The position numbers and the translations under genes are program-made. A DNA stretch of 64,000 nt from Sporobolomyces roseus (lineage: Eukaryota > Basidiomycota > Microbotryomycetes > Sporidiobolales > Sporidiobolaceae), in NCBI GenBank assembly GCA_016617785.1, contig JADILM010000003.1, positions 62,001 to 126,000 on the forward strand, in the 5' to 3' direction. Of this stretch, positions 1 to 64,000 are shown piece after piece. Each line of letters starts with the position of its first letter. Positions within the stretch are counted from its first letter, which is position 1. The notes below the pieces were generated by a model. The model made no database searches. It was not told where the DNA came from and saw only the letters and a list, made by a program, of their open reading frames with translations.

Positions 1-509
1 CTCGTTCCCAATCCGAGAGCGTGGCTGTAGTGCAAGACAGCCAACGAGTTGTCAGTTCCCTTCGGAGTGGGTCGTCGGAAAGGAGGAAAAGACAGCGAAA
101 CTGACCCAAGGACACGGTCTCCGACTTTGACATGCGAAACGTCCTCTCCAACTTGCTCAACGACACCTGCGACGTCGGTGCCGAGAATAAAAGGGTACTT
201 CTTGACGAAGAAGTCGTATTCTCGAATCTGGAGCAAGGAACGAAGAGCGTCAATTTTTGGGCAAGAGAACGACAGAAGACTCGAGCTGCTCACCTTCCAG
301 TCTACAGGCTGAATCGATACGGAGTGAACCTACGAGGAAGGAGGAAGCACGAATCAATCAGTATTCGAGGAGGAGTGAAAGCGGGAATAGAAAATCGAAC
401 GACTCACTTTGACGACGACTTCGCCCTTTTGAGCTGTTGGTGCCTCTGCCGAATCCACTTCGAGCTTTTGTTTGGGAGCTTTGATCCACGCGGCCGAGTT
501 GCTAACCAT
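1..509 (-). CDS. MDR-family (zinc-ADH-like) oxidoreductase, second copy, 5' part only
   Basis: This is an identical second copy of the 5' half of the oxidoreductase gene at 10809-12136. Exons read as complement(408..509), complement(294..329), complement(106..227) and complement(1..24), in the same frame and with the same splice sites as the full copy. It encodes the N-terminal GroES-like part up to about residue 95 and then leaves the window. Whether it continues as a whole gene or is a truncated fragment cannot be seen. Its start lies 785 bp from the divergent SPP1 start, so the two share an upstream region, most of which is inside the repeat. If the copy is truncated it is probably not a working enzyme, because the Rossmann NAD(P) domain lies further on. 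Confidence 0.85.
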
Positions 510-1064
510 TGTAGAGTCTTGAGAGAGGATGAAGGGTGAGAGTAAAGGTGAAGTGAAGACTCAAGTTTCCGACGAAGAGTGTTCGTAGGAAAGCGGGCTG
601 ATTGAAGAGATTTGTTGAAGGGAGAGAGGATGGAGGAAAGAAGCAAGAGAGGGAAGATGAACTAATCCGTTCCGTCATTCCGAAAGAAGCCAAAAGAATC
701 TTCGGTCAGCAGAAGCTGCAGCAGGAAACCACGAGTCGAACGCGCGTTGGAATTCGACGAAAAATCGCTCAATATTACAACTTGGGAATACGGATCCTGT
801 TTGAAACTTCACATAACAAACGCAAAATACCACGACCACCTTAAAAAGCACGCAGCACTTACGGACGCCCCTCGTCAAACAGGCAGGCGTTGATGGAGAT
901 TCGTTGCGTCGTCAGGTAGTCGGAGAAGAGAAAGGGAGGGACTTGGGTGCGGCGCTTTCCCTCCGCCGGACTTTTCCCTTTTCACGAGGGAGTCTGTGAG
1001 CGTGGAAGGGTCGCAATGTCTCGCCAGACAACTTGTCATCTTCAGTCAGGAGCGACGAGTCGAC
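1..1064. repeat. Left arm of an exact 1.06 kb inverted repeat
   Basis: This segment is the reverse complement of 10254-11317 (paired positions add up to 11318). Every stretch I compared, coding, intronic and intergenic, is identical. The match ends sharply near 1064: the left arm continues GGAGAAGGAGG while the right arm differs. The left limit is simply the window edge, so the true repeat may be longer. It carries the first three exons and the start of exon 4 of an oxidoreductase gene plus its upstream region. Identity over introns and spacer means a very recent duplication, gene conversion or an assembly fold-back. Confidence 0.95.
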
Positions 1065-1293
1065 GAGGAGAAGGAGGTTTTACTTGATTCCGTATTTTTT
1101 GTTCTTCGTTCTCTTACTGCAATCACCTTTCCTATCATATCTGCTTCTCGTGTACCAGCCAAACAAAAGAGTGTCCTATCGAAATCTTGGATCGAAGCGA
1201 GTAACTCGAGAGGTCGACTTGTTGCTTTCTCTCTTCCCCTCTTCCTCCAAACTTCCACTCCGACGCGAGATAACGCGTCGGTGGACCGCTACC
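510..1293. promoter_or_regulatory. Divergent spacer between oxidoreductase copy and SPP1
   Basis: This gene-free stretch holds the putative promoters of the leftward oxidoreductase copy and of SPP1. Bases 510-1064 are duplicated upstream of the complete oxidoreductase gene. Only 1065-1293 is unique to SPP1. An open frame runs into SPP1 from 1033 and would add a hydrophobic stretch, but I treat it as leader sequence because the ATG at 1294 has a better context (ACCATGA). Confidence 0.5.
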
Positions 1294-4123
1294 ATGAACT
1301 TCTCGAGCCTACTCAATCACGACGAGCCGAATGCAGCCCCGGAATCGACTACAGAGCCTCAACCTTCAACTAGAATGAGTTTCGATTACCTCAACTCGGA
1401 ACAGAACATGACTCCAGCTGGCGGTTCACCCGCATTCTTTTCAACTCCAAGCGAGTTTATCGGTGATTCGGATGGAGAGGGAACGGCGTACACTGGGACG
1501 AATGAAGGGTTGATGGCAGATCATCAATTTCCTATCGATGCAACCGCTTTCATGGGTAGTCAGGACCTCTACCAGCATCCTCAGAACACGATTCAACCTC
1601 CTGTCTATCCTCACTTCCCCCAGTACCCTCAATATCCTCAGTATCATCCATTTCCTCACTCCTCTTTGCCTCCACAAACTTCTACTTCACCTCACCAAGC
1701 CCTTCCTCCCTACGCCTTCTCTCCCTTTCAGCATTCTCAACAAGCAGTATCTCACCTTCCTATACCTCCTCCAACTTTCCCAACGACGGAGGCCGCTTCG
1801 GAAGCAGATGATGAGAAACCGCAGAAAAGTGCGAAACCTAAAGGGAAAGGGAAGGTGAAAGGGAAGGCGAAAGGGGACGTAGATGGTCAAGCTGAAGGGA
1901 GTGATATGTCTAGCGCTGTGAAGGTTTGTATCCGGCTAGCTCTCGAATCTGAATTCCGCTCACCATCTCGCTCTCCCATAGCCTTCTGCCGCTCGAACAT
2001 CCAAACCGAAAGGAGCAAGCAAATCGAAACGGAATGCTCTCCTTGCGGCTTCCAATCACTCTTCGCCAGCGCCTTCCCCCGGTCCTTCTACGCTTTCGAA
2101 CGAAGTGCGTTTCGACTCGCAGGAACTCGACGACCAAGAGGAACGGAGATCACTCGTCAAGCCTCACAAGATCGAATTCGATGAACCTCAGAAACCCTTG
2201 AAACCCCTCACAACGTCACACCTCAAATCCGCACTCGTTCCCTCGATGATTTCCTCCCTTTCCCCCGCTTTCCAGAACTACGTTTCACCTAGAATCGGTC
2301 CCGGTGGAGCTCCTTTGACCGATTCTGAGGACGATGAAGACGAAGACGCTGCCAGGAAGAGGGTTCAAGCGAGGAGAGCGGCAACTCTCGCTGCAAAGGG
2401 CAAGAGCAGAGCGAGAACTGAAGAAGAGGAGCGGGAAGAATCAGACGATAGGCTGTATTGTGTGTGTCGAGAGCTTTATGACCCAGAGGTGCGTGACGTT
2501 CTTTCGCTCGTATCTCGAAGCGGTCCTGACCATGTCGTATCGGAAACAGCGAATGATGATTGCTTGTGATCGGTTTGTCTTCCGACTGATCTTTCGCACG
2601 ATTGCTGGACTGATTTGACCCTGTACTTTTTCCTCAGCTGCGAGGAGTGGTACCACATCGATTGTGTCGGTATTCGAGACGACAGTGTCGAACTCGTCGA
2701 TCAGTTTTTCTGCCCTCCTTGTCAAGCCAGTACGTCTTAAACTCTCGAAGCGCTCGCGATCATTTCAGTCTGACACAAACGATGACTTTCACAGAGTATC
2801 ATCAACGAACAACGTGGCTCGAAGCTTGCTCGCGACCAACTTGTCAAAAGCCCGCTGTCGCTCTCTCAAAATACTGTTCCGACTACTGTGGGATCAGCGT
2901 CGTCTCAGCTCGATTGGAACTTCTCAAGCTTGCAAATGGAACGGATCCGAGCGCATTCTGGGGAAGAGTCGAAGGAGCACGGAGGACCGAAGCGAAAGTC
3001 GTCGAAGCAACAAGATTCCCCTCGACGGTTTCGGAAGAATCTCTGCTCCACCGACAATCTGCCGAGGACTCTCGTACACTTTCGAGGTTACAAGACAAAT
3101 TGGAAGAAACCAACTCTCGTCGAGCTGGATTGTTGTCGGCGATTTCGATGGTGGAAAAGAGGTTACTTTACTTGAAGATTGCGATAAAGCGGTGGGAGGC
3201 GCTGTGTCAGGCGACGGCGGACGAGCTCAACAGTGCGGGTATCAGCGTCGCCGGAGGAGGAGGAAGTGGAACAACGATTGAAGCGAAGCCAACAGGAGCG
3301 AAGAGAGGTGGAAAGAAGAAAGGAAAGGGCGGAAAGAAGAAAGGTCCAGTCGCAGCGACGAGCTTGCCTGAGGCTCAGTGTGGATTGGATGTTCGTCTCG
3401 TTTACGATGAACAAACCTGGAGGGATTGGGTCGAGTCTGTGTCGATAGGTCAGGATCGAGGAGGCGAAGAAGGGGAGGAGGAAGGAGGCAAGAGGATCTT
3501 GGAAGCGAAGGAACGAGGGGATGATCAACAAGTACTCGACCTGGCACTCGAGATGCTCGATGGAGTCTGTCTACAGACGAGGAAGAAGTGCGAAAGGCAC
3601 ACTGGATGGCAGAAAGTGAGAGAAGCGGACTTTCAGGTGGAAAAGGCTGTACTGGTGCGTTATTCTTCTCAGCGACCAATCGTTTACACACACCGAGGGG
3701 ACTGAGACTGGTCGAGATTGTTCGTTGACTCTTTGTTCGCAGACTCGCCGCCTTGATCGACTCTCGACTCTCTCGCGCTCTCTCGAATCCCAAATCTCCC
3801 TTCACCAACAAGCCACCGCTTTCCGTCTCTCGAATCGTTCCCAAGCAACTTCCACACCAACGCTTATCCCGATCGACGATTTCATGGAGGAACAAGAGGT
3901 TCTACAGCCGTGCCCGAAACCTATCGGAGCACGCAACACAGGTCGTAGAAGTACGAGTCCCGTCATGAATCGTGGATCTGGATACAACATACCTCCTTCG
4001 TACAACCGTGGTGATTTCGTTGCGGGAGGTGAAGATGGAGACGCGAATCTTGATGTACCCCCCGAACTCTTGCCCTTCTTGAGTAGAGCAGAGATCGCCA
4101 AGTTGAAGGCTCAGCACAAGTGA
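1294..4123 (+). CDS. SPP1: Spp1/CFP1-like PHD-finger subunit of the COMPASS (Set1) complex
   Basis: Six exons: 1294-1923, 1982-2488, 2550-2572, 2638-2729, 2795-3654, 3743-4123; about 830 aa. The N-terminal third is low-complexity (Pro/Gln/Tyr-rich, then Lys-rich). A PHD finger lies at roughly residues 368-418: it opens YCVCRELYDPE, goes on RMMIACDRCEEWYHIDCVG and closes with CPPC, the pattern of an H3K4me-reading finger. It is followed by a second Cys-rich block (CSRPTCQKPA ... KYCSDYCG) typical of the Spp1/CFP1 C-terminal region, then a coiled-coil-like stretch and a Lys/Gly-rich linker. Family role: a nuclear subunit that brings Set1 methyltransferase to chromatin. The finger is spread over three exons, one only 23 nt. 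The N-terminus is long for the family. Assignment is by motif order. Confidence 0.88.
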
Positions 4124-4486
4124 TGGAATATTTGTCTAGGTGAACGTAATCGCGAGTGAACAGCTCAGGTCTCAGGAGAGGAACGAATGAAACGAAGATT
4201 TGGATTTTTCAGTTTTCCAGTTTTCGTAAACTTGGCCGCAGCGAGTACCGTTCACTCAGAGTACGATATCGTCGTCTTGAGAGCTATTATTCGCTCGCTG
4301 CAAGTGGAATCAACCGAAATTGTCAACTTCCGTTCTGTGCCGCGAGAGCCAAATTTCATCTCTTTCACTCACAACTCCTCGCTAATCTTGAGGCCGCTCC
4401 TGACCGACTAGAGCTCTCACTAGCCTCATACGACTACTCGATCTTGGTGTTCACCAGCTAGGACGAGCTACACGAATCATACAGAG
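4124..4486. other. SPP1-CLU1 spacer
   Basis: This is the spacer between the SPP1 stop and the CLU1 start on the same strand. It should contain the SPP1 3' end and CLU1 promoter/leader. Open frames here show no family motif and I call no gene. Confidence 0.4.
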
Positions 4487-7400
4487 ATGTCGTCCGCTGA
4501 AACCGAGGCAAAGCAGCCTCAAACGGTCGAAGAGGGCATCACTGAGCAGACCGAACAAGGTAAGCCATCTCATAAAGACTTTTTACGCTTTGCAAGAACG
4601 GTACAGCTGACTCGTTCGATGTTGACAACTTTTCACCTCTTGCTCGTTTCTTCTCACCATCGCTTCATCCATCACTACACCATCTTCCCGCTGTTCGGCA
4701 GTCGAAGAAGCTTCTAGCTCAGCAATCGATGTCACCCTCCTGATTCCTCCCCAGACCTTCCTCAACCTTGCCGAATCTCCCGCTTCAAAGAGTTCAGATG
4801 GATTCCTTCAACTTCCCTTCACCTCTGCTCTCACCGATCTCGTCTCCGACTTGAAGAACATCATCGTCGAAGCGCCCGAAGGTTTCTGGCTCGGTTCCTT
4901 CTCCCTCGCCCCTGTATATGCCGAGGAAATCGTCGATCAAACCAAGACTGATTCGAAAGAGAAGGAAGCTGGAAAGGAAGGAGAGAGCAGTCAAGATGAG
5001 GTAGTCAAGCAGTACGGCGAATGGAAGACATTGACACCTCCTCCAGCGAAGGACAGTGTTGGAGAGGTGGATCCGAAGCAATGGGCTTTGACGAGCGAAG
5101 GAGTTCTCGGCGATCTGGCAGACTTGTCAGCAGTATTTGGAGGAGAACCTGAGTTCTGGGGGACCAGGAAGAAGGGGTTGAAGGTCGCGTTCAGTGAGTT
5201 CCGACGCTTAACGCTTCCTTTTTATCCGTTTTGATTACTGAGAGTTCGGGAATAAACAGCCGCATTCTCTCCTCTTTCGATGCACCAGCATGTGCTCAAG
5301 GTTCGCGATGTACTCTTCTCCAACCTACCAACTCTCGCTTCGACAACTTGCACCTACGACCCCACCAGTCTCGCCATCGCTCCTGGTATCTCGCTTTATT
5401 CGAAGGTTCGAGGCGAGCAGTCAGCTACATCAGAGTCGAACGACGTCGACGGAGAACAAGTTGATGAGGGTTAGTCTTCCTCGTCGATGATGGTCTTGTA
5501 TTGAGAACTGATGCTCGCTCGACTTGCGCTTCTGCAGATTCGAACGGAAAAGGGAAGAAGAGTAAAGCGACCAAGAAGACAAGCCCTTCGTCATCGGACG
5601 CTACAGAATCGACTACCCTCGTTGATCCTGCGGCCGGAACTTCAACTCACGCTTTCACCAACTTCACTATCGAAGAGCTCAAAAACGCAAACTACCTCGA
5701 ATACCTCACTCCCGCTGCCTCGACCGCCGCTACTTCTCCTTGTATCAAATCTCTCGGCATCTCTCCCTGGTCACCTCCTCCTCATCAACGTCGTCTCAGA
5801 GGCGATCTCGTCTATATCACGATCTCTACCCTCGAAAGCGAAAACTTCACTCTCACTGGTTCAACCGCTGGATTCTGGATCTCAAAGACGACCGGATCGA
5901 ACTACGACCCTTCACCTCGTTCAGTGCTGCCGAAAGGAGTGCACCAAGGACCCTATCAATCTCTCTTCGAACTCCTCTCCGACATCTCACCTTCTTTCCG
6001 CAAGAACTTGACCAGTCTCATCTCCAAAGTCGTTCGACCTGAACTCTCACAATCCGATCTCGTTGCTTCGCTCGCCATCACCAACACTCTTCCCGCCGCT
6101 CCCTACCTCATCCCTACTCCGATTCACGCTGCTGATCCATTCCGAACCCAAGCTGCCTACCTCCTCACCGGTTCGACCACTGCCGATCAACTCCCTAGCT
6201 CGCGCGACTGGAACGACGATTTCGGCCAATTCTACGATCTTCCCAAGAACGACGAGGATCAAAGATTGCTCCGGGAGCGACTCATCTCTCGCACCCAGAC
6301 CGATTTCGTCCTCGCTGCCACTCGTGGTGCGATGCAGATCGCTCGTGGCGATGTTCCTCCTCTCAACCCCAACGAACCAGTCTCGGCTCACACCTTCATT
6401 CACAACAACCTACTCTTCACCAAGGCTGAGGATTCGACCGGCCTCTACACGAATGGTCTCGGAGGAAGCGAGGCGAGTCGCTACGCTGCAGGCAAAGACT
6501 TGAAGGGTATCGAGGTTCTCGAACGTCTCGATGTCGATGGACTCAGCATGATGCAAACAGTCCTCGTCGACTACCAAGGAGCTCGGTGGATCGTTCAGAC
6601 ACTTATTCCGGGTCTCTTCAAGGCTGCACGCGATGAGGTAGACGAGACCGCAGCGAAGGAGGAGGAGAAGTTGACCGGCAAGAAACCTTCTCCGAAACCT
6701 GCTCAAGTTTATCCCAATGGCGATCAATCAGCGTCCGAACAAGCTCAGAAGGCTCTCGATGCCGACAAACCCTTCCCTTCCGAGGACACGCCCAACAAGG
6801 ACGACTACCCTCCCACTTCCTCATTCCGAATCGTTTATGGCGCTTCCGACCCCGAAGATCCCGATGCCAAGATCCGCAACGCTGCTTACTTCCACGAGAA
6901 GCTGGCGAAGAAGGTTGCGAAGAAGATGCGCTTCGCCGAGCACATTGTTCGAGACCGAGAAGGAAAGGAGGTCAAACTTTACACCTCGAGTGATATGCAC
7001 GGTATCGCTGCTCCTGATGGTCGAAGCTACTTCATCGATTGCTGTACGTCTCTCTTGCTCTTGCTCTAATACGACTCCTCTGCCGGACCCACGACTGACG
7101 AAATCCTCCGCAACGATTGTCATAGTCCGTTTACACTGCGTCGACGTTGAATTCCGCGAGCAGAACATCTCGAACGCCGAACGATCAGACGCCTACCCTC
7201 ATCGCCTCGTTCTCCTCCGACCAGAGCTCCTCGAGCTCTACCGCGAATCGAAGCTTCAACCATGGCTTGAGGAACAAGTCGAAAAGACTCGGGCGAAGAT
7301 CGAGAAGGATTCGAAGTCGGTCGAAGCAGAGCTGAAGGAGGCTGCGTCGGACGCCAAGGATGGTGACGAGAAGAAGGAAGAGACGGGTGTCGCGAAGGAC

Positions 7401-9782
7401 GACGGTACTTCCACTGGTCCCACAACTTCGATTATCAACGCCGACGACTTCATTCTCAACTTCAATCCCGATGCTTTCGTCGAGCGCAAACCCTCGAAGG
7501 AGACTGGCGAGTCAGTCAAGATCTACGACGAGGAAGACGACTCTACCAAGAACGTTCGTCTCGCAAGTCGATACCTTCGTGAAGTTGTCCTCAAGGAGTT
7601 CCTCATCGATGCCGGTTCCGGTACTTTGGCCGTCACCGATGGTTTCCTCCTCACCAAGGTCCTTCACCGAAAAGGTATCAACATGCGCTACATCGGTCTC
7701 CTCGCTGAGAAGATCGAGAAGGAGAGCAACGAATTCGATTTCGGGACTGGAACTAGCAAGAACGAAGCACTCCATTCTCTCGAACTACTCAAGGTAAGCT
7801 CCACTCCTCTTGATGCCTGTATAATCTCAAGTGAATTGACTGCTTTCGCACATTTGATAGCATACTCTCCGTTCCGAGATGGTCATTCGGGCTGCAAAGC
7901 ACTCGCTGAATCGCCTCCTTCGTTCGTCGGGTACCTTCGATCACCCCTACATCGTCTCCCACTTCCTCAACTGCCTCCTTGGTGCATCTTTGAACGCTTC
8001 CCCCGTCGCCGAAACTCCCTTCCTCCCGAATCAGGACATCACTCGATCCTGGACTTCTCTTTCACCTTCCTCCCTTCGCAACGAACTGATCAAGGAGATC
8101 GGCTCCCGCTTCCGCTACACCCTCCCCGAAAACTGGATCGAAACGGAGATGCTCAAGAACAAGACTGCTCGCGAGCTATGCCTCCGAGTCGGAATTCAGC
8201 TCGTCGCTCGCGCTTACAGCTTCGAGTCGTCCTCTTCCGCTGGTTCGACCGAAACTGCCCAAGTCAGCTCGAACAAGCGCTCGCAACCTCAGAACACCGA
8301 CGCTACCCTTGCCTCGAAGAAGAAGAACAAGAAGAAGTCCGGTAAAGCTGCTGTCAACGGAGTACACGATGCCAAAGTCGAACTACCGACAATGACCTTC
8401 ACTTCCGACGACGTTCTCAACATCATGCCGGTTGTCAAGTCTACGATATTCAAAGTAAGCTTACTTTCTCTACCGCTTTCACGCGCTCTTCGTTTCGTGT
8501 TATTGACGTTCTCGTATCTTTCTCAGAGTACCCTCGTCGACGAACGGTTCGCCCAAGGCTCTCGCTTGCTCAGCGATGGCTACGTCGAAGCTGGAGAACA
8601 AATTTCCAACGAAGCACTTCACCTTTGCGAACAAGTCTTCGGAGCTGTTCACCCTGAAGCGGCAAGCAAGTATCACGCGCTCGGTCTCGGTATGTCGATT
8701 CGAGTCAGCCCTAGATTCGTCAGTCAAACGTGTAGCTAACCTTTTTCTGGCTCTAGTCTGGCACAGTTTGTCTCAACGTATCCTCGCCTCGGTCAATCGT
8801 CACGAACTCGCCGAACAAGCCTTGAAGGAGCTCGCAAGTGTTCCCAAAACCGGAGAGCCAGACGAAGAAGAACGCGAGAAGCAAATTCGCGACATGCTCC
8901 TTCCCAACGTCGAAGCTGCTCGTTCCGAAGCCGAGTCTTACCTTCAGCAAGCCGTCCGCATGGTTCGACAATCGATCATCATCTGCGAGCGTACCAGCGG
9001 AATCGACTCGCACGAAGCAGTTCAGCAATACGCCGATCTCGGTCTCCTCGAGCAAGCTGCCGGAAACGTCGACCTAGGACTCAAACTATCGATGCACGCA
9101 GTCAAGCTGTGGAACGTATCCTACGGTCCTGCACACCCAACTCTCGTTACCATTCTCGTACGTTATCAAGCTCCCTTTCCTCGGTCGAAACGGTACTGAA
9201 TCATGCCTCGTTCATTAGTCGAACGTGGCCGCTATGGTGCAAGCAACGTACGGACCAGAAGCAGCTCTGCCTCTCGCGCTCCAACATCGAAACCTCGCGG
9301 AAACTGTTTACGGTTCAGATTCGGTCGCTGTTGGACAAGCTGCGTTCGCTCTCGGTCAAATCTACGCAGTCAACTCCGATCTCGTTTCCGCGCTCGACTA
9401 CATGAAGTCAGCTCAAAGCATCCTCTCGAAACATCTCGGTGACGATGCGAAGGAGGCTACCGAAGCTGCAAACCTCGTCAGATTCATCGAACAAGCCGTT
9501 GCTCGCGATGCTCAAGACCAACGCTTACGAGAAGAGCGTTACAAGAAGTCCCCGCTCGTCACAGCGAATCGCTCGAACGCAGTCCGAATCGGAGGAGGAG
9601 GACCAGCTTCTTCAACAGTGGCAGGATCGTCTGCGAAAGAATCAGCCGGAACAGTGCAGACGCCTAGAGAGCACGGACAGAAGGCTGGTCTCAGTGTTGA
9701 CGAACTCGTCGATTTCATTCAAGGTTCTTCTTCGAAATCGAAATCGACCAACCGAACCCAAAAACGCAAAGCATCACCCTAG
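4487..9782 (+). CDS. CLU1: Clustered mitochondria protein (CLU1/TIF31, eIF3-associated)
   Basis: Nine exons: 4487-4559, 4702-5193, 5260-5469, 5538-7043, 7126-7793, 7861-8454, 8527-8689, 8757-9157, 9219-9782; all phases agree and give about 1556 aa. The N-terminal CLU_N region (roughly residues 25-110) includes FWLGSFSLAPVY. The large central CLU region contains RDWNDDFGQFYDLPK and a long helical block ending before a Lys-rich linker. The C-terminal part has TPR-like repeats (EAGEQISNEALHLCEQVFG, then two similar units) and a basic tail. Known role of the family: an mRNA-binding cytosolic protein that keeps mitochondria dispersed and co-purifies with eIF3. Length is in the usual range (about 1250-1500 aa) with extra acidic and basic inserts. 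It is followed by 1 kb before the next gene. Confidence 0.93.
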
Positions 9783-10808
9783 CCGTTATCGCTCCATCGC
9801 ACTTTTCGCCTTTCTCCTCACGACACTCTTTACACTTGTATATCCCCTATGACCCCCACTCTTATGTCTTCATTCGATCTCGAACCCCCCTCGTATTTTC
9901 GTTCGCATGTTCCCCTCATCGTTAGGCCTCGAAGCCATCCTCCGCTCTCCACTCATTCAAAACATGCCTGTCAACGCATGAACTGCAACCTGATTAGATT
10001 AGAATAGAAATGGTCTCGCAGCGCTTTCCAAACTCCGAGAGCGAGAGCAAGAAAAGAATGAAAACGTCCCAAAACGAAGAGCAGTGTTCCCCACGCAACG
10101 AAGCCATACGAAAACACGATGAGATTGTAGACAACGTCGTTACAAAGCAATAGGAACGTGTCTACAGAAGAGGCGACAAGGATTCCGTCAAAAAATCGTC
10201 GATTTCGTTTCTAGCTTTGTTTCGCTCGTTCCGGCGGCTCCTCCCTTCTGTTCGTCGACTCGTCGCTCCTGACTGAAGATGACAAGTTGTCTGGCGAGAC
10301 ATTGCGACCCTTCCACGCTCACAGACTCCCTCGTGAAAAGGGAAAAGTCCGGCGGAGGGAAAGCGCCGCACCCAAGTCCCTCCCTTTCTCTTCTCCGACT
10401 ACCTGACGACGCAACGAATCTCCATCAACGCCTGCCTGTTTGACGAGGGGCGTCCGTAAGTGCTGCGTGCTTTTTAAGGTGGTCGTGGTATTTTGCGTTT
10501 GTTATGTGAAGTTTCAAACAGGATCCGTATTCCCAAGTTGTAATATTGAGCGATTTTTCGTCGAATTCCAACGCGCGTTCGACTCGTGGTTTCCTGCTGC
10601 AGCTTCTGCTGACCGAAGATTCTTTTGGCTTCTTTCGGAATGACGGAACGGATTAGTTCATCTTCCCTCTCTTGCTTCTTTCCTCCATCCTCTCTCCCTT
10701 CAACAAATCTCTTCAATCAGCCCGCTTTCCTACGAACACTCTTCGTCGGAAACTTGAGTCTTCACTTCACCTTTACTCTCACCCTTCATCCTCTCTCAAG
10801 ACTCTACA
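9783..10808. other. CLU1 3' region and oxidoreductase promoter
   Basis: The unique part (9783-10253) should hold the CLU1 3' UTR. From 10254 on the sequence is the right inverted-repeat arm and serves as upstream region of the complete oxidoreductase gene. No further gene seen. Confidence 0.5.
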
Positions 10809-11317
10809 ATGGTTAGCAACTCGGCCGCGTGGATCAAAGCTCCCAAACAAAAGCTCGAAGTGGATTCGGCAGAGGCACCAACAGCTCAAAAGGGCGAAGT
10901 CGTCGTCAAAGTGAGTCGTTCGATTTTCTATTCCCGCTTTCACTCCTCCTCGAATACTGATTGATTCGTGCTTCCTCCTTCCTCGTAGGTTCACTCCGTA
11001 TCGATTCAGCCTGTAGACTGGAAGGTGAGCAGCTCGAGTCTTCTGTCGTTCTCTTGCCCAAAAATTGACGCTCTTCGTTCCTTGCTCCAGATTCGAGAAT
11101 ACGACTTCTTCGTCAAGAAGTACCCTTTTATTCTCGGCACCGACGTCGCAGGTGTCGTTGAGCAAGTTGGAGAGGACGTTTCGCATGTCAAAGTCGGAGA
11201 CCGTGTCCTTGGGTCAGTTTCGCTGTCTTTTCCTCCTTTCCGACGACCCACTCCGAAGGGAACTGACAACTCGTTGGCTGTCTTGCACTACAGCCACGCT
11301 CTCGGATTGGGAACGAG
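10254..11317. repeat. Right arm of the exact 1.06 kb inverted repeat
   Basis: Reverse complement of 1-1064. It covers 555 bp upstream of the complete oxidoreductase gene, its exons 1-3, introns 1-3 and the first 24 nt of exon 4. The inner boundary near 10254 is sharp. The outer limit is set only by the window edge on the other side. There are no terminal inverted repeats, transposase or target-site duplications to suggest a mobile element. Confidence 0.95.
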
Positions 11318-12136
11318 TGATCCTCGACACAGCGCTTTCCAAGAATACGCAGTGATTCACGGCACAACTATCGCTCGAATCCCATCCTCAGTTTCGTTCG
11401 AACGGGCTACCGTCCTTCCTCTCGCCCTCTCGACGGCTTCCGCTGGTCTGTACCAACCTGGATACCTCGAGCTTCCCTACCCTTCCGCCACTACTCCTCC
11501 GTCGACTGGCAAGTCGATTCTGATCTGGGGAGGATCCGCCTCGGTCGGTTCCGCTGCAATCCAACTGGCGAAAGCTTCTGGACTCCGAGTCGTGTCTACG
11601 GCCTCTCCCGCGAATCACGAGTTCGTCAAGTCGCTCGGTGCCGATGTCGTCGTCGATTACAAGGACGAAAAGGTCGTCGACAAATTGGTCGAAGCACTCG
11701 AAGGTAGCGACTTTGCAGGAGTCTACGACGCCATCTCGGAGAGCGGATCAGTCGAAGCTTCGGCACAAGTTGCGACACGAGTCGGAGGCAACAAATTCAT
11801 CGCTACCGTTCTCCCTCCTCCCGAGAATCTTCCTGAAGGCGTCAAAGCTGCTGGAGGTACGTTGCCGCGTTCCCCCATTCATTTGCTCCAGAGTCACTAA
11901 TACCGATTCTCTCTCTTCGGAAATGCGCAGTCTTTGCCGTCACCATCGGAACTCAGCATTCGCAAGTCGGTATCGCAGTCTACCAAAAGTTCGTCACCGA
12001 AGCTCTCGAGAATGGATCTCTTCAAACGAAGCCCGACCCTCTCGTCGTTGGTAAAGGTCTCGAGTCGATCGACCACGGTCTCGATGTCCAGAAGAAGGGT
12101 GTCTCGTTCAAGAAAGTTGTCGTAAATATCGTTTGA
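10809..12136 (+). CDS. MDR-family (zinc-ADH-like) NAD(P)-dependent oxidoreductase, complete copy
   Basis: Five exons: 10809-10910, 10989-11024, 11091-11212, 11294-11856, 11931-12136; 342 aa. The N-terminal GroES-like fold shows SVSIQPVDWKIREY and the typical GTDVAGVVEQVGEDV strand. A Rossmann segment follows with the nucleotide-binding loop IWGGSASVGSAAIQLAK and then LGADVVVDYKDE. The Cys/His ligands of classical zinc ADHs are not seen, so this belongs with the quinone-oxidoreductase or trans-enoyl-reductase-like branch. The substrate cannot be inferred. Its first three exons and upstream region are duplicated at the left window edge. It is convergent with TEF1. Confidence 0.88.
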
Positions 12137-13154
12137 GTAGTCCCCTCAACTCCACATTAGAGGCAGTAATCAATATGCAGTACCTTGTAACCGAGTTTTC
12201 GAATGGACGGCTTCTGCATGCGGCTGATCGCTCCGCGAAAGCGAAAGAGAGAGAAAGAGAATCCCTTCAACACAGTCGAGTCGAAAGAAAAGCTCAAAGG
12301 CGTCTCTCTCTCTCTCGGGATTCCATCTTTGCGCTCTGTTCTGCTCTACGCTCTCACGGACGCGGGCTCGCTATCCTCCTCCGCGAGTCAACCAGCTCCA
12401 CCATCGAGCGATTTCCTGCTTTCGAACGAAGCTTACTCTGATCGATCTCGTTTGCGTTCGAGTCCTCGTCGGCTGTATACTCTAGCCTCGTTCGTATAAC
12501 GCCTCTCAAGCTTTTGTGAACGAAAGCTGTATACTCGAACGACGTCGTTTGCTCCTCGCTCTCTGCGAAGATCCGCTTGCGAACCAGGATCGGCGTGACA
12601 CTGTATCTGCTGCCTACGAGAGTGGGCGCAAGCATTCCCCTGGTATTGATGTCGCTATGTCGATGGGAAACCCCGTCAAAGGGCGAGCTTGGATGAGTAA
12701 AACGAATCGACGCAAGTGTGCGAAGAGATCGATTGACGGTCCTCGACGCTGACGACTTGAAGCCCTCTCCTCTGGATCGCGTATTGTGTGAGTCGAGTAT
12801 CATCTACTAGAGACAGTGCTCGAGGGACAGAGATGCAGCCAGAGAACGATAGCTCAAGTTCGGAGCACTCGTGACGAATTATGAACAAGTCGCTCTCGAG
12901 AAAGGAATCGAGAAAGAAATGAAAGACGGACAGAGACCGGGAGGGATTCGCTTTTGTAAAGAAAACCTATTACACACACGAGACTGACAACACCGCTGGA
13001 GGCCGTCGGGAAAAACAAAAAAGGGGGAGGAAGTAGAAAGCATAGTAGAATTCAGGCGGCGACGACGACGACTGACGGTGGTATCCGAAACGGGGCATGA
13101 TAGGCGAAATGGTAATGCGAAAGAGGGAAACAACGATTAACTAGATCAGGTAGT
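12137..13154. other. Convergent intergenic region, oxidoreductase / TEF1
   Basis: One kilobase between two convergent 3' ends. It should contain both 3' UTRs and poly(A) sites. Only short overlapping open frames without motifs occur. I see no RNA gene or repeat. Confidence 0.4.
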
Positions 13155-15037
<1,883 letters not shown>

Positions 15038-15789
15038 TGTGAAGTGTGTTAAGAAGTGGTGGAGTTGGAGTGGTGACTGAAGAGTGAAGAGAAAAGAAGA
15101 GAAGTTTCACTCTCTCCAAAAGTCGCTCTCTATTTTTTCAAACCGGCTCTCAAAAGCTTTGACTCTCGCCTCTCCCTTCAAATTTCTGTCCCTCTTTCTC
15201 TCGCCTCGCATCTCTCGATCTTCAAGTATCGATTACCGAAACTATAAATTTACCTTTACTCTACTGTCGAGAATACTCCAATAGCCAACGAACGCACCTC
15301 GATCTCGTCTGATTGCTTTTCTCGCTCACTTGTGCGATAATGCGAAATCAGACGATTTCAGCAATTCTGACGATCTTCGTTCCTTCACGGTCGGACTGAA
15401 CTGCTTCTGCGACGAGGACAGCTACGAACTCCTTTCGAGTAAAATCGGACAGGTCGATCCTGAAAGCTTTTTCCTCCCTCCTCGGACCCCGCGTTTCGAT
15501 CTTCTCCTGTTCAAGAGCGCAACCATCGAAGAAATACCAAAGAAATACGACGGTGGAGCTAAGGATCGTCGCATGCGAAGTCATCTTCGACGCTGAACTC
15601 ATTTCGCAAACTACTACACGCTCGGTTGTCAGAAATTGCTATTACTTGCAGAGAGTTGAACAATCCAAACATAATGTACGAAGACAGCCACAAAAGAAAG
15701 CGAGAGAGGGATAGGGGGAGGGAGAGAAAAGCGAAAACACTAGGGGTATAACGGTACAAGCCAAAACCATTCCTCCTCTTGACTTCTCC
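15038..15789. promoter_or_regulatory. TEF1 upstream region and SIZ1 3' region
   Basis: SIZ1 and TEF1 are both on the minus strand, so this spacer holds the TEF1 promoter (part nearest 15038) and SIZ1 3' UTR (near 15789). It contains CT-rich tracts on the plus strand and an AT-rich patch around 15240-15255. No gene is supported. Confidence 0.4.
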
Positions 15790-18696
15790 TCACTGCTCTT
15801 CGATGTTGAAGCGCGTTCTCCAATTCTCTCCATACTCTTCCCTCATCCTCTTGTTCATAGCGTCTATGTCCTTCTGTACCTCGGCTATCGTCTTCTTCTC
15901 TCCACCTCCCGAACTCGTTCTTGCCATTCCGATCGGAGGTCGAGGTACTGAAGGTCGAGATGGAGCTGCTGCTGCATCGTCTTCGTCCGAGTCGTCTAGA
16001 GTCAAGTCGAGCACTTCTGAGGCACCTCTACCATTCCTGACTCCGTTTGATCCCGCTCCTCCGACGAAAGGAGAACCGGAACTCGTTCCTCCTCCTGCAT
16101 TCCCACCGTAACCTCCTATCCTCGGTCTCTTCGCGAGTGGTTCATCATCCGAATCTGAATCGAGTAAGAGAGCTTCAGGTTCGGCTTTCGCTTTACCTTT
16201 GCCGCTGATATCGGGTTTCGTCGATTCTTCTCGATCGGGATGAGGAGAGTTGCGAGTCGAGTTGTTAGTTGACGTCTTCGATGCTCGAGGAGGTCCAGTT
16301 CCGAACTTGTTGTCATCAGACCGCCAGGTACCATCGGGATTGACCGTGACTGCTTCTACCGAACTTGAGCACATCTTGAGGATATCTTCGAAGTAGCTAA
16401 TTTTCGCGAACAAACTTCGTCAGTACAGAGTTAACAACAGCAGTGAGAACAGTTGAACGTACCCATCGACGACCATTTCCTCGAACTTGAGCGTCTTCGA
16501 ACAGATTGGACAGTTCCAAGTGGGCGTTTGTTCATTCATTTCGAACCAAGTCTCGGCGTCAAAGCAACTGATGTGTTTGCACTGTTTCGATCGAACAGGT
16601 ACGCCGATGCGAGAGAAGGAGAGCTACGACGAAGCACCCGCAAGTCAGCAATCGTTCACAGGGAAGAGCGAAACTGAACCTACAGGATCTCGAAGGGAAA
16701 GGCCGAGAGGACCAGCAGCGATTTCTTCGTCCGAGTTGAGATCCTTGACTGTTTCGGCGGAGGGTGTCAGAGCTCGCTGTGAACACAAGACAGAGCAAAG
16801 GCGAGGCTCACTGCTTTGAATGACTTCTTCCTTTGGAATCGTTCTACCTGCCTTGACCTTTTCGACAACCTTGTTGATCGGTGTAGTCTCGATGAGATAA
16901 GCGACCATGTAGTAAGTGATCTAGGAAAAGAAGGATTCGTCAGTCGTCGACGAAGGGTGAATACGAGGGGAAGAGTCGACCTACTTTCTCGGTGTTGGTA
17001 TAAATCACTTCGACCTTGTTGAGTTGACCGGGACCAATCTGAACTGTAGGACCTTTCTTCGACGATAGGTTGACAGGTGGTGTAGTACCAGGCTGCTTCT
17101 TGATCCCTTTCGTGTTGGCATTGACCGTAACTCCGTTCAGTTTGATCTCGCAAGTTTGAGGGAATTCGATGGGAGCTGGAAACTGAGAAGCGTGTGGTCG
17201 ACCTATCGAGTAGTTGTTGTCGGAGGTACAGTACAATCGAACTTCGTATTGAGGGTTGTTGGGTGATTCTCTGATGAGCGCGGAAAGTGGAGTCAGCTTT
17301 CGAACTCGCACGAAAAGAGAATAAGCATGACTCACCTCGCTTTGCTGAGCAAGGTTCTTTGAGCTTCCGTCAGTCCAAAGTTCGTGTGACCAGATTTCCT
17401 ATCTCCAGGTTCGGCTTTGAAGAGAGTGACAGGCGGTGACAAGCTCTTCTCGACGCGATAGAACGGACTTGGTCGGAACTTGATGGGCACGTCATCGTTC
17501 TGCCATCGATTCGCCGCAGCTGCAGCGGAACCTCCTGAGAGATGAGCGTTTGTAGAGGCACCGAATCGAGGAGGTGGTAGACTGTTCGAGGCTGCAACGG
17601 GAGCTCTGGCTATCGCTGCGTTGTAGGAAGCAGTGCCGGGGTTGTAGCCTGAAGTAGACGCTCCGTATCCTGATGCAGTTGCACCGTATCCTCCCGAAGC
17701 GGCAGCAGTAGCTGTCGCCGATCCTCCGTAACCGGAACCGTTCGATGAAGTGCTCGAGGCATATCTAACGATCGCGAATGTATGAGCTGGAGTGCTTGCG
17801 ATATCAGGTCAGGAAAGGAAATAGTGCGAACCCTTGTCTAACTTGACTGATGATTGATTTGGCGAGAGGAAACTTGTGTCGTTCGTACGTCCAAATTCGA
17901 CTCAGCTCGTCTCGAATGCGAGTGTACTGAGAAGGACAAGAAGTCATGATCAGTCTCAACGCGCCGAAGAGAGACAGTGGAAAGTCGCGTACGAGATCGT
18001 TCTTCAAACCGTTCAAACGAAGGTGAGAACCAAAACTTTCGTTGAACCTCGTTATCGTCTTCTTGAGTCGATCAACCGTCATAGATCCCAAGTCCCTCAT
18101 CGCATCCTGAGCAGAGAGTTGACCCCAACAAACGTCAGGAAATACGTTTCAGAACCTTCGAAGAGATCGATTGGACGAACCGAGTAATCTGTTGATGCCA
18201 TGCTCGTAAAGATGCCTTGATTGATTCGATTCGAATCGTTGATTTGTTCGGAGCAAGGAGGAGAATCTTCCCTTGAGCGAAGTTGGGAGGAAGAAGAAGG
18301 AACTGGAGAAGGCGCTGGAGTTGGTTCGATGGGAGTTTGAGGAGAATTCGAACCGGACGAGAGCGGGAGATTGGCTCGGAAGTGAGCGGAAGACGGATAG
18401 TTGAAAGGTCGAGGCTGGTTCGAAGCGAAGGAGGGAGCGTTCCTTGCGTCACCGAGTGCAGGTGGATGGAAGTGGCTGCCGAAAGGAGGTGCGACGTAAG
18501 CTTGAGGAATGGGGGCGAAAGCTTGAGGGTAGTGAGGGTAAGAGTAGGGAGGTTGAGGGAAAGGAGGACTTTGGACTTGAGCGTAGTTTGTGAATCCGAT
18601 TGGAGGAACGGGATAGTGTTGAGGAGGGTAGGGTGTCGATGCCAATTGCGCTGGTACAGACTGTTGAGGATAGTAGTAGGTACCGTTTGGTTGCAT
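15790..18696 (-). CDS. SIZ1: SIZ/PIAS-type SUMO E3 ligase
   Basis: Eight exons, complement of 18181-18696, 17993-18106, 17832-17926, 17336-17764, 16985-17270, 16684-16920, 16463-16623 and 15790-16396; about 814 aa. Order: Pro/Tyr-rich N-terminus; SAP domain (about residues 175-220, LRLNGLKNDLYTRI); Gly/Ala-rich linker; PINIT domain (about 330-490, YEVRLYCTSDNN); SP-RING (about 560-612) with CKHISCFD followed by WNCPIC; and a C-terminal SUMO-interacting motif, VLDLTLDDSDEDD. This set is diagnostic of nuclear Siz/PIAS ligases that transfer SUMO from Ubc9 to targets. The first intron (18107-18180) has an atypical GTTCGT donor, chosen because it keeps the SAP frame. A 35-nt intron-like string in exon 6 was left in because removing it breaks the frame. 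Confidence 0.92.
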
Positions 18697-20630
18697 ACGA
18701 CGAGTTCAGGGAGAAGACAACCAGTAGAGACCAGGTCGAACCGATTGAAGCGAACGAGTCTGCGAAGAAGAGAAACGGAACCGAGATGTAAAAGCGTCAG
18801 TCTCGGTCGCTTCAGGATGCGGTGTATTGTCTTGTTCGTCGTTGTGCGATACATGCTCCTCCTCGCTTAGCTAGTGCGGACGAGAGGGAGGTTCGATCCG
18901 AGTTGCTGCCACAAATTGATTCTCGATCCAGTCTCCCTAATCCCTCAGAATGGTTCCCGTAGCACCGCCTTACTATCCGATATGCCTCTTGATGACCTGC
19001 GAGGCTTTGTCTGCGATGTAGCTCTGAGAGGAGTCCGAATTGCGTCTCCTTCAACTTCGAAGTGATCCTCTCCCTCTATCGTGTCTGACAATCCTGCAGT
19101 GTGACTCATGCTTACCTTTCTTCTGATCTAGAGGAGTAGCCTTCCACGCGGTTGCTGTGTTGAAGCGAAGTTGGTGAAGAGATGAGATGAGATTCCCTCT
19201 CGTATCTGGAAGGCACTGAGAGAGTTAGTTTCCCTGACTCTCCAATTCTAGAGTGCTATGGCTCACCTTCTACCTCGTCCTGGCTTCTCGAAAGCGATGT
19301 TTGTAGTTTGAGTGATTCCAAGTCGTTCCTTCCCGCGATTTCGTTTCTTTACCTCCTTCCAATCACTCTAATCATCCCTTTTCTCCTTTCGCCAGCTTCT
19401 GATCAGAGCTGTCTTGTTCAGAAAACGCGCTCTTCGCCAATTCGCTCCTGCATCCTGCCTTCATCAACGGAAATTCTTTCCTTTCGCTTTTTCGCTTCTG
19501 AAGTCGCTCTTGATCTGCTGACTGTCTTCTGATGACTCGATAGCGAGCCGGAGGCGTCTGCGTCGCTCACGATTGGTATCGCTCACAGTAGATCTAGTTT
19601 GGCATCGGTTCTGCTCGTGTTCGCGAGATCGTTACTTTCTTCTTTTCTCTTCCGACTGCGCGACGCTGTTCATTCGCTTCTCCCAGCTTCTCCCAGCTTC
19701 TCTCAGTAGCTCCACGACATAAGCTTGTCGACAGCATGACCCGATCCAAGTTCCGATCGCGGAAGATGAAGGAGGAGAGCCTCCCCTTTGAACCTGCTTT
19801 CTTCTCGCAAGAGCTCGGAAGCTGGATGTTCAAACCCGACAGCTCGTAGCTTGTCCGCATTCTCTGGATTGACTCTAGCTCACGTCGGGAAGAGCTCCTG
19901 GAATGGAGTCTGTAGCGCAAAGAACAGTTCGAAGAAGGGAGTCCTGGTCTGTTTCCTTTGAATCGGCTTTACCTGGAACGCTACAGCCTTGAGAGTCTCA
20001 CAGCCGAGAGCGACGATTGCTCGACGTTGTGAGACGGACAGAGACTCCCAGTGACCGAGAGTCTCGAAGGACCGAGGAGACTCTGACTATCAATCGAGCG
20101 ATTCCGTTACTGAAGGGGAAAATGCTGTAGATTGCTTGGGTGAAGGGATTCTACGAGAGCTGCAATGTTACTCGAAAGCGAAACCAACTCGATTGAGGAG
20201 AAAGTGAAGTTTGGTTGCGAAAGAAGAGGGAGCGATTTTGCGGGCGCGGCAGAGAGAGAGAGAGAGAAGAATTTGATGAGAGAGCGAGAGGCTAACTCGT
20301 CTTTTCTCCGGTACACTAGCTCTGTCCCCAGGTACGGCTATAATCTCACCTACAGACAGCTCTATACCAGTCACAGAGTACACTAGGCCATCAATCGATT
20401 CAACTAGGACAAGAGATGGAATGGAGAGAAATAGAGGGAAATCAAAAATGAGAAACTCGACTCAGAAGGGAGTCAATCAGCAGTAGGAGGGTATTGGGGT
20501 AGCTGGAGATAGGCAAGGGCAGTAATGGAGTACTCTACAGTGGTCAACAAGTGTCAGGAGTAGCGGATTATTGACTCTGATTGAATCCTCTCCTCCAACT
20601 CTCTCCCCCCTCTTGAAATAGGTAGTTGCA
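18697..20630. promoter_or_regulatory. Long divergent spacer SIZ1 / RPL32
   Basis: At 1.9 kb this is the longest gene-free stretch. It must carry the SIZ1 and RPL32 promoters. Short open frames (for example 19594-19920) lack any motif or consistent codon use. Notable are a 10-bp tandem repeat at 19676-19705, a cluster of GAGAGTCTC-type palindromes at about 19985-20085, a (GA)n run near 20250 and a CT-rich tract directly upstream of RPL32. Confidence 0.45.
19676..19705. repeat. 10-bp tandem repeat, three units
   Basis: Units of GCTTCTCCCA repeat twice and are followed by a third copy with one change (GCTTCTCTCA). It sits in the SIZ1/RPL32 spacer. No function can be inferred. Confidence 0.9.
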
Positions 20631-21598
20631 ATGGCCGCCACCTCGATCAAGATCGTCAAGAAGCGTACCAAACCCTTCGTACGCTCTCTCTCCTTCCTCC
20701 TATCCACTTTTGAACTCTCCCTCTCCCCCCTGTCGTCGTCTGAGCTCGGTCAAGGCTAACCGTGTTTGCACACTTCTCTGTACTCCCTATGAACCTACTA
20801 CCAATAAACCATTCGATTCCCTATCAAAATCTACAAAATTCGACCGGAAACTCCCAAAATCAACCTCGAACCAATCAACCTCACTTTACCCCACCAATTT
20901 CGACCCTCTCTCTTTCCCTCTTCCCTCTTCCTCTCCCTATCATCTACACTCTATACGACGAAACCAATTACCGAACGGCGAACGAATCAATCTGAATGAC
21001 GATGATGAAATGTTGGACCGGATTTTATGATGGATTGACAATCACTTACTTACTTAACCTGATTGATGAATGAATGAATGGGATTTGGAGGATATATAGA
21101 AGCGTCATCAATCTGACCGATACCACGGTGTCAAGGAGGCATGGCGCAAGCCCAAAGGTATTGACAACAGGGTTCGTCGTCGTTTCAAGGGACAACTTCC
21201 CATGCCCAAGATCGGTAAGTTCCAACTGTTTCTGTACTGAGACCAACTGGAAAGGAGAAGCTGATGACGATGGGGTTGCGAGTGATTAGGTTACGGTTCC
21301 AACAAGAAGACCCGTCACGTTCTTCCTTCGGGTTACAAGAAGTTCCTCGTCAACAACGAACGTGATGTCGAACTCCTCTTGATGAACAACAAGGGATACG
21401 CCGCTGAGATCGCTCACGGTGTTTCCGCTCGCAAGCGTGTTGCCATCGTCGAGAAGGCAAAGGTCGTAAGTTTTCATATCTTCGCTCTTGCTACGATTCT
21501 AGCTAGAACAGTTTCACTGATCGTTCGTAATGACATTGTGACAGCTCGGCGTCAAGGTCACCAACAGCCAAGCCAAGGTCCGCACCGAGGAGGCTTAA
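20631..21598 (+). CDS. RPL32: 60S ribosomal protein L32 (eL32)
   Basis: Four exons: 20631-20678, 21100-21214, 21290-21465, 21545-21598; 130 aa, the usual length. Conserved stretches include [31 protein letters not shown] and [19 protein letters not shown]. It is a component of the large ribosomal subunit. Intron 1 is 421 nt, several times longer than most introns in the window, which is common for ribosomal-protein genes where intron 1 can carry regulatory signals or an RNA. A pyrimidine-rich tract precedes the ATG. Confidence 0.97.
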
Positions 21599-21984
21599 AT
21601 GGTTGTTTCTTCGCTACCCTTTTCGTTGTAATTGATCATCTTCTGTCGGGACAAAAGATAAAAAACACAAAGACTATCCGGGCTGCGTGAAAGGGACGAG
21701 AAAGAGAGTAGAAAAAGTGTGCATGCGCGGGATACTGGGCAGTGCTTGAATTCGAGAGAGGGAAACTCCTTGCGAGATTATCTTTTTATCTCGTTTTGAG
21801 TCTGTATCTTTGCGATAGTTATCTGCGTTCGCTTTGCGTCAGACTCGAACGGGGTCGAGGATCGTTATCAACCATTTCGATCGGGTTTCGCTGAGTTGCG
21901 AAGTCTGAAGGAGCGAGAGAAAGTTTCACTCTTCTACTCTTCCTTCCTTTCACCACTACTTTGCCTAACACACTCTGACCAGCT
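21599..21984. other. RPL32-BCP1 spacer
   Basis: Tandem intergenic region holding the RPL32 3' end and BCP1 promoter. No motif-bearing open frame or RNA gene seen. Confidence 0.4.
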
Positions 21985-23288
21985 ATGCAAGTCGACTCAC
22001 CTCCAAAAGGATCGAACAAAGGTATCAAGAGATCAGGGAGTAAGCGAGGAGCAGCAGAGAGTGAAAGTGAAGATGAAAGAATGGGAGATCAAGAAGTAGA
22101 GGCAAGCAATCCCACCTAACCTTAGATATAGACTGTACTCATACTCAGTCATGGTAGATGCTCGATGTGTCGTTCTCCTTCTTTGATCCTCAACCTCAAG
22201 ATTATCATTCAATCAAACTATTAATCTCTCAACTATTCCAAGGAGACGCTTCAGTACTAGACTTGGGAGGAGTAGCAGACCTCGTATTGGAACAGAAACT
22301 CGTAGGAAGTACCGTCAAGACTGATTCGGGAGAAGGAGAATCAGATGAGAAAGCGAGTGAAGGAGACCCTTATGCAGTTTTAACTATCTTGAACTTGAAC
22401 GTACACAGCGTGAGTCTTTCCCTTTCACTCTGTACTCGCTCAAAGAGAGAGAGAGAGAGTCGCTGACGACGAAGGAACGTTCTTTTTTAGGATAAACCTT
22501 GCATTTCGCAACTAACGAAATACCTCCTCACCAAGATCCCTACCTCCTCTCCTCTCCACTCTCGACTGTCTACCCTTCTATCAAACCCAGCGAAAGATCC
22601 CAAAGACTCGACCGCGTCAAATCCAAAACATGTCGGATTGGTGTTGAATGAGAGATTGGTCAATATGCCAGTTCAAGTCGTGCCTCCAATGTTCAGAATG
22701 CTGGAAGAAGAGTTACAATGGGCGATTGACGACGTAAGTGATACATCCCTGATTGATGAGGAGAGAGCGCCTTTGACTGATTTTACGTTCGCTGTTCTCG
22801 TTTTCCCAGAAAGAACCTTATCACTTTTCCGACTTACTCTTCCTCTCTCGTGTCTTCCTCTCCTCGACGGATTCGTTCGATGAAGACCCGAATGCGGCTC
22901 TGCAACAAGCGATCAAATCGAGTGGGACAGTCGGAGGAGGGAAGAAATCGGGAGGAGGAGGCAAGAAGAAGAAGAAGCAACAGCATGAGAGTAATTCAGA
23001 TGAGGAGAAGACTTGGTTCTATCATGCCGAAGACGAATGGATTCAACGTGTAAGTCAAAACTTGTCGCACTGTAAATGGATCGAGGGACTGATCGTGTTT
23101 TACCTTTCTCCTGTCAGTTTGCGTCTGAGAAGCAAGTTTTCCAATACACGAATACGAAGAGGTCTGCGGATAGTAGTGAGACTGAACAGTTTGGAGTTGA
23201 TTCGAGGGGTCAGATGATGTTGGTACCGTTTGACAAGTTTAGCGAGATGATTCAAGGAATGGAGGGATTCATCACTGTGACAGTCTAG
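21985..23288 (+). CDS. BCP1: Bcp1/BCCIP-family protein
   Basis: Five exons: 21985-22101, 22158-22409, 22491-22733, 22810-23049, 23118-23288; about 340 aa. Family hallmarks are FFDPQPQDYHSIKLLISQLF near residue 45, LNERLVNMP and PPMFRMLEEEL in the middle, and a C-terminal KTWFYHAEDEWIQR block before a short last exon. Bcp1 chaperones ribosomal protein uL14 (Rpl23) and helps export it; the human homologue BCCIP binds BRCA2. A basic GGGKK linker precedes the last conserved block. The first intron is best read with a GC donor (GAG|GCAAGC at 22102). A weaker GT donor six bases upstream would also keep frame and remove two residues. Confidence 0.9.
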
Positions 23289-23588
23289 TACTTGTACAGA
23301 TTGCAGCATTTACCATTACATACTAGATAGCGACTAAAGAGAGATCGAACGAGTTGAACGAGAGAGAGAGAGAGAGTTGCGAAAATTAATCAAAGTCGTA
23401 AGCTCAAGCGGATGAGGAGAAAGCAGAGAATTTGAAACTTTACTTTTCCTCCACCTCGAAATCCAACCTCAACTCTTTCTCTCTCATCCCCCCACCTTTC
23501 CCATCTTCCCCTTCTTCTCTCCTCCCCCCTCTTCTCTCCCCTCACTCCTACTCCCCTTTTTCCCCCCTTCCTCTCTACTCTTCAAGCC
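23289..23588. promoter_or_regulatory. Pyrimidine-rich upstream region of the KH gene
   Basis: A (GA)n run near 23365 is followed by about 130 bases made almost only of C and T directly before the ATG at 23589. Such CT blocks are typical of fungal core promoters of well-expressed genes. Confidence 0.5.
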
Positions 23589-25141
23589 ATGTCTTCCCCC
23601 TCCGAATCAACTTCTCCCAGTTCTCCCTCTGCCGCTGCTGGTGGTCCCCCAGTCAACACTCCCGCTGCTGCTCCCACTGCCGCTACTATCGCCAACTCTG
23701 CTCATCCAGATCAAGCTGAAGGCGCTCTAGATGAACCAGAGGGACTCACTCTCCGTGCTCTCGTCTCTTCAAAGGAAGCAGGCAAGTCAATCAAATTTAT
23801 CACAACATCCATGGCATGATTAACAGCACGGTATGAGAGGAGGAGAGAGAGGCGAGATAATTGACTGCGGCAACCTTTTTTAATTCCAAAAAAACACCAC
23901 TAAGCAATTCACTAACTCTTACACTCGTACTCTACGTTTATAGGTGTCGTAATCGGTCGTGGAGGAGCTACTATCGCAGAGATCCGTGAAAACGCAAACG
24001 TTAAAGCTGGTGTTTCCAAAGTCGTTCCCGGTGTCCCCGACCGTGTTCTCAGCATCGGTGGTACCACTGAATCAGTCGCCAAGGTGAGTAGCTTCGTCTT
24101 CTCTCCTCTCATACAAAGGTTGGAGAGCTCAATCTCGTTTAATCCTCTCAGGCCTACTCCCTCGTCGCTCAAACCATTCTCGAAAACCCCGTTCCTTCCG
24201 CCTCTTCCCCCGTCGATGCTCAACCCGCCGCTCCCACTTCCTCCTCCGCTTCCATCCGTCTCTTGATCTCTCACCTCTTGATCGGTTCCGTTATCGGTAA
24301 AGGAGGAGCCAAGATTCGTTCGATTCAAGAAATTTCAGGTGCTCGCATGGTCGCTTCCAAGGAGATGCTCCCTCAATCGACTGAACGTATCGTTGAAGTT
24401 ACCGGTTCTTCCGAAGCCGTCCGACTCGCCGTTGGAGAAATCGCGAAATGTTTAATCGAAGATTGGGAGAGGAGTCAAGGTACCGTTTTGTACCACCCTG
24501 GAGCTGAAGGACTCGGTGGAGCTGCTGCCGCTACTGGAGGTGCCGCTGGTGGAAACGGTTACCCTGCTTCGGGAGGACAAGGTTTCAATCAACGCTCAAA
24601 CGGTGGAGGTGCTAGGTCTGGGTTCAACCAAGGTGGTTACGCTCAAGCTGGTGGACAAAGGCGCGAGGGTGGATTCCAGAACGGTGGAGGAAACAGGAGG
24701 ACTGGAGGTCAAGGTCAACAAGGTGGAAACAACTTCTCTTCGGCTCCTCAAGGCTCTCAAGGACAAAACGTTGTTGGAAACGAATCTGACCCCAACTGGA
24801 GGGAACAAAAGATCTCGATTCCTTCCGACATGGTGTACGTTCCCCTAAAACTCTCCTCTCTCTTGAAGTTGTCCAGTCACTCACGCTCGTGCTCGCGATA
24901 AAATCTTAGTGGATGCATCATCGGACGAGGTGGAACCAAGATCAACGAGATCCGTCGTCTCTCCGGTTCCCGCATCTCGATCGCCAAGACCGCTCACGAC
25001 GACTCTGGTGAACGCATGTTCGTTATCTCTGGACTTCCCGAGAACAACGAAAAGGCTCTCTTCCTCCTCTACAACCAACTCGAATCCGAGAAGGAAAGGA
25101 GGGTTCAATCCGTTCAAGAGGAGGAGGGTAACAAGGAGTAA
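23589..25141 (+). CDS. Triple KH-domain RNA-binding protein (PCBP/hnRNP K type)
   Basis: Four exons: 23589-23781, 23944-24083, 24152-24834, 24910-25141; about 415 aa. Three KH domains each show the GXXG loop: VVIGRGGATI (about residue 66), SVIGKGGAKI (about 152) and CIIGRGGTKI (about 341). A long Gly/Gln/Asn-rich disordered stretch with RGG-like pieces separates KH2 and KH3. The architecture fits poly(C)-binding or Pbp2/Hek2/Rnc1-like regulators of mRNA stability and translation. Intron 1 starts with GC (GCAG|GCAAGT). The frame across it (GGT in GVVIGRGG) allows no GT alternative, so this is a well-supported GC-AG intron. Confidence 0.9.
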
Positions 25142-26038
25142 ACGATCGGCCTACCTCGTCAAGAATCCGTGCGGAAAGTCGTCGGAATGGAATAGAGGAG
25201 TCCTTAATTTGGATTATCCGCTCTCATCTTTCGACTATCCTTACCTACTCTCTTCTCCCCCCTTCCTCTTCCTATCTCGCTTCCATCCTCTATAACATCT
25301 CGATATCTCCCTGTTTCCCCCTTCTTCTCCCTCAAAAATCTCAAAATCCGTACTCTCAAAACGCCCTTCTTCGGTTCCTCCCTTCCCCCTAAATCTCAAT
25401 CCCTCTACAACCGTTCTCTCTCCGATTACCCTACTTCGCTCATCTGTCTTTCTTCCTCCTACAAGAAGTGATTCTCAAGCAGTAAAATCCCCCTTCTCCA
25501 CCCACTTGCGGCACTCTTTTTTCTTTCTGCTTGTTTCTTTTGGACCGTCGTTATTCTACTCTCACGCAAAAGGAACAATTAGGTGTATCGGGGAACGTAT
25601 GGGTCCGGATGATGTAAACAAATACTTTTATGGATCGTTTGAAAGCTTCGTTCTCGCCCGCGTCCGCCTCAGTCCCCAACTCTCTCCCTTGCTCGTTCGT
25701 CCGCTCTGTGTGACTACTGCGACGTCGAAAGCCGTTCGGGATCCAATAGAGCGCGTTGAATGTCTTCGCAAGAAGGAGCAAGCGAGCGATACTCGACCCT
25801 CCAACATGCTCTCAACAACGAAGTCGATGCATGTGATGCACACGAAAGGAAATTGTATTCGAAGACAGAACTGAAAGGAACTAAGTGTCTATTGTGAGCA
25901 AAGCAAAAACGAACAACACAATAAAGCGAACGAAAAATCCAGAATCTGACTGCTAGTCTACAAACCGATTCCTTAGCTGATCCATCAAGGACCAGCTTTC
26001 TATTATATACATCAAGCAATGGAGTAACTTCGAGAAAA
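25142..26038. other. Convergent region after the KH gene
   Basis: Holds the KH gene 3' UTR (CT-rich) and, from 25883, the outer end of the 1.6 kb inverted repeat. Open frames at 25506-25874 and opposite lack motifs. No gene called. Confidence 0.4.
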
Positions 26039-27503
26039 CTACCAGGGATCCCATTCGTTTGAGCGTTCGTCTGCTTCTTCTTGAGTTTGACGATATTTCT
26101 CGAGTCGAAGGTAATCTTGGTGAAGGAGAGAAAGGATGAGCAAGTCGAGAGTCGTCGTAGTAGAACTCTTTTTGTCGTTGGTAGTTTGAATGGGAGGAGG
26201 AACAGCCGAGAAGTAAGAAGCTCGGTTCGAACGATGAAGTTTCGAAGGAGGTGACGAGGAATCGCTTGAGGAAGAAAGAGAGGAAGGGGAAGAGAGGGGG
26301 ATGAAAGGTCGACGTTGTTGAGAGTGTTGAGGGAGGTATTGAGAAGGAACGAGAGACGGGTGAATAGTGAGAGTGGTTCTAGAGAAGCGAGAGTCGGTAT
26401 CGATTCTTGCGAGAGAATCTGAAGTTGGCTTACTTTGATTTCTCGTTGACGATGGTCGTTTCAGCAGTGACAAGAGATTGTTTCGTCTTGTGATCGACGA
26501 GCTATCAGTCGAGTGTAAGTCAGCGGAAGTTCACGACAGGGATTCGATCAGAAAGGAGACTGACTGTGAGAGAACCAGTCTCATCCGATTTCCACCTCAC
26601 TCGTTGACCTTCCATCGTTTTCCAAACTAGCTTTCTGTGCACTCGAAATGAGTCAGCTTAGTAGAGCGAACGAAGGAGAAGAGCGTAATAGAAAACTCAC
26701 TCGCTGAAAAAGTTAGGTCTACTGTAAAAGGTTGATGCTTTGAACTTGCGACTGTTGACAGGTTGAATGTAATCGAGAGAGACGTTCCCTACTTCAATCT
26801 GGAAAGAGAGAGAGAAGAAGCGGAGATTCCGAACGAAATCAGCCCAACCATTCTGTATCCGAATCACGATAGAGGCTCACATTGCGACTGTAGAGAGTAG
26901 ATACATGACCTTCGACGATAGAAGAGTAACGGCTCGAAGCAAAGTAGATAGGAGATTCCGAATCGTCTCGATAGAATGTTGTGTTGTTTGAACTTGACCA
27001 AAATTGTCGACTTGATCCCTTCTAGTGAGAACTAGAGAGGAGTGTTGCATCGTTCTTTTTGAGTTGGTCGATTGTAGAGTAGAGTAGAGTAGAGAAGTGA
27101 GAGGAGAGGAGAGAAGAGAAGAGGTGTGTGTCGACTTTGAGCGGGAAAGGGAACAAGGGAGAGATCTCCGTTCGTACCTGAAATCTCGAACTCTTCCTCC
27201 CTCTCGCTATTTTAAGAATTCAATCGGAAACGAGTTCCCAACGTGGTCCCTTTCAAAGCAGATCCCCATTGAGAGAGAGAAGGGAAGAGGCGATGGGAAT
27301 TAGAAGACTCGAAAGAGAAAGGTACACTTTTTCAACTTTCGCAAGCGGAAATAGAACTGACTCTCTCCTTCTCGTTCTCTCTTGCTGCTATCTGATGAGG
27401 GCAGGTACTCTGTTTAAATCAAGTGGCAGAGAACAGCGTAAGGGGGAAAGGCATGTCAAAGGATATCGAGTACTAAAAAGGTAACACAGTCTAAACCCGA
27501 GAA
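25883..27503. repeat. Left arm of a diverged 1.6 kb inverted repeat
   Basis: Reverse complement of about 46652-48267. It carries a whole small gene (here frameshifted) with its promoter and 3' flank. Paired positions add up to 74152 over most of the gene and 74157 upstream of a 5-bp indel. Scattered substitutions and small indels occur, more in the 3' flank. Ends are fuzzy by a few bases. No terminal repeats or transposase are present. Confidence 0.92.
26039..27050 (-). pseudogene. Frameshifted copy of the orphan (DUF6593-like) gene
   Basis: Equivalent exons are complement of 26881-27050, 26701-26798, 26565-26634, 26434-26501 and 26039-26378, all with the same splice sites as the intact copy at 47107-48113. 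In exon 1 the left copy reads CAAACAACACAACATTC where the right copy reads CAAACAACATTC: an extra five bases that look like a slipped duplication. This shifts the frame after about residue 23 and soon meets a stop. Downstream exons stay nearly unchanged (a few substitutions, for instance in a Thr/Ser run of the last exon), so the break is recent or the copy is still exchanging sequence with the intact one. Confidence 0.85.
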
Positions 27504-27800
27504 ATCGAAAAAATGTGCAAGACCTGTAAAAACACGATGCCAGCTTTGATGAGAAGCACAGAGTACTGGAGGCATGGACGGCAGTCTCGCCAACTTTCCA
27601 GCGCGTGAGAGGAGGCTCACGGTAAACAATTGACGGAAGTTGATCGGTTCAAAGTCTCTCCCAAAGCAGGAGGGAGTAGGGACCGGACGTCGGCAACGAC
27701 CGATAAGAGCGAAAGATGTTGCAGAAGTGCAAGGGCTACAGGTAATGGTAAGTGTGTGCGATGAACAGCGAAAGATAAGAAAATGATCATGTAATCGAGC
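27051..27800. other. Repeat promoter region and kinase 3' region
   Basis: Up to about 27503 this is the upstream part of the 1.6 kb repeat, including a purine-rich tract with AGTAG units near 27070-27085. The rest should hold the 3' UTR of the kinase. No gene seen. Confidence 0.4.
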
Positions 27801-30800
27801 TTAATCAAGTACCTCGTCGTCTCCGCTTTCTACCGGGATCCAACCTCTCCTCCCTCTCCACCCTCCATCTCCAGCTAAGAAAGCGTGATCACATATCGCA
27901 TCTGCTGAAGGTCTCGAGGTCAAGTCGATTTCGAGACATCTTTTTACGAGGTCGACGGCGTCTGCGAGTGAAGGTGCTTCTTCGTCGGTCGAGCCAACCG
28001 GCGAAGTTGTAGGAGATCCGACAGTGAGTGAAGAGTCCGGAAGCTTGAGCTGTAATTGTGCGAGAGCGCGAGAATCGGCTGCTAGTCCTCTCATCGCTTC
28101 TTCCGGACTCCAGAAAGGGCATTCACCTATACGAGACGAAGAGTCAGCAGTGTCGCGTGACAGGGACACTCAGAGAAGTAGCTCACCGCAGATGAGAACG
28201 TATCCGAGAACCCCGAGCGCCCAAACATCTTGCTCTTTCCCGCTATATCTCGCACCTTTCAAAACTTCAGGCGCGGCGAAGCTGTTACCAGTGACAGATC
28301 AGTTGTCTAATCGTTTCCTACATACTCGGAAGGTAACGTACTCGAGAGTACCGGAGAAAGTATCGAAGAACCTGCCGTCCTTGATGTAGGCTGCACTTCC
28401 GAAATCGATCAAACGAACGTTCCCTTCAGGATCGAGCACGACGTTCTCGTCCTTGATATCTCGATGCACGATCGAATGTTCGTGAAGGAAAGCGAGAGCG
28501 TCTGCCACTTGAGAGAGAATTCGAGCGATTGGCTTGGGAGAGAGACCGTCCGGGTGAAGATCAACAAAGTCGAACAGATCTTGACCTCGAGAGACGGGAC
28601 CGTTCGTTGGCGTCGATGAAGGAGACGAAGATGCAGTCGCTTGTGGCATGACCTAGAGCAGTTGAAAGTGGAGTTAGCTACCTTTTCGTCAAAACGAGCA
28701 ACGAAGAGAACACACGAGATAGTAGAACTCTCCATCTTCGAAGAAGTCGAGCAGACCGCATACATTCGGATGACCCGTTCTCACGACTCCACCATCTTCA
28801 CCTCCCCGCCATAGATCGACCTCAGGTTGACCCGAAGTTCTCCTCGTCAAGCCACTCGTTACTCGCTTCCTCCCACCAATGGACTGACGTCGTTCTCGTA
28901 TCGACCTCAAGTATTTGAGATGAGATCTAGGCTCGTAAGGTACTCGTCGAAGATGGTCGAGGACGTGAACTTCGATAGGAATGGGTCCAAGAATCTTGTG
29001 CTTCTTCCAGCAATCGGCGAGAATCCGTTGTTTGATAACATACTTGATAATGAGTTCCGGCTGTAGAGGGAGGCGATCAAATCAGTACGGTATGCGAAGA
29101 AGTTCGTCTATAGAAACAGAAAACTCACGCCGACAGCTTGTCCAGATGGTCCCCTCTCCCTCGCACGTCTCACACTTCCGTAGGCGCCCTTTCCAGCTTC
29201 TTCCTGCTCAACAACAAAGCTCTTGATATTCCTCAAACCAGTGACTGCAGAGTAAGTCCGAGGATCAACGGGTCCGAGGGGTTTCGTCCAGTCGAGGTCG
29301 ACTGCAGTAATGATCGAGCCCAAGTCGTCGCGAGCAGGTGAAGGTGGTGCGAAGGGTGGTTCATAAGGAGTTTGGACTTCGGTCATGGGAGTGGTCAGCG
29401 GTTCTTGGTCGGATCGATCGAAGGAGGGAGTAGGAGCGGTCGAACGTGGTGTACCTCCTCCAAGATCGGCGGATGACGACGAGAATCCTTGTTCGAGAGA
29501 TTTGTAAACGTTCGGAGGCAGGGGAATCTTGGGAAGTCCTAGACCTTTCGGAGGTGAACATGATCCTTTGTCCTCTTGGTTCACCACGATCGGAGGAGAA
29601 CTGAGACCTCCCGTAGCAGAAGTGAGTGATCCCCTCGACAAAGCCGGTCTGGCGATGCTGGTAGGATTGAGCTGGATAGATGATTCGCTCTTCTGAGGTC
29701 GATGAGTCGGTTTGAAAGTTTCGACAGTCGGAAGAGGTTCGGAGTCGGGAGCTTTCGATATCGTCGGCAACGAGTCTTCATCCGTGGCTAGCGATGTCGA
29801 AACGGAGGAAAGGGAAGAAGTGTTCGAATGAGAGACGAATCCTCCAGCTCGACCACCTTTTGTCGAAGAGTAAGAGAAGGATGACTTCGGGACATGCTGA
29901 TAACCTGGTCGGCGCATTCCATCATTGTCGAGTGAGCTGGACGGCGAGGCTTCCGGTGGTGCAGGAGGAGGAGGAGTTGGTATCGGAATCGTCGAGGGTG
30001 ACGAGTCGGAAGTTTGACGTTTCTTCTTGCCATTGGTAGTAAACCTTGACAAGCTCAAAGATAGCCCAAGATCGTCCTCTTTATCATCCTCGTCAGACGA
30101 GACGTCCCACAGTGATGGTCTCAGCGGGTTCTTCTTTTTCTTGACCATAGATTCCTCCTTCCTCTGTCGTTCTTCTCGTTCCTTCTCCCATAACGCCAGT
30201 CTTTCCTCCTCCTTCAGTCTCAACCGCTCTTCATCCTTGGCCCGCAGATCTGCCAGTTCACTCAATTTGCCTCCCAAACTTCTCCATTCTTCCGTAGTAG
30301 GGGTCATCACCATTCCTTCATCTCCTTCTCCGATCGCCATTGACCCTGGACTCAGCAAAGAGTCGCCCAAAGCGAGGTGGAGGCCGCTCGTCTGCAACGA
30401 TAGTCGACCAGAGGTCGTCGATCTCCTCGAACCATGTCGAGATCGACTCCTCGACGGAGGGAGCGATTGACCCAGCTCGACAGTGCCGAGAGGAGGTGAA
30501 ATAGTGCCAGAAGTTGAAGGGATGGGAGCAGCAGTGCCCCAACCTCCGTTCCAGCTTGTCGCATCTCCAGTTCCGCCTCCCGAGAGTACGCTGAATCCTC
30601 CGTTCTCATTCGAAGTGACTGGAGTGGACACAAATCGCTGTTGGTAGGTCCTTGCCGTGTTGTAGTAAGGAGCCGAAGCCTGTCGACGTTTCTGCTGAAT
30701 GAGTTGGGCGAGACCGATCGACGAATTGGGGAAGGATGTTTGTGCAGGGGTGGTGGGATCCGTCGGAGGGAGAGATGCGAGAGCAGATTGGGTATTGGGA

Positions 30801-31399
30801 GAGAATGGAGCGAAGGATGAGGACGAAGAAGAAGGGTTCTGATCGGGAGAAGGAATCGGTGAAGGGGTCGATGCGGTCGATGCGAGGTGAGAGAGGGGAG
30901 ATGGAGATGCGACTGCCGGTAAGGTTTTCCGACGTTCGCTCAACATTTGTTTACGATTGGCAGGAGGGATGGACGAAGAGGAGTGGTCGGAAGAGGACGT
31001 CGTCGTGGGAGTGCTGTCGGTACTGATCGAGAGTTTCCGACTTCGAACCCCTTCTATATTACCTCCTTCCGATTCACTATCTGACTCCGAGTTGTTGTCA
31101 TTCTCTCTATACGCTTCGACCTGACTCGCGCTCGTCGAACTGCCGTTTCCTCCATTTCCGTCTTCAACACTCCAAGGCATCATTCCATTCCCTGCACTTG
31201 CTCCGTAGATACTCGTTCTCGGTGAAGTAGTGATCGAACGAGTTGGTAGTCTCGGAGAAGTGGGACTCGAGGGAGAGAGAGCGAGAGATGCGAGCGTTGC
31301 GATTTGAGAAGATGATCGAGAATGATGGCGAGAAAGTGGTGGAAACGTAGGTCTTTCTCGAGGACTGGTCGTCGGAGAGGAAGCTGATCTCGAGGCCAT
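27801..31399 (-). CDS. PAS-kinase (Psk1/2)-type serine/threonine kinase
   Basis: Five exons, complement of 29129-31399, 28716-29060, 28342-28652, 28187-28281 and 27801-28126; about 1115 aa. The first 730 residues are Ser/Pro-rich and low-complexity. The kinase domain starts near residue 735: glycine loop GKGAYGSV, the conserved KYVIKQRILADCWKKHK stretch, catalytic loop VHRDIKDENVV, DFG in LIDFGSAAY, and the APE region GTLDFAAPEVLKG. The KQRILADCWKKHK ... IPIEVHVLDHL signature matches Psk1/Psk2-like kinases, which tune glycogen and translation to nutrient state. I do not recognise a PAS domain in the N-terminal part. The start is the ATG at 31399; upstream in-frame sequence exists but lacks support. 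Confidence 0.82.
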
Positions 31400-32092
31400 A
31401 CTTGCTGGTGTAGCGTAGACCACTCGCGATTGTTCAAATGCGAAGGAATGAATCAACTGCACAATCGACAAGATCAGCGTGATTCTCTGATTTCCAGCTT
31501 TATGATGATCTTGTACGCTGCACTTGTTCAATCTCCGTCGCTACTAGCTGCCCTAGCGAGTCTCCTGTTGAATTCGTTTCCTCCAACTTTTGAGGAGCGT
31601 GGGCAGTCTGAAGTGAAACTCTGCTTACCTGTTGGCTTCCCTTCTGCCCTCCGATATACTCTGACTACTGGTCTACTCTCCGAGTGGGCGTTGTTTGTGC
31701 GGTTGAAGTGGATCGGATTCGAGGTTGTTAATTTGATGATTCGATGAAATTGGGATCGATTAGAGCTGGTCTAGTCAATGCTGTACGGCTTCGATGTACA
31801 GGATTAGACCGGATGCAGCTTGAGGACTGAAAGAAGAAAGTGGAAGGGAAAGCAACGAAGGACGAGAGGAAGAGGAGCAAGAAAGGGGGCAAAAACGTTC
31901 AACTGCTTCGAACCCAACCAACCCAGAGACAAGTCTGTGCAGACAAAGCGAGCTGTGCTGCGACGATCCCGCTGCTCGCAACGAGAATGATAGCGATATT
32001 TGCAAGTAGAGAACGTCGATAATTTACGCAAAACCGTTGGCTTGCGAAACCCGCTTCAAACGCTCATATCTATACGTCTGCCCCTCCTATAT
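31400..32092. other. Kinase promoter and 3' region of the phosphatase-like gene
   Basis: Spacer between two minus-strand genes. The open frame running upstream from the kinase ATG to 31531 is unconvincing. Nothing else supported. Confidence 0.4.
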
Positions 32093-33579
32093 CTATAGCT
32101 TCCCTTCGACAGTTGTTGACGAGGTCGGAGCCTTTCCTTCGTTCGGTATTCCTTTGTAGTTGTCTGATGAAACTTTTCCGGCTTCGCTTCCATCGTCTAA
32201 CAGACCATCTTCTTCGTATTCCTGCAGAGGGAGAGGAGCTCGAGTCAGTATCCAGCCGGTGGAAGCTGATGACGGCGTAACACCGAGAAGGAAGAAGCGC
32301 TCGGACGGGGCAGCACGAATAAGAAATGGACATACCTCAACGAAAGAGAACTCCCAGTGTCGCTCTTCTCCACCTTTCAAGAAGTCCGTCTTCCCGTTCC
32401 ATACTCTGTCCCATTCCGGTACTCCAGCCTCCTTTCCTACTTTCCGATCAAACTTCGACACGCTACAAGTAGCTGCCCTACATTCCAATCGATTCGCTTC
32501 GTTCCACTCTTTCCCCTCAACCTCCTGACTCAGACCTTCCAAGTCTCCCGCGAGTGCCCTCGATAAAGCGATACATGTAGCGGCGTGACTGAAGACGATG
32601 ACTTTCTCGACTCCTCGCTTCTCGAGTTCGGGAATCATGACTTTGAGGAATTCTTTCGCTCGGAGGTGGACTTGATACATTGACTCTCCGGTTCGAGGCG
32701 GGGTCAGGAGTGGAATCCAGGCGGTAGGGGAATCGTGGGGTGAGAGGAGGTTGGGAGGGAAGAATTGTGTTAGGAATTGAGAGGACGATAGAGCGGGGTG
32801 AAGACCTTTTCGAACTGGCAGATACCATTCACCTACCAATGAGCAGAGGAATACGTGAGTGAGGCTGATCTGATAAGCGTTGCAGGGGCAGGGCATAAGA
32901 GGAACCGAGAATTACCTAATCCGTTCTCGATATGCACAGGCAAGTTGAGCGCTTCTGAGATAGGTCTTGCAGTCTGCACGCATCGATATAGAGGTCTGTA
33001 AAAAAGGATACGAAAGGTCAGTCAAAGATCTGCTGCAAAAAGGAGCCCGCAAGTTGCGAAATCTCGAGCTTACGAACTGAACAGCATGACTTTCCCACTC
33101 TTGATCTCGTCCTCTGTAGCTCCAACCTCGTTCTTGATGAACTTTGCGAACTCCTTCGCTTGATCTACACCGTGAGCTGAAAGAGGTGGATCTCGAGGAA
33201 CTCCAGTTGGAGAAGTCCATGTTTGTGTTTCCCACGATAGCCTAAACTCGTAAAGGAAGATGTAGAGCGGGATAGATCGATATATTATTGATTGAGTGGA
33301 TCAAGAAATGGTCAGGAAGGGAAATGCGAAGAAGTCAGTTTCGGATACCGGGATTGACGAGAACAGCTCGAGGCAGGCTAGAAGAGAATAGAGGAGCTTA
33401 CCGGAAGCCTATACACCATCCCAAAAGACGCGTCGAGCACGGGAGAGGCAGGAAGAGGTAGAGAAGCAGAATGAAAAGGGACGAGAGAGAACGAGATGGT
33501 AATCAGCGAATGCCCAAGTGTGAGGTTCTTGATACCTTTACTCACCGTGCCTAGCAACGTAGATAGTCTTGAGTGTCAT
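32093..33579 (-). CDS. Histidine phosphatase / phosphoglycerate-mutase-like protein
   Basis: Six exons, complement of 33546-33579, 33402-33408, 33074-33241, 32916-32995, 32336-32832 and 32093-32221; 304 aa. The catalytic motif RHGFRLSW starts at residue 10 and is spelled across exons 1-3; the middle one is a 7-nt microexon coding the end of Gly, Phe and the start of Arg. Other signatures are RCVQTARPISEAL, ENGLGEWYLP and the distal His in VIVFSHAATCIAL. The C-terminal EYEEDGLLDDGSE tail resembles fungal PGM-superfamily proteins related to TFIIIC tau55. It is probably a phosphatase or a subunit using the fold; the substrate is unknown. The microexon has a TATAG acceptor and GTAAGC donor, and all phases agree only if it is included. 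Confidence 0.85.
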
Positions 33580-34040
33580 TGTTGAGCGAGATTGAGAGAT
33601 TCTTATTGAATGACGAAAAGTTGAACTTGTTGATTCGGACTGCTTCTAGATAGGTGGCGAGCGCAATGATCGAACTATAGTATCGAGTCGCTTGTGAGGT
33701 GGACGCAGAGAAGAATGAGAAGACAGGACGAAGAGAAGCAAGATTGGAAATGATTTCGCAAGTCGAGGTTCGCTTCCGTCAGATCACGATCAACGATCTT
33801 CCCGTCGGTCGATCTGTCGACGAAACTCTCCGCCTCATCCAAGCGTTCCAATTCACAGATGAAAACGGCGAAGTCTGCCCAGCCAACTGGGATCCTACAA
33901 GCAACAAGGCGAGTCCCTTGATTCTCCTTTTTCAGGTCGCAACATGTAGCATCTGATCGTGCTCGTCTTCTAAGCTCAACCTCTCGCATACTCTCTGCTC
34001 AGAGACCCCGGGCGACAGCGCTTTGGAACTTGTTGTTCAT
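33580..34040. other. Phosphatase promoter region with inserted peroxiredoxin fragment
   Basis: Spacer between the phosphatase-like gene start and NUDC stop. Its main content is the inverted piece of the peroxiredoxin gene at 33775-33950. The rest has no recognisable gene. Confidence 0.5.
33775..33950 (+). pseudogene. Inverted fragment of the peroxiredoxin gene (exon 4 plus part of intron 4)
   Basis: The sequence matches the complement of about 36227-36402 in the peroxiredoxin gene, on the opposite strand. It begins within a few bases of the start of exon 4 and runs through the exon, its GC donor and most of the last intron. I count two exon differences, both synonymous (in PVGR), and three in the intron part. 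It encodes the region of the resolving cysteine (EVCPANW) without the peroxidatic cysteine. An ATG at 33750 happens to be in frame, giving a 68-residue chimeric open frame. Presence of intron sequence shows DNA-level copying, not retroposition. Confidence 0.88.
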
Positions 34041-35336
34041 TTACGACATGTTTTTGACATTCGAAAAGTCCATCTCCGGATGTTGCGATTGCAGCTTTTG
34101 AATCATCTGCTCACAAGTAAGACGGATCCGTCAGCACTAGTCAAACCTCCAACAACCAAGCGAAGAAGCAGCGTAGAATGAGGCGGAAAGGGGGGGAAGA
34201 AGGCATACTTCTTGCTGTTTAAGCTGATCCGAAGTTGGCTTGCCCATTTGCTGTTTCGCGCAAAGTGTTCGTCGATCGAAAGGTGGCGAGTAGGAGATGG
34301 GAATACGAATTGGTTCGAAGAAGGAGTCGAGAAAACAGAAAAGTCAGTCTATCTTCACTTGGATCTGACGAGCGAGCAGCGGGAGAAGCGCACCTTTTGC
34401 TGATTGTCGAACTGCAGATGAACGATGTATCCGCATCAGTATCTCGTACCTTATTCGCTGAATAGAAACGAAACTTACCATCATTTTCTCTACCATCGCT
34501 CTCGTCTCACCATCTAGATCACTTAGCTTCGAGTTCTCTGGGTTGATCTTCTTCGTATCGATCTTGGGAGCAGACGTGACGACGTGAGGCCACCAAGATT
34601 GCTGTGATGAACCTTTCTCGAGCGAGATAGTGATCTCTCGCGAATCATCTGGCGAGTGCCGATTGTACGAGGCGAGGTAGAGAAGGTAGCGAGAAGAGAG
34701 ATAGAGAGCAGAGGCAAGCGTAAGGGTCAGTACACAAGGATAGAGGGTCCTGTAAAAGAGGGTAGAAGGGAAGCAAAAGTTGCGACGAACCCAAAGTCCA
34801 GGTGCACTCGTCGACCTTGATCTCTTTCGGCAACTCTCCCGACAAGATGGGTTCCTCACCCTTTAATCCGACCTTGATCGACAGTTTCTTGATGTCTACT
34901 GTGAGCTGTTTGGCTTTGGTGCCTTGAGGAACTGGAACTGAGATTGTAACATCGTTCAAAGTTTGGCGCCATCGGTAGGGAAGCGCTGTAGAGGGTAGCA
35001 GATCAAGTCAGTATCATCTTCAAGGTGTCTAAGGATCTGTGCTTGACTGTGAGAAGGGGTGAGAGCAGAGATTAGATGAAGCTGCTCCGCCTCTTTCCAT
35101 TCCTCTTGAACGACTCTCTGAACAGCTAGAGCTTCTTCCACCATTCCTGCTATCCATAGGCTATCGTCTGATGTAACGTTCGCGCCAGTATTCCCCGTCG
35201 TCGTCGAGCAAGATGTTTGGAGAAGACTGAATGATTTACCATCTTGCTCTTGCTTCTCCTTGACGGCCGCTTCGAGGTCGAGCTTCTTCTGTTCTTCTTG
35301 ACTAATCTCGGGAGCTGCTTCAGTAGGAGACGACAT
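34041..35336 (-). CDS. NUDC: NudC nuclear-movement protein
   Basis: Six exons, complement of 35240-35336, 34791-34985, 34479-34648, 34394-34411, 34209-34250 and 34041-34106; 195 aa, normal for fungal NudC. A short charged N-terminus is followed by a CS (p23/Hsp20-like) domain: [30 protein letters not shown]. It ends with the family tail: [20 protein letters not shown] and [10 protein letters not shown]. NudC is a co-chaperone for dynein-pathway (LIS1) and other beta-propeller proteins, acting in nuclear migration. Intron 1 is long (254 nt). Exons 4 and 5 are only 18 and 42 nt. The tail motif is intact only with both included. Confidence 0.92.
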
Positions 35337-36131
35337 TGTTGGCGAGAAGGAAACGACTTGATCGCCAATTCCGCAAACATTGCTCCTCTCGAATTGCAAT
35401 TTTAGACTCGAGTTCCGTGAACAAGTTGGAGATCTGACAAGTGGCTGATCAAAGAGCGTGTCGGCGGTCATGCCTGATTGAGCTCCAGAGAAGTTTTCGA
35501 AACTCTCTTTTCGTCGATTCTCGAAATCTTTCGGGTAGGCCTAGTAAGGAGTCAATGATTCTTTGCTGATTGCGTCAGGGTATATACAGGTCGACTTCGA
35601 AGTCAAAATGATGGGAGTGAGGGGTATCAAAGCGAATGATGAGACGCGAGGGAGAAGGGGTTTAGGCGATTCGAGCCTTTTTACTTGACGATTCGTCGTT
35701 TTGAAGCTCTGCGTGACCATTTTCTCGTCTGTGGTACGGAGAGACGAACGAGAGACGAAGGAGAGACAGCGCAAAGGGTGAAAGAACGAAGGAGAGTGAA
35801 AGTGAAGGAGTGAGCGAGAAGCGGCGTCCGAGGGAAGGGAAGGAGCAGCGAAGAGGGAGATGTGGAAGACGAGCGAGAGTCAGCCACACTCATGTATGAA
35901 TCATAGCGGGAGGATGTGTGAGTGGTCGAGAACGCAGCTGATAGTCCCCTTGCTCTCCCGCTTGACGGATTGTCCAAATGAGTCCAACTGAAATTGTGAT
36001 TGTCTAATACTCCGGTTGAGCCATCACGTCAACGGAGGGGGAGTGTAAATCTACTAGGCGTGTAAGGTGGGAGGCGTGTAATCTAAAAACAAGGGAGAGG
36101 ATGTATGTACTGTAGGGAAAGGAAGCGGTAT
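35337..36131. other. NUDC promoter and peroxiredoxin 3' region
   Basis: Spacer between two minus-strand genes. On the minus strand, open frames at 35657-35977 (one starting MDNPSSGRARG, another ending SSSKKARIA) separated by plausible splice signals hint at a very small extra gene. I could not make the phases agree with a convincing donor, so no gene is called. Confidence 0.35.
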
Positions 36132-37071
36132 TTACTTTTGAGCGGCCGACTTGTCCTTTGAGAAGTATTCGAGCTTGGCGGTAGGGTCAGTCTTGATAGT
36201 ATCCTGTCGGAAAGTAAAAGATCTGAGCTACATGTTGCGATCTGAAGAAGGAGAATCAAGAGACTCGCCTTGTTGCTTGTAGGATCCCAGTTGGCTGGGC
36301 AGACTTCGCCGTTTTCATCTGTGAATTGGAACGCTTGGATGAGGCGGAGAGTTTCGTCGACAGATCGTCCAACGGGAAGATCGTTGATCGTGATCTGACG
36401 GAGAGTACCTGTGTGGTTCATGAGGAAGAGTCAACGAAAAGATCGTTGATTGCAAGAGGTCCCGATTTCAGGAGGTCCCGAAGTGTACCCTTGGGATCAA
36501 TGAGGAAGAGTCCACGAAGGGAAACTCCAGCATCTTCGATCAAGACACCGTAGTCTCGGGCGATCTTCATCGACTTGTCAGATACGAGCTTGAGCTTGAG
36601 ATCAGGTCCGAGTCCACCTTCGTTGCGGTGAGTGTTGGCCCATGCGAGATGAGAGTATTCGGAATCGGTAGAAACGGCGAGAAGTTCAGTGTTGAGCTTG
36701 GCGAAGTCTTCGAGACGTTGATTGAATGCGAGGATCTCGGTGGGGCAAACGAAGGTGACTATCGAGCGAGAAGAAGAAGGAGAAAGTCAGCGAACCTCAT
36801 CGAAAATTGCGAAAAGTCGAAGATGAACTCACAGTCCATAGGGTAGAAGAAGAGTACGAGCCATTTGCCCTTGTATTGATCAAGCTTGACAGTCTGTTGC
36901 ATAGTACGAAGGAGTTGAGTCAGTTGAGATGAACCGGAGAGAATCCAGAGATTTCCACAACATCTGCTGCCCCTGAATGAGTTATTAAGAAGCTAAACTC
37001 ACCTCGAAGAATCCATCTACGACAGCGGTAGCCTCGAAAGAGGGAGCGGGATGTTGAACTCGAGCAGACAT
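36132..37071 (-). CDS. TSA1: Typical 2-Cys peroxiredoxin (Tsa1/AhpC family)
   Basis: Five exons, complement of 37003-37071, 36833-36893, 36489-36758, 36269-36408 and 36132-36203; 203 aa. The peroxidatic Cys lies in FTFVCPTE (about residue 48) and the resolving Cys in EVCPANW (about 170), the arrangement of typical 2-Cys peroxiredoxins that reduce peroxides using thioredoxin in the cytosol. Intron 3 (36409-36488, 80 nt) looks like a tandem copy of the neighbouring exon. Intron 4 begins with GC (AACAAG|GCGAGT); no GT donor keeps the NKDTIKTDP frame. A piece of this gene is duplicated in inverse orientation at 33775-33950. Confidence 0.96.
36374..36517. repeat. Degenerate tandem duplication spanning exon 3 / intron 3 / exon 4 of the peroxiredoxin gene
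   Basis: AAGATCGTTGAT occurs at 36377 and 36439. TGAGGAAGAGTC plus flanking bases occurs at 36421 and 36501. GTAC with flanking purines lies in the matching place of both units. The offset is 62 bp in the first half and 80 bp in the second. The second unit has about 18 extra bases that include a short direct repeat (AGGTCCCG twice, 16 bp apart). The 80-nt intron is exactly one period long. Confidence 0.8.
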
Positions 37072-37418
37072 TTGTCTAGAGATGAAGGGAAAGAGCGAGA
37101 TCAGCAGACGAACGATCACCTCGCTAGCAGACGCAAACTTAGGCTGTTGTAGATACTCACGGGAAGTAGCTAGTTGGTTGTGAGTAGAAGTGAGGAGGAG
37201 GAACAACCTTGACCGAAATTCTTGTCAACTTCTTTGCTGACAAATTCCAAAATTTCGCAACGCCAACTCGTCGCCAGACTCCTCGCTCTTCGGAAATACA
37301 GGACGTGTTGCGAGTAGCGAGAGTGCGAGACTATGCGATAAAAGATGGCAACTACAAAATGAACGATTATTCCTATTTTAACGACGAGAATCCCCTCGAG
37401 ATATGATAACAATCTATG
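37072..37418. promoter_or_regulatory. Peroxiredoxin upstream region and helicase 3' region
   Basis: Spacer between two minus-strand genes. It should hold the peroxiredoxin promoter and helicase 3' UTR. Nothing else recognised. Confidence 0.4.
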
Positions 37419-40400
37419 CTAGACTTGACCTGTTTCTCCCGTTCCTTCCTGTTTCCAATCCTTGACCAATCCACGCTGTTCACACCACATCAAGAACCTT
37501 CTCCAAATCCCAGGATCAGAATCCGGATCCGTCTCCATCCACTCGTTACTTGCTGCCATTCTCAAAGTCGCCTTGTTCCCTACGATGAACAGCGCATCCT
37601 TCGCCCTCGTCAAAGCGACGTTGAGTCGTCGTTTATCCGTCAAGAATCCAATCCATCCGCCTTTATTCGAACGAACAGTCGAAAGGATGATAACCTTCTT
37701 CTCGCGACCTTGGAATCCGTCGACCGTGTTGATTTCGACCCCTCGAAGCTCACTCGCTCTGGAACGACCGAGGACTCTAGCGAGTCGTTTCGCTGCCCAG
37801 CCAGATTCGAAAGTGTTGAGGAGGAGTTGTGTTTGAGCAAAGTAAGGTGAGATGATGCCGATGTCGCGAGCGTCGAGGGCCGGATTGCGTTCGAGCAAAT
37901 CGCCGACGATCTCGAGTATGAGGTCCACCTCGACTCGATTCAGCGTGGATCGACGATTGACGGATTCGGGACCAGAGTGAGAAACGAAAGCGACGGGAAG
38001 GGGAGTCGAGGATTGAGCAGAGGTTGAAGTGATCGAGCTTTCGGGTGTGGTGAAGAAGCGGGAGCGAGGAGGCGGAGGTCGAGCCGAAACCGACGTCGCA
38101 TCGTGCAAAGCGGAGCGGTAGAAACTGAGATTGGGGAACGCAGAAATCGCTGGTCGCATTCGGTACTGAGTGTCGAGAAGAACCGATTTGACGTCTGCGA
38201 GGAATGTCTCGTAAGCAACAGCCTATACAAAGAATCGAAACGTTTCGCTCACTCTGCGCAACGAGCAGTCGCTCGAAGAGACTGATCTGCAGTCGCTCCT
38301 TCTTGGCTTCTTGTGACTGCGAGGGGAAACATGCATCAGCGGTATCACAAGATACGAAACCAGATCACAGCGGGACATACGGAGACGACAGCAGGAAGCT
38401 GTTTGTGATCGCCGATGAGCGTAACTTGTTGTGCGCCTTTCATCAAGGGCACGAGCGTAACGGGCTGTAGTCAACGCCGTGATGATCAGTAGCTTTACAC
38501 TAGTAGGAGGAGGGGGCGAACTCACCTCGGTGCACATCGCCGCTTCGTCGAGGAAAACGATGGGAAAGTCGATCATCTGTATCGTCGCAAAATCAGCTCA
38601 AGTGCAAGCTTCTAGGGACAACGACCTCGAAGCTTACGTTCAATACTTTACTCGCACCTGATCCGAGAGCAGTCGCGCAGAAAACGTCGGCGGTAGCAAG
38701 CAAACTCGAATACAATCGTTGTTCGAGCACGATATACTTTCTCCACATCTTTCTGTACCGTTGTTCGAGCTCAGCTGTAGAGGCATACAAGAGTCGGTCG
38801 GGTGATCTTCACTATTGGATTGGACAAGGAGGACGTACAGTCTCGAAGCTCGGCTAGCTTCCTTTCCGCAGGTTCTGTAATTCCAGCTGTTTGATCCTTA
38901 CTCCGCTGCAACTCATCCCGTAGTAGTTCACATTCGATTCTTGTCTCTTCGAATCGAGCCCAAAGCGGGTGTTGCTCTTGACGTTTCTCGATTGTCCATT
39001 TTTCGATCTCGGGTGAAACTTTGCTAGGCTTGCCGCACCGTAATGGATTGAGACCACGTCGAACGAGGAGTGAGAGGAGATGATCAGTCGAGACATGAGT
39101 CGGTGCTGCGAGAAGGATCGGTTGGGGAATACGGAAATGTAGTTTGAGGAGAGCGATGAGGGAAACGATCGTTTGCGATTTGCCGGTACCAGGAGGCTGG
39201 AGAAGGGAAGTGCCGTCGTCAGGAAACTTATTTCTCTGTCATCAATCAAGTTCGAACGAAAAGCTTACACCTTGGATGAGACTCAGTTTCTCTCCCATCG
39301 CCATCGCAACCGCTTTAGTCTGACTCGCATTCAACCCAAGCTCTGGATCTCCCGGTAATATCATAGGATCGTCTCGCATGTACCTCTGAGCCCACGAATT
39401 GATGAGTTGGTTCTGAGTGATCAAATCTGAAGGGTGAAGAGTCCTAGAAGAAGAATTTCGAGTTTGAAGCGTGATGTCGGGGTTAAGAAGAGATTCGGGC
39501 GAGGGGAGGTGGGCGAGTTCGGCTGCTGGCGAGTCGTCGAATAAGTCTTCTTCAGAAGGATGCGAACGTTCTTTCGACAGTAGTGCAGTTTCTTCGATTT
39601 TCGGAACGATGAGTTCTCGAAGGTCGGTTCCTTGAAGTGTCCATTCTCGAAGAGTCGGGGAAGCTCCTTCCGATGCACTTTCTTGCGCTTCTTGAACGTG
39701 CGTTGCATTACGAAGACGCTGCCGAGACGGGTCGAAGTAGAGATTATTGATCGCTTGTTCTTGTAGGTTGTAGGAGGATTCGTCGAGTCCGATGTCGACT
39801 CTGTCAGAGCAGCTACGTTAGTTGAGACTTATGAAGTGAAAGAGAAAGCTCGAACTCACTGGTAGACATCCTCTTCGTTCATCGGCCACATGTCAGACTC
39901 TTCGAATGCGACGACCAGCTGAGTGTCCCTCGCTTCCAGCACCGTTCCTTGAACGTACCACTCGTCCGACTGCGAGCTAGCTGAGGGAGCAGGTTGAGGT
40001 CCATTCGGATCGAGATCTTCACGCGGTGCTCGAGTGATCCGAACGATAGTGTTTGCCCTGTTCGTAGCATTCTAGTCAGGACAAAGTCGATGAAACAAGA
40101 GTGGAGCGAGGTACTCACGATGCAAAATCCCAGAGATCCTCCGTTAATCCTCGACCATCTTCCGACCTGAAACTTGCAACAGCTTTCGCCCCGTTCGAGT
40201 TCATCCCAGACGAAACCGTTTGATCTTGCTTCGACTTCCTCAAGGTCTGAATCTCTTCGGCTCGACTCGAATCGGTCAACCAGGTCCCAATCGCTCGACA
40301 AAGAGTCTTGCCGTCAAGTTCTCGTTCACTCGGAGTTCCTTGTCTTGCGAGATTGAGTCGATAGTTGTCTTCATCAGATTTGCGAGAAAGGGAAAGTAAA

Positions 40401-41864
40401 CGGTCCAACCTATTCTCAATGAGTTGGGTGAGCTGGACACAAAGCGAAAGAACGGGAGAGGGCGTACCGCTTCCGATATTGATCAGCACTTGTCCAAGTA
40501 CCTTTCTCTGATTCTTTGACTTTCACTTTCCATCCCCAAGGTTCCGCACCTTCTACATCTCTACTCTTATAACTCCTCGCTATCCGACTCGTTTCCAACC
40601 CAATTCCAACTAATCGATTGTGACCTTGCGATTTCGTGTCGTTTTCTGCGCGAGAATACAGTGAAGGTGGACTCGATCGGAGGTATTTGCGTAACGGTGA
40701 GGAGAGTCGCCAGTCTGATCGAGAGACGAGAGGGAGTTCGTGGGGTTGAGGGGAAGGGTGAACAGGGCAAGGAGGAAGCGGATCAGGGACGAGATACGGA
40801 AGGACAGTGTTTGACGGGAGTCGCTGGCAGGGTTGCAACAGTAAATTCGTCGATCGGGACCGTGGGAGTTGAGTGAAAGGAGACTTGTGCGTTCTGGGAG
40901 GCGGAGGAGGTGAGGTTTTCGGCATTGTTCGAGCACTCTGCGGTGTCTTGATGTTCCCCCGCGGCACGATGGACTCCATCAGCTCGTTCTCCATTTCCTT
41001 AGCTTTCCCTTTTCCTTCATCGATCCGTCCAACACTGATTATTCCCGTTCGAATGGTCTCTTCCCAGTCTTTCGGCCGGTCATCCCAATCCATCTCGACA
41101 TCTCCATCCAAATCATCCGCGTAAACGGTTTCTCCCACATCAATGTACCTCCTGCTTTTCGCACTCGTCCTAGTCAACTCGTCCCGACTCTCCCAAGTTG
41201 GAAACGCTTCCCTCTCGATTTCCTCCAGAATTCCGTCGCCATCTCGAGGGGCGAACGAATCCAATGGTTTCTTATTCGGCAGAAGTCGAGATGATGATGG
41301 TGTAGGTGGCGGAGGGAGTCGTTCGTTGTAGCGAGAGTGAGATGCGAGAGCGTGAGCGTTTCTTCGAGATAGAGGCGAAGTGGAGGATCGTTCGTGAGGA
41401 TGAGAATGGACTTGTCGCGATGTCCAAAGGAGCAGAGGAGGTATCGATGAAGTCTTGCGCGGTCTGACAGGTCGTACTGTTGTCGTTGTCGCCAGCAAGA
41501 GCTGTCGAGGCGAGCAAGTTGACATCAAGCTGTAACAAAAGAGCGAGATTTGATTCTGCATAGCCAAACTCGATACTGAGTGGATAATGTACTCACCTCG
41601 ATGTCTTCCCAGCTTGATTTCCTCTTGTACAGCGACTTGTAATCGATTGTCAACAATTTCAGACGCGGTGAATCAAAGTCGATGTGGAGCGTGACTTTGA
41701 AGGTAGGATCGCCTGCTTTGATAATGTATGAGTTACTGTGGGTGTTCAAGAGCAGACCCGAGTGTACAGATGAAGTGAGAAAGCCAGAAGCGAGCCGAAA
41801 AAGAAGTTCCCTTTCTTCAACTCTCCTTTCTCCAAACAACTCAAGCCGGCACCTTGGAACTCAT
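37419..41864 (-). CDS. SF1 helicase of the UPF1/SEN1/DNA2-NAM7 group
   Basis: Exons supported by frame are complement of 40468-41410, 40119-40409, 39860-40057, 39269-39800, 38839-39196, 38638-38774, 38526-38576, 38381-38464, 38263-38316 and 37419-38222. The 5' end is less sure: 41478-41529 and an exon ending at 41597 probably precede. The start codon is unresolved (a candidate ATG is at 41864). About 1,200 aa. Motifs: GPPGTGKSQT (Walker A), VFLDEAAMCTEP (motif II), IGDHKQLPA (III), DTQYRMRP, TVDGFQGREKKV (V) and RLNVALTRAK (VI). It should be an ATP-driven RNA or DNA helicase. Motif II has Met where UPF1/SEN1 usually have Gln. The N-terminal 350 residues are Pro/Ser-rich and unrecognised. An alternative 5' model uses a 41-nt intron. 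Confidence 0.82.
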
Positions 41865-41907
41865 CAGAGTAGACTAGACTAGTACGAGACTCCTCAGGGG
41901 ATATTCA

Positions 41908-43371
41908 ATGGCGACCGGAACTAGCGAAGAGGGAGAGATTGGGACTGATTTAGTTAACACGATGGAGACCTCGAATGCATCAGCGAAAGAGGGTGGGGTC
42001 AATGTGAGCAGCTGTATCACATGTGTGACAGCGTCCGAGTCGACTCACCGTTCTTCAGAACAACAGGTATCATTCACCCACGATTCTCCCCCACTTCGTT
42101 CACAACTCTCCCTCCTCTCCCTTCCCACCGAGATCCTCTGCAACATCCTCGACCAAATCCCACTCCAAAGGACCCTCGCCATCTGCTGTCGTCTCTGCAA
42201 AACCTTCTCTCCCCTCGCTCTTTCTCGACTATATCGCAATCTCGACCTTCGTTCGAGTACTCGAGGAACCGCATTACCTTCAGGTGCACCGACAATCCTT
42301 GATGACCGCTCGACCATGATCCTTCAGACGATTCGGGATTCCCAGTGCAATCTCGGCTCTTGTTCGACGAAACTCGATTTCGACCTTCGCTCGCATTTCG
42401 ATGCAGCTCGAATTGGATCTACGCTCTCCTTGATCCTTCGAGAATGTCGAAATATCGTCGAATTGGAGCTTGGTCGAGGTGATAGAGGACACGGAATGCC
42501 ATTCTCGGGTTTGACAGAGATGATTCGAGGCGGGAGGGAAGTTTGGGCAGCGGGATTGAAGGTATTGAGGATAGAAGAATGCGCCGGAAATGGTGCGAGT
42601 CTTGCAGGAGTACTCAACAAACTCCCGGACCTCGTCGAACTTCGCCTAGGACAATTTCTTCTCGAATCCGACGACCTCGACCAGTCGATTTCATCCCTTC
42701 GTCCATCATTTCGACTGCACACCTTTATCGCCAAGTATCGCATAACTCCTTTCGCACTCGCTTACTCGATCTCATCCTCCTCCCACTCTCTTCGTACTAT
42801 CGACATTCCGATTAACGAAGTCAACAAATTCGATCTGTCCCTTTGCACTGCATTGACAAACGTGACCCTCTCTCTCTCCCTGACGACATCTCCAGCATCG
42901 ACGAGTTCGACAACGACCCAAACATCCTACTTCTCGAACAAGAGATCGAACCTCCCTTCGCAGTCCCCTGCCGCACTCGCCGCCCCTGCACTCCAGAAAC
43001 TCGCCGACAACTTCAGTTTCACTCTCGAGAGCATCCCGTACCTCACTCATCTCGCCATCAAGGGTCACTGGGACGTGGGCGATCAACCGCTCGACGTCGT
43101 CCGTCACTCATCTCTCCTTTCGCATCTCCCTCCGACTGTCGAAATCCTCTCGGTCAAAACTGAGCTCAACGCGATTGCACTCGTCGAATGGATGGATTCG
43201 ATGATGGAGGAGGATCTGAGGAAGTCGCGACTGAAGGTACTGAAACTTTGGCAAAAGACTTCGTTCTCGAGTATGAAGAGGGAGTTTCAGAGGGGAGTAA
43301 GGAAGAAGGTACAGGATAAGGTCATCGAGAAGGGGATAAAGGTGGAGTGGCACAAGTATGAGAAATGGTAG
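41908..43371 (+). CDS. F-box protein
   Basis: A single open frame of 487 aa. An F-box lies at about residues 66-105 (LSLLSLPTEILCNILDQIPL, then CRLCKTFSPLALSRLYRNL). The rest has Leu-rich stretches reminiscent of LRR-type substrate-binding regions (FRLHTFIAKY, ELNAIALVEW) but no clear repeat consensus. It probably recruits targets to an SCF ubiquitin ligase. Bases 42004-42066 have intron-like ends (GTGAGC ... CAG) and a length of 63, so they could be removed without a frame change. It is divergently arranged with the helicase, with only about 43 bp between the two candidate starts. Confidence 0.75.
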   Translation: MATGTSEEGEIGTDLVNTMETSNASAKEGGVNVSSCITCVTASESTHRSSEQQVSFTHDSPPLRSQLSLLSLPTEILCNILDQIPLQRTLAICCRLCKTFSPLALSRLYRNLDLRSSTRGTALPSGAPTILDDRSTMILQTIRDSQCNLGSCSTKLDFDLRSHFDAARIGSTLSLILRECRNIVELELGRGDRGHGMPFSGLTEMIRGGREVWAAGLKVLRIEECAGNGASLAGVLNKLPDLVELRLGQFLLESDDLDQSISSLRPSFRLHTFIAKYRITPFALAYSISSSSHSLRTIDIPINEVNKFDLSLCTALTNVTLSLSLTTSPASTSSTTTQTSYFSNKRSNLPSQSPAALAAPALQKLADNFSFTLESIPYLTHLAIKGHWDVGDQPLDVVRHSSLLSHLPPTVEILSVKTELNAIALVEWMDSMMEEDLRKSRLKVLKLWQKTSFSSMKREFQRGVRKKVQDKVIEKGIKVEWHKYEKW

Positions 43372-43816
43372 GGTATCGTAGCGGAAATGCGAAACATATT
43401 TATCGATTCTTCTCTCGCGAGTTTCGAGGACTCGCTGTCTGGTTCGTGGAGACGGATTCGGCGTCGGCTCATTCAGGTGTTGTAGCGAGCACTCGCTTCG
43501 CTGCGACAGTCCACGATGACTCTTAAGGTCTGGTTGAGCTCTTCGCATGCTTCGGACTTCGAAAACTCTCTGAGTCTCAGTCAAATGAACGGCAAGCCTC
43601 ATTCGTGGAATCGAAAGCTTACGAAGCAACTTTGAGCGCTCTTCGGCGTGCTTAACAAGCAGCACACACGACACGCGGAGGCAGCGGCGGAGATACAGTT
43701 CGAGCCCCTTTTGAACAAAACGGCGCTCCTAATTTAACTTTTCCTCCTCTACGATTCACTCGAGCGACGACGTACGACAGCCTACAGTCTATCACAATCA
43801 CAGTTACATCGCTACT
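43372..43816. other. F-box to MFS spacer
   Basis: Tandem intergenic region with the F-box 3' end and transporter promoter. The long minus-strand open frame that reaches into the F-box gene is a shadow. Nothing else seen. Confidence 0.4.
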
Positions 43817-46541
43817 ATGGCACACGACTCGCCTAAGCAAGCTCTCGATGCCCAAAACGCTCATTCAACTTCAACTTCAACATCTCTCTTGCCCGAGATC
43901 ACTCAGCGACCGTCTCTCACTCCGTCTGTGACCTCTTCCGAAGTTGTTAAGGAGGGGATTGATTGCGAAGGAGAAGTCGGCGAAGGAGGGAAGGAGAACA
44001 AAGGGATTTCAGCGATCGACGACGACGAAAAGTACTTGACGGGCAGTACGTCGACAGTTCCTCTCTCTGTATCCACCAAGTCGTCGAATGGACGCTATCC
44101 GAGGAAGTTACGACTCCGTACTGACTCTGACCCCACTTTGTACTTTTTCCTCTCATTCTCGCAGAACGCCTCGTCGTCGTATTCATCGCTATGCTACTCT
44201 CAGTCCTGCTCGTTGCGCTTGATCAGACTATCCTCAGTCCGGCTCTTCCGATCATCGCTTCCAAGTAAATTTCCCCTTCTCTCAGCGAAGCCTGGAGATT
44301 GACGGTTTACAGTTCTCCAGGTTCAACGCCCTTGAACAGCTCTCCTGGATCGCTTCGGCGTACTTCCTCACTCAGGTGTGTCTCGTCTCGCTGTCGTGAT
44401 CGATGTGCGCTCCACTGACTGCCCCTCGCTGCGCTCAGACGGCTTTTCTTCTCCTCTATGGCCAAATTTTGACGCTCTTCGATCGAAGATGGACCTTCAT
44501 CGCGGCGATCGCCATCTTTGAGATCGGATCTTTACTCTGTGGGGCCGCTCCTAACGTCAATGTCCTCATCTTCGCTCGCGCTTTCGCTGGTTGTGGAGCT
44601 GCCGGGATTTTCGTTTCAGTCCTGTCAATCATCGCAACAACGACGAGGCTCGAAGATCGTCCCAAGCTTCTCGTGCGTGCTCCTATCTCCCTTGTTGAGC
44701 TAGAGGAGACTAAACCAAGGACGTTGTCTTCTGTAGGGTCTTTTCGGTGCCGTCTTTGGAATCTCTTCGGTCATCGGACCCTTGCTAGGTAAGCATGCAA
44801 TCGTCAGCCCCTGATGCTCTCTTATACTACTGATCTCTACGGTACCCAAATAGGTGGAGCGTTCACCGATCACGTTTCATGGCGTTGGTGCTTCGTAAGT
44901 CGAATCTCCTCCGTTGAGTTGATTTCGACCAAGAGCTGACTTGCTCGTACTGCTGAACAGTACATCAACTTACCCGTCGGAGCGATCACAGTCGCAGCGA
45001 TCTTGTTCATCGTGAGCTTCAGTTTCGAGATCGCCTCGAACCCGCTCCTTTCCTCGAGAGGTCAACGACACTGAGCGATCTCCCTCCCGCAGCTCGGCCC
45101 TCAACCTGCACCTCCGATCGAAGATCACGTCGCCGACTTTGTCGAACGAAAGTTCCGTCGCTGGACTTTCGGACGATGGGTCCCAGCTCGCGGTTCAATC
45201 GCTTTCAAAACTTTCGCACTCGATTACATCGGGATGGCACTCTTGATCGGTACCATCACATGTCTCGTCCTCGCTTTACAATGGGGCGGCGAGAAGTATA
45301 GCTGGAGCTCGCCCACGATCGGAGGAATCTTTGGCTGTTTCGCCGCTCTCGTTCTTCTCTTCATCGGTTGGGAGTGGAAACTTGCTGGACCTACAAGTAT
45401 CCTACCTCTCGGTCTCTTCAAGAGCCGGACTCAGGTTGGAGCTACTATGTCTGCCTTCTTCTGCATGTTCTGCTTGATGTTGGGAACGGTTCGTCGAGCG
45501 ACTTCTTTTCGTTTGTTCCTATTCAACGGCACGGTCACTGATAGCTCTCCTTGCTCCGACAGTACTATCTACCGATCTGGTTTCAAGCGACGGGAGGGTC
45601 CTCGGTAAGCCATATTCCGCTAACTACCTGCAATTCCGGCAAACTCATGATTCGTTCTACTCAACAGGCTACTCGTTCTGGGATCCAGATCTTGCCATTC
45701 ATGTTGGCGATCGTTCTCTTCGCCGGTGTCTCCGGTGGAGTCGTCAGTGCAACAGGTCGCTACTGGCACATTCTCGTTTTCGGACCTTTCCTCATCTGCA
45801 TCGGAGGTGGACTCCTGTACACAGTCAGCGAAAGCAGTGTAAGCTCTTCAACTTGATATACTCGTCGATCAATCTTATCATAACTAATGATCGTTGCTTC
45901 GCAGACATACGCTCGTCTCGCAGGCTACCAAATCCTTCTCGGTGTCGGAATCGGTTGCGTCCTTCAGAACACGATCATCGCAGTGCAAGCAGACTGTGAA
46001 GACGAGAAACAGATCCCTCAAAGAACCGGAGTTGTCACGTTCGGTCAACTTATCGGTGAGTCGAAGCTTTCTCGAATCTGCGAAGTCAGCTGAACTGTCG
46101 TTTCGCTACAACATCATAGGTGCTACTATCGGTATTGCTATCGCCTCTTCAATCTTCGGCAATCGTCTGGTCGAAGGATTGAAAGAATTTGCTCCCGACG
46201 CTCCTTTCGAAGTTCGCAACAATGTCGAGGCGAGTTCCGCTTTCTACCTCCTTATTCGGTCGTTCAGACATAGCTCATCATCATGCTTGCTTGGAGCGAT
46301 ACAGTTGATCAAGACCCTCTCGGCAGAGATTCAAGTTGGCGTCAAGCATGCCTACGTCCTCGCTCTGAACAGAGTCTACGTGATAACGGTCGCTGCAGGT
46401 AAGCTTCTCCTCTTGAGCATCTCTAGAATGAACCGTATGCTGACGACCGAGCGATGCACAGGTGGTCTCGCTTCGATTTCAGCTCTCCTCATTCGCAACA
46501 TCTCAATCAAAGGCAAAACGGTCATGGCTGGAGGAGCCTAA
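43817..46541 (+). CDS. MFS transporter, DHA2-type drug:H+ antiporter (14 TM)
   Basis: Fourteen exons: 43817-44045, 44165-44264, 44321-44375, 44439-44672, 44737-44788, 44854-44894, 44961-45011, 45093-45488, 45563-45604, 45668-45838, 45905-46055, 46120-46229, 46305-46398, 46462-46541; about 601 aa. A hydrophilic N-terminus is followed by TM1 with ALDQTILSPALPIIA, then WIASAYFLT, the motif-C region GISSVIGPLLGG and SWRWCFYINLPVGA, typical of DHA2 exporters such as Azr1-like pumps. It sits in a membrane, probably the plasma membrane, and its substrate is unknown. The intron at 46230-46304 is inferred to have a GC donor (GAG|GCGAGT). It is 75 nt and in frame, so unspliced reading is possible, but splicing gives the expected VRNNVELIKTLSAE join. 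Confidence 0.88.
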
Positions 46542-47106
46542 TCGACCTCGGCCACTTAGGGTGTACGCCGTACCGTCGCGCTTCATTGCTCACATTCTCC
46601 GGTTGTTCTTTTCGTCGTTAGTCGTGGTCTTTCTGTCGGAACGTCTCCTTTTCTCGGGTTTAGACTTTGTTACCTTTTTAATACTCGATATCCTTTGACA
46701 TGCCTTTCCCCCTTACGCTGTTCTCTGCCACTTGATGTAAACAGAGTACCTGCCCTCATCAGATAGCAGCAAGAGAGAACGAGAAGGAGAGAGTCAGTTC
46801 TATTTCCGCTTGCGAAAGTTGAAAAAGTGTACCTTTCTCTTGCGAGTCTTCTAATTTTCATCGCCTCTTCCCTTCTCTCTCTCTCAATGGGGATCTGCCT
46901 TTGAAAGGGACCACGTTGGTAACTCGCTTCCGATTGAATTCTTAAAATAGCGAGAGGGAGGAAGAGTTCGAGATTTCAGGTACGAACGGAGATCTCTCCC
47001 TTGTTCCCTTTCCCGCTCAAAGTCGACACACACCTCTTCTCTTCTCTCCTCTCCTCTCACTTCTCTACTCTACTCTACTCTACAATCGACCAACTCAAAA
47101 AGAACG
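46542..47106. promoter_or_regulatory. MFS 3' region and promoter of the orphan gene
   Basis: From about 46652 this is the upstream part of the 1.6 kb inverted repeat. It includes a CT-rich tract with CTACT units just before the ATG at 47107. No other gene. Confidence 0.45.
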
Positions 47107-48267
47107 ATGCAACACTCCTCTCTAGTTCTCACTAGAAGGGATCAAGTCGACAATTTTGGTCAAGTTCAAACAACATTCTATCGAGACGATTCGGAATCTC
47201 CTATCTACTTTGCTTCGAGCCGTTACTCTTCTATCGTCGAAGGTCATGTATCTACTCTCTACAGTCGCAATGTGAGCCTCTATCGTGATTCGGATACAGA
47301 ATGGTTGGGCTGATTTCGTTCGGAATCTCCGCTTCTTCTCTCTCTCTTTCCAGATTGAAGTAGGGAACGTCTCTCTCGATTACATTCAACCTGTCAACAG
47401 TCGCAAGTTCAAAGCATCAACCTTTTACAGTAGACCTAACTTTTTCAGCGAGTGAGTTTTCTATTACGCTCTTCTCCTTCGTTCGCTCTACTAAGCTGAC
47501 TCATTTCGAGTGCACAGAAAGCTAGTTTGGAAAACGATGGAAGGTCAACGAGTGAGGTGGAAATCGGATGAGACTGGTTCTCTCACAGTCAGTCTCCTTT
47601 CTGATCGAATCCCTGTCGTGAACTTCCGCTGACTTACACTCGACTGATAGCTCGTCGATCACAAGACGAAACAATCTCTTGTCACTGCTGAAACGACCAT
47701 CGTCAACGAGAAATCAAAGTAAGCCAACTTCAGATTCTCTCGCAAGAATCGATACCGACTCTCGCTTCTCTAGAACCACTCTCACTATTCACCCGTCTCT
47801 CGTTCCTTCTCAATACCTCCCTCAACACTCTCAACAACGTCGACCTTTTATCCCCCTCTCTTCCCCTTCCTCTCTTTCTTCCTCAAGCGATTCCTCGTCA
47901 CCTCCTTCGAAACTTCATCGTTCGAACCGAGCTTCCTACTTCTCGGCTGTTCCTCCTCCCATTCAACCTACCAACGACAAAAAGACTACTACTACGACGA
48001 CTCTCGACTTGCTCATCCTCTCTCTCCTTCACCAAGATTACCTTCGTCTCGAGAAATATCGTCAAACTCAAGAAGAAGCAGATGAACGCTCAAACGAATG
48101 GGATCCCTGGTAGCTTTACTCGGAGTTTCTTTTATCGCTTGATGTATATAATAGAAAGCTGGTCCTTGATGGATCAGCTAGAGAATCGGTTGTAGAGAAA
48201 GATTTAGGATTTTCCGTTCGCTTTTTTGTGTTGTTCGTTTTTGCTTTGCTCACAATAGACACTTGCT
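46652..48267. repeat. Right arm of the diverged 1.6 kb inverted repeat
   Basis: Reverse complement of about 25883-27503. It contains the intact orphan gene plus roughly 450 bp upstream and 150 bp downstream. The match begins around TCTCGGGTTTAGAC and ends after CACAATAGACACTT. Confidence 0.92.
47107..48113 (+). CDS. Orphan protein, DUF6593-like (basidiomycete), intact copy
   Basis: Five exons: 47107-47271, 47354-47451, 47518-47587, 47651-47718, 47774-48113; 246 aa. The N-terminal 150 residues look like a beta-rich domain (FYRDDSESPIYFAS, EKLVWKTMEGQRVRWKSDE, LTLVDHKTKQSLV, TLTIHPSLVPS). After a Ser-rich insert the chain ends in LDLLILSLLHQDYLRLEKYR. The strand pattern and the final helix remind me of DUF6593, a domain of unknown function known from Basidiomycota; this is a pattern judgement, not a search. 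No signal peptide or TM. Its twin at 26039-27050 is frameshifted, so this is the only working copy in the window. Confidence 0.7.
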
Positions 48268-48812
48268 TTCCGTTTCTTATTCGGGCTTATCCGTCGTTAC
48301 TCTGCTCTCCCACGAGTGTGTGAGTCTGCTGAGAGAAGGCAAGCTCTACACCGCCTTCCTATCCATCGAGAACGTCAAGCAGTTCACGACGGAGTCTTCG
48401 ATCTCTGGAGTTCTGCGACGATTACCAAGCCTCTCACATCCCGGCTACTGTAGATCTTCCAAGGCGGAAGTTGACAATGGAGCAGTAGGCTCAAGGAGCA
48501 GAACAAGATGAAACGGTAATAGGAAAAAACGGTGTCGAGAAAAGTCTCTCGATCACGGTTTCTAAGCCCAAAGTCTCCAAGTCTCCTAACTCTTCGACAC
48601 GTTTGTGAGAGTGTGCGACAAATGTCCGAACAGTCTGGCTTCTTTGATCCCCTGTTCTCCTTTCTTCCACAAATCTCGCCTCGTTTCGAGTCTACTCCTC
48701 AACCATTTCCACCATTCTCGTAGAGTCCCCAATACCCTGCGCTGTGCGCGTAGGCAAACATCATCGAGCAGTATCTACAACCACCATCAAGATCAATCTG
48801 GCTCCATCGGGA
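48114..48812. other. Spacer after the orphan gene
   Basis: The first 150 bp belong to the repeat arm. An open frame near 48621 (starting MSEQSGFFDPLF) could be an upstream exon of the next gene but cannot be joined with confidence. Confidence 0.3.
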
Positions 48813-49675
48813 ATGGCCGTTGCTGCGGCAGAATGCGAAAAGTCAATCTTGCAGAAACGTCGACTGAGCCCTCAAGAGCTTCGGTACGCTCCAGTTCTGA
48901 CTATAGTTGGGATCAAGATTCAGTGTCCACTCGAAGTGAGTCTTTGACTTTTCCGAGGTCGAGCAGAAGAATTGACCCACCCCTTTTCCATCAGTATTTC
49001 ATCCCGCTCGGTAAGCTGGTCGATGCAGGGGTACTCATTCGGGATCGAATGGACGCAGTGTATGTCGAGATCCCATCGAGTTCCAGTCGTGAGCGTGCTG
49101 ACTTACTTTGAGAGCAGGAATTTGGTGTTTCGAGATGAGGCGACTCGAAAGAAGGCATTCTGGACGCTCGAAGGGAAACCTGCAAGAAAGTTCCTTGACG
49201 AGTTTGCTCAGTACGATATGTACTATGTAGCGGTATGTTCAGTATCCCCTCCCTGCTATCCGATCCAGGTGAACCAGAAAACTTACGACAGATCCGTCTC
49301 GAGCAGTGGAGACCGACAGCAGACATCGCCTTCTTCCAACTTGAGCCACTCGATCAACCCGTGTTCGATGAGAAGCGACGAATTTACCTCCAAGACGAGT
49401 TCAAACCGCTCGGATGGGATTTCGGTCCGACTGGTAGTATCGAACTACCTCCTCCTCCTTCGGTCGTCGAACATGATCCGACTCTGATGGAGATCACATC
49501 GATCAGTGCCTTCTTCGCAAGTAAGCTACACAGCTTACTTCGTTACCGCTGAAGCTGAAGGAAGTGCGAGATACTGACAGTTTGCGAAATCTTCTCGTAA
49601 CCAGATTGTCAACCTCCTCGAACACCACTCGTTTGTCCCGCTTGTCGACGACTCTACACCTACATACCAGGTTGA
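48813..49675 (+). CDS. Unrecognised spliced gene
   Basis: Four exons join cleanly: 48813-48935, 48995-49059, 49118-49232, 49292-49520, with GT-AG introns and matching phases. They read through LRYAPVLTIVGIKIQCPLE, YFIPLGKLVDAGVLIRD, FRDEATRKKAFWTLEGK and IRLEQWRPTADIAFFQLE. A fifth exon probably starts at 49605. With the strict phase it ends at 49675 and contains VCPACRR; another frame of the same exon reads more smoothly (IVNLLEHHSFVPLV) and ends at 49700, but the phase does not fit. I recognise no domain. The start is the first ATG in frame; the real one may lie upstream. No signal peptide or TM helix is visible. Confidence 0.5.
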
Positions 49676-50167
49676 TCTTTATCAGAGATCATCCACGTAA
49701 CTCCCACTGTCGACCCCCTTCCAGTCTTTCAGTGCCTTTCGTGACTTCTTCGTCGTTTTGGGTTGAGGAATTGCTTGTCTCTGCGGGTTCGTTGGGTCAC
49801 CGGTCGTCTCTGTTGTACTCTGTTGTAGCTATCAGCATCCTTCTTGTATCTGTCCGCAATTGCCGTCAGAGCAAGAACCCGAGCGAGAAGAGAGACAGGG
49901 GAGAAAGCGAGATTGACGGCACAAGAGCGATCGAGACCAAGCTAGCAGTCAAGGTCGGGAGAGGAACGAGTCTTTCAGCTTGCTACAGATCACAAGCTAG
50001 AAAGCGAGTGAATGGTACACGATAGAGAAGCGAGATGAACTTCTTCTCCTGATTCACACCTTTTAACGCGAACACTCGATACTAGACTGCCTCTCGACTA
50101 GCTCGATCACTCTTTACGCCTACTCTATACCCCTACCCATTTCAGATCGAGCGGAGAAGAGGATTGA
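49676..50167. other. Spacer upstream of LSM1
   Basis: Intergenic; should contain the LSM1 promoter. No motif-bearing open frame. Confidence 0.4.
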
Positions 50168-50843
50168 ATGGATCCATTAGCCAACCTTCAATTCACCACT
50201 TCGGGCGCACTCATTGAACTAGTAGACAGTCAGTCACCCTGCCTCTCATACTAGCTCGACTCGTACTCATGCTCTCTCCTCCTTAATCTCAACCAGAGAA
50301 AGTGTTGGTTCACTTGAGGGATGATCGGAAACTAGTCGGAGTATTGCGATCTTATGATCAATACGGTAAGCTCTACACTCCTCCATAAGCACCCTAACGA
50401 GCACTGCGCCTGACCTCGCACCTCTCGCATCTTGAATTCCATCGCAAACAATTTCATTCGTTGCTCGCTCGTTTCAAGCCAACCTCGTCTTGACACAAAC
50501 GGTTGAACAACTGTTTCATCCACCGACGAAAGCTTATGCGCAAACAGATCGAGGAGTCTTCATCGTACGAGGAGAGAATGTAGTGCTGTTAGGAGAGGTT
50601 GTAAGTTCTCTTCGACTCTCGCTTCCGTTGATCTCAGGCTGACCCTCGGCTCGATACCTTTATAGGACCTCGACCTGGAAGATGCACCATTAGCGAAACT
50701 CAATCTGGTGCCGTGGAATTCGCTCTCGGCTTTACTGGCGTCGGAGAAGAAGAAAGGATCGTCGGAAAAGAGGGTGACGGAGAAAGTACTGTTTGAACGG
50801 CAAGGGTTCGGAGAAGAAGGAGGAGAAGGGGATGCTTACTAGT
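50168..50843 (+). CDS. LSM1: Sm-like protein LSm1
   Basis: Four exons: 50168-50228, 50297-50365, 50479-50600, 50667-50843; 142 aa. The Sm1 motif is split by intron 1: KKVLVHLRDDRKLVGVLRSYDQYANLVL in two parts. The Sm2 motif reads RGVFIVRGENVVLLGEV. A C-terminal tail with DLEDAPLAKL is characteristic of LSm1, the subunit that defines the cytoplasmic Lsm1-7 ring binding 3' ends of deadenylated mRNA and promoting decapping. Exon 3 uses an AAG acceptor (TTTCAAG|CC), the only choice that keeps the Sm fold in frame. Confidence 0.94.
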
Positions 50844-51715
50844 CGGAGTCTTGGTTCAGCGCGAGAAGGGAAGAGGAGAAGTAGGAAACGGGAGAGGATC
50901 AATCTTCGCTCGTTCGGAAAGGAGCCAGAGGGGGAGAGTAGAGAAAGGTCTTTATTCATTCAACAGACCAAAGTGAAAACAGAGAACAGCTGTGAACCCT
51001 TGAAGTAGAAGTTAGGGCTATCATACAGTTGTCGATCAACGTGAAAAAGCAAAATGTCGTAAATATCGTTCGCGTCTGGCATCAGTGGCTCACTTGAGCA
51101 GGGAACTTTCGTCGCTGGCCTAACCGAGTCGTGTCAGTATGAGGTAACAGAGAGAGCAATCATATAGCGTGTTTGCGCGACGTTGCCGTCGAAGATGCTT
51201 TTCGAATCCTTCGTTGCAGGTCGAGTCTCGATCAACAAGCTCATTCCGGCCCTGCTTTGCCTCGGCATAGCGAGCATGCTTCGAAGTGTAAAAAGGTTTA
51301 CGAAGCATGAAAATGGAGAAGATGCGAGCAGAACGATCAGGAGCAGAGAAAGTGAAAGTGAAAGTGAAAGTGAAGAATCAGCAACAAGAAGGCCGGAACG
51401 ACGAAGCAAGCGAGAGAATTAGTTCTGAAAGTGAAGCGCGAAGAGCGAAGAGTGAGAAGAAGGGAGAGAAGGAAAGAAAGAAAATCGGAGCAGATAGGAG
51501 CTTGGGCGAGAGAGAGAGAGGGAAAATTTCTGGCGATTCCGACTTCCTCTCTTCTTTTTCCCTCACCCAAGGTCAATTTCTTTTGTAAGTTTCAACTGCT
51601 CTCACCCTCTGCACTCTTTATCTGTATGGCTAGATACCATACAGCTGGTGTCCTCTGATCTCTACTGTGAATTGACTGACGAATTGTTATCTCTTGTGTT
51701 TTTCTAGATTCAACA
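50844..51715. promoter_or_regulatory. ADP/ATP carrier upstream region with purine-rich tract and likely 5' UTR intron
   Basis: Bases about 51300-51540 are strongly purine-rich on the plus strand and include an AGTGAA hexamer repeat. A GTAAGT donor at 51585 and a TTTCTAG acceptor ending at 51707, nine bases before the ATG, mark a probable 123-nt intron in the 5' UTR of the carrier gene. Confidence 0.5.
51351..51374. repeat. AGTGAA hexamer repeat, four units
   Basis: Perfect tandem copies of AGTGAA inside the purine-rich stretch upstream of the ADP/ATP carrier. Probably a simple-sequence promoter element or neutral repeat. Confidence 0.9.
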
Positions 51716-53288
51716 ATGGCAAAGAAGTCGAAGACCCCGCAAGAGTTCTTTGCTGATTTCATGATGGGTGGTGTCTCGTGAGTTAGATACTTTATCGGTC
51801 GAGTCTAGGAGGAGCAAGAGTTGGGAGATCGAGGGAGGGAGAGAGCGGGTTGGGACCTCCACGTCGATTTCTCCCTTTTAAACTCGAATCCTCCTCCTAG
51901 ACTCGTACCGGTTATCTCTAGATGAACTCGGAACTCATCATTCCATCAATCCTCACAGCGCCGCGGTCGCCAAGACCGCTGCCGCCCCCATTGAGCGAAT
52001 CAAGCGTCAGTCGAATAATTTCCCTTTCATTCTCCTTTCCAACACTTTGCAACAGTCAACTAATGCTCTACTCGGCGATGATATATAGTCTTGGTTCAAA
52101 ACCAGGGTGAGATGCTCAAGTCAGGACGTCTTGCTACCCCTTACAAGGGTATCGCCGACTGCGCTTCCCGCACCTACGCCGACGAGGGTATGGTCTCCTG
52201 TAAGTTCACTACAATCTCTCTCCTCTAAATCTACCCCAGATCGAACTCATCGTAATTTGCCCTGATTAGTCTGGCGTGGAAACACCGCCAACGTCATCCG
52301 TTACTTCCCTACCCAAGCCCTCAACTTCGCCTTCAAGGATTACTACAAGTCGCTCTTCTCCTACACCCAAGCCAAGGACGGTTACGCTCTTTGGATGGCC
52401 GGTAACTTGGCTTCCGGAGGAGCTGCTGGTGCCACCTCCCTCCTCTTCGTCTACTCGCTCGATTACGCCCGTACTCGTCTCGCTGCCGACAACAAGGGTG
52501 CCGCCAAGGGTGGTAACGCTGGTGAACGTCAATTCAACGGTCTCTTAGATGTCTACAAGAAGACCCTCGCTTCCGATGGTGTCGCCGGTCTCTACCGTGG
52601 TTTCCTCCCCTCCGTTGTTGGTATCGTTGTCTACCGTGGTCTCTACTTCGGTACGCTCTCTCTCTCTCTTATTCTTTCACTCTTATGTCTGAGACTGACC
52701 CTTTCGCTTGATCGGTGTAGGTATGTACGATTCGCTTAAGCCCGTTGTCATGAAGGGATCCCTCGAGGGATCTTTCCTCGCCTCCTTCCTTCTCGGTTGG
52801 TATGTCTCAATCTTTCTCTACTCTTCCCACTCTCCGTGAGCCTGAAGAACTGATCACTTCCGATTTCGAATTAATAGGGGAGTCACCACCGGTGCCGGTA
52901 TCGCTTCCTACCCTCTCGACACCATCCGTCGTCGTATGATGATGACCTCGGGAGAGAAGGTTCACTACAACGGTATGCTCGACGCTGGACGACAAATCGT
53001 CAAGGCCGAGGGTGTCGCTTCCCTCTTCAAGGGGTAAATTTCGATTTTCTCTCGTTTTCTTTCCATGCGACTCCTACTGACTCTCCCTTGCCTCCCCCTT
53101 CATCAGAGCTGGTGCCAACATCCTCCGTGGTGTTGCCGGAGCAGGAGTCTGCAAGTCATCTCTCTCCTTGACTGCCGAGCAACTCGCATGCTCATACTTT
53201 TCTTTCTTCTTTTCTCCCTACAGTGTCCATGTACGACAAGCTCCAAGAGCTCGTCTTCGGAAAGGTCTACTCTGGAGGATCTGGTTAA
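51716..53288 (+). CDS. AAC: Mitochondrial ADP/ATP carrier
   Basis: Eight exons: 51716-51777, 51959-52005, 52089-52199, 52270-52650, 52721-52799, 52878-53033, 53107-53150, 53224-53288; 314 aa, the normal carrier length. Three mitochondrial-carrier repeats are visible ([30 protein letters not shown]). The RRRMMM signature at about residues 244-249 is specific to ADP/ATP exchangers of the inner membrane. The last intron (53151-53223) has a GC donor, GTCT|GCAAGT; only this donor gives the conserved AGVLSMYDKLQ join. Codon use is highly biased, as in TEF1. Confidence 0.97.
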
Positions 53289-53692
53289 GCGGAGGCTTAA
53301 AGGATCGTCGTCGTTTATCTCTTCTTCTTTGCCTTGTCTACTTTTTAAAACTTGCATTTACGAACCCGTCTTTACGTCCCCGAGACGAGTTCACCCAAAC
53401 ACAGCTGTCCCTTGCTCTCACGATTGTGCTTGCCTGGTCGTGTTTCCGCTCTCGTCTTTATTGCGAGAGATTCTCTCTACTTTTGCGTTCTCTCCTCGAA
53501 TCCATCGAACTCCTCATTCTCTCAACCTCACTGCAGGCGCTCTTATCTTGTCGCTTTGATACCCTCGATGCCTTCTCCAGCGAGAAGGAGTCCCGCCGAT
53601 CGTCTCGCTCGCTAGAGTCGCAGAGTTTTCGTTTTCACTCTCGCTTCTTGTCCGAAATGCTGATGCCGCCATCTCAATCGATAAGATACTAT
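53289..53692. other. Convergent region AAC / PGS1
   Basis: Between two convergent 3' ends. It should hold both 3' UTRs. Open frames are shadows without motifs. Confidence 0.4.
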
Positions 53693-55846
53693 TTACAACA
53701 TGGATTCAATAGCTTTCGCCGCTATTCTCACTCCCATCCCGACCTGCCTATCCTTCCTCTCAAACAGTGCCTCATCGACGACATCGACCGCGTCGTTTCG
53801 GATCCTCTTCAACTCCGTCTCGAGTTGTTTCCGCAGTTGCAGACTCTGAGTCGTGATCAACACGTTCGCTTCGAGATCTCGAGTCGCCGAACGAGATCCA
53901 TAGTTGGAGGAACCAATCAAGGTGAGATAGGGAGGGAGAGGGGTCAAGGATAGGAGGTAACGATCGAGATCGTTGGCGTCGGCTAATGGAGATGCGTTGA
54001 GAGGTGTAGAGAATCGATTAGATAATGCTGGAGTCAACCAAATGCCTGAGGGAAATCGTGAAGTCTAGTCAGCGTTTCGCTCCTAACTGGTGAACGAGGG
54101 AAGAGAATATGCTCACCTTTCGCATGATAAGTCCAGCCTTGTTTCTTCCATTCCCTCATCTCTACTCCCAACTCAGATTTCCGCCGCCTCCTAGCTTGTT
54201 CAACTACTTCCTCGTAGAATTGTTTCGAGAAATAAGTATAAGCTGGCGGAATATATTTCGATACTCCTTTCGATCCAAAGAACCCATTCGCCTATATCGT
54301 CGTCATACGAGTCAGCTCGAATCTCTGAATGATGAACAGAGGAGGGGACGTTACCTCTGGAGAAGCGGAAACAATCTGAATTTTCGCTTTACTACCCAAC
54401 ACCAACTTCTTGTACCCATCTCTCAACCCAAAGTAACCTGACGTCCAATCGACCGTAGTCTCGCCTCCTCCAGGTGCGGTAGCCAAAGCGTTCGCAGTTT
54501 TGAATATTTCCGGAACGACGAGATCTGTTTCGTGCGCGAGGGAGAAGGGAAACATCTGAATGACGGGTCGTAGTGTCGTATCGTATGGTGGAGGTGGGAA
54601 AGAAGGGTGGTAGGACATGGCGGTTGAAGGAGGTTTCGAAGGGACTGGTGCGTTTGGAAAGGGCGGTAAAGGAGAAGCGAGGGATTGCCATGATCGAGTA
54701 GTCCAGCTCTTGAGGAAGGTTTGGAAGGATTCAAGGGCTGAATTGACGTAAGCTGGGATAAGACGTGGTTTGGAGAAAGGTGGGAAAGGGAATGGGTTCG
54801 AAGAGGGCCAAGTAATGTCGATTTTGGGATGAGGAGTTGTCGTATCGGACGCCAGGACCCGGAAGGAGTAGGAAGAGGTGAGAGTGACGAGAGAGGAGAA
54901 GAAGCCGGCTAGTGGAGGGTGATTCGCGAATTCGATATAGCGATCTTGTCGATTCGTAAAGTAATCTCGACTGAGGTTGGCGCTAGAGGAATTCGACAAG
55001 TCATCAGTCCACCATAGGATTCAGAGAAGATATAGAGGGGTCGGCTCACCCAGACATGATCAGATCATCGTCTACGCCGTAGATTTTCATATGTTGTAAA
55101 CCCCAACCCTCGTTAAACCGTTTCGGCACAATCTTCTCCGTCCATCCAGTGAGTGCAGGAGTATGGAACAGTCTCAGATCGACTCGATCGGGGAATGCAG
55201 CGGCGAGGGAAGCGAGTAACGAGGCGGAGGAAGGATTCGGATGTTCTCTTGTTGAGCGAAAGTAATCGACGAGGAAAGTAAGTTGGAGAGATGGGTTCTG
55301 CCGCAGTGCAGTATGTAAAGTCGAGACCTATCGAGATAATCCCGAGCGTGAGTTGTGTACTTTGCGAAAGAATGAAAGAGCGAGGGAATCGCTTTACGAG
55401 TTCAGTCTCCTCTTTCCCTACATAAAGACTAGCTATGAATATCCGCCGTTTTGCTCCCCTAATCTTGTGCTGTATGGGAGTAACAAGAAGTGCTGATTGA
55501 GTGAGAATCGATGGTTGAATGTGGAGAATTGTTAACTAACGAGTAACCTCTGATAGAACTCGTGTGGTTCATACAGTACTTTGACACAGCTCTCTGCTCT
55601 AGTACGAAAGCATGGTAGAGGGGCCAGACTCGTTTCGAGGTCGCTGAACGCTGGATGAGAGAGTTGATCCGGATGTGCCGAATTGCCAGATTTGTGACTG
55701 TAAGACCGGACTGTATTGAAGCGGATGCGTCGAGAAAGGTTCATTGAACCATTCCTGAGCATTACCGCCGAGCGAGATGTCGAAAGAGGTGAAAAGTTGA
55801 GTAGAAGGGGAACGACTCTTCCGAAGATTCTCTCCAATTTTCGCAT
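53693..55846 (-). CDS. PGS1: CDP-diacylglycerol-glycerol-3-phosphate 3-phosphatidyltransferase
   Basis: Six exons, complement of 55541-55846, 55398-55469, 55050-55327, 54355-54982, 54117-54291 and 53693-54045; about 603 aa. The N-terminus is basic and Ser-rich without acids (RKLERIFGRVVPLLLNF), a likely mitochondrial presequence. Two phospholipase-D-type HKD motifs are seen: QHMKIYGVDDDLIMSGANL and YHAKGIWLTP, the second followed by IGSSNYGSRSATRDLEAN. RGAKRRIFIASLYVGKEETEL precedes the first. It makes phosphatidylglycerolphosphate, the first committed step to cardiolipin. A long Pro-rich insert lies between the two halves. The 72-nt exon 2 uses a TACAG acceptor. Confidence 0.93.
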
Positions 55847-55892
55847 CGCAGTCGAAAGTGCAGAATATGGGCTAATTGACAACTACATGACG

Positions 55893-56990
55893 CTACTTCT
55901 TCCCTTTCTTCTTCTTCCCTTTGTTATTCCCACCTGAGTTCGCCGTTTTACTCGGAGTTCCTTTCACTTCATCTTGCTTCGTTTCAACCGCGGCACTCCC
56001 TTGAGTAAGCGCAACCTTCTCCTTCTTCTTCCCTCTCGCCTTCTCCTTCTTCTGTAGTAGCTGATCCCTCATGCTAGGCCTCTGTCGCTTCGGAATCCAT
56101 CGATCTTCGACTGGCAACTTGTCGGGATTGAAATGCTTCAAAGGTCGTTTCGATCGCGATTTCGGTACCTTGTCTTTCTCCAGTCCTTCAGTGGTTGATT
56201 GCTTGAGATTCGAAGTAGATGCGACGGGTCGAGAACGAGGTTGAGATGGGAGGACGAGGGTGAGAGGTCGGGATTCGAGGTCTTCGATCGAGGTCGAACC
56301 GGTTCGGTCTGTTGACGAGACGAGAGAAGGTACGGAGGATAGGAAAGATAGGTGTGTCGAGCAGATCTCGGAGTTGTGTTGTAAATCAGGTAGTTCGGGA
56401 GAATCCTGGAAGAACTCGATCAGAGTTTCAGTACACACGATGGAGAGTGCGAGACGATGAAAAGGATTCCTCACGGTCTCTGCAGTGTTTGCCAAATCAT
56501 CGAAAGCATCTCTACTCGCTTCATAGTTTCCCAATCGATAGTCCTGCAGAGTATTCATTCAAGATCAGCGATATCAAGAGAAACGATTGCAGGAGCCAGA
56601 CTCACGATTTGAGCGAGCACAACTTTCGCACCCCTATCCTCCTCGAAATCTAATTCATCTTGTTGCTCCAAGAACACTTTCGCATCGTTCGCCCTGCCAG
56701 ACTTGTAGAGGCAGTATGCTTGATCCAACGAAGTCGTTCGCTCGCTTTGAAGGGCTTGAGGGTATCTTTCGAGTGCAATGAATAGCTGTAGCTGAGTACT
56801 GAGTGCCAGTGCATCTTGTGAGTCCACCCGGAGGACTATACGAGGTGTGTACGAGTTAGGAGATTGAAGATGAGATGAAATTGAGAGGGAAGGAGAACTC
56901 ACTTCGCTGACACGTTTTGAGCGCGGCAGGATACAGCGAGTGTTCAAGTTGATCGTGTAAAGTCCTGTAGAGCTTTTGCGTGTTCGACAT
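55893..56990 (-). CDS. SRP72: SRP72-like signal recognition particle subunit (short form)
   Basis: Three exons, complement of 56903-56990, 56606-56835 and 55893-56543; 322 aa. The N-terminal part has TPR-like helices (LEHSLYPAALKTCQR, SLDQAYCLYKSGRANDAKVF, YRLGNYEASRDAFDDLA). The C-terminal basic region has HFNPDKLPVEDRWIPKRQR, matching the SRP72 RNA-binding signature around a Pro/Asp ... RWxPxRxR core, then a Lys-rich tail. SRP72 with SRP68 binds 7S RNA in the signal recognition particle. Family members usually exceed 600 aa with many more TPRs, so this one is about half length. I see no extra exon in the 5' or internal introns that would restore it. Confidence 0.75.
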
Positions 56991-57251
56991 TGGTGCGAGT
57001 GTAGCGTGGGAAGCGATTTGCATGAATTTCGCAACTTTAAATTTTCGTTCACTTTCTCATCTCGAATTTCGCAGACAGATTGAAGGAGGTAGTCAGCTGT
57101 ACTAAGCCATGTAGAGTCTCGTTGTCGACTGGTGAGAATAAAGGTTAATTTTCCCCCACCCCGCGACTCCATAATTTCATCGATTCGTCAAGAAAGTTGG
57201 CTTCCAGTTCCTCTCTCTCTCTCTTCTCAGTCACTTTCAGCCAACAACACA

Positions 57252-60242
57252 ATGGCGACAACATCTAGTAACGGAGCTCCCGCTCAACCCCAAAGCAAGT
57301 TTGCAGTCATTCAAGAAGATGAATAGTCCGTCATCATTTCCCCTTCTCCTTCTCTATACTTCCTCACGCACAGAGGCTGACCCCGTTCATTCCATGTGAC
57401 AGCCTAGCTCCTTTCGAACAAGCTATCCAACACCGGTACATCTCATCCTCTCCTCTTCTTCCTCTTTCTCGTTTTCTTCCCACTTTCGCATAAAATTCCC
57501 CCAACTGATTTCTCAATCCTCGACTGAATCGTTAGAACCGACAAGTACAACGATTGGGTCAACACGATCAATACTCATGAAGGTGGTTTCGAAAAGTTCT
57601 CGAGGGGTTACGAGACTTATGGATTCATCGTCGAGAAGAATGGAGATGTAACTTATCGCGAATGGGCACCAAACGCAGAGTCTGCGAACCTCGTTGGTGA
57701 CTTCAGTGAGTAACTGATGACCCTACCGTCCCCCTCTGCTTCTGCTTCGAGACTGACGCATTCCTGTAATTCCTTCGCAGACAACTGGAGTCGAGATGCT
57801 AACCCTATGAAGAAGAACGATTTCGGCGTCTTCGAGACCGTCATTCCTAACAAGAATGGTCAACCTGCGATTCCCCATAACTCGAAAGTCAAGGTAAGGG
57901 AGACAGCTGTTCTTTTCGCTCACTTCGGAAGCTGACGAACCTTCTCTTCGATTCCTACAGATCTCTATGACCATTCCAGGAGGGGAACGTATTGAGCGTC
58001 TCCCAGCGTGGTCAAAGTAAGCTCCCTCCCTCGAGTCAACATCCGCGAGTACTGACTGTAAACTCCTCAAATTAGACGAGTCGTTCAGGACATGAAAGTT
58101 TCGCCTCTTTACGATGCAGTTTTCTGGAACCCTACTGAAACCTACAAGTTCAAGAACAAGCGTCCTCCTACACCTCGCGCGACCAAAATCTACGAAGCTC
58201 ATGGTGCGCTGTCGACTCTTTTCGAGCGCTGCTGATTTCAGACTGACCTGACCCATGTTTGTCTCGTTCACAGTCGGTATCTCGAGTCCTGAACCCAAAA
58301 TTGGATCTTACGAAGAGTTCACGAGAGACGTTCTTCCTCGTATCAAGGCTCTCGGATACAACACGATTCAATTGATGTGAGTACTCCTTTAAACGATTCC
58401 TCGATCGATATCGCAAGCTGACTCTTCTCTCATGTCTTAAGGGCTATCATGGAACACGCTTACTACGCTTCCTTCGGTTACCAAATCACTTCCTTCTTTG
58501 CCATCTCGTCTCGATACGGTACTCCCGAAGAACTGATGAAGCTTATCGACACCGCTCACGGAATGGGAATCACTGTCTTACTCGACGTCGTTCACTCTCA
58601 CGCTTCGAACAACTCCCTCGACGGTCTAAACATGTTTGATGGAAGTGGTCATCAATATTTCCATGAGGGTGCCAAAGGTCGTCACGAACTCTGGGATTCG
58701 TTAGTCTCCTTCGTCTCACTCCTCAGATCGACTCTTATTGACGATAGTGTGCTCGCTCGTTCAAAGCCGTCTCTTCAACTACGGATCGCACGAAGTTCTT
58801 CGTTTCCTCCTTTCCAACCTTCGCTTCTACATGGAGATCTACCAATTCGACGGATTCCGATTCGACGGCGTCACTTCGATGATGTACACTCATCACGGTA
58901 TCGGAAGTGGTTTCTCTGGAGGTTACCACGAGTACTTTGGACCCAACGTCGACGAAGAAGCTGTCGTTTACCTCATGCTTGTAAGTTCGACTTCTCTCGC
59001 TTGCATCTTTCTACTGTGGAGAGTGCTCACGGTACTCCCATGATCGTTAGGCAAACTCTATGATTCACGACTTGTACCCTCATTCGCTTACTATCGCCGA
59101 AGACGTTTCCGGTATGCCAGCTCTATGCCGAACCGTTCCAGAAGGAGGAATCGGATTCGACTACCGACTCTCAATGGCTGTCCCCGACATGTGGATCAAA
59201 CTCCTCAAAGAATCGAAAGACGACATGTCGTGGGACCTAGGAAATATCTGTTTCACTTTGACGAATCGACGATACAAGGAGAAGAGCATCTGTTACGCGG
59301 AATCTCACGATCAGGCGCTCGTAGGAGATAAGACCCTCGCGTTCTGGATGATGGATAAGGAGATGTACACGAACATGAGTGATTTGTCGGAATTGACTTT
59401 CGCTGTCGATCGAGGAATGGCTCTTCACAAAATGATCCGGTACGCTGCTTCTCCTCTGCTCTTCTTTCTTGGCCGCAAACTGACAAGTGCCTCGTTTGCT
59501 TTTAGATTGATCACGCATGCTCTCGGAGGTGAAGGATACCTCAACTTCGAAGGAAAGTAAGTTGTCGAATCCTTCTCTCTCGACCTCTCAATCCTTTCGA
59601 CTCCGAGCTGACAGAGGTGCTATTCTCATTACTTAGCGAGTTCGGTCACCCTGAATGGCTCGATTTCCCTCGTGCTGGAAACGGCGACTCGTACAACCAC
59701 GCTCGTCGTCAATTCAATCTCGTCGACGATGAATTGTTGCGATACAAGTACCTCTGGCGATTCGATCAAGCCATGAACAAGCTCGAAGATCAATTCCAAT
59801 GGTTGAGCAGTCCTCAAGCTTACGTTTCGCTCAAGAACGAAGTGAGTTCCCCCTCTCTGCCTGGCTTTGTCTCGGACTCGACCTGACACGAGCACTCCGA
59901 TCGATGTAGAGCGACAAAGTTTGCGTATTCGAACGAGGAAACTTGCTCTTCGTGTTCAACTTCCACCCTACCGAATCCTTCACCGATTACCGAGTCGGAA
60001 CTGATTGGGGAGGAAAGTACAAGGTCGTCTTGTCTTCCGATGACAAGAACTTTGGTGGACACGATCGAATCGACAAGAGCGTCGAACACTTCACAACTCC
60101 GATGGAATGGAATGGTCGAAAGAATTGGTTACAGGTTCGTCTTTCCTGTGTTCTTCTTGACTCGACACCTGACTGATAAACCCATGTTACTACGGTATAG
60201 CTCTACGTCCCTTCTCGTACCGTCCAAGTTCTCGCTCACTAA
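57252..60242 (+). CDS. GLC3: 1,4-alpha-glucan (glycogen) branching enzyme
   Basis: Fourteen exons: 57252-57325, 57403-57435, 57536-57705, 57781-57893, 57961-58016, 58076-58203, 58274-58376, 58442-58699, 58767-58980, 59051-59439, 59506-59556, 59637-59841, 59910-60134, 60201-60242; 686 aa, the standard length. A CBM48 region ([19 protein letters not shown]) is followed by the GH13 barrel: [22 protein letters not shown] (nucleophile Asp), IAEDVSGMP (acid/base Glu) and [14 protein letters not shown]-terminal all-beta domain ends in TVQVLAH. It makes alpha-1,6 branches in glycogen in the cytosol. Two acceptors end in AAG (58441 and 58766). It is divergent from SRP72 with 261 bp between starts. Confidence 0.97.
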
Positions 60243-61266
60243 GCGAATAATTTCGACCTCTATTCACCTTTCCGCCATCCTTACGATATCTCCGCACGGC
60301 CTCTTCCTCTTTCTTTCACGACCTTGCACGTCGTAATCATCGTCAAGGTCTCCTCTACTTTCCTCAGCAAGTCTTCACTCCACTTCATTTCACTTCGATC
60401 CCTCCCACTTCGATCCCTCCCACTAGATCTCTCCCAAAAAATCACCGTTTACCCTTCCTTTCTTGTATCTTCTTCAACCGTTTACCCGTTCTCATCAGTA
60501 TGTACCCCACCCTCCTTACCCCAAAAACCCCGTTCCAATCTTCAGCAGTCTTTCAGTCTTTTGTGCCGCAATTCCAGTCTTTCGTCGGAAACGCAACTTC
60601 TATCTCTAAGGAGCACGTTCACTCTCCGTTGCTCACTAAGCGTCGACGTGTCATCTCTCTCTGTCATCTCCGAAAGTCGCTTACCTGAGCTCGTCCAAGC
60701 ACAGGGCTGTTCGTTGTTTTCTGTCGGGAGTTTTCCTCGCTGCTCGTTTACGACATGAAGTCAAGTCACCATTGAGCTGGAGCTCATCCGAGCTTTGTAG
60801 TCACAATCCGATCTGTATCCTATGCGAAAACAGCGTCGAGTACACTTGTGCTGCAATCGTATCTAATCTTCAGCTTTTGCGAAGTGGGAAGCGAGAATTC
60901 GCAAATTGAATACCTGATCCTCCAGGGTCAAATTCGACGTGTTCAACGCTGGTACTCTGTACAGTAGCTTTACGAAAGCAAGCTGACTATGGAGAACCCT
61001 TCCTCGGAAGAAAAGGACGACCGGATCACGACGGTCCGGGTTTTTGCTGATCAAGCAGCAAGAGAAAATTCCTCCTCCTGACTCGACCACCTCGTCTCGA
61101 ACCGACTCATCGTTGGGCGCCTGTTGACCGTCAGAACCACTCTCTTACTCTCAACTCACCAGCACCACCGCTTCCGGTCCCTTCAAGCTAGTTCGCATTA
61201 CCTCCACCTCCCCTTTCACCTTTTTCCCTTTCAACAGCGGCTTTTCCCCCAACACTCGATAAGGAG
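60243..61266. promoter_or_regulatory. Branching-enzyme 3' region and long ABC-transporter promoter
   Basis: One kilobase without a motif-bearing open frame. It should carry the promoter of the PDR-type pump, a gene class with long regulated promoters. I see no clear regulatory palindrome I can name. Confidence 0.4.
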
Positions 61267-64000
61267 ATGTCGGCAGCTGCAGCAGGAGCACTGGGAGCCA
61301 CTGGTGTTATTCCCACTCGCGAAGTCGTCTCAAGCGAGAAACACGAGGCTCAGCCAACCTCTGAACGATCAGAGGCTTCGACCCTCGCTGGAGAGGGTTA
61401 CACAAGGAACGAGCAAGGAGGACAGGTAGATGTCAAGGACGCTGAAGCACGCTTCGAGGTGAGTTTCCTTTCCGTCGATGGACGAGGTTCGACCTTGCAG
61501 AATGGACCGGCATCGGCGAAATTTGTTCGATCAACACTGACGCCGTCATTCGTTCTACTACATCGCAGACTCTTCGTCGTGAGCTTTCACGTCAGTCATC
61601 GGCTCATCGAACCAAGTCTGGTCAAAAGGATGCCGAGAAGGAAGGAGAAGATGACGACGATTTCGATCTGTTGTCCTACCTTCGAGGGCAGCAGTCGAAG
61701 GCGGATGAAGCTGGAATGCATCGCAAAGTTGTTGGAGTATCATGGACTGATCTCACTGTCGTTGGTGCCGGAGGAATGAAGGTAAGCACCTCCTTTACCT
61801 TTGGCTCTTTACGAAATCGATTGGGATTGTTGACGAAACTCGTTTGCATTTGAGACAGATCTTCATTCGTACCTTCCCCGATGCCGTCAAGGAGGCGATT
61901 CTCTGGCCCGTCATCAAATTTTGGAAAGTCACAAAGTCCGGTCCTTTCAAGGCGTCTCCTCGAAATCTCCTCGAATCGTTCGACGGTTGCCTCAAACCAG
62001 GAGAGCTCTGCCTCGTTCTCGGTCGACCTGGATCCGGATGCACTACATTCCTCAAGACTATTGCGAATCAACGAGGAGGATACCTCGCTGTCGACGGAGA
62101 TGTCGATTACGGAGGAATCTCGGCAAAAGAAATGCGTCAACGTTATCGAGGAGAAGTCGCTTACAACCAGGAGGACGACAACCATCTTGCCAATTTGACT
62201 GTCGCTCAAACTCTCATGTTCGCCCTTCGTCTCAAGACTCCAGGCAACCTTCTTCCCGGTCATTCGACGAAATCGTTCCAGAAGGAGATCCTCGATGTGT
62301 TGGTGAACATGCTCGGAATCCCTCACACGAAGAACACGAAGGTCGGATCAGCTTACGTTCGTGGAGTGAGTGGAGGAGAACGAAAGCGTGTCAGTATCGC
62401 AGAGATGGTACGTTTTCGATCGTCCTCGTTTCATCTCGTTCGGAACTCATGCTTCTCCTTCTCGCGTTTAGATGGCCACTCGCGCTGTCGTCCAATCTTG
62501 GGACAACTCGACTCGAGGACTCGATGCTTCGACTGCTCTCGACTACGCCAAATCCCTCCGGATTCTCGCCGACATACAACAAAGCGCCCTCTTCACTTCC
62601 CTCTACCAAGCTGGAGAAGGTATCTTCGACGTCTGCGACAAGGTTCTCGTCATCGATCAAGGACGACAAGTCTACTTCGGACCTGCGAAAGAAGCCAGAC
62701 CTTACATGATGAGTTTGGGTTACGCCGACCTTCCTCGTCAAACGACTGCCGATTACCTGACAGGGTGCACCGATCCGAACGAGCGTCAAATGCAACCTGG
62801 AAGATCCGAAGCCGACGTCCCTTCTACTCCAGATCAACTCGCTGAGGCTTTCCGCAAGTCCGAGATCCACGCTCGTATGATCGCTGAACGAGACGCTTTC
62901 AAGGCGCAATGCCAGTCGGACGACGCCCAACGACGCGAATTCGAGGAGGCCGTTGTGACTGGCAAGCGAAAGGGAGTCGGAAAGAAGTCTGTCTACACCG
63001 CTTCATTCCCCGCTCAAGTTTCCGCTCTCGTTCGCCGTCAATTCCAACTTCGTGCTCAAGACCGTGTCGACTTCATCGTTTCCTACACTACCTCAATCGT
63101 TGTCGCCCTCATCGTACGTTTCACTTTCCTCGTCATTCCCTCCTTCGAAACTGACTATCACTCGATTTCCGACAGACTGGTGGCGTCTACTTCATGATGC
63201 CCGAGACCGCTAGTGGTGCTTTCACTCGAGGAGGTAAGATCTCGCCTCTCCGCAAGAGACGATCTCGTTTGCTGAATCGTTCATCCGTTTCTCAGGTGCC
63301 ATCTTTATCGCCCTCCTCTTCAACTCCTTCCAAGCTTTCAACGAGCTGCCGACTCAGATGATGGGACGAGGAATCACCTGGCGACACAAGCAATTCGCTT
63401 TCCACCGTCCCTCCGCCGTTACCATTTCGCAAACTATCGCCGATGCTCCAAACAACGCTTTCCAAATCCTACTCTTCTGTATCATCGTCTACTTCATGGG
63501 AGGATTCGTCTACACTGCCGGAGCCTTCTTCTCGTTCTACATCATCGTTCTCTCAACCTACTTCGCACTCGCCGGTTTCTTCCGTCTTCTCGGAACTCTC
63601 TGCGCAAACTACGATCAAGCTTCTCGACTAGCCAGTGTCATCATCACACTCATGATCACGTACTCGGGCTATCTCATTCCTGTAGGTGGAATCGCCCTCA
63701 TTCTTCACTCGAATCACGACCTGACAGACCTCGCCTCTCGAACAGATCTTCTCGCAAAAGAGATGGTTGTTCTGGATCAGTTACATTAACGTGAGTCGCT
63801 TGCGAAAAGTCACTACTTCAACTGTGCTGACTCTCTCGAGCCTGCTGCACAGCCTCTCCAATTCGGTTTCTCTGCGGCAATGGCGAACGAGTTCAAGCGT
63901 ATCAACCTACTCTGTGATGGAAACTACATTCTCCCTTCGAACGTCGGCGGCGCTTTCCCTCAATACCCTACGACTCTCGGTGCAAACCAAGTCTGTACTC
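61267..64000 (+). CDS. PDR/CDR-type ABC transporter (ABCG), N-terminal half, cut by window end
   Basis: Exons so far: 61267-61458, 61569-61781, 61859-62407, 62472-63113, 63176-63233, 63296-63681, 63746-63790 and 63853 to the window end, all in phase. The first nucleotide-binding domain shows the fungal PDR Walker A, GRPGSGCTTFLK, the signature VSGGERKRVSIAE and the degenerate Walker B WDNSTRGLDA. The first membrane domain follows (GRGITWRHKQFAFHRPSA, then several TM helices, SGYLIPIFSQKRWLFWISYI). The reading stops at YPTTLGANQVCT, the first large loop; the second half lies beyond the edge. It probably exports hydrophobic drugs or lipids across the plasma membrane. Confidence 0.95.

Follow-up and report, generated by a model that had tools for sequence, protein, structure and literature searches.

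The third intron of a Tsa1-type peroxiredoxin gene in Sporobolomyces roseus is a degraded copy of the exons that flank it: its 3' half corresponds to the end of exon 3 and its 5' half to the start of exon 4. From this arrangement we infer, with a probability of roughly 85%, that the intron arose when 62-63 nt of exon were duplicated in tandem in an ancestral member of the Sporobolomyces lineage. A preliminary description of this DNA had proposed birth by tandem duplication of the intron's own exon, and that proposal is well supported by the repeat structure at the splice boundaries.

The Peroxiredoxin Gene and Its Third Intron

The gene occupies positions 36132..37071 on the minus strand of the window, by which we mean the whole 64,000-nt stretch of DNA analyzed; all features of the gene given below lie on that strand. 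Its five coding exons (37003-37071, 36833-36893, 36489-36758, 36269-36408, and 36132-36203) form a 612-nt coding sequence (CDS) with a stop codon at its end and encode a predicted protein of 203 amino acids. Pfam domains PF00578, PF08534, and PF10417 are present in this protein, and the AhpC-TSA and 1-cysPrx_C domains together with both VCP cysteines place it with the typical 2-Cys (Tsa1) peroxiredoxins. PDB matches include yeast TSA1 (3sbc). The top public protein match is thioredoxin peroxidase TSA1 of Sporobolomyces salmoneus (Sporidiobolales; 94% over 97%), and the next-ranked matches come from six more Sporobolomyces species (P0002-P0007). Searches of the organism's own genome covered 22.4 Mb in 15 contigs; at the protein level they recovered the peroxiredoxin as separate exons, an inverted fragment about 2.5 kb off, and one distant 33% match, and a second full gene of this kind was not found there.

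Intron 3 (36409..36488) is an 80-nt, phase 1, predicted spliceosomal intron whose splicing we read on paper. It runs GTACAC...ACACAG, with the junction AAGG/GT..AG/GTACTC, and a branch-like TTGAC stands near its end, with 22 nt between the A and the intron end. Among GT/GC/AT..AG/AC pairs with a spacing of 20 nt or more within 36340-36540, 36488/36409 is the only tested splice pair that restores the conserved product, and the computed spliced product agrees with relatives across the exon 3/exon 4 junction. When the intron is retained, the frame stops after 156 codons; it then includes the first VCP cysteine (48) and terminates before the second conserved cysteine (170), which we take to be the resolving cysteine. 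Introns 1 and 2 have GTGAGT as donor and CTGACT close to the 3' end, where intron 3 has GTACAC and TTGACT; compared with these two, the intron 3 donor looks weak and its branch-like site ordinary, as judged by inspection of this one gene rather than by a scored model. Intron 4 (36204-36268) is apparently of the GC-AG type (GCGAGT...GACAG), and its GCGAGT is kept in an inverted copy described below.

Repeat Structure of Intron 3 and Its Flanks

In the coding direction, intron 3 and its flanks consist of two related units, as the preliminary description had claimed. Unit 1 begins with an exonic half, the final 30 nt of exon 3 (36489..36518, TTCGTGGACTCTTCCTCATTGATCCCAAGG), and continues into an intronic half (36439..36488), in which the opening 32 nt of exon 4 recur in degraded form along with about 18 extra nt. 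Unit 2 begins inside the intron, where the exon 3 end recurs in degraded form (36409..36438) and holds the branch-like site, a pyrimidine stretch, and the acceptor, and it ends with those 32 nt of exon 4 themselves (36377..36408), the source of the intron's 5' half. The final 30 nt of intron 3 thus resemble the final 30 nt of exon 3, and at an equal offset the start of intron 3 resembles the start of exon 4. When the donor boundary is set against the acceptor boundary from -30 to +10, 31 of 40 bases are equal without gaps. The repeat strings quoted earlier were found where they had been placed, including the copy of the exon 4 start inside the intron.

That the intron amounts to one repeat period, a further part of the earlier account, holds if later growth is counted; the splice sites recur at an offset of 80, whereas the block ATCAACGATCTT recurs at 62. 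The two offsets differ because intron 3 contains some 18 additional nt; a second tandem repeat, with a 16-nt unit and located within the intron (36448..36479; two copies, GGGACCTCCTGAAATC and GGGACCTCTTGCAATC, 88% alike), accounts for 16 of these. The extra nucleotides sit inside unit 1, and the junction between the units is clean.

The preliminary description had named similarity at chance level as the alternative to be feared; the alignment and the shuffles came out above chance. We compared all GT..AG pairs 45-150 nt apart on both strands of 264 kb, namely the window together with twenty 10-kb samples of this genome. Intron 3 ranks first among the 238,382 pairs, and the runner-up reaches 27/40, in G-rich, repetitive-looking sequence; no other pair reaches the level of intron 3 in the 200 kb sampled beyond the window, in a comparison that would miss degraded introns of this kind. 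Dropping the splice condition, ungapped repeats of at least 30/40 at offsets of 40-200 number one in the window, which is the intron 3 repeat, and one in the 200-kb sample, at 30/40 (low-complexity filter on). Each half of the intron is separately above chance, the 5' half being a weak copy: none of 20,000 single-base shuffles scored as high as the 3' half does against the exon 3 end, and 20 of 20,000 scored as high as the 5' half, with a single copy of the 16-nt repeat left in it, does against the exon 4 start. A joint gapped alignment scored 54; 20,000 dinucleotide-shuffled versions of the intron averaged 22, and none reached this value. Because the best of these shuffles scored 53.5, we give the pair comparison across the genome sample more weight than the joint-alignment shuffle.

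Proposed Birth of the Intron

The source would have been a single, uninterrupted exon, in which a stretch coding for about 21 residues was duplicated. Splicing would excise the sequence that begins with the first copy's GT and ends with the second copy's AG, and the protein would therefore stay unchanged. The pyrimidine stretch (CTCTTCCTC) would have come with the copied exon 3 end from the outset; near the junction, one base change or loss could have given the branch-like TTGAC, and AAGG (or AAAG) would have become ACAG at the acceptor. The donor GTACAC still resembles the former coding sequence GTACTC. Besides point changes, the internal 16-nt duplication would have followed and brought the intron to 80 nt. 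This order of changes, like the time of the gain, we infer from present-day sequence.

One part of the earlier account does not fit the segment as it stands, namely that duplication of an AGGT-containing stretch created donor and acceptor at once. The duplicated segment today reads AAGGGT, without AGGT. This sets the AG one base before the donor-homologous boundary, so that a fresh duplication would splice with 1 extra nt, and either an ancestral AAA codon or a 63-nt in-frame intermediate is therefore needed. An ancestral AAA codon would supply a segment with AGGT and exact splicing at once; it is compatible with the data, with AAA accounting for only 1 of the 15 Lys codons in this CDS.

The coding intermediate would be a 63-nt (21-codon) in-frame duplication between two TGGAC sequences, which lie exactly 63 nt apart in the exon sequence. 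Since such a duplication stays in frame, splicing would not have been needed at first and the unspliced product would have been translatable, with the splice signals then tuned stepwise. By this route the junction is one G short of expectation, and a base loss there would have produced the TTGAC branch-like site. Equal 5-mers 55-70 nt apart occur at 12 of 8,728 places in the CDS and so are not very rare. This route, too, is compatible with the data, and we give it distinctly less than even odds. An alignment over 62 nt, with one substitution at the junction, is simpler in that it needs fewer changes, although it lacks clear microhomology. If true, the 63-nt intermediate would mean that an exon repeat turned into an intron by degrees, and living relatives may hold intermediates.

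Two copies could also arise from a staggered double-strand break whose long overhangs were filled in and joined, with an insertion at the same time or later; a different repair route would then have yielded an intron of this same kind. Break repair is the origin assigned to Daphnia neointrons in PMC4202315, and internal direct repeats are frequent in those young introns (55 of 90), a feature shared by the intron described here with its 16-nt repeat. However, the repeats that the Daphnia neointrons have in common with the adjacent exon measure 4-12 bp, versus the ∼62 nt duplicated in the peroxiredoxin gene, and the extra nucleotides lie within unit 1, with none at the clean unit junction. We consider fill-in repair improbable.

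A mobile or introner-like element was rejected as the source: apart from the query locus, a search of the genome with 36350-36560 listed one piece of exon 4 and nothing else, in a search that skips very common words and would miss diverged introner copies.

Apparent Presence and Absence of the Intron in Relatives

Relatives were sought with exon-sized queries so as to find protein frames read directly from genomic DNA. One such frame, P0121, crosses the intron 3 site unbroken through a 15-residue stretch. Over 117 residues (TFVCP..KAFQ) it matches Rhodotorula pacifica P0010 without a difference, and it reads as non-peroxiredoxin sequence before VTFVCP, the position of intron 2, and after KAFQ. 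A second frame, P0122, is identical to the window's peroxiredoxin over 90 residues of exon 3 and leaves the frame as KGTLPSVR-end. A GLFxID-type motif was located in 108 of the 120 proteins listed (of 1,571 matches), and among these 108 P0122 alone departs ahead of the R in G-x-L-R; a large share of these proteins come from annotation, from transcripts, or from organisms other than fungi and cannot show introns. A third frame, P0241, equals the window's protein in exons 4 and 5 and starts with MNHTGTLRQ, the same reading as the end of the window's intron 3.

These frames suggest that close relatives have intron 3 (P0122 and P0241) and that at least one Rhodotorula is without it (P0121). Because P0121 lacks the intron and P0122 and P0241 appear to have it, the gain probably took place within the Sporobolomyces lineage and predates the window's strain. 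The gain had earlier been called recent; the intron-less P0121 agrees with this, but the two frames that apparently share the intron make it look older than the strain. Loss in Rhodotorula is a possible reading, since the intron-less frame comes from another genus, and it would leave the repeat unexplained. Two further candidates were dropped. The few intron codons of P0122 might have proved that its intron starts like exon 4; among 823 random tails, 3 match the exon 4 start equally well, and 115 do so once the shared TL is fixed. S. carnicolor P0006 (DPQQTVRQ) might have indicated that the intron was called wrongly, but its QQ stands at that place in the peroxiredoxin P0220 as well.

An old intron might resemble its flanks by accident or might have been given exon sequence by gene conversion. 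Eight frames (P0136, P0139, P0141, P0142, P0202, P0210, P0211, and P0236), which we guess to be from Agaricomycetes, depart just past G-x-L-R and so apparently have an intron nearby. They depart about three codons downstream of the intron 3 site, however, and P0121 departs at neither place; comparable similarity is also absent from the rest of the 238,382 GT..AG pairs. We regard an old intron as very unlikely. Least probable of all is that the segment is no intron, being instead a disabling duplication in a pseudogene or an assembly artifact: the donor GTACAC is indeed unlike the GTGAGT of introns 1 and 2, but the copies differ at 9 of 40 boundary sites, unlike a simple assembly duplication, the exons, once joined, can be read through as a single 203-aa frame, the protein search of the genome shows no other full peroxiredoxin of this kind, and the related frame P0241 has the same intron end.

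Relation to Known Intron Gains

Birth of introns by tandem duplication is known but rarely caught, and peroxiredoxin intron 3 is one more example of this known mechanism rather than a new one. Tandem duplication of an AGGT exon segment as an intron source was put to an in vivo test with ATP2A1 (Hellsten et al. 2011; PMC4974935, PMC3443670). Table 1 of PMC3443670 tallies 188 tandem-duplication intron gains, with the basidiomycete Cryptococcus among the species, and cases of imprecise duplication, beyond the narrow Rogers form, are also counted there. The peroxiredoxin intron is like the ATP2A1 model in that an exon segment is doubled, the donor comes from copy 1 and the acceptor from copy 2, and the protein is unchanged; it is unlike that model in its source, which reads AAGGGT and not AGGT, in its second, internal duplication, and in its well-diverged copies.

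As in fission yeast SPOG_01682 and SOCG_00815 (PMC3629103), we find a fungal intron made of imperfect tandem exon repeats, although the fission yeast introns consist of 24-nt units with AGGC and the peroxiredoxin intron of one 62-63 nt unit. The potato RdRp intron (PMC4974935) likewise took its donor from former exon after tandem duplication; its acceptor and branch site come from an older intron, whereas in the peroxiredoxin gene both lie in former exon. Short direct repeats straddling both intron ends are reported in all 213 introns examined in PMC11782384. The peroxiredoxin repeat also straddles both ends, but the reported repeats are 4-30 bp long (mean 11.4 bp) and are read as insertion marks, while the similarity here extends over ∼62 nt and fills the intron. 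In the literature on intron gain, segmental duplication, introners, Sporobolomyces, and peroxiredoxin, within a coverage that mostly leaves out subscription journals, no title on this intron was found among those listed.

For most new introns the source sequence is untraceable (PMC4974935, PMC3629103). Here the source stands right beside the intron, and there seem to be relatives that have the intron and others that lack it; Sporobolomyces genomes could therefore show directly in which order duplication, tuning of the splice sites, and growth took place.

Inverted Copies in the Surrounding Window

At 33775-33950 on the plus strand, about 2.3 kb away and apparently between other genes, lies a 176-nt inverted piece that copies part of exon 4 and intron 4; it differs at 5 positions from 36227-36402 on the minus strand. 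We considered this piece as the source of intron 3 and rejected it; its alignment stops at an AGGT beside the intron 3 end and never enters the intron. The piece looks like a later, separate event, because its 5 differences are far fewer than those between the intron units and because it ends outside the intron. In the region of intron 4, P0241 and the inverted copy both read LLFQV and the gene reads LLLQI; given that agreement, the gene may have changed since.

The region of the window seems rich in inverted copies. The segments 25883-27504 and 46650-48264 form an inverted pair of ∼1.6 kb at 97% identity, which includes 50-nt arrays at 27074-27123 and 47034-47083 that are exact reverse complements. 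Another inverted pair, 1-1077 and 10240-11317, spans ∼1.1 kb at 99.7% and extends past the start of the window.
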